From: Gallionellaceae bacterium
GTDB taxonomy: Bacteria > Pseudomonadota > Gammaproteobacteria > Burkholderiales > Gallionellaceae
DNA length: 51,251 nt
Reading direction: 5' to 3'
Assembly (NCBI GenBank): GCA_008080515.1
Contig: VIKH01000015.1
Coordinates: forward strand, 1 to 51,251
Shown: positions 1-51,251 of the stretch, piece after piece
Layout: each line of letters opens with the position of its first letter
Numbering within the stretch: position 1 is the first letter of the stretch
Made by a program: the position numbers and the translations under genes
The notes under the pieces: model-generated
What the model was told of the DNA's origin: nothing
The model's database searches: none
The model's input: the letters and a program-made list of their open reading frames with translations, nothing else

Positions 1-56
1 ACCCGCGCCAATACTTGGCTTTACGTTGTCGATACCCAATTTAACCGGACACTAGT
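1..56. mobile_element. Foreign sequence at the truncated end of the helicase gene; possible insertion-sequence end
   Basis: Read on the minus strand, the helicase gene runs in a normal-looking way to the codons for ECVLDL and then changes abruptly at about position 56/57. The new sequence begins ACTAGTGTCCGGTTAAAT and closes the frame with TAA at 21-23. A helicase of this type should continue into a second RecA-like domain. Such an abrupt break with a short AT-rich terminus looks like the edge of an insertion sequence, but no transposase lies inside the window and only 56 bases are visible. A misassembled contig edge is equally possible. Confidence 0.3.
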
Positions 57-1811
57 GAGGTCTAATACACACTCGACCACAGCAGCAATCTTCGGATGCT
101 TGGCATAGGCTGACTGATTTGGAAGAACGTTGGTAAGTTTTTCAACATAGATGTTCACACGTTCGTTCGAAGTGGAACCAATAGGCGCTTCCTCGTCCAC
201 ATTACCGCCTTTTCTGGTTTCGAGAAATGCTTCGTAACTTGAGGCAAGTCCCTCTGCAAATGTAGCTCGCCCAGCTTTTTCGCCACCCCTAATGACCATA
301 GCTTGGGCGCGTGCGGCAAGTAAAAAAGGAAGCAATGCTTCTTTCTCGACTGGCAGACCGCCATTACCATTTCCACCTAATGCGATTGCTCCGCCAGCCA
401 GACGCAAGCGACGCAAGGTGTTAGTACCCGGCAAGTTACGGTCCCGCAGATGCCTGACCACCCATTGGCGCAAAGGCAGCTCTGCATCTTTCATGGCTAT
501 CCGTGCTTCATCGAAAGCACGCATTACAATCCTAATGTGCTCCGGTTTATCGACAGGATTTTGTATTACTTCGCTCCACCAATCTTCTACATTGCACTGC
601 TTTCCATCATGCCCCACAAGATCATCCTGATGGAGCGATTGCCACCGTTTGTCCAGTTCTGCCGCCCTATGCTGTGCGTGGTCCAATACTTTGCCAAGCT
701 CTTTAAGTTCTGCCTCGAACCGCTCTTTTGAATACTGAGGCAAGGTCTTCCAGGCTATGCCCTTGAACCTGTCAATCACGTTCAACAACTCATGATGGCC
801 AAGTTGAAATGGCGTTGCTGTCAGGAACATCATCCGCTCGAATGCTCCCTCCAAAGCGCCTGTGATGGTGTTTACATCTTTCTCGGCGTCGTTGGCCACG
901 AACAGAGATGCCAACCTTGTAGCCGGATTTTTCAGGTGGTGCGCTTCATCAAGAATCAATAATGGTGATCGAAACTTCGCCTTGGCAAGTGTCGCAGGCC
1001 AAATTTTACGAAGCACATCATTGATCGTGATACGGGTGCGCTCTAAACGCTCATCAATCGAGCCCGATTCCCGCGCTGGCAATTGCCTGATGCAAACACG
1101 AAGTGGCTCAATGTCAATTTCATCGGACTCGATGATCTTCTGGACAGCCTCTGGTATAGGATCATCTTCTAGACAGTAGCCGTAATTGTTAATCACATCG
1201 CGCCATTGTCTGTTAGGTGTCTGGAGCAGCTTGGCGAACAGACCAGGGTCACTATAGGAGGATTTTTTCCTGATTAGCCTCGCGGCAAACCTTGGTAGCG
1301 CATCACGCTTCTCCCCGAGATGCATACCTAACATCGCGCGTTTGATAAGTGCGAGCCGGATCCAGTGATCCATGTTTTGCAAGTGAAAGGCTCCGTGTTT
1401 GAGGAAAATAATGTGTGGCCGATTTTTCGTCTCGTTGTCGATGAGCTTAAAAAATTCAAGGCCAGAATCTGCTTTGGCCACACTAAGGCGCTTGTCTTCT
1501 GAACGTTTGATCGCAAGAGATTGAAAAACGTCGAAGTCTCGCGGCCATTTCTCATGTAACGATGACGGCACCATCACTACCACAGGCCGTCTTCCCCGGT
1601 CGGAGAGCGCGGCCATCATCGCCACACCCAGAGCAACAAAGGTCTTGCCCATTCCAACCTCATCTGCCAACACGACACCAGGTTGAGTCGACAACTTACG
1701 AAGAATCTCAGACACAGTCCGAAGTTGCCTAACAGCATCATGATCGCTAATTCGATCATTCTTCAGGTTCAAGCGATCACCAAGATCACCGATTCCGATT
1801 GGCCAGGTCAT
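21..1811 (-). CDS. SNF2/DEAD-like SF2 helicase of a putative defence operon, C-terminally truncated
   Basis: The 596-residue product has an SF2 helicase first RecA domain. Motif I (ADEVGMGKT) is at about residues 49-57, motif II (DEAH) at 288-291, and motif III-like TATP at 331-334. Motifs IV-VI of the second RecA domain are absent: the conserved reading ends near residue 584 and the last dozen residues are encoded by unrelated DNA. The protein should therefore be inactive unless the break is an assembly edge. ATG at 1811 overlaps the stop of the upstream PLD-like gene as ATGA, so translation is probably coupled. Helicase plus PLD nuclease in one operon is typical of DNA-targeting defence systems (DISARM and Mokosh contain such pairs), but this arrangement is not one I can name. 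The role is inferred from domains and context. Confidence 0.75.
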   Translation of the reverse strand: MTWPIGIGDLGDRLNLKNDRISDHDAVRQLRTVSEILRKLSTQPGVVLADEVGMGKTFVALGVAMMAALSDRGRRPVVVMVPSSLHEKWPRDFDVFQSLAIKRSEDKRLSVAKADSGLEFFKLIDNETKNRPHIIFLKHGAFHLQNMDHWIRLALIKRAMLGMHLGEKRDALPRFAARLIRKKSSYSDPGLFAKLLQTPNRQWRDVINNYGYCLEDDPIPEAVQKIIESDEIDIEPLRVCIRQLPARESGSIDERLERTRITINDVLRKIWPATLAKAKFRSPLLILDEAHHLKNPATRLASLFVANDAEKDVNTITGALEGAFERMMFLTATPFQLGHHELLNVIDRFKGIAWKTLPQYSKERFEAELKELGKVLDHAQHRAAELDKRWQSLHQDDLVGHDGKQCNVEDWWSEVIQNPVDKPEHIRIVMRAFDEARIAMKDAELPLRQWVVRHLRDRNLPGTNTLRRLRLAGGAIALGGNGNGGLPVEKEALLPFLLAARAQAMVIRGGEKAGRATFAEGLASSYEAFLETRKGGNVDEEAPIGSTSNERVNIYVEKLTNVLPNQSAYAKHPKIAAVVECVLDLTSVRLNWVSTT

Positions 1812-3844
1812 TTCAATAGCTCCTTGAAAGATGCCCTTACATATTTGGCCAGACCGGAAGGTGCGGATGCCTTGGTGGCAAGTTTTTGTAATTCTCGCAA
1901 TGTCTCTACCACCTCCACGGTTACACCACTTTTACCCAATGACCCCAAAGGCCGCCATTGCACTTCACTGAGCGTAGTAGCGACCTCAGTAATCATGAAA
2001 GCAGCACCGTCCGGGTCTTCCTCAGATAGGCGTCTTGCCAACGCAATCGGCCCAATCGGCCCGCGCAAGCGCCAACGCAGCGCTTCAGTGAAGCCAACCG
2101 GTTGTTGCAATCGTTCGCGCATACCTTCCAACGCCTGCGCCACCCGCCGCATCCGGCGCAACAAATACTGGCTGGTGTCGACTTTTTTGTGCGGATCAAT
2201 TTCAATCGTTGCCCCGAGATCATTCTTCTTCCTTCGTTCAAGGATGCGTACCACCACCTCGTGCAATGGCCGGGCCGAGGTAAGGATTTCCATCAGCTCG
2301 GCCAAGGTGAGACTGCCCAGTTCATCCGGTGGTGGTAAGGCGGACATATCTGCAACATTAACAACCCACTTGGCGGTGCATTCACCGCGATCCACTTCCT
2401 GCCACCGTACCTCAAGCGAACTTGGCGGCCGCTTGTCCTCCCACGGGATAACGACTATCTTTTGTTTACCATCACGAAGCCAACTTGCCGCGTCGAGCAG
2501 GGAGTTGCCTTCCTTGGAAAATACTTCGAATGTCGGTGGCGCATTTTCTCCCACCTCCAGTTCTAGCCTTCCACCCTGTGCATCAAAAAGAGCCAAACCG
2601 AATGCACCGGGCAACAAAGGTGCATCTGGGTTCTCTGCGGAATCTTTCTGCCCTGTGAGAAACAGAACACCCTCAAGGTCATCCAGAGACTCCTCTGGAG
2701 GCCAGGATTGGGAACAAAGCTTGCCAAACTGTGATGTGCAATCCTTTATCAAATACGCCACATTCAATTCGATGTTGTGTCTTGGGTGCAGGCCAAGTCC
2801 GGCTGCCGTGAAGTTGCTCGATCCAATCATGTACAGTGCGCGACCATCTCGCTCTAGCCAAACTGACTTGGCATGAAGAGCGCGATCTTGTTCTTTCCCA
2901 TCGACATCAAAACGTTGTTGAACAATCGAAAATGCATGCTCAAGCGATGGATGAGAGGTCTGCTTCAAGGACTGCGGGGCATCAATCTGCAATGTCCCTC
3001 CCGCTAAATATACTCCGGGTGCAGTAAAGGTCACGAGCCGTTCGCCCCGCAGGGTTAGAAGGCCAGCAAAACTTGCTGCCGTAACACTCGCCTGCTGATC
3101 CTTGTCGAAGAATGGACTCAACACCCATGCTTGGTCGGGAGCAGGCCCTTTCCACAACTCTCTTAACTGCTCGACAACCGAGACACCACCAGGTACCAGT
3201 GATATCAAGGCGCATTCAGCATCCATCTTTTCAGCGGCGGGTAACTTTGTGGCGCGCAGTTCAATGGAGTCCAAAAAAATCTTCAGAGCGAACTGCGGCC
3301 CACTATCTTTCCGTCCATAACCGGGTGCGAAACTCCGCACTCGATCTAGAAATTTCACACATTGTTTAAGCAATTCTGGCGGTGGGTTGTCCTGTTGCCC
3401 GAAGTCGAGTGCTGCCATCACCTCCTGATTTCGACGGTAACCCGGCTCAGAGAGATTGGCAGAGCCAATCAACACTCGAATGCAGTTCTCCCAAACCAGC
3501 AGTGTCAGCTTTGCGTGCAGCACCCCGCCTCGGGGCAAAGTAACAGGCAAAAGGTTCCAGCGCAGGCTGCGATCCGGCGCGGCATGCGCCAGATCAACCA
3601 GCACACAAGCAAAGCACTGAGAGAGCTTATCTTCACGTTCGACAAGGTATGCCTTTGTAGACTCATTCGGGTTGCTCTGAATAGATAGGAAACGTGCAAG
3701 GCACTGCTCCTCGAACAACTCAGCATCAAACGTAAAACTCGTTGTCACACACCCAAGCGGGCGTCCAAACTCTTCCTCACCGCTCCACATATCCAGCAAA
3801 CGAGCGCTGTTCTTCTTGAAGATTGCCCGGTGACCCTTTTTCAT
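1808..3844 (-). CDS. Phospholipase D / Tdp1-like nuclease-family protein
   Basis: The 678-residue protein carries two PLD-superfamily half-sites. The first has H110-x-K112 followed by GSAN at 127-130. The second has H324-x-K326 followed by GSSN at 341-344. HxK followed about 15 residues later by GS-N resembles the HKN pattern of tyrosyl-DNA phosphodiesterase more than the classical HKD of phospholipases, so a nucleic-acid phosphodiester substrate is likely. The 330-residue C-terminal part is not recognised. ATG at 3844 overlaps the preceding stop (ATGA), and its own stop overlaps the helicase start. The strict coupling suggests the proteins act in one complex. The substrate is not known from sequence. 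Confidence 0.75.
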   Translation of the reverse strand: MKKGHRAIFKKNSARLLDMWSGEEEFGRPLGCVTTSFTFDAELFEEQCLARFLSIQSNPNESTKAYLVEREDKLSQCFACVLVDLAHAAPDRSLRWNLLPVTLPRGGVLHAKLTLLVWENCIRVLIGSANLSEPGYRRNQEVMAALDFGQQDNPPPELLKQCVKFLDRVRSFAPGYGRKDSGPQFALKIFLDSIELRATKLPAAEKMDAECALISLVPGGVSVVEQLRELWKGPAPDQAWVLSPFFDKDQQASVTAASFAGLLTLRGERLVTFTAPGVYLAGGTLQIDAPQSLKQTSHPSLEHAFSIVQQRFDVDGKEQDRALHAKSVWLERDGRALYMIGSSNFTAAGLGLHPRHNIELNVAYLIKDCTSQFGKLCSQSWPPEESLDDLEGVLFLTGQKDSAENPDAPLLPGAFGLALFDAQGGRLELEVGENAPPTFEVFSKEGNSLLDAASWLRDGKQKIVVIPWEDKRPPSSLEVRWQEVDRGECTAKWVVNVADMSALPPPDELGSLTLAELMEILTSARPLHEVVVRILERRKKNDLGATIEIDPHKKVDTSQYLLRRMRRVAQALEGMRERLQQPVGFTEALRWRLRGPIGPIALARRLSEEDPDGAAFMITEVATTLSEVQWRPLGSLGKSGVTVEVVETLRELQKLATKASAPSGLAKYVRASFKELLK

Positions 3845-5157
3845 CGGAAGGCTCCCAAATCGGCAAGAAACCCCGAGAAAGTTGGAATCCGATACTCGTG
3901 CACATAGCTACCCTGACTCTCCGGCAGCTCGTGTAACGAGTACCCCGCACGCACCATGACCCTCCCGTGCGTTGCGCGCTCGAACCACGCGCGCTTTCCG
4001 TTGGGTGGCTTGTTCCTTTGTACCTGCTCGTGATGATTCAAAACCGCATCGAACAAATCGGCACTGCTACGGACCCCATCAAATCGCTCCAGCGCCTGCA
4101 CAAGCCCAGTCTGGTCACTCTCCCATTCAAGCAACGTTGGGTGCGCCCGAATCCGTGCAATGCTGGGAGCCAAAGCTTCTAGCGCTTTCATTGCGCTCTT
4201 TGAAGCGGAAAAAATCTTCGCATCAACAGGCGCACCGCCGTTGCTTGAAGCACAGAGTCGCAAGCCATTGAACGCATCAGTAATGGCACGCCCGAATGCC
4301 TCGTAGGCGTCGATTGCTATCAGTAATTGCTTTAGATCGGCGGGAGCGTGGCCACTCAACTTGCGAAGAAAGGGAGCTTCGTCTTCACGGTTGTTTATGC
4401 CATTCTGCAAAACAAGAGCTTCATTTAAGCACGCCACCATATCTGGAGGACCTGCCTTAGATAAAATTCGTCCAAGCAGTGCCTTTGATTCATTGCGCCC
4501 CGGTCGTGCAGGATCTAGCCGCTGAACCAGTTCACGCCAGAACACCCCTGCCTGGGGCGTGGTGTGACCTTTTTCCATACCTTGCGATACCGCACGCCGA
4601 AGCCTCTCGCGAAAGGCATGCCCCTCACCATTTGATGAATCAACGATTCCATCCAGTCCTTGATCCTTGGCCCATGCAGCAAGCAATTCGTAGCCTCCAT
4701 TATCGAGTCGCCCGTTTTCGGTGAGAATGCCGATTGCCCGTGCGATGCGGCGAAACACACCGGTGAAGCCAAAGACAGTAGGGGTCTTAAGGTATGAAAC
4801 CAAGCTCACCGGCCTCTGATTTCTTACCGCACGCTGAACTTTCTGAATGCCTGGAATACCGAACTTTTCAGTTAGTGATTCTTCGGCGCGCACAAAAGCC
4901 TCAACGACAAACCACTCATACACCAGCCATGCCGGAGTAACACCGTCTGCCGATACTGCGTCGGTGTCCAAGTTCTCGCATATGCAGGCTCCCAGTGCCA
5001 TTGCAGTCACAAAGCGTGGTCGCCCCATGCGCACCGTAACTGCTGGCAGTAGTCGATCCGCGAGCCGCTCGTAAGCAGGTGACAAACCAAGTGGATCAAT
5101 GCTTCCTTCTGCCTCCTCTGAAGGGTCGAACTCTGAACTGAACGGCGCTCTTAGAAT
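3841..5157 (-). CDS. Unknown 438-residue protein in helicase/PLD operon, probable ATT start
   Basis: I do not recognise this protein. It is soluble, rich in Ala and Arg, mostly helical in appearance, with no signal peptide or membrane segment and no obvious catalytic motif. The frame has no ATG or GTG near its beginning. A TTG at 5085 has no ribosome binding site. The frame stays open to 5166, and an ATT codon at 5155-5157 sits six bases after a strong TAGGAG at 5164-5169. The 24 extra residues (rich in E, D, S and P) read like normal protein, so ATT is my preferred start. The stop overlaps the PLD gene start. By context it is a third component of the putative defence module. Confidence 0.6.
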   Translation of the reverse strand: MLRAPFSSEFDPSEEAEGSIDPLGLSPAYERLADRLLPAVTVRMGRPRFVTAMALGACICENLDTDAVSADGVTPAWLVYEWFVVEAFVRAEESLTEKFGIPGIQKVQRAVRNQRPVSLVSYLKTPTVFGFTGVFRRIARAIGILTENGRLDNGGYELLAAWAKDQGLDGIVDSSNGEGHAFRERLRRAVSQGMEKGHTTPQAGVFWRELVQRLDPARPGRNESKALLGRILSKAGPPDMVACLNEALVLQNGINNREDEAPFLRKLSGHAPADLKQLLIAIDAYEAFGRAITDAFNGLRLCASSNGGAPVDAKIFSASKSAMKALEALAPSIARIRAHPTLLEWESDQTGLVQALERFDGVRSSADLFDAVLNHHEQVQRNKPPNGKRAWFERATHGRVMVRAGYSLHELPESQGSYVHEYRIPTFSGFLADLGAFR

Positions 5158-5163
5158 GGGTCG

Positions 5164-5169
5164 CTCCTA
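5164..5169 (-). promoter_or_regulatory. Shine-Dalgarno TAGGAG that points to an ATT start codon
   Basis: On the minus strand TAGGAG is followed by a six-base spacer and ATT in frame with the 438-residue protein. No ATG, GTG or TTG lies at a suitable distance. ATT starts are rare (infC and pcnB in E. coli) and usually linked to low or autoregulated initiation. Confidence 0.45.
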
Positions 5170-5220
5170 AAATTGGATTGAAGATTGGCAAATGGCATCT
5201 GTAGTACGGCAATCCAGTGC

Positions 5221-5589
5221 CTAGCTGAACTGTCGCGCATAAGCTGCTCCAGTGGCATGGTCAGTCCATAAAATACGCGTCAACACATCTGACAGAGTAG
5301 AAGCTGGTAATATCCAGTCGCCACTCTTTGTTGAGCCGACCACAAGTGTGCGCCCGGCAAGTATCATGCGTCCGTGAATTTCGGTGGCGAAGCTGAAGTA
5401 TTCCTGCTCGTCAGAGTTTATTAACAACCCTTCGTCGTCTACAACGAATAGGTCGCCATCGCTGCCAAATTCCTCGGCATCAACCTGAGTACATCTGAGG
5501 AGCGCGTATATAGCTTCGAAGTCGCCCACGTCTATCTCGACGCTTTTTACCTCTTTGGCAAATGGGTCAATTAAGATTGCGGTGGTCAC
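5221..5589 (-). CDS. Small acidic protein, DUF3846-like, first gene of the putative defence operon
   Basis: The predicted product is about 122 residues from GTG at 5589, which is preceded by AAGAGA at a suitable distance. A TTG at 5631 would add 14 residues but lacks a binding site. The protein is acidic with a pattern of N-terminal IDP, central VVDDEGL and a repeated hydrophobic-Gly segment. This resembles DUF3846-type proteins found on plasmids and phages, but the match is by eye only. It lies 63 bases upstream of the unknown 438-residue gene on the same strand and is probably co-transcribed. Function unknown. Confidence 0.5.
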   Translation of the reverse strand: MTTAILIDPFAKEVKSVEIDVGDFEAIYALLRCTQVDAEEFGSDGDLFVVDDEGLLINSDEQEYFSFATEIHGRMILAGRTLVVGSTKSGDWILPASTLSDVLTRILWTDHATGAAYARQFS

Positions 5590-5698
5590 GTTTTTTCTCT
5601 TTGCTGGGAGTGTTGATGCGGCTCGTGCCAATGATAGTACTGCTCAATTACTTAAAGATAAGCGAGAGCGCGGAAGCATCCGGGCAATAGCCAGACAT

Positions 5699-7534
5699 TT
5701 ACCGGCATCCCTCGTTCGCGGGTATGGGTGCGATCTTCTGGCTGGTTTCCGGCGCTTCGATCAGGAATTCCCTGACGAACAGGTGCTCGAACACTTTCCC
5801 GTGCAGGAACATTTCCTTCATTTCCGCCGTGCTCTGGCGGCTGCGCATATCGAGCCGCTGGCCGATGATCTTGCAGTTTGGGCACGCGATGTCAGGCAAT
5901 GCGGAATTGGCAAGCGGCGTCTGGATAGCGAACAAGGGATAGCGTTCGGCCAGTTGCGCGACCGTCAGCCCGTGGTCGTCGCGGTAGCCGTGCGCCTTGG
6001 AGCCGGGCAGGATGAAGCGATAGCCCTCGTCCTTGGCCCTGAAGTTGCACGGAGCCCACACGTCCTTGCCGCGTACATGTTGCCGCACAGCGGCATCAAA
6101 ATTGCCGGGCGCGCCATCGAAAGGGCGCATGAACACGGCCATCGAAAGCAGCACCAGAATGACCACCAGGCTGACAACCGGGCGGGTAAACTCGGGCTTG
6201 ATCAGCGCCAGCACGGCGAGTACACCCGTAGCCGCCAGCAGCAGCCAATAGGCCGACGGATAGAGATCGGCGTTGCCCAGCTCGCTTTGCAGGCGCATCG
6301 AGAAGAAGGCCAGCACCGCGATGACGCCCAGCGCCACGCACAGGCTGATGACAAACGCCTTGCGGCTGATGCGCTGCCAGTTGAGCGCGCACAGCACGGC
6401 GATGGCCGGCATGGAGGCCAGCAGGTAGCGGCTGGAACGCTGGCTGGGCAAGGCGAAAACGACAAACAGCGTGATCACCCAGATCCACAGCAGCTTTTCC
6501 CAATCTTCCATCTGGCGGCGGCGCTTGAAGCCGAGGTAAAACAATGCCGCCACCGGAAAGGCCAGCAGGCCGGCGTTGGAGATGAGCGCCAGCGCAAGGC
6601 TCCAGAGGCTGGAGGTGCCCCACAGCAGCTTGCCCAGATAGCTGGTGTTCTGCGGGTCGAACTTGCCGATGTTTTCCCCGACCACAAACTCCTTCCAGAC
6701 AGCCAGCGGATCCGGGTCGAGCGCGAACCAGAGGCCGAACATGGCCAGGGCGACAACCGAGATGATGGCAACCTTCGCCGCGTCCTTCATCAGGAATGCC
6801 ATCAGCCGGTAGTCGCGGTAATGCCAATACCACAGCGTCAGGGCGAGGCCCACCGGCGCCAGCAACGCGAACGATTTATACAGCAGACCGAGGCCGATGC
6901 TGACCCCCAGCAGCACCGGTGCGATGAAGCGCGATTCGAATGCTGCCGGGCGCCAGTACAGCAGCGCGAAGAACGGCAGGAACAGCCAGAAAACCTCCGG
7001 GGGATTGGTCAGGAAAGGCCGCCCGTAGCGGTAGGTGTTGAAAAAGGCGAGAAAGGCGAGCAACCCCAGAAAGCCGGTTTCCAGTTGGCGCGACAGCTTC
7101 CAGCCCAGCAGAAACACCATCAGGGCGGTGAACAGGGTATAGATGACGCTGGGGTAGCGCAAATGCCACAGCGTCCAGTCCTGCCCCCAATTGGTGGAGG
7201 CGATGCCCTGCCAGAACAGCAGCGGCGGCTTGGTGTTGCGCTGCCCGACCAGTTGCGACTGGAGCGGCAGCAGCTTGCCGCTGTCTGCGGTCAGGCGAGT
7301 GATGTGCTCGTAGGGATACTCGTCGCCGTTCTTGGGGATGTGGTCGCTGTCCAGCCCGTAGAAATAAGTAAATATGGCGAGCAGCGTGGCCAATACGTAC
7401 CAGGCCAGGCGCAGGCGGGGTTCGTTAAAATAAGGCTCGCGCAGCGATTCGTTCGCCCCCTCGCCCGCTTGCGGGAGAGGGTTGGGGTGAGGGGGGCGGG
7501 CATGTTTGTCATGCCCGTCGGGTTGGGTGGTCAT
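5699..7534 (-). CDS. ArnT/PMT-family (GT83-like) integral membrane glycosyltransferase
   Basis: The 611-residue protein has about twelve hydrophobic segments and the hallmarks of the ArnT/PMT_2 family. An early acidic loop (NGDEYPYEH) sits where the family keeps its catalytic Asp/Glu, followed by the TKPPLLFW motif. These enzymes move a sugar from an undecaprenyl-phosphate donor to lipid A or another acceptor on the periplasmic face. The acceptor here is unknown. Its ATG at 7534 overlaps the stop of gtrA. Residues 15-27 (PHPNPLPQAGEG) are encoded by an interspersed repeat, so the N-terminal extension is probably not ancestral. The gene is third in the GT9-GtrA-ArnT operon. Confidence 0.85.
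   Translation of the reverse strand: MTTQPDGHDKHARPPHPNPLPQAGEGANESLREPYFNEPRLRLAWYVLATLLAIFTYFYGLDSDHIPKNGDEYPYEHITRLTADSGKLLPLQSQLVGQRNTKPPLLFWQGIASTNWGQDWTLWHLRYPSVIYTLFTALMVFLLGWKLSRQLETGFLGLLAFLAFFNTYRYGRPFLTNPPEVFWLFLPFFALLYWRPAAFESRFIAPVLLGVSIGLGLLYKSFALLAPVGLALTLWYWHYRDYRLMAFLMKDAAKVAIISVVALAMFGLWFALDPDPLAVWKEFVVGENIGKFDPQNTSYLGKLLWGTSSLWSLALALISNAGLLAFPVAALFYLGFKRRRQMEDWEKLLWIWVITLFVVFALPSQRSSRYLLASMPAIAVLCALNWQRISRKAFVISLCVALGVIAVLAFFSMRLQSELGNADLYPSAYWLLLAATGVLAVLALIKPEFTRPVVSLVVILVLLSMAVFMRPFDGAPGNFDAAVRQHVRGKDVWAPCNFRAKDEGYRFILPGSKAHGYRDDHGLTVAQLAERYPLFAIQTPLANSALPDIACPNCKIIGQRLDMRSRQSTAEMKEMFLHGKVFEHLFVREFLIEAPETSQKIAPIPANEGCR
7452..7496. repeat. Interspersed palindromic repeat inside the ArnT-like coding region
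   Basis: The segment contains CCCTCGCCCGC-TT-GCGGGAGAGGG, a near-perfect inverted repeat, followed by GGTTGGGGTGAGGGG. This is the widespread proteobacterial element usually seen between genes. Here it lies in frame and encodes PHPNPLPQAGEG near the protein's N-terminus. Confidence 0.75.
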
Positions 7535-8064
7535 GGTTTATCGCCCAGCGCTTTCGCCTGTTGTTCGCTGGTGGCGGCAGGGCGCGCAGGCTGCGCGCGC
7601 AGTAACTTCAGGCGCCCGAATGTCCAGAGGTCGTTCAGCACAAAATTAAGCACGCTGGTCATCGCAATCGCAATCAGGTTTGCCACCAGATAGTAAAAAT
7701 GCACGGCGAGCAGGTTGGTGAAAACCGCCTGCAACGCGATGCTGAGCCAGCAGGATAGCGTGTATTGGCCGAACTGCACGGCGATCGGCCTGCTGTAATG
7801 CTGCTTGCGGTCGGCCCACGTCCATTTGCGGTTCCAGAAGAAATTATTCAGCGTCGCGAAAAAAATTGCCAGCGCCAGCGACAGGTTGAGCCGCAGCTCG
7901 GGCGGCTGCATGGTGGCGAAAAGATACTCGCGGGAATAGTAGAGCAAGCCCAGGTTAATGACCGTGCCGGAGGCGCCCACGATGCCGAATTTCAGGAAGC
8001 GCCAGGCCCATATCCGGCGCAGCAGCGAAGCGATGGAAAGCCTGATTTCAATCGCCGGTTTCAT
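7531..8064 (-). CDS. GtrA-like membrane protein (polyprenyl-phosphate sugar flippase family)
   Basis: The 177-residue protein starts at ATG 8064, overlapping the stop of the glycosyltransferase gene as ATGA. The frame is open further upstream, but that part only mirrors the other gene. It has four predicted membrane helices and the GtrA motifs: RFLKFGIVGASGTVINLG near residue 17, FFATLNNFFWNRKWTW near 65, and a final helix ending NFVLNDLWTFG. GtrA-family proteins are thought to flip undecaprenyl-phosphate-linked sugars across the inner membrane. That fits the next gene, whose enzyme uses such donors. Confidence 0.85.
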   Translation of the reverse strand: MKPAIEIRLSIASLLRRIWAWRFLKFGIVGASGTVINLGLLYYSREYLFATMQPPELRLNLSLALAIFFATLNNFFWNRKWTWADRKQHYSRPIAVQFGQYTLSCWLSIALQAVFTNLLAVHFYYLVANLIAIAMTSVLNFVLNDLWTFGRLKLLRAQPARPAATSEQQAKALGDKP

Positions 8065-9386
8065 GCGCTGTTGTGCCCCGGCGCTTCGAGCAGCGCACGT
8101 GCTTTGGCCAGCACCTGTTCGGGCGTAATCCGCTTCAGGCAAAGGTTGTCGCCATCGCACGGCGACGAGCGGTGGTTGTATGCGGTCAGGCATGGCGAAC
8201 AGGGCAGGGCAGCAAAAAAACAGTGGCTGTTTCTGGCCAGCGAACCGTACAGCACCGGCGTTTCCGGCCCGAAAAAAACCAGCGAGGAAATCGGGGTGAG
8301 CGCGGCAAACTGGCCGGGGCCGCCGTCGTTGGTCACCAGCAGTGATGCGCGGTGAAACAGCGCGAGCAGGTGCCGCACTGATTTCGTGTACCCGGTCAGG
8401 TCTGCGCAATGCGGGTGTTGGCAGTGTGCCACGATGTCCTGGCCGTAAGGTTTGTCCTCTTTCATGCCGATTATCCCGACCGCATAGCCGTCACCCAGCA
8501 GGCTCGCACAGAGCTGGCGGTAATTCTCCATCGGCCAGGCGCGTATCGGCAGGATGCCACCGCTGGGATAGACCAGCACCAATTTCTTTTCCTTGATCGC
8601 GGGGAAGTCGTCATGCAGTTGCGCAAAAATTTGCTGTAGCTCGCCGTCGGCAAAATTCAGGGCGGGGGGCGTGACCGGCTCGGCAACGATCGCTTCTTTG
8701 GCCTTGGGCTCCGCAGCCGATTCTATCGCTGCGACCATCGCCAAAAACTGCTGCGATAAGTGGCGGTAAGGGTTGTACAGCACCGCGCGGTTGATGAAGG
8801 AGCCGCGATAGAGCCCTTCCTGGGTATGCCGGTGAAAACCGACTCGCACCGGTGCCCCGGAAAGGTAGGAAAAAATACTGCTCACGCGGGAAAACAGCTC
8901 GCAATCTATGACTACGTCAAATTTGAGCGCGCGCATCCTGCCTATCGCCGCCAGGCTGTCCCGCGCAAAGCCGGACAGGGCGCGGTCATTGATGGTCAGC
9001 ACATTTTCTTGCGGGATCACTTCCATCAAGTCCAGCACCTCGCGGTTCTTGCCGAACAGCATGATGTGCAGCGACGCGTCGGGGTAGCGCTGCTTCAGTC
9101 GCACAAACATCGGGTGCGCGAGAACCAGGCTGCCCATTTCCGAAAGCAGGATCACCAGGATCCGCCGGGGTGGGGCAGGGTTGTCTGCGGTTCTGAAAAT
9201 AGTGCCGAAGCGGTTAATCAGGGAGAGCAGCGCGCAGATCGGTACGCCCGCAAAACGGTCCACCGCGCGTTGAAATTTTATGTTCAAAGTGCTTCCAAAG
9301 GTAAGGGCTTCCTGCGGGAGCGCATGGCTCCGCCGGGCGGCGGCATTATCGGATATAGACCCGTTTTCAACAAGTCGCGCTATCAT
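8061..9386 (-). CDS. Glycosyltransferase family 9 (heptosyltransferase-like)
   Basis: The 441-residue protein has the two-domain GT-B layout of ADP-heptose:LPS heptosyltransferases. The N-terminal domain begins near residue 75 (RRILVILLSEMGSLVLAHP). The C-terminal nucleotide-binding domain carries VYPSGG and VTNDGGPGQFAAL, followed by FFGPETPVLYG. The C-terminus has several Cys (PCSPC, CDGDNLC) as in many GT9 proteins of unknown acceptor. The start is uncertain: ATG at 9386 gives a 33-residue tail with no family match, while TTG at 9287 has GGAAGC upstream. It is the first gene of the three-gene operon and is divergent from the YdcF-like gene. Confidence 0.85.
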   Translation of the reverse strand: MIARLVENGSISDNAAARRSHALPQEALTFGSTLNIKFQRAVDRFAGVPICALLSLINRFGTIFRTADNPAPPRRILVILLSEMGSLVLAHPMFVRLKQRYPDASLHIMLFGKNREVLDLMEVIPQENVLTINDRALSGFARDSLAAIGRMRALKFDVVIDCELFSRVSSIFSYLSGAPVRVGFHRHTQEGLYRGSFINRAVLYNPYRHLSQQFLAMVAAIESAAEPKAKEAIVAEPVTPPALNFADGELQQIFAQLHDDFPAIKEKKLVLVYPSGGILPIRAWPMENYRQLCASLLGDGYAVGIIGMKEDKPYGQDIVAHCQHPHCADLTGYTKSVRHLLALFHRASLLVTNDGGPGQFAALTPISSLVFFGPETPVLYGSLARNSHCFFAALPCSPCLTAYNHRSSPCDGDNLCLKRITPEQVLAKARALLEAPGHNSA

Positions 9387-9423
9387 GCAACGGTTGCGGC
9401 AGCGCCGCTAATTTTTCCTTTTT

Positions 9424-10173
9424 ATGTCCTGGTTCACCGTCAATCTCATCAGCGCGTTTCTGCTTCCTCCGCTCAACCTGTTGCTGGTGGCTCTGGCGGG
9501 TTTGCTGCTTGCACGCGCCTTCCCGCGCCTGGGACGAACCCTGCTTATCTCTGCGCTGGCCCTGCTGTGGCTGTGTTCCACCCCTTATTTTGCCGGTGGT
9601 GCGCTACGTCTGCTGGAAAGTGAAGCCGGAGCGGTGGATGCACGGACGCAACCGGCAGATGCCATCGTAGTGCTGGGTGGCGGCACTTATTTCGGCGCGC
9701 CGGAATATGGCGCGGATACCGTAGGCGAATATGCGCTTGTTCGCTTGCGTTATGCCGCAAAGCTGCACCGGGAAACCGGAAAGCCGCTACTGGTAACCGG
9801 CGGCAAACCGCTCGGCAACGACCTCTCTGAAGCTAGCCAGATGCGGGCCGTGCTGGAAGGAGAATTCGGGGTGCCGGTACGCTGGGCCGAAGGTGCTTCT
9901 GACAATACGCTGGAAAATGCGCGATACAGTTACAGCTTGCTGCAAAAGGATGGCATCAAACGCATCTATCTGGTGACCCACGCCTGGCACATGCCGCGCG
10001 CAGCCCGTGTTTTCCGCGCTGCAGGCTTCAATGTTGTGGCCGCTCCCACCGCCTTCACCACCCGCTTTCGCACCGATCTGCTCGGCTTTCTTCCGCGCGC
10101 GGAAGCCATGAGCGACAGCAGGATTTTCATGCACGAAATAATAGGGCTGGTGTGGTATCGGTTAAAATCCTGA
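9424..10173 (+). CDS. YdcF/SanA/ElyC-family (DUF218) membrane-anchored protein
   Basis: The 249-residue protein begins with two hydrophobic helices (about residues 5-27 and 37-57), followed by a periplasmic DUF218 domain. This has ADAIVVLGGG near 76, a GEYALVRLRYAA helix, LLVTGGKP, NTLENARYS, and VTHAWHMPRAARVF. The His and Arg in the last motif are conserved in the family. ElyC and SanA affect envelope integrity and polyprenyl-carrier-linked steps, but the biochemical activity is unsettled. It is divergent from the glycosyltransferase operon and 23 bases upstream of the OsmC-like gene, so probably co-transcribed with the latter. Confidence 0.85.
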   Translation: MSWFTVNLISAFLLPPLNLLLVALAGLLLARAFPRLGRTLLISALALLWLCSTPYFAGGALRLLESEAGAVDARTQPADAIVVLGGGTYFGAPEYGADTVGEYALVRLRYAAKLHRETGKPLLVTGGKPLGNDLSEASQMRAVLEGEFGVPVRWAEGASDNTLENARYSYSLLQKDGIKRIYLVTHAWHMPRAARVFRAAGFNVVAAPTAFTTRFRTDLLGFLPRAEAMSDSRIFMHEIIGLVWYRLKS

Positions 10174-10196
10174 CATAGAAAACTGGGAGGCACATC

Positions 10197-10613
10197 ATGA
10201 AAGCACGCATCAAATGGGTAGAGCAGGTTTCCTTCCTCGGTGAAACCGAAAGCAATCATGCCGTCCTGATGGATGGCCCGCCGGATGGGGGTGGGCGCAA
10301 TCTCGGGCCGCGCCCGATGGAGCTGGTGTTGCTCGGCACCGGTGGCTGCACTACTTACGACGTGATCCACATACTCAAGAAAGGTCGCCAGCAAGTGACC
10401 GATTGTGTGGTGGATATTCAGGCGGAACGTGCAGCGGAAGACCCCAAAGTCTTCACGCGCATCCATTTTCACTTCGTGGTGACCGGCAAGAATTTGAAGC
10501 CAGAACAAGTTGAACGCGCCATCAGTCTTTCAGCGGAAAAATACTGCTCGGCTTCCATCATGCTGGGTAAAACGGCGGACATTACCCACGATTTTGAAGT
10601 GGTGCAGGAATAG
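10197..10613 (+). CDS. OsmC/YhfA-family peroxiredoxin-like protein
   Basis: The 138-residue protein has the OsmC fold signature: a central GTGGCTTYDV segment with C51, and KYCSAS with C117. These are the pair of redox-active Cys used by OsmC/Ohr proteins to reduce organic hydroperoxides. Its length and PMELVLLGTGGC motif match the YhfA subgroup, whose substrate is less clear. A GGGAGG binding site precedes the ATG by six bases. It is convergent with gyrB. Confidence 0.85.
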   Translation: MKARIKWVEQVSFLGETESNHAVLMDGPPDGGGRNLGPRPMELVLLGTGGCTTYDVIHILKKGRQQVTDCVVDIQAERAAEDPKVFTRIHFHFVVTGKNLKPEQVERAISLSAEKYCSASIMLGKTADITHDFEVVQE

Positions 10614-10666
10614 CGCCGGGATAGAGTTTGCCGTAATGCGCTTCTAAAAAATCGCACTGCGACCGT

Positions 10667-13084
<2,418 letters not shown>

Positions 13085-14191
13085 TCAAATACGCATCGGC
13101 ATGACGACATATTTAAATTCGTTATCCCCTTGCACCGTTATCAGCAGGCTACTGTTGGGATCACCGAAAGAAAAAATTACTGTGTTTGCCGAAGTATTAT
13201 TTAGCCCATCAAGCAAATAATTTACATTGAAACCAATATCAAGTGCTTCCCCGTGGTAATCGGTTTCAATATCTTCCTGGGCCTCTTCTTGCTCGCTATT
13301 GCTACTTACCACACGAAGATTTTTTTCGGTGAGGATGAAGCGTACCCCCCTGAATTTTTCATTCGATAGAATTGCCGCGCGTTGCAGGGCCTGCAATATA
13401 ACCAGCCTGTCCAAAGCAAGATGGTTTGTGTAGGTTGGAATAACCCGGTCGTAGTCAGGAAATTTACCGTCTATTATTTTGGACGTGATAATGGTGTCGA
13501 AAAAAGTTATTCGCACCTGGCTTTCTGCCAGCTCTACGGAAATTTCATCATCCGTATCCCCCAGCAATTTACACAATTCGCCGACAGTCTTTCTGGGTAA
13601 AATAACTTCTGTTTTTGGATATTCTTTATCCAAAGTCGTTTTGGTAAATGCAAGGCGGTGGCCGTCCGTCGCCACCAATTTCAAATTATCACCATCAACC
13701 ACCAGCAGGACACCATTCAAATAATAACGGATGTCCTGTTGTGCCATGGCGTATTGGACCATTCCAAATAATTTCTTGATCTGTGCCTGTTTTAACTGGA
13801 TTTTTTTTGAATGCTCGAACTGATCCAACACTTTTGGAAAATCTTTGGCAGGGAGGGTTTGCAGGCTGAATTTACTTTTGTCTGCTTTAACCTGAAGCTT
13901 GCTTTCCTGTAGTTCAAGAGAAACTTTACTTTCTTCCGGCAATACCTTGAGTATCTCCTGTAATTTTTTTGCCGCTACCGTGATGGACTCGTCCTGGTTT
14001 GTTTGGCTGTCATCACTTATCTTCGTTGCAATTTGAATTTCAAGGTCTGTTGCCGTAAAAAATAGTTCGGCACCTTTTTTTTCAATCAAAACGTTGGATA
14101 GGATGGGCAGAGTTTGTTTGCGCTCGACAATACCGATAACTATTTGCAGCGGCTTGAGCAACGTTTCCTTATTTATTTTCTTAATAAACAT
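13085..14191 (-). CDS. dnaN: DNA polymerase III beta sliding clamp
   Basis: The 368-residue protein has the normal length and three-domain clamp pattern. Landmarks are the N-terminal domain with LPILSNVLIE near residue 28, the central DIRYYLNGVLL and VATDGHRLA, and the C-terminal end VVMPMRI, which forms the partner-binding pocket. It encircles DNA as a dimer and tethers Pol III and other enzymes. It is downstream of dnaA with a 205-base AT-rich gap, which may hold its own promoter or part of the origin. Confidence 0.97.
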   Translation of the reverse strand: MFIKKINKETLLKPLQIVIGIVERKQTLPILSNVLIEKKGAELFFTATDLEIQIATKISDDSQTNQDESITVAAKKLQEILKVLPEESKVSLELQESKLQVKADKSKFSLQTLPAKDFPKVLDQFEHSKKIQLKQAQIKKLFGMVQYAMAQQDIRYYLNGVLLVVDGDNLKLVATDGHRLAFTKTTLDKEYPKTEVILPRKTVGELCKLLGDTDDEISVELAESQVRITFFDTIITSKIIDGKFPDYDRVIPTYTNHLALDRLVILQALQRAAILSNEKFRGVRFILTEKNLRVVSSNSEQEEAQEDIETDYHGEALDIGFNVNYLLDGLNNTSANTVIFSFGDPNSSLLITVQGDNEFKYVVMPMRI

Positions 14192-14396
14192 TTTTAAATA
14201 CCCTTAATAATAATGGTCGTTAGATATCGTGCAGAACATTATTTTATCGTTTTGATTGAATAGGTTAACTAGTTATAAACGTTGTGCAGAACATTCCATC
14301 AAGGCTGTGTGTTAATTGTGAGAATCCAAGTTTGAAATGCGATAGAAATCAAATTAATCACATATTATGCTCATAGAGTTAACAAGATTTACTTAT
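14192..14396. other. AT-rich dnaA-dnaN gap, candidate part of oriC
   Basis: This 205-base gap is much richer in A and T than its surroundings. It contains a 12-bp direct repeat GTGCAGAACATT at 14229-14240 and 14284-14295. Read on the minus strand the second copy gives TTCTGCACA, one mismatch from the relaxed DnaA box TTWTNCACA; the first copy is weaker. GTTAAC occurs twice. There is no perfect TTATCCACA here, so the origin assignment is tentative; the dnaA-rpmH side is an alternative. Confidence 0.35.
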
Positions 14397-15718
14397 TCAA
14401 CTCCGAAGAATTTGGTTAAGCAGGTTGAAATCTTCGTTTAATGTAGGTTCGATGCTACGCAAATTTTCGATGGTCTTGCACGCGTACATAACGGTAGTAT
14501 GATCCCTGTCACCAAAAGCCGAACCGATTTCCGGCAGGCTGAAATGTGTTAATTCTCTTGCCAGGCACATGGCAATTTGCCTTGGGCGGGCGATAAGGCG
14601 GGTGCGTTTTTTGGAAAGCAAGTCTACAACTTTGATCCGGTAGAAATCGGCAACGGTTTTTTGAATGTTTTCTATGGAAACCTGTTTGTTTTGTGATGCA
14701 AGGAGATCCCTCAACGCTTCCTTTGCCAACTCCACAGAGAAGGGGCGCTTGTGGAACTTTGAGTAGGCATCAACCCGTTTGAGTGCGCCTTCCAGTTCTC
14801 GTATGTTAGATCGCACATGCTTGGCGATAAAAAAAGCGACATCTTCCGAAATGGGGTTGTTTGATTGGGAGGCTTTTAGCAAAAGGATAGCCACCCGCAT
14901 TTCAAGTTCCGGCGGTTCGATGTAAGGCGCGGGGTCATACCGGAAATTTCTTTTGGGAAAGTATCGCAAGTAATAACAACCTGTTTGTGGCTGTCGGTTA
15001 AGGAGTTGAGCGTGTAAAAAAATTCTTGTTGAGTCGCAGGCTTGTCGGCGATGAACTGGATATCGTCTATGAGAAGCAAATCCAACGAGTTATAAAACTG
15101 CTTGATTTCATCGATTTTTTTTGCTTGAAACGCCCTCACTACATCGGAAATATAATTGGTGGCATGCACGTAACAGATTTTTGCACTCGAATTTTCTTGT
15201 CGGATATGATTTCCGATAGCCTGTAGCAGGTGGGTTTTTCCCAGGCCAACCCCGCCGTATATAAACAGGGGGTTGTACGTTGTGCCCGGTGCTTCTGCCA
15301 CTTGTATGGCGGCAGAATGCGCCAGTTGGTTTGCTTTGCCTGTAACAAAATTATCGAAAGAAAGCAGTTGGTTAAGTTTGTTTTGCGATTTGTTTACTTT
15401 GGGTATGGATACCGGTTCGTGCTTGGGGGTATTGGCGGAAGTGGAATTAGATTTTTGTGGTGCAACGCTGGCGGTTTTTTTTCCAACACGAAACTCAAAA
15501 TTTGGAATGTTTCTAAAAAAGGGTTGAGCGCGTTTAGCTATCTCCGGCAAGAAGCGTTCTTGTACGAGTTTCAAGGTAAAACTGTTTGGCGCAGTCAACG
15601 TGATCTGGTCGCCATTAACTTCGAATAGAAGCGGCTTGATCCATGAATTGAATTGTTGGGGAGGAAGGCTTTCCTTAAAGAAATTAAGGCATGAATCCCA
15701 CAAGGCTTGGCCCGGCAT
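14397..15718 (-). pseudogene. dnaA: Chromosomal replication initiator DnaA, broken by an internal deletion
   Basis: Two frames together encode DnaA. The first (from ATG 15718) gives residues 1-265: domain I, linker, Walker A GGVGLGKTH around K161-T162, Walker B LLLIDD at 215-219, and sensor I up to GMTPRL. It then runs out of frame to a stop at 14876. The second frame resumes at IEPPELEMR (14921 downwards) and continues through domain IV with [10 protein letters not shown] and DHTTV to 14397. Between PRL and IEPP only two bases remain where E. coli DnaA has eleven residues. About 31 nt are missing, including box VII SRF with the arginine finger. Since dnaA is essential, a sequence or assembly error is the likeliest cause. 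A DnaA box lies upstream at 15778. Confidence 0.9.
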
Positions 15719-15777
15719 AATCTTAATAACTACAATCCCCTGAACACTTCGAGCCATTTTACATGCAACGTGCCAAG

Positions 15778-15786
15778 TTATCCACA
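15778..15786 (+). promoter_or_regulatory. Perfect DnaA box between dnaA and rpmH
   Basis: TTATCCACA matches the E. coli consensus exactly. It lies 60 bases upstream of the dnaA start and just before the rpmH promoter, so it could serve dnaA autoregulation, origin function or both. Confidence 0.75.
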
Positions 15787-15799
15787 GAGAAAAATAAAC

Positions 15800-15828
15800 T
15801 TGACATAGAGGCCGGTAAATATTGTAAT
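15800..15828 (+). promoter_or_regulatory. Sigma-70 promoter for rpmH-rnpA-yidD-yidC
   Basis: TTGACA at 15800-15805 and TGTAAT at 15823-15828 are separated by exactly 17 bases, a near-ideal housekeeping promoter. The predicted start is about 30 bases before the rpmH ATG. Confidence 0.75.
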
Positions 15829-15866
15829 CGCGGGTTTTCAAATCAAATTTTTGGAGGCGCACAACT

Positions 15867-16001
15867 ATGAAACGCACTTATCAACCTTCCGTCGTCAAAA
15901 GAAAGCGCACCCACGGCTTTTTGGTTCGTATGAAAACCAAAGGGGGTAGGGCGGTAATTAGGGCTCGCCGAGCCAAGGGTCGCAAGCGTCTTGGGTTGTG
16001 A
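15867..16001 (+). CDS. rpmH: 50S ribosomal protein L34
   Basis: The 44-residue, strongly basic protein matches L34 throughout: MKRTYQPS start, [16 protein letters not shown] and RRAKGRKRL near the end. A good GGAGG lies nine bases before the ATG. It is the first gene of the conserved rpmH-rnpA-yidD-yidC block and overlaps rnpA by 11 bases. Confidence 0.97.
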
Positions 16002-16341
16002 TAAAAAAGCAATTTTTCCCCGCCATCGCCGGATCAGAAAGCATGCGGACTACAAGCACATGCTCGCTGCAACCAGCACATCCAACAAGTGGTTTGTTGT
16101 TTATGCGCAGAGAAACGAAGGCGGAATTTCCAGGTTGGGGGTGGTAGCCAGCAAGAGAATTATGCCTACTGCGGTATCCAGAAATTTTACCAAGCGTCTG
16201 GTGAGAGAGGTATTCAGGCTCAACCTTGCTGCGGATAGTGCATGGGATGTAGTGGTGCGAGCCAGAAAGCAATTGGACCCGAATACCTCGGCGGAAGGTC
16301 GGCAGGCCTTAAAACAATTATTGCAAGCCATACAACCGTGA
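15991..16341 (+). CDS. rnpA: Ribonuclease P protein component
   Basis: The 116-residue basic protein has RnpA features: an early [14 protein letters not shown], the [10 protein letters not shown] strand, and the RNP motif [15 protein letters not shown] near residue 62. It binds the RNase P RNA and helps mature tRNA 5' ends. There is no ATG at the start. TTG at 15991, inside the rpmH 3' end, is the best candidate, and rpmH/rnpA overlaps occur in other bacteria. The gene encoding the RNase P RNA is not in this window. Confidence 0.92.
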
Positions 16342-16550
16342 TACGTCGGCTGGTCGTTGGAATGATACGCGCATACCAGTATTTGGTGAGCCCGTTAAGA
16401 CCCCCGACCTGCCGTTTTACTCCTACATGTTCCCACTATGCTTGCGATGCTGTCTCCAAGCACGGAGTCTGGCGCGGCATGTGGTTAAGCATCAAACGGT
16501 TAGCTCGCTGCAACCCCTGGAATCCGGGCGGTTATGATCCCGCACCTTGA
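16338..16550 (+). CDS. yidD: Membrane protein insertion efficiency factor YidD
   Basis: The 70-residue product starts at GTG 16338, which overlaps the rnpA stop. The frame is open further upstream, but that region is rnpA. It has the YidD signature: an amphipathic N-terminal helix (MIRAYQYLVSPL), PPTCRFTPTCSHYA with conserved Cys, and the RCNPWNPGGYDP end. It assists YidC-dependent insertion at the inner membrane, consistent with yidC starting 28 bases downstream. Confidence 0.93.
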   Translation: MIRRLVVGMIRAYQYLVSPLRPPTCRFTPTCSHYACDAVSKHGVWRGMWLSIKRLARCNPWNPGGYDPAP

Positions 16551-16577
16551 TAAAGTTACGATAGACAAGACAAGCAA

Positions 16578-18233
16578 ATGGATTTCAACCGATTTTTTTT
16601 ATTGTTGATTTTTACGTTCTCGGTTTTTTTGCTTTGGGATGGCTGGCAACGCTCCCAGCATCCGGAAGCGCAAACTGCCCCTGCCGCAACGCAAGCTGCA
16701 AGCGCACCAATTGCAGCGCCGTCTGCAACGCTGGCGGCGGCCCCCGGACGCCCGGATTCAGCTGAAATCCAGACCCGGCAAAAGCAAGAAGCCGGGCAAA
16801 AAATTACGGTCAAAACCGACTTGATGGTTGCGGAAATCAGCTCCATAGGCGGCGATTTGCGCCGCCTGGAGTTTACGCAGCACCGCGATGCGTTGGACAA
16901 AAGTAAGCTTTTCACGTTGTTGCAGGAACAGAAAGCACATACTTACATCGCCCAAACCGGCTTGCTGGGTTCCGGGTTGCCGACGCATCACGCGTCATTT
17001 GTGGCGCAAGCCAGCGACTACCAGTTGGTTGAAGGCAAAGACTCGCTTGAGGTGCGGCTGGTCACAACCGATGCGACCGCCGCAAAGGTAAGCAAGATAT
17101 TTGTATTCCATCGTGGCAGCTATCTGGTCGATGTGAGCTATGAAATAGAAAACATCGGCCCCACCCCAATATCTCCTTCGGCTTATTTTCAGCTAGTACG
17201 CGATACGTCACCGCCGGAAGGAGGCTCGCAGTTTGTGCCCACTTACACCGGCCCCGCCATCTATACGGAACAGGAGAAATTTCAGAAAGTTGATTTTTCC
17301 GACATAGACAAGGGTAAAACCAGTTATCCACAACGTGCGGATAATGGCTGGATCGGCATGTTGCAGCATTACTTTGTGGCGGCATGGTTGCCCAAGGACA
17401 AGGTGCAGCGAGAGTATTACACCAAGCAACTGGAGGGTGGCCTGTATTCGGCGGGAGTAATATTGCCGGTAAGCGCTGTGGAACCCGGGCAAATCGCCAA
17501 AGTGGGTGTTCCCCTGTATGTTGGGCCGGCTCAGATTTCGCTGGACAAAATCGCACCCGGCCTCGGTCTTACCGTTGACTACGGCTGGTTTACCATCATC
17601 GCAAACCCCTTGTTCTGGCTGCTGACCTTTTTGCAGGGCTGGGTGCAAAATTGGGGGGTTGCCATTATTTTGCTGACCATCCTAATCAAGCTGGCCTTTT
17701 TTCCGCTCTCTGCCGCCAGCTATCGTTCTATGGGCAAGATGCGGGTCGTCGCCCCCAAGCTGGAGAAAATCAAGCAGCAATATGGCGATGATCGGGAGCG
17801 CTTGCACAAAGCCATGATGGAATTGTACAAGGTCGAAAAAATCAACCCGCTTGGCGGCTGTTTGCCCGTGGTGATCCAGATCCCAGTATTTATCGCGCTG
17901 TACTGGTCTATCCTGGCCAGCGTCGAGATGCGCTATGCCCCATTTTTTGGCTGGATCATCGATCTGTCAGCGGCCGATCCCTATTACGTGCTGCCTCTGA
18001 TCATGGGTGCCAGCATGATATTGCAGACCCGGCTGAACCCGACCCCGCCAGACCCCCTGCAAGCCCGAATGATGCAGATCATGCCGGTCGTATTCAGCAT
18101 CGTGTTTTTCTTCTTTCCGGCAGGATTGGTGCTGTATTCCATCGTGAACAACGTGCTTTCCATCTTGCAGCAGTGGTATATCACGCGCGGGCTGGAAGCC
18201 GAAGCTAAAGCCAAAGGTGCTGCCAAGACCTGA
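16578..18233 (+). CDS. yidC: Membrane protein insertase YidC
   Basis: The 551-residue protein has the Gram-negative YidC architecture. An N-terminal helix (FFLLLIFTFSVFLLW) is followed by a large periplasmic beta domain to about residue 330, then five conserved membrane segments. These include NWGVAIILLTILIKLAFFPL with the hydrophilic-groove Arg in the following loop, and MMQIMPVVFSIVFFFFPAGL. It inserts small and Sec-dependent membrane proteins. It overlaps mnmE by 17 bases. Confidence 0.96.
   Translation: MDFNRFFLLLIFTFSVFLLWDGWQRSQHPEAQTAPAATQAASAPIAAPSATLAAAPGRPDSAEIQTRQKQEAGQKITVKTDLMVAEISSIGGDLRRLEFTQHRDALDKSKLFTLLQEQKAHTYIAQTGLLGSGLPTHHASFVAQASDYQLVEGKDSLEVRLVTTDATAAKVSKIFVFHRGSYLVDVSYEIENIGPTPISPSAYFQLVRDTSPPEGGSQFVPTYTGPAIYTEQEKFQKVDFSDIDKGKTSYPQRADNGWIGMLQHYFVAAWLPKDKVQREYYTKQLEGGLYSAGVILPVSAVEPGQIAKVGVPLYVGPAQISLDKIAPGLGLTVDYGWFTIIANPLFWLLTFLQGWVQNWGVAIILLTILIKLAFFPLSAASYRSMGKMRVVAPKLEKIKQQYGDDRERLHKAMMELYKVEKINPLGGCLPVVIQIPVFIALYWSILASVEMRYAPFFGWIIDLSAADPYYVLPLIMGASMILQTRLNPTPPDPLQARMMQIMPVVFSIVFFFFPAGLVLYSIVNNVLSILQQWYITRGLEAEAKAKGAAKT
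17324..17332 (+). promoter_or_regulatory. Perfect DnaA box inside yidC
   Basis: A second exact TTATCCACA lies within yidC, 1.5 kb from the first. It may be chance or a DnaA-titrating site near the origin. Confidence 0.4.
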
Positions 18234-19557
18234 CACTATTGCCGCGATCGCCACCGCCCCCGGTCGGGGAGGGATAGGCGTAATCCGGGTGTCCGGGCGC
18301 AACCTTGGTGAATTGATGCGGCAGGTGCTGGGCAAACAGCCAGCACCCCGCCGCGCGACATATTCATCCTTCCTCGATGCACGTGGTGAGGTGATAGATC
18401 AGGGCGTAGCCCTGTACTTCCCCGCACCGCACTCTTACACTGGCGAAGACGTGCTGGAAATGCACGGCCACGGCGGCCCCGCAGTCATGCAACTGCTATT
18501 GCTGCGTTGCCTGGAATTAGGTGCATGGCCCGCCCAACCGGGCGAATTTACCCATCGGGCATTCCTCAACGACAAGCTGGATCTGGCGCAGGCGGAAAGT
18601 GTAGCTGATCTGATTGATGCCACCACCGCCCAGGCTGCACGTAGCGCCATGCGCTCGTTGCAGGGCGATTTTTCGCTCGCTATCCGGAGTCTGGTGGAAA
18701 AACTGATCGGATTGCGCATGTTGGTGGAAGCCATGCTGGACTTTCCGGAAGAGGAAATCCAAAAACCGGATACCGCCCATCGCGGTGAGCAGCTCGGGGC
18801 GTTAAGTTCGGGGCTGGAAAAAATTCTGGGGTTGGCGCAGCAAGGCAACCTGTTGCGCGAAGGCGCGCACATCGTTCTGGCAGGAAAACCCAACGTCGGT
18901 AAATCCAGCCTGCTGAATTGCTTGAGCGGAGAAGAGGTGGCGCTGGTGAGCGAAATTCCCGGCACCACGCGCGATGTGATCCGCCAGGCCGTCCAGATCG
19001 CCGGGGTGCCGTTGCACATCCTGGATACCGCCGGGTTGCGCGCCTCTCAAGACGAGGTAGAGCAGATGGGAGTCGCGCGCGCGCGCGTCGCCCTGCAACA
19101 GGCGGACGCCATCCTGGTTTTACTGGATGCCGCAACCGGTATCGGCCCGGACGACAGAAAAATTCTTGACGAATTGCCGCCGGGCATTCCCCGCCTGCTC
19201 GTTTACAACAAAATTGATTTGCTCGGCCAGCAGCCGCGCATTAGCCAGGCGGGAGAAGAATGCCGCCTCTACCTTTCCGCCAAGACAGGCGAGGGGCTGG
19301 AATTGCTGCGCGACAAGTTGCTGGCGCTGCTCGGCTGGCACCAGGAAGCCGGGGTGTTCATGGCGCGCGAGCGGCACCTGCGTGCGCTGCTCGCTACGCG
19401 AGCACACTTGCGGCGGGCGGCGGAAGAGTCGGCGCGGCCCGAAATTTTTGCCGAAGAGTTGAGGTTGGCGCAGGGGCAACTCAATTCCATTACCGGCGAA
19501 TTTACCGCAGACGACCTGTTGGGCGAGATCTTCAGCCGGTTTTGCATCGGGAAATAG
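18217..19557 (+). CDS. mnmE: tRNA uridine-5-carboxymethylaminomethyl modification GTPase
   Basis: The 446-residue protein has the N-terminal folate-binding domain (GRGGIGVIRVSG near residue 16), a helical domain interrupted by a G domain with P-loop GKPNVGKSS at 223-231, G2/G3 EIPGTTRD and DTAG, G4 NKID, and the C-terminal FCIGK whose Cys is essential. With MnmG it modifies wobble U34 in certain tRNAs. Start is GTG at 18217 inside the yidC end. A perfect parS follows its stop by three bases. Confidence 0.95.
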   Translation: MLPRPDTIAAIATAPGRGGIGVIRVSGRNLGELMRQVLGKQPAPRRATYSSFLDARGEVIDQGVALYFPAPHSYTGEDVLEMHGHGGPAVMQLLLLRCLELGAWPAQPGEFTHRAFLNDKLDLAQAESVADLIDATTAQAARSAMRSLQGDFSLAIRSLVEKLIGLRMLVEAMLDFPEEEIQKPDTAHRGEQLGALSSGLEKILGLAQQGNLLREGAHIVLAGKPNVGKSSLLNCLSGEEVALVSEIPGTTRDVIRQAVQIAGVPLHILDTAGLRASQDEVEQMGVARARVALQQADAILVLLDAATGIGPDDRKILDELPPGIPRLLVYNKIDLLGQQPRISQAGEECRLYLSAKTGEGLELLRDKLLALLGWHQEAGVFMARERHLRALLATRAHLRRAAEESARPEIFAEELRLAQGQLNSITGEFTADDLLGEIFSRFCIGK

Positions 19558-19560
19558 GCG

Positions 19561-19576
19561 TGTTTCACGTGAAACA
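19561..19576. promoter_or_regulatory. Perfect parS site (ParB binding)
   Basis: TGTTTCACGTGAAACA is an exact 16-bp chromosomal parS palindrome. It lies between mnmE and mnmG, 3.4 kb from parB. ParB loads here and spreads, and ParA then segregates the origin. Confidence 0.95.
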
Positions 19577-19659
19577 TACACCGGGCCGACATCCGGCAAG
19601 TTTCTGTGCCGACATCTTTTTGTTGTATGATGCGCGCCTTTGTTGCGGCAGGTGCGCGG

Positions 19660-21597
19660 ATGAATTTCCCCAAGCAATTCGATGTGATCGTGGTCGGCGG
19701 CGGCCATGCCGGAACCGAGGCGGCGCTGGCCAGCGCGCGCATGGGCCGCGCCACGCTGCTGCTGACGCACAACATCGAAACCCTCGGGCTGATGTCGTGC
19801 AACCCCTCCATCGGGGGTATCGGCAAAGGGCATCTGGTCAAGGAAGTGGACGCATTGGGCGGAGCCATGGCCGCCGCCACCGACGAGGCGGGTATCCAGT
19901 TCCGCATCCTGAACGCTTCAAAAGGACCGGCGGTGCGCGCCACCCGCGCGCAGGCTGACCGGGCGTTGTACAAGCAGGCTATCCGCTCGCGGCTGGAAAA
20001 CCAGCCCAACCTCTGGTTGTTCCAGCAGGCGGTGGACGACCTGCTGGTGGAGGGGGGGCGGGCCACCGGAGTAGCCACCCAGCTCGGCCTGCGCTTTTCC
20101 GCCAAAACCGTGGTGCTGACCTCGGGCACCTTTCTGTCTGGCCTGATCCACATCGGGCAATCCAACCACCAGGCCGGCCGGGCCGGCGACCCGCCATCCA
20201 TCAGCCTGGCGCACAGGCTGCGCGAACTTGGTTTGCCTGCTGGCAGGCTGAAAACCGGCACCCCGCCGCGCATTGATGGCCGCAGCGTGGATTATTCGGT
20301 GATGGCCGAACAGCCCGGCGATACGCCAGTACCGGTGTTTTCTTTCCTGGGAAACGTGCGACAGCACCCCCAGCAACTACCCTGCTGGGTCACGCATACC
20401 AACCGGCGCACCCACGACATCATCAGGGGCGGGCTGGATCGCTCGCCGCTGTTTACCGGAGTCATCGAAGGGGTGGGGCCGCGCTATTGTCCGTCCATCG
20501 AAGATAAAATCACCCGCTTTGCCGACAAGGAATCGCACCAGATATTCTTGGAGCCGGAAGGGTTGCACACCCACGAAATTTACCCCAACGGGATTTCCAC
20601 CAGCCTGCCGTTTGATGTGCAGCTCGAGCTGGTCCGTTCCATCCGGGGGCTGGAAAACGCGCACATCACCCGGCCCGGCTACGCCATCGAGTACGATTAT
20701 TTTGACCCGTGCGGCCTGAAGCACTCTTTGGAAACCAAAGTCATCGGCGGTTTGTTTTTCGCCGGGCAAATCAACGGCACGACCGGATACGAAGAGGCAG
20801 CCGCGCAGGGCTTGCTGGCGGGGATCAACGCGGCGCTATTGGCTGCGGAGCAGGAAAGCTGGCACCCCCGCCGCGACCAGGCCTATCTGGGCGTGATGGT
20901 GGACGATCTGATTACGCGCGGGGTGACCGAACCGTACCGCATGTTCACCAGCCGCGCCGAGTACCGCTTGCAACTGCGCGAAGACAACGCCGACCTGCGC
21001 CTGACCGAAACCGGTCGCCGTCTGGGCGTGGTGGACGATAACCGTTGGCGGGCTTTCGAGCAAAAGCGCGAAGCGGTTGCCCGCGAGCAGGAGCGGCTGA
21101 AATCGGTCTGGGTGAACCCGAAGACGCTGGCCCGGGAAGAAGCCGAGCGTTTGCTGGGCAAGAGGCTGGAGCGGGAATATTCCTTGTACGAGTTGCTGCG
21201 TCGCCCGGATGTGAGCTACGCCGGTTTGATGACCTTGCCGGGAGCGGGTGAGCCGGTAGGAGAGGGCGTGGTAGCCGAGCAGGTGGAAATCCAAGCCAAA
21301 TACTCGGGTTATATCGAGCGGCAGCGCGAAGAAATCGCCCGCCAAGAGCAGTATGAAAGCATGGCGCTGCCCGCAGCCATGGATTACCGCACGGTGCGCG
21401 GTCTTTCGGTCGAGGTGCAGCAAAAGCTCAACCGGCACCAGCCGGAAACGGTGGGGCAGGCGGCGCGCATTTCCGGCATGACCCCGGCGGCGATTTCATT
21501 GCTCTTGGTGCATTTGAAGCGCGGATTCCGGAGTAGCGTAGAGGCGTCTGGCGCAATTTCAGGCCAGAGCGGTGGAAGCGGGCAGCGAAGCGCATGA
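19660..21597 (+). CDS. mnmG: tRNA uridine-5-carboxymethylaminomethyl modification enzyme, FAD-dependent
   Basis: The chosen ATG at 19660 gives 645 residues beginning [18 protein letters not shown]. An upstream in-frame start at 19606 would add 18 unmatched residues. The Rossmann FAD motif GGGHAGTEA is at 13-21, [12 protein letters not shown] near 47, and the C-terminal GFRSSVE region is present. MnmG pairs with MnmE to form the cmnm5 group on U34. The last 20 residues are Gly/Ser-rich and unusual. The stop overlaps the rsmG start. Confidence 0.95.
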
Positions 21598-22214
21598 ATC
21601 CGGAGCAGGTATTGATGCGGGGTAGTGCGCAATTGGGGGTAAAACTGGCGCCAGAAACACAGCAAAAAATGTTGGATTTTCTGGCATTGCTGCAGAAGTG
21701 GAATAAAGTTTACAACCTGACAGCAGTCCGCGATCCCAAGCAGATGGTAAGCAGTCACTTACTGGATAGCCTTGCTGTGTTACCGCATTTATGGCCGGGA
21801 AGATGGCTAGATGTAGGCTGTGGCGCCGGTTTGCCCGGTTTGGTTTTGGCGCTGGTGCGCCCGGAGTGGGCGTTTACCTTGCTGGACAGCAACAGCAAGA
21901 AAACCAGCTTTGTGCAGCAGGCGGCGATAGAGCTTGGGTTGCGTAATGTGAGCGTTTACTGCGCAAGGGTGGAAAGCTGGCAAACGGAGGACAAGTTTGA
22001 CGGGATCATTTCCCGCGCCTTCGCCAGCATTACGGATTTCATCGCGCTCACCCATCACCTGCTGGCGGAGGAAGGGCGTTGGGCTGCCATGAAAGGGGCG
22101 CGCGGTCAGGAGTTGGAGCAATTACCCGCGAATATAGTGATCGAGCGGGTTATCCCGCTACAGGTGCCGGATGTGGATGCAGAGCGATGTCTGGTTATCG
22201 TAAAGGCGAAATAA
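21594..22214 (+). CDS. rsmG: 16S rRNA (guanine527-N7)-methyltransferase
   Basis: The 206-residue protein has the Class I SAM methyltransferase motif [11 protein letters not shown] near residue 70, preceded by the RsmG-specific [13 protein letters not shown] and [10 protein letters not shown]. It methylates G527 of 16S rRNA, and loss gives low-level streptomycin resistance in other species. ATG at 21594 overlaps the mnmG stop as ATGA. One base separates it from parA. Confidence 0.95.
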
Positions 22215-22215
22215 G

Positions 22216-22998
22216 ATGGTAAAGATACTTGCTATTGCCAACCAGAAAGGCGGGGTGGGAAAAACCACCACCACCGTCAATTTGGCCGCCAGCCTGGCGG
22301 CCATGAAGCAGCGCGTGTTGCTGGTGGATCTGGATCCGCAGGGTAACGCCACCATGGGCAGCGGCATAGACAAACGCGAACTGCCGGTCACTATCTATCA
22401 AGTACTGCTGGGCAGCAAGGGATTGCAGGAGTGCCGCCAGCGCTCCGGCGCGGGCAAATATGATGTGCTGCCCGCCAACCGCGAGCTGGCGGGTGCCGAG
22501 GTCGAACTGGTCAGCTTGCCGCAGCGCGAAACGCGCCTCAAGGATGCCCTGCAGGCGGTGATGGTGGAATACGATTACATCCTGATTGACTGCCCGCCCG
22601 CGCTCAACCTGCTCACCCTGAACGGGCTGTGCGCGGCGCGTTCGGTCATGATCCCGATGCAGTGCGAGTATTATGCGCTGGAGGGATTGAGCGATCTGGT
22701 CAACACCATCCGCAAAGTGCGCGCTCACCTCAACCCCGATCTGGAAATCGAGGGCCTGCTGCGCACCATGTACGACCCGCGCAACACCCTGGCGCAGCAG
22801 GTATCGGAACAACTGCAACAGCATTTTGGCGAGAAGGTGTACCGCACGGTTATCCCGCGCAACGTGCGGCTGGCGGAGGCGCCCAGCTACGGTGTGCCGG
22901 TACTCAGCCACGACAAGCTGTCCAAGGGCACGCAGGCCTATCTGGCTCTGGCGGGGGAATTGCTCAACAACGCGGCAAAGCCCGCGCAGATTTCATAA
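22216..22998 (+). CDS. parA: Chromosome partitioning ATPase ParA (Soj)
   Basis: The 260-residue protein has the deviant Walker A KGGVGKTTTTVNLAA near residue 11, followed by DLDPQGNATMG and DCPPALNLL. The length is typical of chromosomal ParA without the extra DNA-binding domain of plasmid ParAs. It forms nucleoid-bound ATP dimers that pull ParB-parS. The adjacent parB and two parS sites complete the system. Confidence 0.95.
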   Translation: MVKILAIANQKGGVGKTTTTVNLAASLAAMKQRVLLVDLDPQGNATMGSGIDKRELPVTIYQVLLGSKGLQECRQRSGAGKYDVLPANRELAGAEVELVSLPQRETRLKDALQAVMVEYDYILIDCPPALNLLTLNGLCAARSVMIPMQCEYYALEGLSDLVNTIRKVRAHLNPDLEIEGLLRTMYDPRNTLAQQVSEQLQQHFGEKVYRTVIPRNVRLAEAPSYGVPVLSHDKLSKGTQAYLALAGELLNNAAKPAQIS

Positions 22999-23009
22999 AG
23001 GGAAGCAAA

Positions 23010-23873
23010 ATGGCAAAACCGAACAAGGGGTTGGGGCGCGGCTTGGACGCATTGCTGTCCGGGGACGCGGGGGAGCAGGGCGATGTGTTGAGCGAAATGA
23101 AAGTCGGCCAGCTCAAGCCCGGCAAATACCAACCGCGCAGCCGCATGGATGCGGCTTCCCTCAACGAGCTGGCCGCTTCGATCAAGGCGCAGGGGGTAAT
23201 GCAGCCTATCCTGGCGCGCGCCTTGCCGGACGGCAGCCACGAAATCATCGCCGGGGAGCGCCGCTGGCGCGCCGCACAACTGGCGGGGCTGAACCAAGTG
23301 CCAGTGCTGGTGCGCAAGGTGGCGGACAACGCCGCGCTGGCCATGGCGCTGATCGAAAACATCCAGCGCGAGAACCTCAACCCACTGGAAGAGGCGGTGG
23401 GCATCCAGCGGCTGATAGACGAATTCGGCATGACCCACCAAGTTGCTGCCGATGCGGTGGGGCGGTCGCGCAGCGCGGCAAGCAACCTGCTGCGCCTGCT
23501 CAAGCTGCCGCAACCGGTGCAGGCGATGCTGATGGAAGGCGGCCTCGACATGGGGCACGCGCGCGCGCTCCTGGCACTGGATGGCGCGCGCCAAATCACG
23601 GTCGCCAATAAAATCGCAAGCGGCGGGCTGTCGGTGCGCGAGGCGGAAAAACTGGTGCATGACGCGCTTAATCCGCCCGCAAAATCGGGGAAAAAGACCC
23701 ACGCGCCCAACCGCGATATTCTCCGGCTGCAAGAAATGATCGCCGACCGCCTGGGTGCAAAAGTGGCGATCCAGCACGGCAAAAAAGGGGCCGGCAAACT
23801 GGTGATCGAATATAAAACCCCCGACCAGCTCGACGGCATCCTCGCAAAAATGGGCGTGGGCGGAAACGGATAA
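23010..23873 (+). CDS. parB: Chromosome partitioning protein ParB (Spo0J)
   Basis: The protein is 287 residues from ATG 23010, with GGAAG upstream. The frame is open 127 codons further into parA, which is not real coding. It begins with the conserved GLGRGLDALL, then QPRSRMD, the CTP-binding GERRWRAAQLAG, the ALIENIQRENLNP motif, and a helix-turn-helix (HQVAADAVGRSRSAASNLLRLL) for parS. The C-terminal dimerisation domain ends near the stop. In many relatives atp genes follow, but here a PEP-CTERM gene does. Confidence 0.95.
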   Translation: MAKPNKGLGRGLDALLSGDAGEQGDVLSEMKVGQLKPGKYQPRSRMDAASLNELAASIKAQGVMQPILARALPDGSHEIIAGERRWRAAQLAGLNQVPVLVRKVADNAALAMALIENIQRENLNPLEEAVGIQRLIDEFGMTHQVAADAVGRSRSAASNLLRLLKLPQPVQAMLMEGGLDMGHARALLALDGARQITVANKIASGGLSVREAEKLVHDALNPPAKSGKKTHAPNRDILRLQEMIADRLGAKVAIQHGKKGAGKLVIEYKTPDQLDGILAKMGVGGNG

Positions 23874-24086
23874 ATCCCGAGGGCAGAAGATATGCAGGTG
23901 CGAATCCACCTCGCAGAGGTTAGCTTTGCATAGCCGATGACTAAACTGGCAAACAACGCCAGCAAGTCACCGGTTATTGCACCCTTTGGGTGTTCGCACA
24001 AGCGGCTGGGGGTGAGAGGCGGGAAAGGCTTCGCACTCCCAAGCATTCAGGATTATTCGCTTTGGTCAGCCGGACAAAATGTGTAC

Positions 24087-24102
24087 TTGTACCAAAGTAC
24101 AA
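24087..24102. promoter_or_regulatory. Palindromic candidate operator TTGTAC-N4-GTACAA
   Basis: A perfect inverted repeat with 6-bp arms and a 4-bp centre ends exactly at the -35 box of the PEP-CTERM gene promoter. The position fits an activator or repressor site, but the binding protein is unknown. Confidence 0.4.
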
Positions 24103-24131
24103 TTGACCATATTGACAAAGCGGGCTATAAG
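24103..24131 (+). promoter_or_regulatory. Sigma-70-like promoter of the PEP-CTERM gene
   Basis: TTGACC at 24103-24108 and TATAAG at 24126-24131 are separated by 17 bases. The predicted start is about 55 bases upstream of the ATG. Confidence 0.6.
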
Positions 24132-24194
24132 CGCACGAGCAGATATCATATTGACCCTGCAGCCACCACCAACCACGGAGGAATAAGAATAAGA

Positions 24195-24908
24195 ATGAGA
24201 ATCAGGAAAACTCTACTTGCCGCATCTCTTGGCGTCGGCCTGTTTTCTGCCGCCAGTGCTAACGCCGCCCTGACGCTGACCCTCGGCGGGCAAGGCGTCT
24301 ACGACACCGACCTCAACATCACCTGGCTGCGAGACGCCAACCTCGCTGTCAGCAACACCTTCGGCGTGGGCGGAATCAATCCGGCTGGAACGCCAGGCAT
24401 ATTCGCCCCAATAGATATAGGTGGAACGATGAAGTGGAACACCGCGCAAAGCTGGTTAGCAGCGATGAACGCCAACAACTATCTGGGTTTCAGCGACTGG
24501 CGCTTGCCCACTACAAGCGGTGGATGTAATGGTTTTAACTGCACTGGCAGCGAGATGGGGCATTTGTTCTACAATGAACTGGGAGGCACTGCAGGCTCTT
24601 CGATCTTGAGCAGCAGCGATCCGGATCTGGCATTGTTCCAGAACGTTCAGCCCTACATCTACTGGTCCACGCCCTCGCCGTATGCCAACCTCGCGTGGTA
24701 CTTCGATATGCGCAGCGGCTTCCAGTACGATGCCAATAAGGAACACCATTTTATGTTCGTGTGGGCTGTGCGCGACGGCAATTCACAAGTTTCAGCGGTT
24801 TCCGAGCCGGAAACTTACGCCATGCTGCTGGCCGGTCTCGGGTTGCTGGGCTCTACCGCGCGGCGCAAAAAAACCGTACCGCGTAACGCGGGTTCTTGTA
24901 GCGCATAA
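24195..24908 (+). CDS. PEP-CTERM sorted exported protein with DUF1566 domain
   Basis: From ATG 24195 the product is 237 residues. It has a signal peptide (RIRKTLLAASLGVGLFSAASANA), a DUF1566/Lcl-type domain with GFSDWRLPTTSG, YWSTPSP, and a terminal WAVRDG, then the C-terminal sorting signal SEPETYAMLLAGLGLLG followed by ARRKK. PEP-CTERM proteins are processed by exosortase and linked to exopolysaccharide and floc formation. No exosortase is in the window. GGAGGA lies 12 bases before the ATG, a little far. It has its own promoter and terminator, so is probably monocistronic. Confidence 0.85.
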   Translation: MRIRKTLLAASLGVGLFSAASANAALTLTLGGQGVYDTDLNITWLRDANLAVSNTFGVGGINPAGTPGIFAPIDIGGTMKWNTAQSWLAAMNANNYLGFSDWRLPTTSGGCNGFNCTGSEMGHLFYNELGGTAGSSILSSSDPDLALFQNVQPYIYWSTPSPYANLAWYFDMRSGFQYDANKEHHFMFVWAVRDGNSQVSAVSEPETYAMLLAGLGLLGSTARRKKTVPRNAGSCSA

Positions 24909-24931
24909 AACGGGAGCTTTGGCTCCCGTTT
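24908..24931 (+). terminator. Hairpin terminator after the PEP-CTERM gene
   Basis: AAACGGGAGC and GCTCCCGTTT form a perfect 10-bp stem with a four-base loop, starting at the last base of the stop codon. The arm itself ends in three T and TGTT follows, so it probably acts as an intrinsic terminator. Confidence 0.75.
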
Positions 24932-25035
24932 GTTATTCCGATAAGCGAGTGTCAAGCCCTTTAAGGGTAGCGCTCACCAGACAGGCCGGATGGTTCCGGC
25001 TTGACCATTCTGCCGCGCAAAGCCGCATGACAAGC

Positions 25036-25068
25036 CGCGAGTCACCAGCGTACAATTCGTGACTCGCG
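25036..25068. repeat. Perfect 10-bp inverted repeat, noncoding hairpin
   Basis: CGCGAGTCAC and GTGACTCGCG are separated by 13 bases. No T-tract follows on either strand, so it is more like a mobile palindromic unit or protein-binding site than a terminator. Confidence 0.55.
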
Positions 25069-25146
25069 CTGCCGCGACAGGCTGACTCCATGAAACTCTC
25101 ACCATCCGCGAGGCCCGCGAAGGCTGGGGGGAACCCCCAAAAATTG

Positions 25147-25172
25147 CACTTCGACAAGTTCAGCGCGAACGG
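25147..25172. repeat. Interspersed repeat of the TTCGACAAG-CAG-GAACGG type
   Basis: The segment CTTCGACAAGTTCAGCGCG plus GAACGG resembles a short repeat dispersed in many proteobacterial genomes. Only one copy is visible in this window. Confidence 0.5.
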
Positions 25173-25271
25173 CCATTGTTACAAATCGGCAAGCCGCGCG
25201 GCCAGCCCGAATGAAGGTTGCCAATTTTGGCAAACAGCTTTTTATACATGAACCAACCCGCACGAAATACC

Positions 25272-26716
25272 ATGACCGACCAGACTCTCACTAGCCAGGA
25301 CCACAACCAGATCATCGCGGAACGCCGCCACAAGCTGTCAGAGCTCCGCAAGGCGGGCACGGCTTTCCCCAACGATTTCGAGCGCAAGCATCTGGCGGAT
25401 GATCTTCATGCGCCGGGCGCATGATGCTGAAGCGGGTGATGGGCAAGGCCAGCTTTGCCACGGTGCAGGATATGGGCGGGCGCATCCAGCTTTTCATCAG
25501 CAACAACGATACCGGCGAGGAGGCACATAACGCCTTCAAGCATTACGATCTGGGCGACATCCTCGGCGCGACCGGCGTGTTGTTCAAGACCAAGACCGGC
25601 GAGCTGTCCGTGCGCGTGACCGGCTTGCGCCTGCTGACCAAGGCGCTGCGCCCGCTGCCGGAGAAATTCCACGGTCTCACCGACCAGGAGCAGAAGTACC
25701 GCCAGCGGCATGTGGATCTCATCACCAACGAGGAAACGCGCAAGACCTTCATCGCCCGCTCCAAAGTGGTTCAGGCGATACGCGAATTTTTCATGCGCCA
25801 CGGCTATCTCGAAGTGGAGACGCCGATGATGCACCCGATACCGGGCGGCGCGGCGGCCAAGCCTTTCATCACGCACCACAACGCGCTGGATATGCAGATG
25901 TATCTGCGCATCGCGCCTGAACTCTACCTCAAGCGACTGGTGGTGGGCGGGCTGGAGAAGGTATTCGAGATCAACCGCAATTTCAGGAACGAGGGGCTTT
26001 CCACGCGACATAACCCCGAGTTCACCATGATCGAGTTTTACGAGGCCTACCGCGATTACCGCTACCTGATGGATTTCACCGAAAATTTATTTCGCGAGGT
26101 GGCGCTCAAGGTGCTGGGCACGACGGCCATCACCTATCAGGGCCGCCAATTCGATCTGGGCCAGCCGTTCCACCGCCTGACCATCACCCAGGCGATCCGG
26201 AAATACCACCCGCAGTTCACCGATGCGCAACTGCGCGACCGCGATTTTCTGGTTAACGAGCTGGAAGACCTCAAGGCCAAATACCGGTCGGAGGATGGCG
26301 TGGGCGGCTTGCAGCTTTCGCTGTTCGAGGAACTGGCCGAGCACCAGTTGTTCGAGCCGACATTCATCGTGGACTACCCCGCCGAGGCCTCGCCGCTGGC
26401 GCGTCGCAGCGACGCTCGTCCGGAAATCACCGAGCGCTTCGAGCTGTTCATGGTGGGGCGCGAAATCGCCAACGGCTTTTCCGAGCTGAACGATCCGGAA
26501 GACCAGGAGGCGCGGTTCGACGCGCAGGTTGCAGCCAAGGAAGCCGGGGACGAGGAGGCAATGTTCAAGGACGGCGATTACATCCGCGCGCTGGAATATG
26601 GCCTGCCGCCTACCGCCGGGGAAGGCATTGGCATAGACCGGCTGGTGATGCTGCTTACCGACAGCCCCAGCATACGCGATGTGATTCTTTTCCCGCACAT
26701 GCGGCCCGAGGTTTAG
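25272..26716 (+). pseudogene. lysS: Lysyl-tRNA synthetase (class II), broken near the N-terminus
   Basis: Two overlapping frames encode class II LysRS. The first, from ATG 25272, gives the N-terminal helix [11 protein letters not shown] and [17 protein letters not shown], then stops at 25424. The second begins at ATG 25421 with [13 protein letters not shown], in the OB-fold anticodon-binding domain, and runs 431 residues through motif 2 ([16 protein letters not shown]) and motif 3 ([10 protein letters not shown]). Relatives have about 20 more residues between LHA and GRMML, so roughly 58 nt are missing and the frame is lost. The junction is a perfect palindrome, TCATGCGCC-G-GGCGCATGA. An intact lysS is essential unless a second LysRS exists, so sequence error is likely. 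Confidence 0.88.
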
Positions 26717-26758
26717 TCTCTTGTGAGTCAACCCTTCACCTTGTTTGAGCAGATTTCC

Positions 26759-26814
26759 GTAGGCCGGGCTTCAGCCCGACTCGGCGGCAATGTCGGGCTG
26801 AAGCCCAGACCTAC
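26759..26814. repeat. REP-like palindromic element downstream of lysS
   Basis: GTAGGCCGGGCTTCAGCCC-GAC and GTCGGGCTGAAGCCC-AGACCTAC form a long imperfect stem with an 11-base loop. Each arm is itself nearly palindromic. This is the common GTAGGTCGGGCTTCAGCCCGAC repeat family of proteobacteria, often placed between genes and able to act as a transcription barrier. Confidence 0.8.
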
Positions 26815-26851
26815 GTCTGGTGCTGGCTTAAGGGGATGACGAGCTGGCGCC

Positions 26852-27517
26852 ATGCTGGATAACAACACTCAAACCCGCCTGTTGCAACGCTACCCGATGC
26901 TGCAATCGCTGCCCGCCTCGCAACTGGCAGATTTGCGGGCGGGTGCGACACTCATGCAGTTGCCCGCAGGCACGGTAGTGTTCGACGAGAACCAGCCCTG
27001 CCAGGGTTTCCCGCTGCTGCTTTCCGGCTGCGTCCGCGTCATCAAGGCGGCGGCCAATGGGCGCGAGTTGCAGCTTTACCGCGTCGAGCCAGGCGAGAGC
27101 TGCATCCTCACCAGCAGTTGTCTGCTGGGGCACGCGAGCTATCACGCGCGCGGCTTGGTGGAACGGGATGTCGGCATGGTGGTGCTTCCGCCATCCGCGT
27201 TCAAGGCGCTGCTTTCCGCGCACGAGCCGTTCCGCGATTATATTTTTGGCCTGTTTTCGGAACGCCTCACCGACCTGATGCAACTGGTCACTGCCGTCGC
27301 CTTCCAGAAACTGGATCAGCGGCTGGCCGCGCTGCTGGTAGCCAGGCCCAGCCCGCTGCGCGCCACGCACCAGGCGCTGGCCGACGAGCTCGGCAGCGTG
27401 CGCGAGATCGTCAGCCGCCTGCTGAAAAACTTTGCCGAGCAAGGCTGGGTGCAGTTGGGGCGGGAGCAGATCGAAATCCTGAACGTGCCTGCTCTGAAAA
27501 AATTCTCCGAGCTGTAG
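26852..27517 (+). CDS. Crp/Fnr-family transcriptional regulator
   Basis: The 221-residue protein has an N-terminal cyclic-nucleotide-binding-like beta barrel, a long dimer helix (about 120-140) and a C-terminal winged helix. The recognition helix SVREIVSRLLKNF contains R-E-x-x-S-R. It thus combines the Arg-Glu that CRP uses to read TGTGA with the Ser-Arg of FNR. Four Cys occur in the sensory domain (one in NQPC, one in SGC, two in the ESCILTSSC segment) without the N-terminal FNR cluster spacing, so the signal is unknown (redox, NO or CO are possible). A CRP-type palindrome lies 22 bases after its stop, so a role at the following genes is likely. Confidence 0.88.
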   Translation: MLDNNTQTRLLQRYPMLQSLPASQLADLRAGATLMQLPAGTVVFDENQPCQGFPLLLSGCVRVIKAAANGRELQLYRVEPGESCILTSSCLLGHASYHARGLVERDVGMVVLPPSAFKALLSAHEPFRDYIFGLFSERLTDLMQLVTAVAFQKLDQRLAALLVARPSPLRATHQALADELGSVREIVSRLLKNFAEQGWVQLGREQIEILNVPALKKFSEL

Positions 27518-27538
27518 CCGCGACCCCCGTTGGCTTTT

Positions 27539-27554
27539 TGTGACCTTTCTCACA
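27539..27554. promoter_or_regulatory. CRP-type operator TGTGA-N6-TCACA
   Basis: The site is a perfect CRP/FNR-family palindrome with six central bases. It lies between the Crp/Fnr gene and the cytochrome-like gene, about 65 bases upstream of the latter's ATG, suitable for class II or class I activation. Confidence 0.65.
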
Positions 27555-27618
27555 GACAGCCACGCATTGCCTCCGTAACATTCAACCGCATGATCACTCT
27601 GCACGGGAAACATGACCG

Positions 27619-28027
27619 ATGAAATCCAATAAATTTGCACTCGCCGCCATTCTGCTCTGGGTCGCCACCGTCGCGGTGTTTGCATGGTTTTTTGTTCGCG
27701 GCAGCACGGTCGCCGGAAGCGACAACCGCACCGCCGTGGTGCTCGGCGCGAGCGAGCGCGATCTGGTGTTGAGCGAGATGCAAACAGGTTGCGCAATCAT
27801 CGCGTGCGGCAGGCATGGGTGCTGCCGCTGATGTGAACCCGGCGCTCATGGCGAAGCTTCCCTTGCCGTTCAAGCAGCTTGGCATGAGTGTGCACCATGA
27901 AATGGACGAGCTTGCTGTTGCAGCAGAAAGCGGCAAGCCAGCCGCCGAGCTCCAGCAGATGCTCGTTAGCGCATTATCGAAATGTGTCGCCTGCCACGCG
28001 GCCTGGCAGATCAAGTCCGGCAGTTAA
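27619..28027 (+). pseudogene. Membrane-anchored c-type cytochrome-like protein, frameshifted
   Basis: The first frame encodes an N-terminal anchor (FALAAILLWVATVAVFAWFFV) and a periplasmic stretch to LVLSEM, then goes out of frame and stops at 27831. A second frame resumes with KQVAQSSRAAGMGAAADVNPAL and ends with SKCVACHAAWQIKSGS, a single CxxCH heme site. Removing one base, or adding two, near 27781 joins them into one protein of about 135 residues. The size and C-terminal CVACH resemble small monoheme cytochromes. Position after the CRP-type site suggests oxygen- or nitrogen-oxide-related control. The break is probably a sequencing indel. Confidence 0.7.
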
Positions 28028-28083
28028 AAGATGCGCGCCGCACCCCCCTTTTCAACCGCAGCCTTTTCTTCAAGGAGAACATC

Positions 28084-28211
28084 ATGAAACACAACGTAGG
28101 TGGGATGGATCGCATGGTACGCATTTTAGCGGGGTTGACTTTGGTCGGGCTGACGTCTGCCCGCCATATGCGCTGTTCGGCTTTAACACCTGCTCGATGC
28201 AGAAGAAATAA
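28084..28211 (+). pseudogene. DUF2892 (YgaP-like) small membrane protein, internal deletion
   Basis: The start (MKHNVGGMDRMVRILAGL) matches DUF2892 proteins and the end in another frame (CPPYALFGFNTCSMQKK) matches their C-terminus. The middle, usually about 22 residues with a GAWG-type loop and the second helix, is missing and the frame changes at about 28154. Intact relatives are 60-65 residue two-helix membrane proteins, often next to rhodanese or Crp/Fnr genes. It has an AAGGAG binding site before the ATG. Confidence 0.7.
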
Positions 28212-28343
28212 GCCTTGCTTACCGCTTGCCTCGCGCAGCAACAGGGTGCGGGGAAGCAGTTTGAAATGCTCGCGGCCTGATGCGCGGGGCGGCGAATATC
28301 GGGCGGGCAACACCGGAGAACCCCAAGTCCTGGCACGGATATT

Positions 28344-29042
28344 TCACCAGATGGCCGGTTTGTGCATCGCGTCGTAATAAGCCAGGCCTTGCCAGATCGT
28401 AGAGAGGCCGAGCGCGATGACCAACAGTGCAGCGCCGCGCAACAGCCAACTGCGAGTTTTTATTCCTAGCTTTCCAAACAGGAAACTGGCTGCAAGCATG
28501 GATGGTAGCGTACCGGCACCGAAAGCCAGCAGCAGCAATCCCCCTTCAGCCGGGCCGGGTGCGGTGGTGGCCTGTACCGCCATCGCCATGGTCATCGCAC
28601 AGGGCATCAGCCCGTTGATTGCGCCGCCGATGCTCGCCCCGATTACCGGCCCGCGCTGGATAGCGGCGGCAAACTGCCGGTTTAGCCAAGCGAGAGGGGC
28701 GAAGCGCAAGGTGTTGCGCACCGGAGACAGGCCGAGCATGTCCAGACCGAGCAGGATCACGACGAATCCGGTGATGATTTGCAGGATACCCTGCGCCTTT
28801 CCGATAATTCCGGTCTGCACCAGCACGGTGCCCAGTGCTGCGGCGGTCAGCCCGATCAGGCAGTAAACCGCGATCCGTGCGGCGTGGTAAGCCAGGTAGG
28901 GCAGATATGTCCGCGCGCCAAGACGCATGAAGAAGCTCGACACCAGGCCACCGCACATGCCGAGACAATGGCCGCTGCCGAGAATGCCGGTCAAGAAGGC
29001 GAGCCAGTAAGAAAACTCGTGGATATGATGGCTGTGATCCAT
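28344..29042 (-). CDS. Sulfite exporter TauE/SafE-family (DsbD_2-like) membrane protein
   Basis: The 232-residue protein has six predicted membrane helices. The N-terminus has HSHHIHE, then GHCLGMCGG near residue 25, and later GAINGLMPCAMTMAMAVQA, the paired Cys-bearing half-repeats of the PF13386-type family. Homologues lie beside cbb3 oxidase assembly and copper ATPase genes and are implicated in copper delivery or cytochrome biogenesis. That fits the divergent copA next door. A His-rich N-terminus could bind metal. The substrate is inferred only from context. Confidence 0.8.
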   Translation of the reverse strand: MDHSHHIHEFSYWLAFLTGILGSGHCLGMCGGLVSSFFMRLGARTYLPYLAYHAARIAVYCLIGLTAAALGTVLVQTGIIGKAQGILQIITGFVVILLGLDMLGLSPVRNTLRFAPLAWLNRQFAAAIQRGPVIGASIGGAINGLMPCAMTMAMAVQATTAPGPAEGGLLLLAFGAGTLPSMLAASFLFGKLGIKTRSWLLRGAALLVIALGLSTIWQGLAYYDAMHKPAIW

Positions 29043-29142
29043 GGTGGCCGGTTAACCCTTTTGCGGTTGTAGCGGATATTCCCCGCCTTGTACGTTTGCC
29101 TGTGTATTATCGGGCATTTCTCATCAAGCCAGCCAGCGCGCA

Positions 29143-29148
29143 TATAAT
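29143..29148 (+). promoter_or_regulatory. Candidate -10 box of copA
   Basis: A perfect TATAAT ends seven bases before the copA ATG, so transcription would start at or next to the start codon. TTCTCA 19 bases upstream is a weak -35; a 19-bp spacer is typical of MerR/CueR-controlled promoters, but no clear CueR palindrome is visible. No Shine-Dalgarno sequence precedes the ATG. Confidence 0.35.
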
Positions 29149-29154
29149 TAGCGG

Positions 29155-31273
29155 ATGACCGCACCCGATCACATTGACCTGCAAATTACCGGCATGCACT
29201 GTGCGGCTTGCTCTGCACGCCTGGAAAAAGTATTGAACAAGTTGCCGCATGTAGTGGCAGCAGTAAGCATTGCCACCGAGAAGGCCCACATTAGCTACGA
29301 CCCCGGTCAAATTGGTCTTGCCGACTTAATCAAAGCAGTGCGGGGCGCGGGCTTCGATGCTCATGAGGTACGCGATTTTGCCGCCGAAAAACGGGAGCGC
29401 GCCGCCGTATATCGCCAGGAACAAATCCGGTTTTTTATCTCGGCGTTGCTTGCGCTGCCGCTGCTTGCGGAAATGCTGCTGATGTTTGCCGGAACCCACG
29501 TCATGCTACCGGCCTGGCTGCAATGGCTGCTCGCCACGCCGGTGCAATTCTGGATAGGGAAGCGTTTCTATGTCGGCGCCTGGAGCAGCCTGCGCGGCGG
29601 CGGTGCGAACATGGATGTGCTGGTCGCGCTCGGCACCAGCGCAGCCTATCTGTTGAGCTGCGCCGTATTGCTGGCCAATTCTTTCGGGCTAGGCATCGGC
29701 CAGCCGATTTATTTTGAAGCCAGCGCAACTCTGATCACACTGGTGCTGCTGGGCAAACTGCTGGAAGCGCGCGCCAAGGGCAAGGCTTCCGCCGCACTCG
29801 AGGCCTTGATCGACCTGCAACCCAAGCTGGCGCACATAGAGCGCGACGGCATCGTGGCGGAAGTGCCGGTGGCGCAGGTGAAACCCGACGATATATTCCG
29901 GGTGCGTCCCGGCGAGAGCGTGCCAGTGGATGGCGTGGTGCTGGAAGGCGCGTCCAGCGTGGACGAAGCCATGCTTACCGGAGAAAGCCTGCCACGGGAA
30001 AAACAGGGTGGCGACAAAGTGTACGCTGCCACCCTGAACCAGCGGGGGCTGCTCAAGTGTCGCGCCGTAGCGGTGGGCGCGCAGACCCAACTGGCTGCGA
30101 TCATCCGCTTGGTGGAACAGGCGCAGGGCTCGAAAGCGCCGATTCAGAAGCTGGCGGATAAAATTTCCGGGATTTTTGTGCCGGTAGTGCTGGCGGTTGC
30201 CGCCCTGACGTTTATCGCGTGGTGGGCGGCAGGCGCAGGCTTTACCGCAGCGCTTATCAACGCGGTATCGGTGCTGGTCATCGCCTGCCCGTGCGCGTTG
30301 GGGCTGGCCACCCCGACCGCCGTGGTGGTCGCCACCGGGCGTGCCGCCCATGCCGGCATCCTGGTCAAAGACGCCGCCGCGCTGGAGCGCGCGCACAAGC
30401 TCACCGTGCTGGTGGCGGATAAAACCGGCACGCTGACATTAGGCAAGCCCGTTGTTACCGACCTGTTACCGGTGCCGGGAGCCGGTTCGGAAGAGCTGCT
30501 GCAACTTGCCGCCAGCATGGCGCAAGGCTCCACCCACCCCCTGTCGCGCGCCCTGCTGGAACACGCGCAGACGCAACAGGCCGAACTCCTCCATCCCGAT
30601 GCGTTCCACGAGCTTTCCGGCAGCGGCCTGCGCGCGGAAATCGGCGGCGTTCATTATCTGCTCGGCTCTCCGGCATTTGTCGCCAGCGAAAATATCGCGC
30701 TGGATAGCGCGCAGACGCTTTCCTTGCAGCAGCAGGGCAAAACGGTCGTTGCGGTGGCGCGCGAAGCCACCCTGCTGGGCTGCATCGCCTTCGCCGATAC
30801 GCTGCGCGTCAGCAGCGCCAGCGCGGTACAGCGTCTGGCTGGGATGGGTGTCCGCGTGGTGATGTTGAGCGGCGACAACATCGCCACCGCACAGGCTATC
30901 GCCAGCAAGGCGGGCATCGCCGAATTTCGCGCAGAAGTGTTGCCGCAGGACAAGGCGGGCCACGTGCAGGCGTTAAAGGCGGAGGGCTTGCTGGTCGGCA
31001 TGGTCGGTGACGGCATCAACGATGCGCCCGCGCTGGCCGTCGCCGATGTCAGTTTCGCGATGCGTAGCGGCAGCGACATTGCTATCGAGGCCGCCGACAT
31101 CACCCTGATGCGCAACGATCTGGTGAGCGTGGCCGATGCCATCAGCGTGTCGCGCGCGACGTTGAAAAAAATCCGCCAGAACCTGTTCTTCGCTTTCGCC
31201 TATAACGTGCTGGGCATCCCGCTGGCGGCGCTCGGCATGCTCAACCCGGTGATCGCGGGCGCGGCCATGGCGA
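29155..31273 (+). CDS. copA: Copper-transporting P1B-type ATPase, C-terminus replaced by jetA
   Basis: Residues 1-704 of a 1189-codon ORF form a Cu(I)-exporting ATPase. An N-terminal HMA domain has GMHCAAC at 13-19, the ion-binding CPC is at 378-380, the phosphorylated DKTGT at D422, the TGES actuator motif is at TGESLP, and GDGIND at 618-623. The last helix begins [11 protein letters not shown] but lacks the expected S-S-V-S-V-V-x-N end with its conserved Met/Ser copper ligands. Instead the frame enters jetA. So about 20 residues are missing and transport may be lost. A 60-bp piece of this end is repeated upstream of copZ. Confidence 0.9.
31214..31273 (+). repeat. Left copy of a perfect 60-bp direct repeat (end of copA)
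   Basis: These 60 bases, from GCATCCCGCTGG to GGCCATGGCGA, are identical to 38039-38098. The copy is in frame in copA and includes the ATG that begins the JetA-like sequence. The flanking bases differ on both sides. Confidence 0.95.
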
Positions 31274-32724
31274 CAATCGTGAGCCTCGACTATGCCACCC
31301 TCGATACCTTGCGACGCAGCCACCCTGCTTGGCGCTTGCTGTTGGCCGACCATGCGCCGCTAGTGGCAAGCTTTCTGCGAAGGGTGTTTGTCTTGCCCAA
31401 TGTGCGAGGCATGGCGCAGGCGGAGCTGGTTTCAAAACTGGAAGACGAGTTGTTTCGTTTGCGCCAGTCGCAGGGGGATGCGTCCTTCCCCAAACCGGCG
31501 GCGGCTTACCTTGAAGATTGGACGCAGGAAACGCGCGGCTGGTTGCGCAAATATTATCCGCCGGGGTCGGACGAGGCGCATTTCGATCTGACTCCGGCCA
31601 CCGAGAAAGCCATTGCCTGGCTGGAGAGCCTCATCCAGCGCGCCTTCGTGGGTACCGAGTCGCGCCTGATGACGGTGTTCGAATTGCTCAAGCAAATGGT
31701 GGAAGGCAGCGATGCCAACCCCGATGCGCGCATCCGCGAACTGGAGAAACGCAAGGCGGAGATCAATGCCGAAATTGCGCGCATCCGCGATGGCGAACTC
31801 GCCCTGCTCGACGAGACGGCGCTGAAAGATCGTTTCCAGCAAGTATCAGCCACGGCGCGGGAACTGCTGGCCGATTTCCGCGAAGTGGAGCAAAACTTCC
31901 GCACCCTGGATCGCAGCACACGCGAGCGCATCGCCTTATGGGAAGGCGCGAAAGGCGGCTTACTGGAATCCATTTTCGGCGAGCGCGACGCGATTGCCGA
32001 TTCCGACCAGGGCAAGAGTTTCCGGGCATTTTGGGATTTTCTGATGTCGCCCGAACGGCAGGAGGAATTGTCCGCCTTGCTCAAGGTGGTTTTCGAGCTA
32101 CAGGCGGTGCGCGCGCTTGAGCCGGATGCGCGCCTGAAACGGGTGCATTACGACTGGCTCGAAGCGGGCGAACACACGCAACGCACCGTGTCGTTGCTAT
32201 CGCAGCAGTTGCGACGTTTTCTCGACGACCAGGTCTGGCTCGAAAACCGCCGCATCATGGAGATCATTCGCCATATCGAAGCACGCGCGCTGGCTCTGCG
32301 CGGGGACATGCCCAAAGAGCACGCGTTCATGGAGATCGACGATGTCGCACCGAGCATCGAACTGCCCATGGAGCGCCCCCTGTTTTCGGTGCTGATCAAG
32401 CCCATGCTCACGGATAAAATACTGGCTGACGACGATGGGCTTTTGGCGGCGGATGCGCTGTTCGGTCATGTGGTGGTGGATAAGGCGCAGCTTGTGGCAC
32501 AAGTACTCCATGTTTTGCAAACGCGGCAGCAGGTTACACTGCAAGAATTGCTGGGTGAATTTCCATTGAAACAAGGGCTGGCGGAATTAGTGACCTATCT
32601 CGCCTTGGCCAGCGAAGACAATAAAGCATTATTCGATGAAGACAATTACGATACCGTGCGCTGGGTAGATGGCGGCGGCGCAAGCCGAAGCGCAAGCTTG
32701 CCGCGCGTGATTTTCAACAGGTAA
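31267..32724 (+). CDS. jetA: Wadjet protein JetA (DUF3375, MukF/kleisin-like)
   Basis: From the internal ATG at 31267 the product is 485 residues, the full length of DUF3375 proteins. The match begins [20 protein letters not shown], and GTG at 31279 is another possible start. Acidic helical stretches (about 160-220) look like kleisin coiled-coil parts. In Wadjet, JetA bridges the JetC motor heads and binds JetB. The gene is read in frame from copA, so either a CopA-JetA fusion is made or JetA starts internally; no clear binding site precedes the ATG. jetB follows after three bases. Confidence 0.88.
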
Positions 32725-32727
32725 AGA

Positions 32728-33321
32728 ATGTATAACGAAGAAGTTGAGGGCCAGGCATTCTCCCGCGTATTGATCGCTTTGATGAAAGGCGTCGTGTATC
32801 AGGATACCGATGCGGCTATCTGGCAGGCATTGCTCGGCTTGCAGGCCAGGGTGCGAGATTATCTTGCGGTGCTGGGGTTGGGGCTGGTGCTGGATGAGGC
32901 GGAAGGTTATGCGTGGCTGGAAACCCAGCCTGCGCCCGAGGAGGGGGAGGCGTTGCCGCGTCTGGTGGTGAAGCGGCCCTTGTCATTTCCGGTGAGTTTG
33001 TTGCTGGCATTGCTGCGCAAGAAGTTGGCCGAGTTTGATGCGGGCGGCGAGGATACGCGGCTCATTCTTACGCGCGATGAGGTGGCCGATATGGTCAGGT
33101 TGTTTCTGCCTGCCGGGGTGAACGAGGCGCGCATCGTGGATCAGATAGACACCCATCTGAACAAGATCATCGAACTGGGTTTTGCGCGCCGTATGCGCGG
33201 GCAGACCCATCTCATCGAAGTGCGCCGCATCCTGAAGGCCTTTGTCGATGCCCAATGGCTGTCCGAATTCGATCAGCGCCTGGCCACGTATTGCATCAAT
33301 GTGATGGGCGAACAGGCATGA
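32728..33321 (+). CDS. jetB: Wadjet protein JetB (DUF4194, MukE-like)
   Basis: The 197-residue acidic protein matches DUF4194: an N-terminal helix (FSRVLIALMKGVVYQD), GYAWLE, and a winged-helix segment with RLILTRDEVADMVRLFL and KIIELGFARRM. It is the KITE-type dimer that binds the kleisin JetA. Its stop overlaps the jetC start as ATGA, a sign of stoichiometric expression. Confidence 0.9.
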   Translation: MYNEEVEGQAFSRVLIALMKGVVYQDTDAAIWQALLGLQARVRDYLAVLGLGLVLDEAEGYAWLETQPAPEEGEALPRLVVKRPLSFPVSLLLALLRKKLAEFDAGGEDTRLILTRDEVADMVRLFLPAGVNEARIVDQIDTHLNKIIELGFARRMRGQTHLIEVRRILKAFVDAQWLSEFDQRLATYCINVMGEQA

Positions 33322-36300
33322 ACACCGTGGCCGCCGAAAGCAGAATGTTGGATTTCTCCGGGCAGGAAGAGCGCAGCGGCTTTCGCCTGCATCGCTTGGA
33401 GGTGTACAACTGGGGCACTTTCAACGGCAAGGTGCGGGCGCTGCAAACGGGAGGCGATAACGCATTGCTCACCGGCGACATCGGATCGGGCAAATCCACT
33501 CTGGTGGATGCGGTGACGACGCTGCTGGTGCCTGCCAGCCGCGTCGCCTACAACAAGGCGGCAGGCGCGGAATTCAAGGAGAGGACGTTGCGCTCCTATG
33601 TGCTGGGGCACTACAAATCCGAGCGCAGCGAAACAGGCGCATCCGCCAAGCCTGTCGCGTTGCGCGATCACAACGACTACTCTGTGATCCTCGGTGTATT
33701 TCAGAACGGGGGCTTCGGCTTCAGCGTCACGCTGGCACAGGTTTTTTTCTGGGCGAAAAGTACCCAGGGGCAGCCGGAGCGTTTTTATCTGGTGGCCGAC
33801 CGTGGCATGTCCATCGCTGCCGACTTCACCGGATTCGGCACCGACATCAGCGGACTGAAGAAGCGTTTGCGCGCCATGACCGGCGTGGAGTTGTTTGAAA
33901 CTTTTCCGTCATATGCGGCGGCATTCCGCCGCCGCTTCGATATTAAAAACGATCAGGCGCTGGAGTTGTTCCACCAGACGGTGTCGATGAAATCGGTGGG
34001 CAGCCTCACCGATTTTGTGCGCGAACACATGCTCGAAGCCTTCGATGTGGAGTCGCGCATCGCGGCGTTGATCCATCATTTCGATGACCTGAACCGCGCG
34101 CACGAAGCGGTGCTCAAGACCAAGGATCAAGTCGCGCGCCTGTCGCCGCTGGTTGCCGATTGCACGCGCTTCGACCAGCTGACGGCGCAAATCGGCGAAT
34201 GGCGGAATTGCCGCGAGGCGCTGAAGCCGTATTTTTCCTCGCTCAAGGCCGAGCTGCTGGAAAAACGGCTGCTCAACCTGAAGGAGGTAGCGGAGCGGCT
34301 CGGTGGCAGAATTCAGGCGCTGGGCGCGGTGCGTGGCACGCAGCAGGGCGAGCGCGACGGGATCAAGCGCGCCATCGCGGAAAACGGCGGCGACCGCATC
34401 GAGCGTATCGCGGATGATATTCGCAGCAAGCAGCAAGAGAAAACAAGAAAGCTGGCGCGCGCGGAGCGTTATGCGGAGTTGGCGCAAAGGCTGGAGATCG
34501 TTTCCGCAAGCGATGTGGATGGCTTCGTCGGCAACCGCCACCGCCTCGCCGAGCTGCGCGAAACATTTCAGACGCGCGATGCGGAACTGCAAAACCGGCA
34601 AACCGAAGCGGGCGTCGACCTGCGCGGCCTCAAGCTGGAACACGAAACGATAGCAGCAGAGCTCGCCTCCCTCAGGAAACGGCGCAGCAATATTCCCGAG
34701 GCGCAAATCGCCATCCGGCACATGCTTTGCGCGGCGCTCGACGTGGCGGAGGAAGCCATGCCTTTTGCCGGGGAATTGATCCAGGTGCGCGCCGAAGATG
34801 CCGCGTGGGAAGGCGCAGCCGAACGGTTGCTGCATAACTTCGGCGTTTCACTGTTAGTGCCGGAAAAGCATTATGCCGGGGTGACCGCTTGGGTGGAACA
34901 AACCCATCTGAAGGGGAGGCTGGTTTATTTTCGTGTGCGCGAAACCAAGGTTGATGAGCGCTCTTCCCTGCATCCTGATTCGCTGGCGCGCAAGCTCGCG
35001 ATCAAGCCCGATTCGTCTTTTTATGGCTGGCTGGAAAGCGAACTGGCGCGCCGTTTCGACTATGCCTGTTGCGGGACGCTGGAGCAATTCCGCCGCGAAC
35101 GACAGGCGATTACCCGCGCCGGGCAAGTCAAGGCAGGTGCGGATCGCCACGAAAAAGATGACCGCCACCGCCTCGATGATCGCAGCCGCTATGTGCTGGG
35201 CTGGAGCAATGAAAACAAAATCGCGGCTTTTGAAAAACAGGCCAAGGGGCAGGAAGGGCGGATGCAATCTCTTGCCGACATCATCGGCAAAGCGCAAGGC
35301 GAGCGGAACGCGCTGGCCGACCGCTTGCAATGGCTGGCACAGATCGGCGAGTACACCGATTTCAGCGAACTCGACTGGCAGCCTGCTGCGGTTTTGATTT
35401 CAGAGCTTGAGGCCGAAAAGAAAACACTGGAGGCCGCATCCGACATGCTGCAAACATTGGGCACCCAGCTCAAGGCTGTTGAAGAAAAACTCAAGCAGAC
35501 GGAAAACGATCTGGGCGAGCGCAACAGGGAACTTGCCCGCAATGAAGAGAAGCGGGAGCAGGCAAGCTTGTTGCTCGCAGAGTGCCAGGCTGCGGTTGCT
35601 GCATTTGATGCGGGCCAACAGGAAAATCGCTTTACACAACTGGACAAATTGCGTGCCGAGGCACTGGGCGAACACACGTTAACCGTGGAGTCTTGCGACA
35701 ACCGCGAGCATGACATGCGCGAATGGTTGCAGAAAAATATTGATGGTGAAGACAGGAAGCTCAAATATCTGCAAGAGAAAATCGTTAAGACCATGCAGGA
35801 GTACCGCAACAAATACCCGCTGGAGACCAAGGACGCGGACGCCAGCGTGGATGCCGCCCGCGAATACCGCGCCATGTTGCAACAACTGCAAGCCGACGAT
35901 CTGCCGCGTTTTGAGGCGCGTTTCAAGGAATTGCTGAACGAAAACACCATCCGCGAAATTGCCAATTTCCAGTCGCAACTTGCGCGCGAACGGGAAAACA
36001 TCCGCGAGCGCATCGAACGCATCAACGCCTCGCTCGCGCAAATTGATTACAACCCGAACCGCTACATCTTGCTGGAAGCGCAGATCAGTGCGGATATGGA
36101 AATACGCGACTTTCAGCAAGAGTTGAAAGCCTGCACCGAAGGCGCGCTGACCGGCTCGGAAGACGCGCAGTATTCCGAGGCGAAATTCCTGCAAGTGAAA
36201 GCGATCATCGAACGCTTTCGCGGGCGCGAAGGCAGCACGGAACCAGACCGGCGTTGGACGCGCAAAGTCACCGACGTGCGCCAATGGTTCGTGTTTTCGG

Positions 36301-36704
36301 CATCGGAACGCTGGCGCGAAGACAACAGCGAATATGAGCACTACACCGATTCCGGCGGCAAATCCGGCGGACAGAAAGAGAAACTGGCCTACACCATCCT
36401 CGCGGCCAGCCTGGCCTACCAGTTCGGTCTTGAGTGGGGTGCTGCACGCTCGCGCAGTTTCCGCTTCGTGGTCATAGACGAAGCGTTCGGGCGCGGTTCC
36501 GATGAGTCGGCGCACTTCGGCCTGGAGTTGTTCAAACGGCTCAACCTGCAACTGCTGATCGTCACGCCTTTGCAGAAGATACACATTATCGAACCCTTCG
36601 TGTCCAGTGTCGGCTTCGTCCACAACGAGAAGGGGCATGATTCGCAATTGCGCAACCTCACCATTGCTGAGTACCGCGCCGAGCGGGATGCGAGGCGGGT
36701 ATGA
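33318..36704 (+). CDS. jetC: Wadjet SMC-like ATPase JetC (MukB-like)
   Basis: The product is 1128 residues from ATG 33318; an upstream in-frame start would lie inside jetB. Walker A GDIGSGKST is at 53-61, a long central region of coiled coil follows with a hinge-like part around 480-620, then the ABC signature SGGKSGGQKEKL at 1012-1023 and Walker B VVIDEAFG near D1054-E1055. In characterised Wadjet systems JetC extrudes DNA loops with ATP and detects small circular DNA such as plasmids. All key motifs are intact. Confidence 0.95.
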   Translation: MNTVAAESRMLDFSGQEERSGFRLHRLEVYNWGTFNGKVRALQTGGDNALLTGDIGSGKSTLVDAVTTLLVPASRVAYNKAAGAEFKERTLRSYVLGHYKSERSETGASAKPVALRDHNDYSVILGVFQNGGFGFSVTLAQVFFWAKSTQGQPERFYLVADRGMSIAADFTGFGTDISGLKKRLRAMTGVELFETFPSYAAAFRRRFDIKNDQALELFHQTVSMKSVGSLTDFVREHMLEAFDVESRIAALIHHFDDLNRAHEAVLKTKDQVARLSPLVADCTRFDQLTAQIGEWRNCREALKPYFSSLKAELLEKRLLNLKEVAERLGGRIQALGAVRGTQQGERDGIKRAIAENGGDRIERIADDIRSKQQEKTRKLARAERYAELAQRLEIVSASDVDGFVGNRHRLAELRETFQTRDAELQNRQTEAGVDLRGLKLEHETIAAELASLRKRRSNIPEAQIAIRHMLCAALDVAEEAMPFAGELIQVRAEDAAWEGAAERLLHNFGVSLLVPEKHYAGVTAWVEQTHLKGRLVYFRVRETKVDERSSLHPDSLARKLAIKPDSSFYGWLESELARRFDYACCGTLEQFRRERQAITRAGQVKAGADRHEKDDRHRLDDRSRYVLGWSNENKIAAFEKQAKGQEGRMQSLADIIGKAQGERNALADRLQWLAQIGEYTDFSELDWQPAAVLISELEAEKKTLEAASDMLQTLGTQLKAVEEKLKQTENDLGERNRELARNEEKREQASLLLAECQAAVAAFDAGQQENRFTQLDKLRAEALGEHTLTVESCDNREHDMREWLQKNIDGEDRKLKYLQEKIVKTMQEYRNKYPLETKDADASVDAAREYRAMLQQLQADDLPRFEARFKELLNENTIREIANFQSQLARERENIRERIERINASLAQIDYNPNRYILLEAQISADMEIRDFQQELKACTEGALTGSEDAQYSEAKFLQVKAIIERFRGREGSTEPDRRWTRKVTDVRQWFVFSASERWREDNSEYEHYTDSGGKSGGQKEKLAYTILAASLAYQFGLEWGAARSRSFRFVVIDEAFGRGSDESAHFGLELFKRLNLQLLIVTPLQKIHIIEPFVSSVGFVHNEKGHDSQLRNLTIAEYRAERDARRV

Positions 36705-37876
36705 GCGATTGGTCTACGCCCGGCGACATCCGCAACCGGGTGCGCCGCGATTGGGACAATGGCCGCATCCTGGCCGCCATGCTGGATGGCGAGCCGGTCT
36801 TCCCGCTACGCATTTCCTTGAAAAAACCCAACACCCAGGCGCTTTCCGAACACTTCGAAGCGGCGCGGCAGTGGGTTGCAGAATTAACTGCGGCAACCGG
36901 TTTTCAGTTGGAGTGGCGCGAGTTCAACCACCGGCAACTGGGGCGCAACCGCATTCCTGTAGCCGCGATTGTCGCAAGCGAACGCGATGGTCTGGCGCTG
37001 ATCGGCAAACTGCGCGATGCGTCCCAATTCCGTGTATTGGCCGCAACCCTCTCGGAAATTTATCCGGCGCTTGTCCCATGGCTAAGAAAGCGCCCGCTGA
37101 CGGTGTTAGACCATGTCGAAAACTGGCCGCGACTGATGGCCGTGCTGGACTGGATTATGTGCCACCCCCGCTCCGGTGTTTACCTGCGCCAGATAGACGT
37201 TCGGGGTGTGGATACCAAATTCATCGAACGCCACCGGGGCCTGCTTGGCGAGCTGCTGGATAGCATACTTCCGCCGGAGGTAATCGACACTCAATTTACT
37301 GGCGCAAACGGTTTCGCGCTGCGCTATGGTTTTAAGCGCAAACCGGAGCAGGTGCGTATCCGCTTTCTGGATCGGAAATTTTCTATACAGGGATTGCCGG
37401 ATATTGCCGTCACCAGTAACGAATTTGCCCGGATGGCGCTGCCTGTCAAGCGGGTATTTGTTACGGAAAATGAAATCAACTTCCTGAGCTTTCCAGATGT
37501 GACGGATAGCGTGATGTTATTTGGCGGGGGGTATGGTTTCGACCATCTTGCCCGAGCCGAATGGCTGCAAAGCAAGGAGATTTTCTATTGGGGCGACATC
37601 GACACCCACGGCTTCACAATCCTGGATCAATTGAGGAGCAAGTTCCCGGCGGCGCATTCACTGCTGATGGATCGTGCAACCTTGCTGGAACACCAAGCAC
37701 TCTGGGGTGTAGAGGATAGCCCGACAGTACGTGAGTTGGAACGCCTGCAACCGGATGAGTTGGCGCTTTATGATGATTTGCGCTTTAACCGCATTGCGCC
37801 AGCCTTGCGCCTTGAGCAAGAGCGAATCGGTTTCGCGTGGGTAGAGGTTGCGCTTGTGGGGGCAGGATTCCGTTGA
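36701..37876 (+). CDS. jetD: Wadjet nuclease JetD (DUF3322-DUF2220, Toprim)
   Basis: The 391-residue protein has an N-terminal DUF3322 domain (DIRNRVRRDWDNGRIL) and a C-terminal DUF2220 Toprim domain related to topoisomerase VI/Spo11. The catalytic Glu is E256 in VFVTENEINF and the metal-binding DxD is D299-I-D301 in YWGDIDTHGF. JetD cleaves the DNA that the JetABC motor has extruded. ATG overlaps the jetC stop. With all four genes intact, the system looks functional, provided JetA is expressed properly. Confidence 0.93.
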   Translation: MSDWSTPGDIRNRVRRDWDNGRILAAMLDGEPVFPLRISLKKPNTQALSEHFEAARQWVAELTAATGFQLEWREFNHRQLGRNRIPVAAIVASERDGLALIGKLRDASQFRVLAATLSEIYPALVPWLRKRPLTVLDHVENWPRLMAVLDWIMCHPRSGVYLRQIDVRGVDTKFIERHRGLLGELLDSILPPEVIDTQFTGANGFALRYGFKRKPEQVRIRFLDRKFSIQGLPDIAVTSNEFARMALPVKRVFVTENEINFLSFPDVTDSVMLFGGGYGFDHLARAEWLQSKEIFYWGDIDTHGFTILDQLRSKFPAAHSLLMDRATLLEHQALWGVEDSPTVRELERLQPDELALYDDLRFNRIAPALRLEQERIGFAWVEVALVGAGFR

Positions 37877-38038
37877 GATGGAATTAGCTTGTGGCTGTCA
37901 AATATCACACGAGGTGGCAGTGAGTGGCGCGAAGAGCATCGGGAAGTTGTGTGCGAAAATCGTGGTTAACAGGAATATCGCCGAAAGGCGAATCGGGGTA
38001 AGCAGGAATATTGCAATAGGCAATAACTTGCAAAACAA

Positions 38039-38098
38039 GCATCCCGCTGGCGGCGCTCGGCATGCTCAACCCGGTGATCGCGGGCGCGGCCATGGCGA
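38039..38098 (+). repeat. Right copy of the perfect 60-bp direct repeat
   Basis: Identical to 31214-31273. It follows 162 bases of noncoding sequence after jetD and ends at the first base of the copZ ATG, so the frame of copA ([11 protein letters not shown]) runs straight into CopZ. Confidence 0.95.
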
Positions 38099-38304
38099 TG
38101 GAAACCGTACAACTCAACATTCAGGGTATGACCTGCAACGGGTGCGTGAAAAACGTGACGGGAGTGCTGCAAAAAGTCCCGGGCGTTTCCAGCGTGGAAG
38201 TCTCGCTGGAACAAAGGTGCGCCAAGGTAGTCTACAATTCCGCCGAAGCTAACCCCGCACAGCTCAAGGCTGCGGTAGAGGGTGCGGGGTTTGAGGTTAT
38301 CTGA
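38098..38304 (+). CDS. copZ: CopZ-like copper chaperone (HMA domain)
   Basis: The 68-residue product is one heavy-metal-associated domain with the Cu(I) motif GMTCNGC (Cys 13 and 16) and the usual pattern ending FEVI. Such chaperones hand copper to CopA. The ATG lies immediately after the 60-bp copA-derived repeat with no visible ribosome binding site, and the frame is open through the repeat. It may be a stand-alone CopZ or what remains of a CopA C-terminal extension. Confidence 0.85.
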   Translation: METVQLNIQGMTCNGCVKNVTGVLQKVPGVSSVEVSLEQRCAKVVYNSAEANPAQLKAAVEGAGFEVI

Positions 38305-38331
38305 ACTGCTCCAACTGTAGAAAGGCATACC

Positions 38332-38784
38332 ATGAAACTGACGAAAATAGCGCTTGTGCTGGGCTTGGCTGTTGCCGTCGCGGGCTGCGCCAGCAGCAAA
38401 TCCGGCGATGTCTACACCCGCGACGAAGCGCGGCGGGTGCAATCCGTGCAGATGGGCGTGGTGGAAGGCACCCGACCGATCAAGATTGAAGGCACCAAGA
38501 GCGAGATCGGCACGGGCGCGGGCGCCGTAGTCGGCGGCATCGCCGGCAGCTCTGCCGGGCAGGGCAAAGGCAGCGCGATCGGCGCGGTGCTGGGTGCGGT
38601 GGCAGGCGGCATAGTAGGCGCAGCCGCCGAAGAAGGTTACACCCGCGAAGATGGCGTGGAAATCACGATACGGCTGGAAAACGGGCGGCTAATCTCGGTG
38701 GTGCAGGGCGGCAAGGAGCAATTCCAGATTGGCGACAGAGTGCGCGTGTTGGGCAGCGGGGGCGAGACGCGCGTCGCGAAGTAA
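38332..38784 (+). CDS. Outer membrane lipoprotein with glycine-zipper 2TM domain (SlyB/PCP-like)
   Basis: The 150-residue protein has a lipoprotein signal ending VAGC (Cys19). A Gly/Ala-rich zipper follows, in which GTGAGAVVGGIAGSSAGQG is followed by GAVLGAVAGGIVGAA at about 61-99. The C-terminal small beta domain ends RVRVLGSGGETRV. This layout matches SlyB/PcpA-type lipoproteins of the outer membrane, which stabilise the envelope under stress. It begins 28 bases after copZ. Confidence 0.88.
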   Translation: MKLTKIALVLGLAVAVAGCASSKSGDVYTRDEARRVQSVQMGVVEGTRPIKIEGTKSEIGTGAGAVVGGIAGSSAGQGKGSAIGAVLGAVAGGIVGAAAEEGYTREDGVEITIRLENGRLISVVQGGKEQFQIGDRVRVLGSGGETRVAK

Positions 38785-38840
38785 TAAGGGCTCGGCAGGG
38801 GCAGGGTTCAGTAGTTCATGATTTACAAGGGAAGAGGAAA

Positions 38841-39278
38841 ATGTTGCGTAATACGGTCACCCACTACGGCACCATCGCCCGCCTGCTGCACTGGGGCATG
38901 GCCGGGCTGATTATCTTGAGCATTGTCGCCGTGGAACTGCACGAATTTTTCCCCAAGGGCAGCGACCCGCGCGCCGCCTTGATGTCCGTGCATTTCCAGG
39001 TTGGGGTAGTGGTGCTACTGCTGATCTGGGTGCGAATTATTGCGATATTTTCCGACAAGGTGCCGCCGATTACGCCGACACCGCCACTTTGGCAGCATAT
39101 TGCGGCCAAACTCATGCATCTCGCGCTGTACCTCACCATGATTGCGCTCCCCATCCTCGGTATCGTGATGCAGCAGGCCGGTGACAAAACTGTCGCGCTG
39201 CTGGGCGTGCAATTGCCGGTGCTGGTCGGCGTGGACAAGGACTTCTCCAAGGCGCTCCGGGAAGTGGCAAACCCGTAA
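38841..39278 (+). pseudogene. Cytochrome b561, truncated before its last helix
   Basis: The 145-residue product matches di-heme cytochrome b561 at its start (TVTHYGTIARLLHWGMAGLI with the first ligand His, then SVHFQVGVVVLLLIW and HLALYLTMIALPILG). It ends at VDKDFSKALREV plus three odd residues. Family members continue with HE and a fourth helix carrying further heme ligands, about 35 residues more. The next gene starts directly after the stop, so a local deletion probably removed the end of this gene and perhaps the start of the next. GGAAGAGG provides a good binding site. Confidence 0.75.
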
Positions 39279-39836
39279 TTGGATCGCGGGGCGGGACGGT
39301 CGGGCGGTATCGCAGCGCACCTGAAGCGCGGCGGGCTGATCGCCTACCCTACCGAGTATTGCTACGGCCTGGGTTGTGATCCGTGCAACCGCCGCGCGGT
39401 GCTGCGGTTGCTGAAGCTTAAGGGGCGGCCGCAGAACAAGGGGATGATTCTCATCGCAGGCCGGTTCGCGCAACTTGCGCCTTACCTGCTCCCTCTCGCG
39501 GCAGACCAGCAAGATACCCTGCGCCGTGATGGCGCGCGCGCCATCACCTATCTCATGCCAGCCAAGGCAAGCTGCCCGCGCTGGCTGCGCGGCGCGCACG
39601 ATACGCTGGCGGTGCGCATTACCGCCCACGCCGGTGCCGCCGCTTTGTGCGATGCGCTCGGCATGGCGCTGGTATCCACCAGCGCCAACCGCAACGGCTG
39701 CCAGCCAGCGCGCACGTACGCGCAATGCAAACGACTTTTCGGCGACCGGGTGCGGGCGCTGCGCGGGCGGGTGGGCAAACGCAACAAGCCGTCCACGATA
39801 CGCGCGTGGATGAGCGATAAAATAGTTCGCGAGTAA
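39279..39836 (+). CDS. tsaC: TsaC/YrdC-like threonylcarbamoyl-AMP synthase
   Basis: The protein has the YrdC fold: IAAHLKRGGLIAYPTEYCYGLGCDP near residue 11, LKLKGRPQNKGMILIAG with the KxR substrate motif, LVSTSANRNG and a C-terminal RGRVGKRNKPSTI. TsaC makes threonylcarbamoyl-AMP for the t6A37 modification of tRNA. The only start is a TTG adjacent to the b561 stop, without a binding site, and the first ten residues look atypical. The true N-terminus may be lost in the same deletion. Confidence 0.85.
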   Translation: MDRGAGRSGGIAAHLKRGGLIAYPTEYCYGLGCDPCNRRAVLRLLKLKGRPQNKGMILIAGRFAQLAPYLLPLAADQQDTLRRDGARAITYLMPAKASCPRWLRGAHDTLAVRITAHAGAAALCDALGMALVSTSANRNGCQPARTYAQCKRLFGDRVRALRGRVGKRNKPSTIRAWMSDKIVRE

Positions 39837-39902
39837 TATTCTGGCGTCAACCGATAGCACCTCTCGCTGGCGGCAGAGGGCTACAAAACTACCGGAGAAA
39901 GA

Positions 39903-40799
39903 ATGGACAGCAGTTTAGTAAAAAAATACCTGATCGAATTGCAGGACACGATAGTTGCCCGTCTGGAACAGATTGACGGGAAGCCGTTTATCCGTGACAA
40001 CTGGGTGCGCCCGGCTGGTGGCGGCGGACGTAGCTGCATCATCGAGGACGGAAACGTGTTCGAACGCGGCGGCGTGGCATTCTCGCACGTGGCCGGCGAC
40101 AAGCTGCCGCCGTCTGCCACTGCGAGCCGCCCGGAGCTGGCCGGCAGCAAGTGGGAGGCGATGGGCGTATCGCTGGTGCTGCACCCGCACAACCCTTATG
40201 CGCCAACCACGCATATGAACGTGCGCATGTTCATGGCGAAAAAACCAAACGGCGATGCCTCGTTTTGGTTCGGCGGCGGCATGGATCTGACGCCCTATTA
40301 CGGTTTCGCGGAGGACGTGGTGCATTTCCACCAGACCTGCAAAGATTCGCTGGCGCCATTCGGCGCGCACCTCCACCCGAAATTTAAGAAATGGTGCGAC
40401 GAGTACTTCTTTCTCAAGCACCGCAACGAGCCGCGCGGCGCGGGCGGAATATTTTTCGACGATTTGAGCGAACCGGATTTTGCCACCTGCTTCGCCATCC
40501 AGCAAAGCGTGGGCAACCATTTTCTGGAGGCATACCTGCCCGTTCTCGAACGCCGCAAGGACGCACCCTACGGGGAACGGGAGCGCGATTTTCAGCTTTA
40601 CCGGCGCGGGCGCTATGTCGAGTTCAACCTGGTGATAGATCGCGGCACCATCTTCGGGCTGCAAAGTGGCGGGCGCACCGAATCCATCCTGTTATCCATG
40701 CCGCCGCTGGTAAAATGGCGCTACGGGTGGCAACCGGAACAGGGTACGGAGGAGGCGCAGCTCTACGAGAAATTTCTGGTGCCGAAAGATTGGGTATAA
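39903..40799 (+). CDS. hemF: Oxygen-dependent coproporphyrinogen III oxidase
   Basis: The 298-residue protein is full length for HemF. Signatures include [36 protein letters not shown], the conserved [13 protein letters not shown], and [26 protein letters not shown] near the end. It decarboxylates two propionates of coproporphyrinogen III using O2. Aerobic heme synthesis fits the nearby cytochrome genes. Confidence 0.96.
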
Positions 40800-40833
40800 A
40801 CTGCTGTCCAGCGACAAATTAGGGGTGGCTATC

Positions 40834-41274
40834 ATGCGTAAACCGGGAAATTTTTTTGCTGCGCTATTGGCTTCAGCGTTCGTTTTCGCGGTGCCGGACA
40901 GCATCGCGCAAGCGGTGGATTGCCGCTCTTGCCACACTCTTGGCGGTGCGCCGGGCGCAGTGGATTTAAGTGCGATGTACGCCAATCCCGAAACCCATCA
41001 CCCTATCGGCGTGGCCTACCCTATCGGCAAGCCGGGATTTGCGGTGCCGGACGGCCTGGATGTGGATGTCACCTATTTCGACAGAAACCATAACGGCCTC
41101 CTCGATGAAGATGAAATCCAGTTGTTTGATGCGGCGCCGTTGATGGCGGCAGTCGAATGCGCCACCTGCCATTCGGAACACGGCTATGGCCCGCCGGTAA
41201 CCGGGCACCCCCCCAAATATCTGCGCTTCAGAAATATCGGCAGCTCGCTCTGCACGACCTGCCACGTCATGTGA
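40834..41274 (+). CDS. Periplasmic triheme c-type cytochrome
   Basis: From ATG 40834 (GTG 40825 is also possible) the product has a signal peptide ending near SIAQA, and three CxxCH heme motifs: CRSCH, CATCH and CTTCH. Between the first two is an acidic FDRNHNGLLDEDEI stretch that looks like an EF-hand-type calcium loop. HH and MYANPETHHP could give axial His ligands. It is probably an electron carrier in the periplasm; the partner is unknown. It is convergent with the TPR gene with no gap. Confidence 0.8.
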   Translation: MRKPGNFFAALLASAFVFAVPDSIAQAVDCRSCHTLGGAPGAVDLSAMYANPETHHPIGVAYPIGKPGFAVPDGLDVDVTYFDRNHNGLLDEDEIQLFDAAPLMAAVECATCHSEHGYGPPVTGHPPKYLRFRNIGSSLCTTCHVM

Positions 41275-42033
41275 CTAATCTGTCCGACCACGCTCCGCCA
41301 GCAGGTTGCCGAGCGCCTTGTTCGCTTTCTCGTAGCCCGGATTGATGGCGAGCGCCTTGCGGTAGCTGGATTCCGCCTCCGCGTGGCGCTGGCGTGTCTT
41401 GCAGGCGTCGCCCAGGTTGCAGTGTGCGTCGGCAAGGTTGGGGTCGAGCGCGATTGCCCGCCGCAAGCTCTCCTCCGCTTCATCTGGCCGATCCTCCAAC
41501 AGCAGCGCAAAACCCAGATTGTTGTGCGCTTGAGCGATATCCGGATTGATCGCCAGCGCGCGGTGGTAAAGCCCGATCGCCGCGTCTAAATGGTCTTGTG
41601 TGGAGGGGGCGACCCCCTGCCCGGAACCCGTCTTGCCCTGTGCCAGCACGGCCATCCGTTCGTGGGCGAACCCCATATTCACCAGCGGTTCGGGGGCGGT
41701 CGGCATCAGTTCATTGGCGCGGGTGAACGCCGCCAGCGCTTCTTCGGGCCGTTCGACATCAATCAGCGTAACACCCTTGTTCATACAAATCTCATAGTCT
41801 CCGGGAGCGAGTTTGTGCGCGGTCTCGAACGCGGCCAGCGCTTCCTCGAGGCGATCCTGCATTCGCAACGCGATGCCGAGGTTGTAATGGGCTGGCATGT
41901 ATGCGGGGTCGAGCGCGATGGCCTTGCGGTACAGGCCTTCGGCCTCCGGAAACCGTCCCTGGCCCAACAGGATATTTCCCTGATTCTTGAAGGTGGCGGG
42001 TGTTTCAGTGGAGCTGTAAAACAGGTCGTACAT
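41275..42033 (-). CDS. Tetratricopeptide repeat protein
   Basis: The 252-residue protein consists of about six TPR units of 34 residues with the usual A-x-x-x-Y/F and LDP/INP spacing (for example YRKAIALDPAYMPAHYNLG and YHRALAINPDIAQAHNNLG). One repeat is split by a Gly/Ser-rich insert near residue 135. No signal peptide or catalytic domain is present, so it is likely a cytoplasmic scaffold. The neighbouring cyclase-like gene on the same strand is 93 bases upstream, so the two may be co-transcribed. Confidence 0.8.
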   Translation of the reverse strand: MYDLFYSSTETPATFKNQGNILLGQGRFPEAEGLYRKAIALDPAYMPAHYNLGIALRMQDRLEEALAAFETAHKLAPGDYEICMNKGVTLIDVERPEEALAAFTRANELMPTAPEPLVNMGFAHERMAVLAQGKTGSGQGVAPSTQDHLDAAIGLYHRALAINPDIAQAHNNLGFALLLEDRPDEAEESLRRAIALDPNLADAHCNLGDACKTRQRHAEAESSYRKALAINPGYEKANKALGNLLAERGRTD

Positions 42034-42126
42034 GGAAAATCCTTTACGAAATAGAGCGGTCGGAATCTAACCCGAAAGCCGCATAAACTGGTTGTGCCTC
42101 CGCCAAATGCGGTTTCCTGCGGCGGT

Positions 42127-42888
42127 TCAGGAAGAAGGCTGGTGGTTTCCTTTGTGAAATGCAACGCGGTAGGCAACCTGTCCCTGAGGATATTCTTTGG
42201 TGGCTACCGATAGAGCTTCGATTTTGTAGGTAACATTTTCCGAAAGACGACCGCAGACTGCCGTCATTCCATCCAGCAGGCGGCTTCCGGGGTAGGCGTT
42301 GAGTATCAGGTGATACGGCGGGCAAACATCGCACATCCGCACTGACCCAACTATCGGCGACCCGATAATGGTCAGGTCGCCGACAATCTGTGTCAGGTAG
42401 CAAGGGCCGGCATCCACGCCGATAGACAGGCCGATCCCCGATGGCTCGTTGCGCATGTTGGCGACCAGCGAGGGATAATAATAAGTGCGGAAGTTGTCCA
42501 TCACGGAGCAACAGAAATCGAGCACGGTATCCATATGCTCGGTAAAGTGGCTCTCTATCGGCCAGTAGCAGATGAAACCGTCCCCGGTAAACTTGTCGAA
42601 CCAGCCGCCATGGTAGTGCAATACCGTGCGGAACTCGGCGACAAAATCATCGAGTAGCCTGGCGAACAACGGTATGTCAATGGATTCCTTTAGCACGCAG
42701 GACGAACGCCTGATATCCACCGTCAGTACGATGGCTTCTACTGGAGATACTTCCCGGATGGCTTGCCTGACTTCGGGAGAAACATTGATCTGCGCCGGGT
42801 TGAGGCGATCGAAAGGTGCGTGGCCTTTAAACTGTAGATCATTACCCCCGCCGTCGGTCGCACGACGGTTCAAGATAGAAATGCTCAT
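42127..42888 (-). CDS. Degenerate class III adenylate/guanylate cyclase-like protein
   Basis: The 253-residue protein holds one class III cyclase homology domain. A first metal Asp sits at D58 (VDIRRSS), the GG-x-x-x-KFTGDG segment at 94-104 includes D103, and GIGLSIGVDAGPC, followed by GDLTIIGSP, is near 151-178. The position of the conserved transition-state Asn is Val180, while the Arg four residues later (R184) is kept. The residue after the Gly (S177) replaces the usual Asp/Glu. Catalysis is therefore doubtful; it may be a nucleotide-binding regulator. It has no sensor domain. Confidence 0.7.
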   Translation of the reverse strand: MSISILNRRATDGGGNDLQFKGHAPFDRLNPAQINVSPEVRQAIREVSPVEAIVLTVDIRRSSCVLKESIDIPLFARLLDDFVAEFRTVLHYHGGWFDKFTGDGFICYWPIESHFTEHMDTVLDFCCSVMDNFRTYYYPSLVANMRNEPSGIGLSIGVDAGPCYLTQIVGDLTIIGSPIVGSVRMCDVCPPYHLILNAYPGSRLLDGMTAVCGRLSENVTYKIEALSVATKEYPQGQVAYRVAFHKGNHQPSS

Positions 42889-43068
42889 GATTGCACACCC
42901 ACAAGATTAAATACCGCAACTGTGCCAGATCGTTCACCAGAAACGGGGTTGCCAGTCTATCAGCCCAAAGGAAACCGCTGCAAATCCGGTTTTGCAGTTG
43001 GGGCGCGGTAAATTTGTTTTCTGAAATTGAGCGATAACGATCAGTTTGAGGTGCCGGGTTTTCGGGCG

Positions 43069-46000
43069 CTATTGCAGGATGGTTTGCGGCGCTGAGGCGA
43101 GAGTGGCAATGTGTTGCAGCAGCTCTTTTTCCTGGTAGGGTTTGCCGAGATAGGCGTTGACGCCCAGCCCGATCGCGTAGCTGCGGTGTTTCTCGGCGGT
43201 GCGCGATGTGATCATGATGATGGGCAGGTTTTTTGTTCTGGCGTCGCGGCGCAGTTGCTTGGTCAACTCGAAGCCGTCCATGCGCGGCATCTCGACATCC
43301 AGCAACATCACGACCGGCTGGATGTCTACGAGCTGTTCCAGCGCATCCACGCCATCTTTGGCGGTAATTATCTGGTAACCGGCGCGTATTAGCAAACGGG
43401 TGGTAATCTTGCGCACGGTCAGTGAATCATCCACCACCATGACCAGCGGTTGGGTGCGCAACACTTCCGGTGCAGCCTTGCCGGGTTTGCGCGCTATCGT
43501 TCCGGTGCGCTGCGCCAGTTGTGCCGGGTTCAGAACCAACAACACCGCACCATTACCCAGCACGGTAGCGCCGGCAATCCACGGCAGGCGCGCCAGTTGC
43601 GGGCCGACATTTTTTACGACAGCTTCATGCTTGCCTTGCAGGGCATCAACGTGCAGGGCAATCCGCTGTTCGCCACTGCGCAATAACAATACCGGATTGT
43701 GCGGCATACTTTCCGGTACCCGTTCGGCATCCCCCAGGATGTGGGGCAGGTAATGGAGCGGGTAGCTTCTGTTTTGCCACTCGATCCCGCGATTGCGGTA
43801 AAGCTGCGCCAGTTCCGCCGGTTTCACCTGTCGCACCAGTTCTACCATGGCGGAAGGAATCGCGTAGACCGAATCCCCGGAGCGCAGTATCAAAACCTGC
43901 GTGACAGCCAGCGTGAGCGGCAGGCGGATGGTGAAGTGCGTGCCCTGCCCTTTCTTTGAACTGACGTCAACGCGACCGCCCAACCCGGCAATTTCGCTGC
44001 GCACCACATCCATGCCGATGCCGCGTCCCACCACTTCAGTCACCTCGGTTGCAGTCGAAACACCCGAAATAAATATCAGATGTGCCAGCCTGTCGTCGCT
44101 TGCCGCTTCACCCGGTTGCAGCAACCCCCTGGCTTCCGCTTTTTCGCGCAAAGCGGCAAAGTTCAGGCCCGCCCCGTCATCGCTGAGCTCGAATACCACT
44201 TCGTTTCCTTCCTGCCGCAGCGCCAGGCGGATATCGCCGATCGGCGATTTGCCCGCCTGTTCCCGCTGCTGCGGGTTTTCCAGTCCATGCGCGATGGCAT
44301 TGCGCAACAGGTGCTCGAAGGGGGCAGTCATTTTCTCCAGCATGCTGCGGTCCAGCTCCACTTCGGTACCGAGCAGTTCCAGGTTGGCCTTCTTGTGCAA
44401 CTCCTTGCCGGTTTGCCGCACCACGCGGTACAGGCGCTCCGCGATGCTGGCGAGCGGCACCATGCGGATCGCCATCAGGTTCTGCTGCAATTCGCGGTTG
44501 AGATAGGCCTGCCCTGACAGGGCTGCGGCCACCTTATCCAGATTTTTCAGCAGGGATTGCTGCACGGTCTGCACGTCATGCACGCTTTCGTTCATGAACC
44601 GCGTCAGCTCCTGGAATCGGGTGAAACGGTCAAACTCCAGCGGATCGAACTGCTCCGCGCTGTTCCTGGAAAGTGTGACACGCGCCTGCATCTGGCTTTC
44701 TGCCTGGATCTCGATCTCGCGCAACTGTTTGCGCAAATGGCTCACGCTGTCGGTGAGTTCCAGCAAACCGATCTTGAATTCGCTCAATTCCGCTTCGATG
44801 CGCGAGCGCGTCACGCTGATTTCCCCGGCATCATTCACCAGGGAATCCACCGTGTCGGAGCGCACGCGCAACAGAGCGGCAAGTGCGGTGCGCTCCGCAC
44901 CTGCCACGGCCTCGGCGCGGCGCGCGGCGTCTGGGCGCTCTGCCACCGCTTCAACCGTTCCGGCCTTGTCTGCGGATTGATTGCTGCGGAGCTGTTCGAT
45001 TATGTTGCCGATGCGGTCGAAATAGCTTTCCAGCTCGTCCCAGAACACGGCTTCGGGGCGCGGGAGCGCCATGGCCTGCACCACCTTAGCCTCCATGCGG
45101 TGCGTCAGTTCGCCGAGGCGCATCGCGCCAGCCATGCGCGCACTGCCTTTCAGGGTGTGCAGGCTGCGCTGCAGACTGCGGCCCAGTGATTTGTCATCCG
45201 GCTGTTCGCGCCAGGCACGCATGCCGCTGCCGACCTTCGGGTAAAGATCGTCGGTTTCTTCCAGGAAGATCGGCAACAACTGACCATCCATATCGTCTTG
45301 AGTCACGCGCTCTGCCGCTTCGGGCTGCGCCTGCTGCGCGGGTTTGCCAGGTGCAGGCGGCTCCAGCCCCACGGCTGGCGGCTCCAGCCCCACGGCTGGC
45401 GGAATTGCAGGGACTGACGGCTGGTCTGCCTGCAACCGGGCAACCAGTTCCGGTTGCGCCTGCGGCTCCTGACGGTGCCGCACTGCCTGGCTCATGTTTT
45501 GCAGCGCGGCGACGGTCTGTCCCAGCAACTCCAGTTGTCCGGCGGTCAGCGCCTGCGGTTGCCCGATGCGCTGCTCCAGCCACTGCTCCAGTGCGTCAGC
45601 CAGTTCGGCGACCCGGCCAAAGCCCATGGTGCGGTTGATGCCGACCAGCGTGTGCGCCGCGCGCACGAAACCGGAGGCGATGGAGGGCTGCTTGCTCGCG
45701 CGCAGGTCGGCCAGGTGGCGCAACAAGGCGGCGATATGCTGCACCGCCTCCTCAGTCGCGATGCCAAACAGGGCGGGTGTTAGCGTCACCGCACCGATAA
45801 CGACGGGCGGAGGCTCCGTACCTGTTGCTGGCGGTTCCGCGCCGAGATGGTTTTCGAGCTGCCGCGCGCTGCTCACCAGTTCGCCCGTCTCGATCCGTGT
45901 GCTGCCCCGTGCGGACAGCGAATCAACCCATCCCTGAAACGCCGCTTTTGCATCCAGCACGAGCTTCAGCAGGCCGGGGGGAACCACCTGATTTGCTTCC

Positions 46001-47604
46001 CCTTGCAGCCACTTGTTCATGGTGCGCTCGACCGCCCATGCCGCTTCGGCCAGATCGGTCAGACCGACCATGCGGCCGCTCCCCTTCAAGGTATGAAAGC
46101 TGCGGCGGATGGAAACCAGTGGTTCGCGGTTTTCGGGTTCGCGCTGAAGTGCTTCGAGGTTGGTGCGCATGTTGTCGAGCACTTCGCGCGCTTCTTCCAG
46201 AAATACTTCCAGCAGTTCGCCTTCCTCGTCGGGTGCGGTGGCAGCTGCTTGCGGAGCACCTGCGGCAGCTTGGGCGGCGGCGGGCAACCGCAATGTCTGT
46301 ACGTCGCGCAGCGCTGTATCCAGTTGCCCGGGATGGGGATCCTGCTGCTGCAACAGGTTTCGGGTATATGTCCGCAAAGCGTCAAATGCGGCCTGGATGA
46401 AGCGCATTTCGCCGCGCTCCACCTGGCAGCTGTTTTCCGCATAATATTTTATGGTTTGCTGCAAGGCCTGCAACAGGGGTTCGGGCTGTTCTTTCCCGAG
46501 GAAATGCAAGGCGTTTTGCGCTCGATGCAACAGGCCGGCCAGCTTTTCTGTCCGGGATTGCAATGGCGCTGTTCCCGGCGCAGGTTTTTGCGCATTGCCG
46601 GTATCGCCGAACAAATCGAGCAGACCCTGCTCGGCCTGTCGCAAATCAACTCCGATCTCGCCGAGCAGAACCGCCCGGATGCTGCGCGCTTCCGTTCGAC
46701 ACTGCAAGGCAGCCAAGTCGGCAAGCCTGCGTTCATCCTGTGCGGTGCCGGCAAGGGCAGACTGCATCCGCCGGTCGAGAATTTGCGACTTTTCCCCGAA
46801 TTCGTCGCCGGGTTCGGGGTAGTGCTCCAGGCCGCTGTCCAACAGCAGCAAGGCCATCGCCATTTCCGGCGCAAGCCTTCCGGTCTGCTCCTGGTCGTTC
46901 GCGCAGGCTGCCGCTGCCCGCACCCGTCGGCACAGGTACAGAATGGGTTCGTTGCCGATCTGGGCCGCAATCTCGTCCAGCCGGGCAACGTGGGCAGAAA
47001 ACTCCCGCATGACAGTGCCATCGCGCGCGCATTGCTCCCAGTTTTCTTTTGTCGCACCGAGTTGCACGCGCATCGAATCCAGCAGAGTCGCCGTCTCGGT
47101 GGCCGATAAAGCGCCGGTTTGCGGCATCTGGCCCGCCAGCGCGTATACCCGCGCTACTTCGGCGATGGTATCGCTCACCGGCCGGCTGCACGCGATTTGG
47201 TACAGCATTTCGCGCAGGGTGGCGTCGCTATTGGCAGGCTGCCCTTCGACCAGCGATTTCATCTGGATGTCTATCCGACCGAGCAGCTTCCTTGCGCCCT
47301 GATCGTCCGCCAGGCCGCCATGGCGCAGGCTATCCAGCAGGGCACCGGCCACCCACCAGAATGCGCGCTGCCGATCCTGCGGCATGCATCCCATGACGGC
47401 TTGCACCGTGTCGCGCATGGACTGCAAGGCTTCGGTCGGACGATCCTGGCGTAACCATTTCAGCAGGGACATTTGGTATTTGCCGCGCTCCGCCTTGATG
47501 CGCGGCAGCGCAGCTGCATCCGGCGGCAGCGCCAGCACGTCCTGTGGCAGTTCCACCCGTAGTTCCGGGGCAAAACTGGAGATGGCGGTTGGCGGGAAAT
47601 TCAT
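43069..47604 (-). CDS. chpA: Hybrid histidine kinase ChpA/PilL of the type IV pilus Chp system
   Basis: I choose ATG 47604 (1511 residues); an upstream in-frame start would add 26 residues without a good site. Hpt domains lie near residues 460-560 (HTLKGSGRM, His about 503) and 775-870 (HTLKGSARM, His about 815), with a weaker HTLVG module near 650. They are followed by a CheA dimer/kinase core (HLLRNAIAHGLENP near 1103, DDGAGL, GRGIGMDVV), a CheW-like domain and a C-terminal receiver domain (VVDDS near 1390, phospho-Asp near 1436). It phosphorylates PilG and PilH to control twitching. It is shorter than the Pseudomonas ChpA. Confidence 0.93.
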   Translation of the reverse strand: MNFPPTAISSFAPELRVELPQDVLALPPDAAALPRIKAERGKYQMSLLKWLRQDRPTEALQSMRDTVQAVMGCMPQDRQRAFWWVAGALLDSLRHGGLADDQGARKLLGRIDIQMKSLVEGQPANSDATLREMLYQIACSRPVSDTIAEVARVYALAGQMPQTGALSATETATLLDSMRVQLGATKENWEQCARDGTVMREFSAHVARLDEIAAQIGNEPILYLCRRVRAAAACANDQEQTGRLAPEMAMALLLLDSGLEHYPEPGDEFGEKSQILDRRMQSALAGTAQDERRLADLAALQCRTEARSIRAVLLGEIGVDLRQAEQGLLDLFGDTGNAQKPAPGTAPLQSRTEKLAGLLHRAQNALHFLGKEQPEPLLQALQQTIKYYAENSCQVERGEMRFIQAAFDALRTYTRNLLQQQDPHPGQLDTALRDVQTLRLPAAAQAAAGAPQAAATAPDEEGELLEVFLEEAREVLDNMRTNLEALQREPENREPLVSIRRSFHTLKGSGRMVGLTDLAEAAWAVERTMNKWLQGEANQVVPPGLLKLVLDAKAAFQGWVDSLSARGSTRIETGELVSSARQLENHLGAEPPATGTEPPPVVIGAVTLTPALFGIATEEAVQHIAALLRHLADLRASKQPSIASGFVRAAHTLVGINRTMGFGRVAELADALEQWLEQRIGQPQALTAGQLELLGQTVAALQNMSQAVRHRQEPQAQPELVARLQADQPSVPAIPPAVGLEPPAVGLEPPAPGKPAQQAQPEAAERVTQDDMDGQLLPIFLEETDDLYPKVGSGMRAWREQPDDKSLGRSLQRSLHTLKGSARMAGAMRLGELTHRMEAKVVQAMALPRPEAVFWDELESYFDRIGNIIEQLRSNQSADKAGTVEAVAERPDAARRAEAVAGAERTALAALLRVRSDTVDSLVNDAGEISVTRSRIEAELSEFKIGLLELTDSVSHLRKQLREIEIQAESQMQARVTLSRNSAEQFDPLEFDRFTRFQELTRFMNESVHDVQTVQQSLLKNLDKVAAALSGQAYLNRELQQNLMAIRMVPLASIAERLYRVVRQTGKELHKKANLELLGTEVELDRSMLEKMTAPFEHLLRNAIAHGLENPQQREQAGKSPIGDIRLALRQEGNEVVFELSDDGAGLNFAALREKAEARGLLQPGEAASDDRLAHLIFISGVSTATEVTEVVGRGIGMDVVRSEIAGLGGRVDVSSKKGQGTHFTIRLPLTLAVTQVLILRSGDSVYAIPSAMVELVRQVKPAELAQLYRNRGIEWQNRSYPLHYLPHILGDAERVPESMPHNPVLLLRSGEQRIALHVDALQGKHEAVVKNVGPQLARLPWIAGATVLGNGAVLLVLNPAQLAQRTGTIARKPGKAAPEVLRTQPLVMVVDDSLTVRKITTRLLIRAGYQIITAKDGVDALEQLVDIQPVVMLLDVEMPRMDGFELTKQLRRDARTKNLPIIMITSRTAEKHRSYAIGLGVNAYLGKPYQEKELLQHIATLASAPQTILQ
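45356..45402. repeat. 21-bp tandem repeat in the chpA linker
   Basis: Two exact 21-bp units at 45356-45376 and 45377-45397, plus five bases of a third, encode the heptapeptide PPAVGLE twice in the Pro/Ala-rich linker before an Hpt domain. Slippage here would change linker length in steps of seven residues. Confidence 0.85.
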
Positions 47605-47712
47605 GTTGTTTCGATATGTTTGGCTGCTGTGAAGGGGCGAAGAAATTTGCACCTGCCGCCCCGTCAGCTTATTCCGTGGCAATCCGCTCTGTTTCAGAAC
47701 CCATTTGCGCGG

Positions 47713-49737
47713 TCACAGTTTGAAGCCGGCGACGGAAGCTTTCAGTCCACCCGCCAGCCCGGCCAATTCCGCTACAGAAGAATTGGTGAGCCGGGTACCG
47801 GCGGTGGTCTGCTCGTTGATGCGCACGATTTCCCCCATGGCCTGCTCCACCTCTCGCGCCATATCGGTCTGCACCTGGGTGGACACGGAGATGCTGCCAA
47901 TGAGCTGCGCCAGCTCGTGCGAGACCTGTCCAATCTCGTGCAGCGATTGCCCGGCGGCGTCCGACAATCTGGTTCCTTCCACCACGCTTTGCGTGTTTTT
48001 CTCCATCGCCGCCACCGCATCCTGGGTATCGCCCTGGATGGTTCGCACCAGCGCGCCGATTTGCCGGGTCGCCTCGGCCGAACGTTCGGCGAGGCGCTGC
48101 ACTTCTTCCGCGACCACCGAAAATCCCCGGCCCGCCTCGCCTGCCGATGCGGCCTGTATGGCGGCGTTCAGCGCCAGAACGTTGGTCTGTTCGGTGATGT
48201 CGGAAATCAATTCCACGATTTCTCCGATTTCCTGCGAGCTTTCGCCCAGCCGTTTGATGCGCTTCGAGGTTTCCTGGATTTGTTCGCGTATGCCGTCCAT
48301 GCCGGCGATCGTATTCTGCACCGCACGTTCACCCTGTTCCGTCACTTCCAGGGTGCGGCGCGCCACTTCGGAGGACTGCGCGGCGCTGGCGTCCACCTCC
48401 TGGATGGACTTGATCATCAGTTGCACCGCCTCGCCCGCGCCTTTCAACTCGTCCGACTGCTTTTGCGCCGCCGCCAGCAGCCCGGTGGAAATTTCTTCCG
48501 CATAGTTCGTTGCGCCCATCACCTGATCGGATGCGGCGGTGATGCCGACAACCAGATTGCGCAGCTCTTCGATGGTGAAGTTGACAGAGTCGGCGATGGC
48601 ACCGGTGATGTCCTCGGTCACGGTGGCGCGGGTCGTCAGGTCGCCGTCCGCAAGGTCTCCCATCTCGTTCATCAAACGCAGGATTGCGGCCTGATTCTGT
48701 TTGTTGGTGCGCTCCGCTTCCGCGATGCGGCGATGCGAATCCGCGTTGTATTCCTTGTACAGCAGAAACATCAGCAGCAGCGTCAAACCTGCCGCTATCG
48801 GCATGATCGTGGAGGAAACCTGCACAATCAGCGAATACTGGTAAGCATCCACCAGCGACTGGGCCTTGGACAGCAGCTTGTCGGAGAACGACAGAACGGA
48901 TTCCGCAGCTTTCCTCGCCTTGTCCAGATTGGCCGTTTGCGCGGCCAGAGCCGCGATGCTGATTTGATACTGCTCGAATAATTTTGCGGCGGTTTGCACG
49001 TTCGGATCGGCGGATGGCAGCCCGGCCAGGGCGCTTTGAGCAGCCTGCACAGACTGGTCGAGATGCGCCAGCCGCTCCGTCGTTGCATCGCCCGCCAGCA
49101 CTCCTGCCGCATCCCGGGTGGCGCGCTCCAGCGCCAGCGCCAGGTTGGCCGCAGTCACTTTCTGGCTGCCGGAATAGCCATCCATCATCTGTTGCGCCAG
49201 GCTGCGAAATTTATCGCCGCCAACCGTTATCGCTTCTGCCGCCTTGACTGCCGCCGCGAAAGCGGCGCGACTGTCTTCCACCGTTTTGGCATCCGCGAGC
49301 ATTCTGGCGGCATCGCCCTTCAGCGAATTCAATACCTCGCGCGCCTCGCCGCTGGACGGCGGCAACAGGTCGTTGCCCAGGTCCAGGCGTTCGATAACTT
49401 TTGCGTAGTTTTGCCTGCTTCGCGCCAGATTGTCGAACGCGTCCAGCTTGCCGTCTGTACACTGCAGCGCCTGCTTGGCCAGCCGCTGCGACAACATCCG
49501 CAGCTTGCCAGACTCGGCCGCATAGCCGGCGATATATCCGGATTCGCGTAGATTGACGTAAACCGCTAACGCGGCGATGACCATGAACAGCACAGCGACC
49601 GCGCCCAGAAGGTTCAGCCGCAGCCCGATCGGCAGCTTGCCGATCAGGGGCAGGGATCGTTCGGGTGTGGCGGGCGCATCATCGGTCGCATTTTTCGTGG
49701 ACAAACCGGATTGTGGTAAGGACAGTTTGAATGCCAT
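47713..49737 (-). CDS. pilJ: Type IV pilus methyl-accepting chemotaxis protein PilJ
   Basis: The 674-residue protein has an N-terminal cytoplasmic tail, two membrane helices (about 40-66 and 315-337), a periplasmic region containing two PilJ-type helical modules (KLRMLSQRLAKQALQ near 78), a HAMP-like segment, and an MCP signalling tip with ITEQTNVLALNAAIQAASAG and GRGFSVVAEEV. It relays signals, probably from surface contact through pilin, to ChpA via PilI. It lies between pilI and chpA with a 26-base gap to pilI. Confidence 0.93.
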   Translation of the reverse strand: MAFKLSLPQSGLSTKNATDDAPATPERSLPLIGKLPIGLRLNLLGAVAVLFMVIAALAVYVNLRESGYIAGYAAESGKLRMLSQRLAKQALQCTDGKLDAFDNLARSRQNYAKVIERLDLGNDLLPPSSGEAREVLNSLKGDAARMLADAKTVEDSRAAFAAAVKAAEAITVGGDKFRSLAQQMMDGYSGSQKVTAANLALALERATRDAAGVLAGDATTERLAHLDQSVQAAQSALAGLPSADPNVQTAAKLFEQYQISIAALAAQTANLDKARKAAESVLSFSDKLLSKAQSLVDAYQYSLIVQVSSTIMPIAAGLTLLLMFLLYKEYNADSHRRIAEAERTNKQNQAAILRLMNEMGDLADGDLTTRATVTEDITGAIADSVNFTIEELRNLVVGITAASDQVMGATNYAEEISTGLLAAAQKQSDELKGAGEAVQLMIKSIQEVDASAAQSSEVARRTLEVTEQGERAVQNTIAGMDGIREQIQETSKRIKRLGESSQEIGEIVELISDITEQTNVLALNAAIQAASAGEAGRGFSVVAEEVQRLAERSAEATRQIGALVRTIQGDTQDAVAAMEKNTQSVVEGTRLSDAAGQSLHEIGQVSHELAQLIGSISVSTQVQTDMAREVEQAMGEIVRINEQTTAGTRLTNSSVAELAGLAGGLKASVAGFKL

Positions 49738-49763
49738 GTTATTTTTCTCCCTAGCTGCGACGG

Positions 49764-50285
49764 CTACCCGCCTATTTGCAAAAAGCCTTCCTGCCCCACA
49801 AGACCGCGCACATCCAGCTTGCGCCAGATCGCGCCGCGCTCATCGCGGTACTCGATTTGCTGGTCAGAGCCATTGCTTTGCAGCCACGTTCGCGCGTCGC
49901 GCAAACCCAGCACGCAATCTACCAGCAATGCCGCATTGATGCCATGCCGCTCCGCGACCAGCAGCACGCGGTTGTTAGCGTCTCCGGGCGCCTGCGCCTG
50001 GCCTTCCGGAGCGGTCGCCCCGCCGTGCGAATATGCGGCCATGTCAACCACGCAATACAAGTTGCCGCGCACATTCGCCACGCCGCGAAACCACGGTTTA
50101 ACAAATGGCACGATGGTCAGTGGCGGCAACGGCAACACCTCGGCGATATCCCCCATTTCCACCAGAAAGTTTTGTCCGGCTATCTGTACGCCCAGGGTAG
50201 ACGCCCGTGCTCCAGCCGTATCCGGCGACCGTATCCGATCGATCAGACCCTGCTGGAATTCGCGCAAATTGAGCCGGTTTGACAT
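49764..50285 (-). CDS. pilI: CheW-like coupling protein PilI
   Basis: The 173-residue protein is one CheW domain. GVQIAGQNFLVEMGDIAEVLP and PWFRGVANVRGNLYCVVDMA are typical, as is the NRVLLVAERHGINAALLVD strand pair. It links PilJ to the ChpA kinase. It lies 12 bases after pilH in the conserved pilG-H-I-J order. Confidence 0.92.
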   Translation of the reverse strand: MSNRLNLREFQQGLIDRIRSPDTAGARASTLGVQIAGQNFLVEMGDIAEVLPLPPLTIVPFVKPWFRGVANVRGNLYCVVDMAAYSHGGATAPEGQAQAPGDANNRVLLVAERHGINAALLVDCVLGLRDARTWLQSNGSDQQIEYRDERGAIWRKLDVRGLVGQEGFLQIGG

Positions 50286-50297
50286 GGTTCCGGGCGC

Positions 50298-50663
50298 TTA
50301 ACCCAGTGCGGCGATCTTGCTCAACAGTTCGGCAGCCACTATCGGCTTGACCACATAATCTTTGGCACCCTGACGCAACCCCCAAACCTTATCGGTTTCC
50401 TGGTTTTTGGTGGTGCAGACGATGATGGGGATATGCTTCGTTTCCGGATCTCTGGATATCGCCCGTGTCGCCTGAAATCCGTTCATTCCGGGCATCACCA
50501 CGTCCATGATGATCAGATCCGGTTTGTTCTGCCTGGCTTGCTCCACGCCCTTCTCGCCATCCTCGGCATAGAAGACCTCAAAACCTTGTTTGCCTAATAC
50601 CCCTCCTAGGACATGGCGCTCGGTCGCCGAGTCGTCCACTACCAGTATTTTTTTAATTGTCAT
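50298..50663 (-). CDS. pilH: Response regulator PilH
   Basis: The 121-residue protein is a stand-alone receiver domain: VVDDS with acidic Asp pair near 9-10, phospho-acceptor in LIIMDVVMPGMNG (about D55), a Thr in IIVCTTKN, and KPI near the end. In Pseudomonas PilH acts with PilG on pilus extension and retraction motors. The gene is five bases downstream of pilG. Confidence 0.93.
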   Translation of the reverse strand: MTIKKILVVDDSATERHVLGGVLGKQGFEVFYAEDGEKGVEQARQNKPDLIIMDVVMPGMNGFQATRAISRDPETKHIPIIVCTTKNQETDKVWGLRQGAKDYVVKPIVAAELLSKIAALG

Positions 50664-50668
50664 GATCC

Positions 50669-51085
50669 CTATCCCTTTTTACTTTGAACAAGCGAAATTA
50701 CCGCTTCCACCAAACTCTTTTTTGTGAACGGCTTGATGAGATACCGATCCGCCCCCACCAATCTGGCCCAGGCGCGGTCGTAGAGGCTATCCTTGCTGGT
50801 CAGCATGATGGCAGGTATGTCCATGAATTTCTGGTGGTTTTTGAGTAGCGCGCAGGCCTGATAGCCGTCCAGCCTTGGCATCATGATGTCAATGAAGACG
50901 ACGTCCGGGCGTTGCTCCGCAATCTTGGCCAGCCCGTCGTAGCCGTCTTCCGCCAGCACCACCTGGCATCCGGCCTGCGTCAGGAAGATTTCCCCGCTGC
51001 GGCGGATGGTGTTGCTGTCATCAATCAGCAGCGCCCTAATGCCTGCAAGCGGTACGGTATCGCCCACCTTTCCCCCATATCCCAA
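50669..51085 (-). CDS. pilG: Response regulator PilG
   Basis: The 138-residue protein is a receiver domain with an early ALLIDDSNTIRR, the phospho-Asp in VVFIDIMMPRLDGYQ, a switch Thr/Ser in IMLTSKDS, and IKPFTKKSL. It is the first gene of the Chp operon in this window. The ATG at 51085 gives about ten extra residues before the domain. The 166 bases upstream hold no clear promoter. Confidence 0.92.
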   Translation of the reverse strand: MGYGGKVGDTVPLAGIRALLIDDSNTIRRSGEIFLTQAGCQVVLAEDGYDGLAKIAEQRPDVVFIDIMMPRLDGYQACALLKNHQKFMDIPAIMLTSKDSLYDRAWARLVGADRYLIKPFTKKSLVEAVISLVQSKKG

Positions 51086-51251
51086 ATCAATCCCGCTGTT
51101 CTCGCGAAGGCGTCAGTACAGTGAGAACCATCATTTACATGGTTTCTTTAATTTTGCGGATTGTACGCTGCCGCAATGGTATCCGGTAGTACAAGCCTCT
51201 TCCAATATGAAATGAGTCTGAAGCCCGAGCGTATTTCCAACGAGAAATGAG

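Follow-up and report, generated by a model that had tools for sequence, protein, structure and literature searches.

How a defence operon came to lie inside a copper-resistance locus, between two identical segments of the gene copA, is the question that this locus raises, together with the question of whether the ends of those segments mark a biological boundary or the limit of an assembly. The window, i.e. the whole stretch of 51,251 nucleotides that was analysed, is an entire contig (C182) of a Gallionellaceae bacterium genome, G000, which comprises 183 contigs and is 90.5% complete; its relevant features are collected in Table 1. The answer that we hold to be probable, if well short of settled, is that an ancestor within the genus received a complete type I Wadjet operon between copA and copZ, with duplication of the 3' end of copA, and that the 60 bases now printed on either side stand for a longer repeat that has collapsed. 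Our confidence is high for an insertion with copA duplication, moderate for a single crossover and likewise moderate for a truncation of the repeat by assembly.

Table 1. Features of the window at and around the Wadjet operon
Feature	Position	Strand	Basis and remarks
copA (Cu+ P-type ATPase), last ~23 codons missing	29155..31273	+	TIGR01511/TIGR01525 above cut-off; in frame into jetA
Left repeat copy	31214..31273	+	copA codons up to GAAMA
jetA	31279..32724	+	PADLOC JetA1, E 3e-217; native GTG start suggested by relatives
jetB	32728..33321	+	PADLOC JetB1, E 5e-87
jetC, SMC/MukB-like ATPase	33318..36704	+	PADLOC JetC1, E 0
jetD, nuclease subunit	36701..37876	+	PADLOC JetD1, E 2e-148; nuclease role presumed from the family match
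Non-coding right flank, 162 bp	37877..38038	+	End is a hairpin-like dispersed repeat; 90% identical in G002 C88, same place
Right repeat copy	38039..38098	+	Second copy, part of copA 3' end; G002 has other copA 3' pieces there
copZ, copper chaperone	38098..38304	+	CopZ-family models, best E 1e-17, all below curated cut-offs; 84% amino-acid identity to G001 copZ

The original prediction had claimed a perfect repeat of 60 bases that differs immediately outside, and this is what the sequence holds: the two copies agree at 60/60 bases and the next base differs on both sides, an identity far above chance. No exact direct repeat in the window is longer than this pair (the next in length has 26 bp), and a search of the window's own genome at E<=0.001, 90.5% complete as it is, for the further copies that the original prediction had advised looking for returned the two window copies alone. 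Between them lie, as claimed, jetABCD and 162 bp, and the open reading frames of this 6.8-kb interval, whose long members are the four jet genes, include no integrase or transposase and leave no space for an integrase.

The operon itself is an ordinary and complete type I Wadjet, a common defence against plasmids. Its genes are contiguous, co-directional and in the canonical order of JetABCD (MksBEFG) systems, all four with strong PADLOC matches to type I models, and JetC, which is 92% identical in amino acids both to that of the sister species G002 and to that of G174, a member of another genus, carries intact GDIGSGKST and VVIDEAFGRGSD sequences, invariant in the 4/4 aligned proteins, which we take to be the ATPase motifs. 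The window differs from such systems solely in the location of the operon between copA and copZ and in the copA duplication that flanks it.

Related genomes, which the original prediction had proposed to compare, present the locus both with and without the operon. In G001, of the same genus, the site is empty: copA with its full tail is followed by copZ, and no match to jetA was found in that genome. In G002, the Wadjet operon also lies between copA and copZ, as read from its right side, where contig C88 carries jetB, jetC and jetD (89% nucleotide identity over 5.3 kb) and then the 162-bp flank, which ends at the same bases, GCAAAACAA, as in the window; beyond it, after ~60 bases of different sequence, come a copA piece corresponding to window positions 31072-31125 (85%), the end of a copA tail, a spacer like that of G001, copZ, and genes that match the window as far as 42044, all on one contig. 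No jetA was found in G002, whose main copA is intact and lies on a different contig (C58) from jet. In G174, contig C95 joins copA, with its full tail and stop codon, to jetA across 28 bases, and 6.9 kb separate jetA from jetB; this extra DNA (L054 7447-587) contains several other open reading frames, and 3.2 kb are found at the same place in G170 (C38; L055 9301-6144). In G150 (C35; L053 8573-7440) jetA lies close to the last ~50 codons of jetD, and jetB, jetC and the rest of jetD were not seen in 14 kb.

These arrangements bear on the idea that the whole locus is a chimera, either because jetABCD does not lie at copA or because arms were wrongly paired through the 60-mer, in which case jetABCD would be a separate circle and copA and copZ contiguous. 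At a word length near 60, no single k-mer would link the four arms of the 60-mer, a point in favour of this idea; against it, G002 has jetD, the 162 bp, the copA pieces and copZ on one contig, and G174 has copA and jetA on another. Nor did an intact copA-copZ pair turn up elsewhere in the strain: neither a further 60-mer nor a copA tail was found in the 90.5%-complete G000. We regard a chimera as very improbable and reject it on account of the same right side on one contig in G002; the Wadjet insertion at copA and copZ looks real, and the claim that the operon sits in a copper locus with no integrase or transposase between the repeats is borne out by the reading frames there and by relatives with and without the insert.

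While jetC is 89.7-90.9% identical among the window, G002 and G174, the window's copA is 81% identical to that of G002 and 74% to that of G174, and from this disparity in divergence the jet genes have probably moved between these lineages. One conceivable vehicle is a site-specific recombinase or transposon, supplied in trans or since lost. Genomic islands that tyrosine recombinases integrate at the 3' ends of genes are a familiar system, and the window resembles them in that a direct repeat taken from the end of a gene flanks the insert; moreover, in each of two genera (g1, g13) jet is found beside copA, jetC being ~90% and copA only 74% identical between them, the right flank ends in a hairpin-like dispersed repeat, and an IS-like sequence stands beside copA in G002. 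The window differs, however, in having no integrase or transposase within 6.8 kb and in a repeat that, as printed, stops before the gene end and does not restore the 3' end of copA, unlike att sites in gene ends; in addition, the tight hairpin pattern has one exact match in 5 genomes, and within ~1.5 kb on each side copA lies beside jetA in 2/25 family loci only (the window and G174). Entry by such an enzyme strikes us as improbable.

The hairpin-like sequence of ~40 bp that closes the flank (window 37989-38035, flank positions ~113-159; also G000 C112:51246-51278) has short matches in other family genomes, and these being scattered and short, with the single exact pattern match just mentioned, we discarded it as a mobile boundary. 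The IS-like sequence of G002 (C58:1-145, directly after copA) has 16 copies, counting this one, that are 98-100% identical, 9/16 of them within 7 bases of a contig start.

The end of copA deserves separate consideration. The two repeat copies terminate at one and the same base, and neither includes the tail of the gene; the claim of an insert at the end of copA needs correcting with regard to the last ~23 codons, which are present in 19/19 of the relatives' loci shown, where GAAMA or its equivalent leads into ...AMA(M/L)SSVSV... and a stop. The window's copA has no stop over 704 codons and reads in frame into jetA as an open reading frame of 1189 amino acids, whereas in G001 copA continues for 23 more codons past the equivalent point; with this G001 tail as query, no significant match was obtained elsewhere in G000 (best E 2.4). 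In an alignment to the solved CopA 3j09, the lost stretch includes a large part of the last helix. The second copper site of CopA, as listed in PMC7558416, comprises residues Met711 and Ser715 of helix 8, and, with an offset in numbering that we infer, the CopA encoded in the window would keep the equivalent of the former and lose that of the latter. Sequence before jetA and before copZ is absent as well: jetA of G150, G170 and G174 starts GTGAGCCT and the window is without the jetA leaders seen in relatives, and copZ directly follows the right repeat copy with neither the spacer nor the ribosome-binding site of G001, in which, as in G018, G020 and G027, the copA tail is followed by a spacer with a purine-rich ribosome-binding site and then copZ.

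The remnant in G002 clarifies what the 60-mer may be. Its copA pieces come from other parts of the copA 3' end than the window's 60-mer does, the tails of its main copA and of the remnant differ from each other, and the 51-bp piece of the remnant shows 3 differences from the genome's own copA. Because G002 keeps other copA 3' pieces at the same place, the ancestor most simply had a duplicated copA 3' end before copZ that was longer than 60 bp, and the idea that a short homology of 60 bp was itself the site of recombination, as the original prediction had suggested, is not supported. The most plausible reading of the 60-mer is that it shows part of a longer copA 3' duplicate, produced when the operon was inserted, and it should not be taken as a recombination site before the reads have been checked.

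That the number 60 might reflect the overlap of an assembly graph rather than biology was a concern of the original prediction, and a well-founded one. In a survey of exact repeats covering 88 of 96 stretches of G000 (402,175 bases), none exceeded 60 bp, the window's pair being the longest, and each repeat of 53 to 59 bp involves a contig end, or a position one base from it, or matches such an end. Three pairs of contig ends that enter a shared repeat (C33 end and C38 start, C33 start and C19 end, C9 end and C9 start) both stop exactly 59 bases in, and a further end, that of C28, shares 58. Contig ends sharing 59 bases point to a graph overlap of ~59 in this assembly, of which 60 is one above; the ends of the window's repeat are therefore not to be interpreted, and its precise extent is probably not trustworthy. 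A plain de Bruijn contig requires that the reads contain each k-mer crossing either junction, and hence an omission of sequence would need a faulty scaffold or gap join made without Ns. The assembly of G000 is indeed scaffolded, with N runs of 6, 19 and 62, and in rplJ on C26 (L099:2940; Pfam Ribosomal_L10) a 19-N gap stands where the sides overlap by 4 bases in comparison with G001 and G002, so that gap sizes and joins are inexact in this assembly; the three N-gaps examined in G000 revealed no clear case of lost sequence. G002, where contigs start with repeats of ~140 bp, looks as if it had been assembled differently.

Taken in order, the events that we favour would run as follows. A molecule carrying a 3' segment of copA together with jetABCD would have recombined with copA in an ancestor within the genus, so that jetA came to be preceded by a copA and copZ by part of a copA 3' end, by a route that requires no integrase, namely a single crossover of the Campbell type or a homology-assisted repair of ends. 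If the true repeat exceeded the word length of the assembler (~60), the sequences arriving from copA and from jetD would stop ~59-60 bases in, and the joins to jetA and to copZ would omit the rest, i.e. the copA tail, the jetA leader and the copZ ribosome-binding site. Collapse of one longer repeat would account together for the identity of the copies, their common 3' end and the loss of the tail, of the jetA leader and of the copZ ribosome-binding site, which independent deletions would explain less easily. In Campbell-type insertion-duplication, a known system, a full gene is left on one side and a partial 3' copy on the other, and such an outcome is suggested by G002, where copA 3' pieces and a spacer precede copZ next to the remnant while the site in G001 is empty. 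The locus differs from that system in that no donor is seen, in that the tails of copA and of the remnant differ in G002 and in that the window shows no restoration of the 3' end.

Alternatively, the sequence may be correct as printed, the duplicate on the copZ side having eroded to 60 bp and the upstream copA having lost its tail independently, with gene conversion or repeated excision and re-integration keeping the 60-mers identical and with CopA either dead or fused to JetA. The G002 remnant has likewise been eroded by deletion, microhomologies of ATG and GA occur at the two junctions, both joins are in frame and the copA tail is found nowhere in the 90.5%-complete G000, all of which would agree with this alternative. 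It would nonetheless need two deletions ending at the same base (an event that we roughly estimate at 2-6%), a repeat length that happens to lie at the limit of the assembly, the loss of the jetA leader, of the copZ ribosome-binding site and of a copper-site residue altogether, and 0/60 differences between the copies, though the 51-bp piece in G002 has accumulated 3. We consider it unlikely, yet not so remote as the involvement of a recombinase.

If the duplication made at insertion is accepted, the locus documents a traceable move of a defence operon into a conserved metal-resistance locus without a recombinase of its own, with the empty, occupied and eroded states all in hand; it also illustrates that a repeat whose length is close to the word length of an assembler can pass for a biological boundary. 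A broader and decidedly tentative suggestion is that type I Wadjet spreads among relatives of Gallionella and Sideroxydans without its own recombinase by way of homology to the conserved copA 3' end, copA serving as a landing site and the repeat permitting re-excision. A general association of jet with copA was considered and set aside: copA lies within ~1.5 kb of jetA on either side in the two loci already named among the 25 family loci (defined by jetA at E<=1e-100), and none of 78 GTDB loci with JetC relatives (search at E<=1e-8) has an adjoining copA, the G174 locus of that set ending before copA. In those 78 loci copZ stands beside jet in G002 alone, and the sole copA match is a weak one (32%), 3.5 kb beyond jetD in L167.

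As to the donor of the crossover, G174 has copA followed by jetA, but over most of its 3' end the window's copA shows no closer similarity to that genome. In a sliding comparison from 31136 onward, the window's copA is 94-100% identical to that of G002, 93-94% to that of G001 and 83% to that of G174, whereas one 60-column stretch from 31042 gives 92% for G174 and 90% for G014 against 85 and 83% in its own genus; the comparison being mixed, no donor segment from a G174-like genome is claimed. At the other end of the gene, its first ~290 bases (29155-29444, heavy-metal domain) are 74-76% identical to G174 against 57-63% within the same genus, and by this measure they appear closer to G174 than to their own genus, as in a mosaic gene.

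Plasmids offer little in the way of a source: only 7/72,556 plasmid records contain a JetC at E<=1e-100, the best at 61% identity, and a plasmid origin was rejected on these grounds. Plasmid-encoded Wadjet operons have been noted (PMC10586767), but Wadjet is reported to eliminate plasmids that are circular and smaller than ~100 kb (Pradhan et al. 2025, cited in PMC12375680), which makes a standing small circle carrying the cassette unlikely. The exact strings across the two junctions had 0 and 0 matches in IMG/VR, and a non-exhaustive search of the published literature found no Wadjet insertion at copA. A contig labelled Nitrospinota (JACRGO010000190.1; L111) carries a Wadjet whose JetC is 81% identical to that of the window, the result of either mis-binning or transfer.
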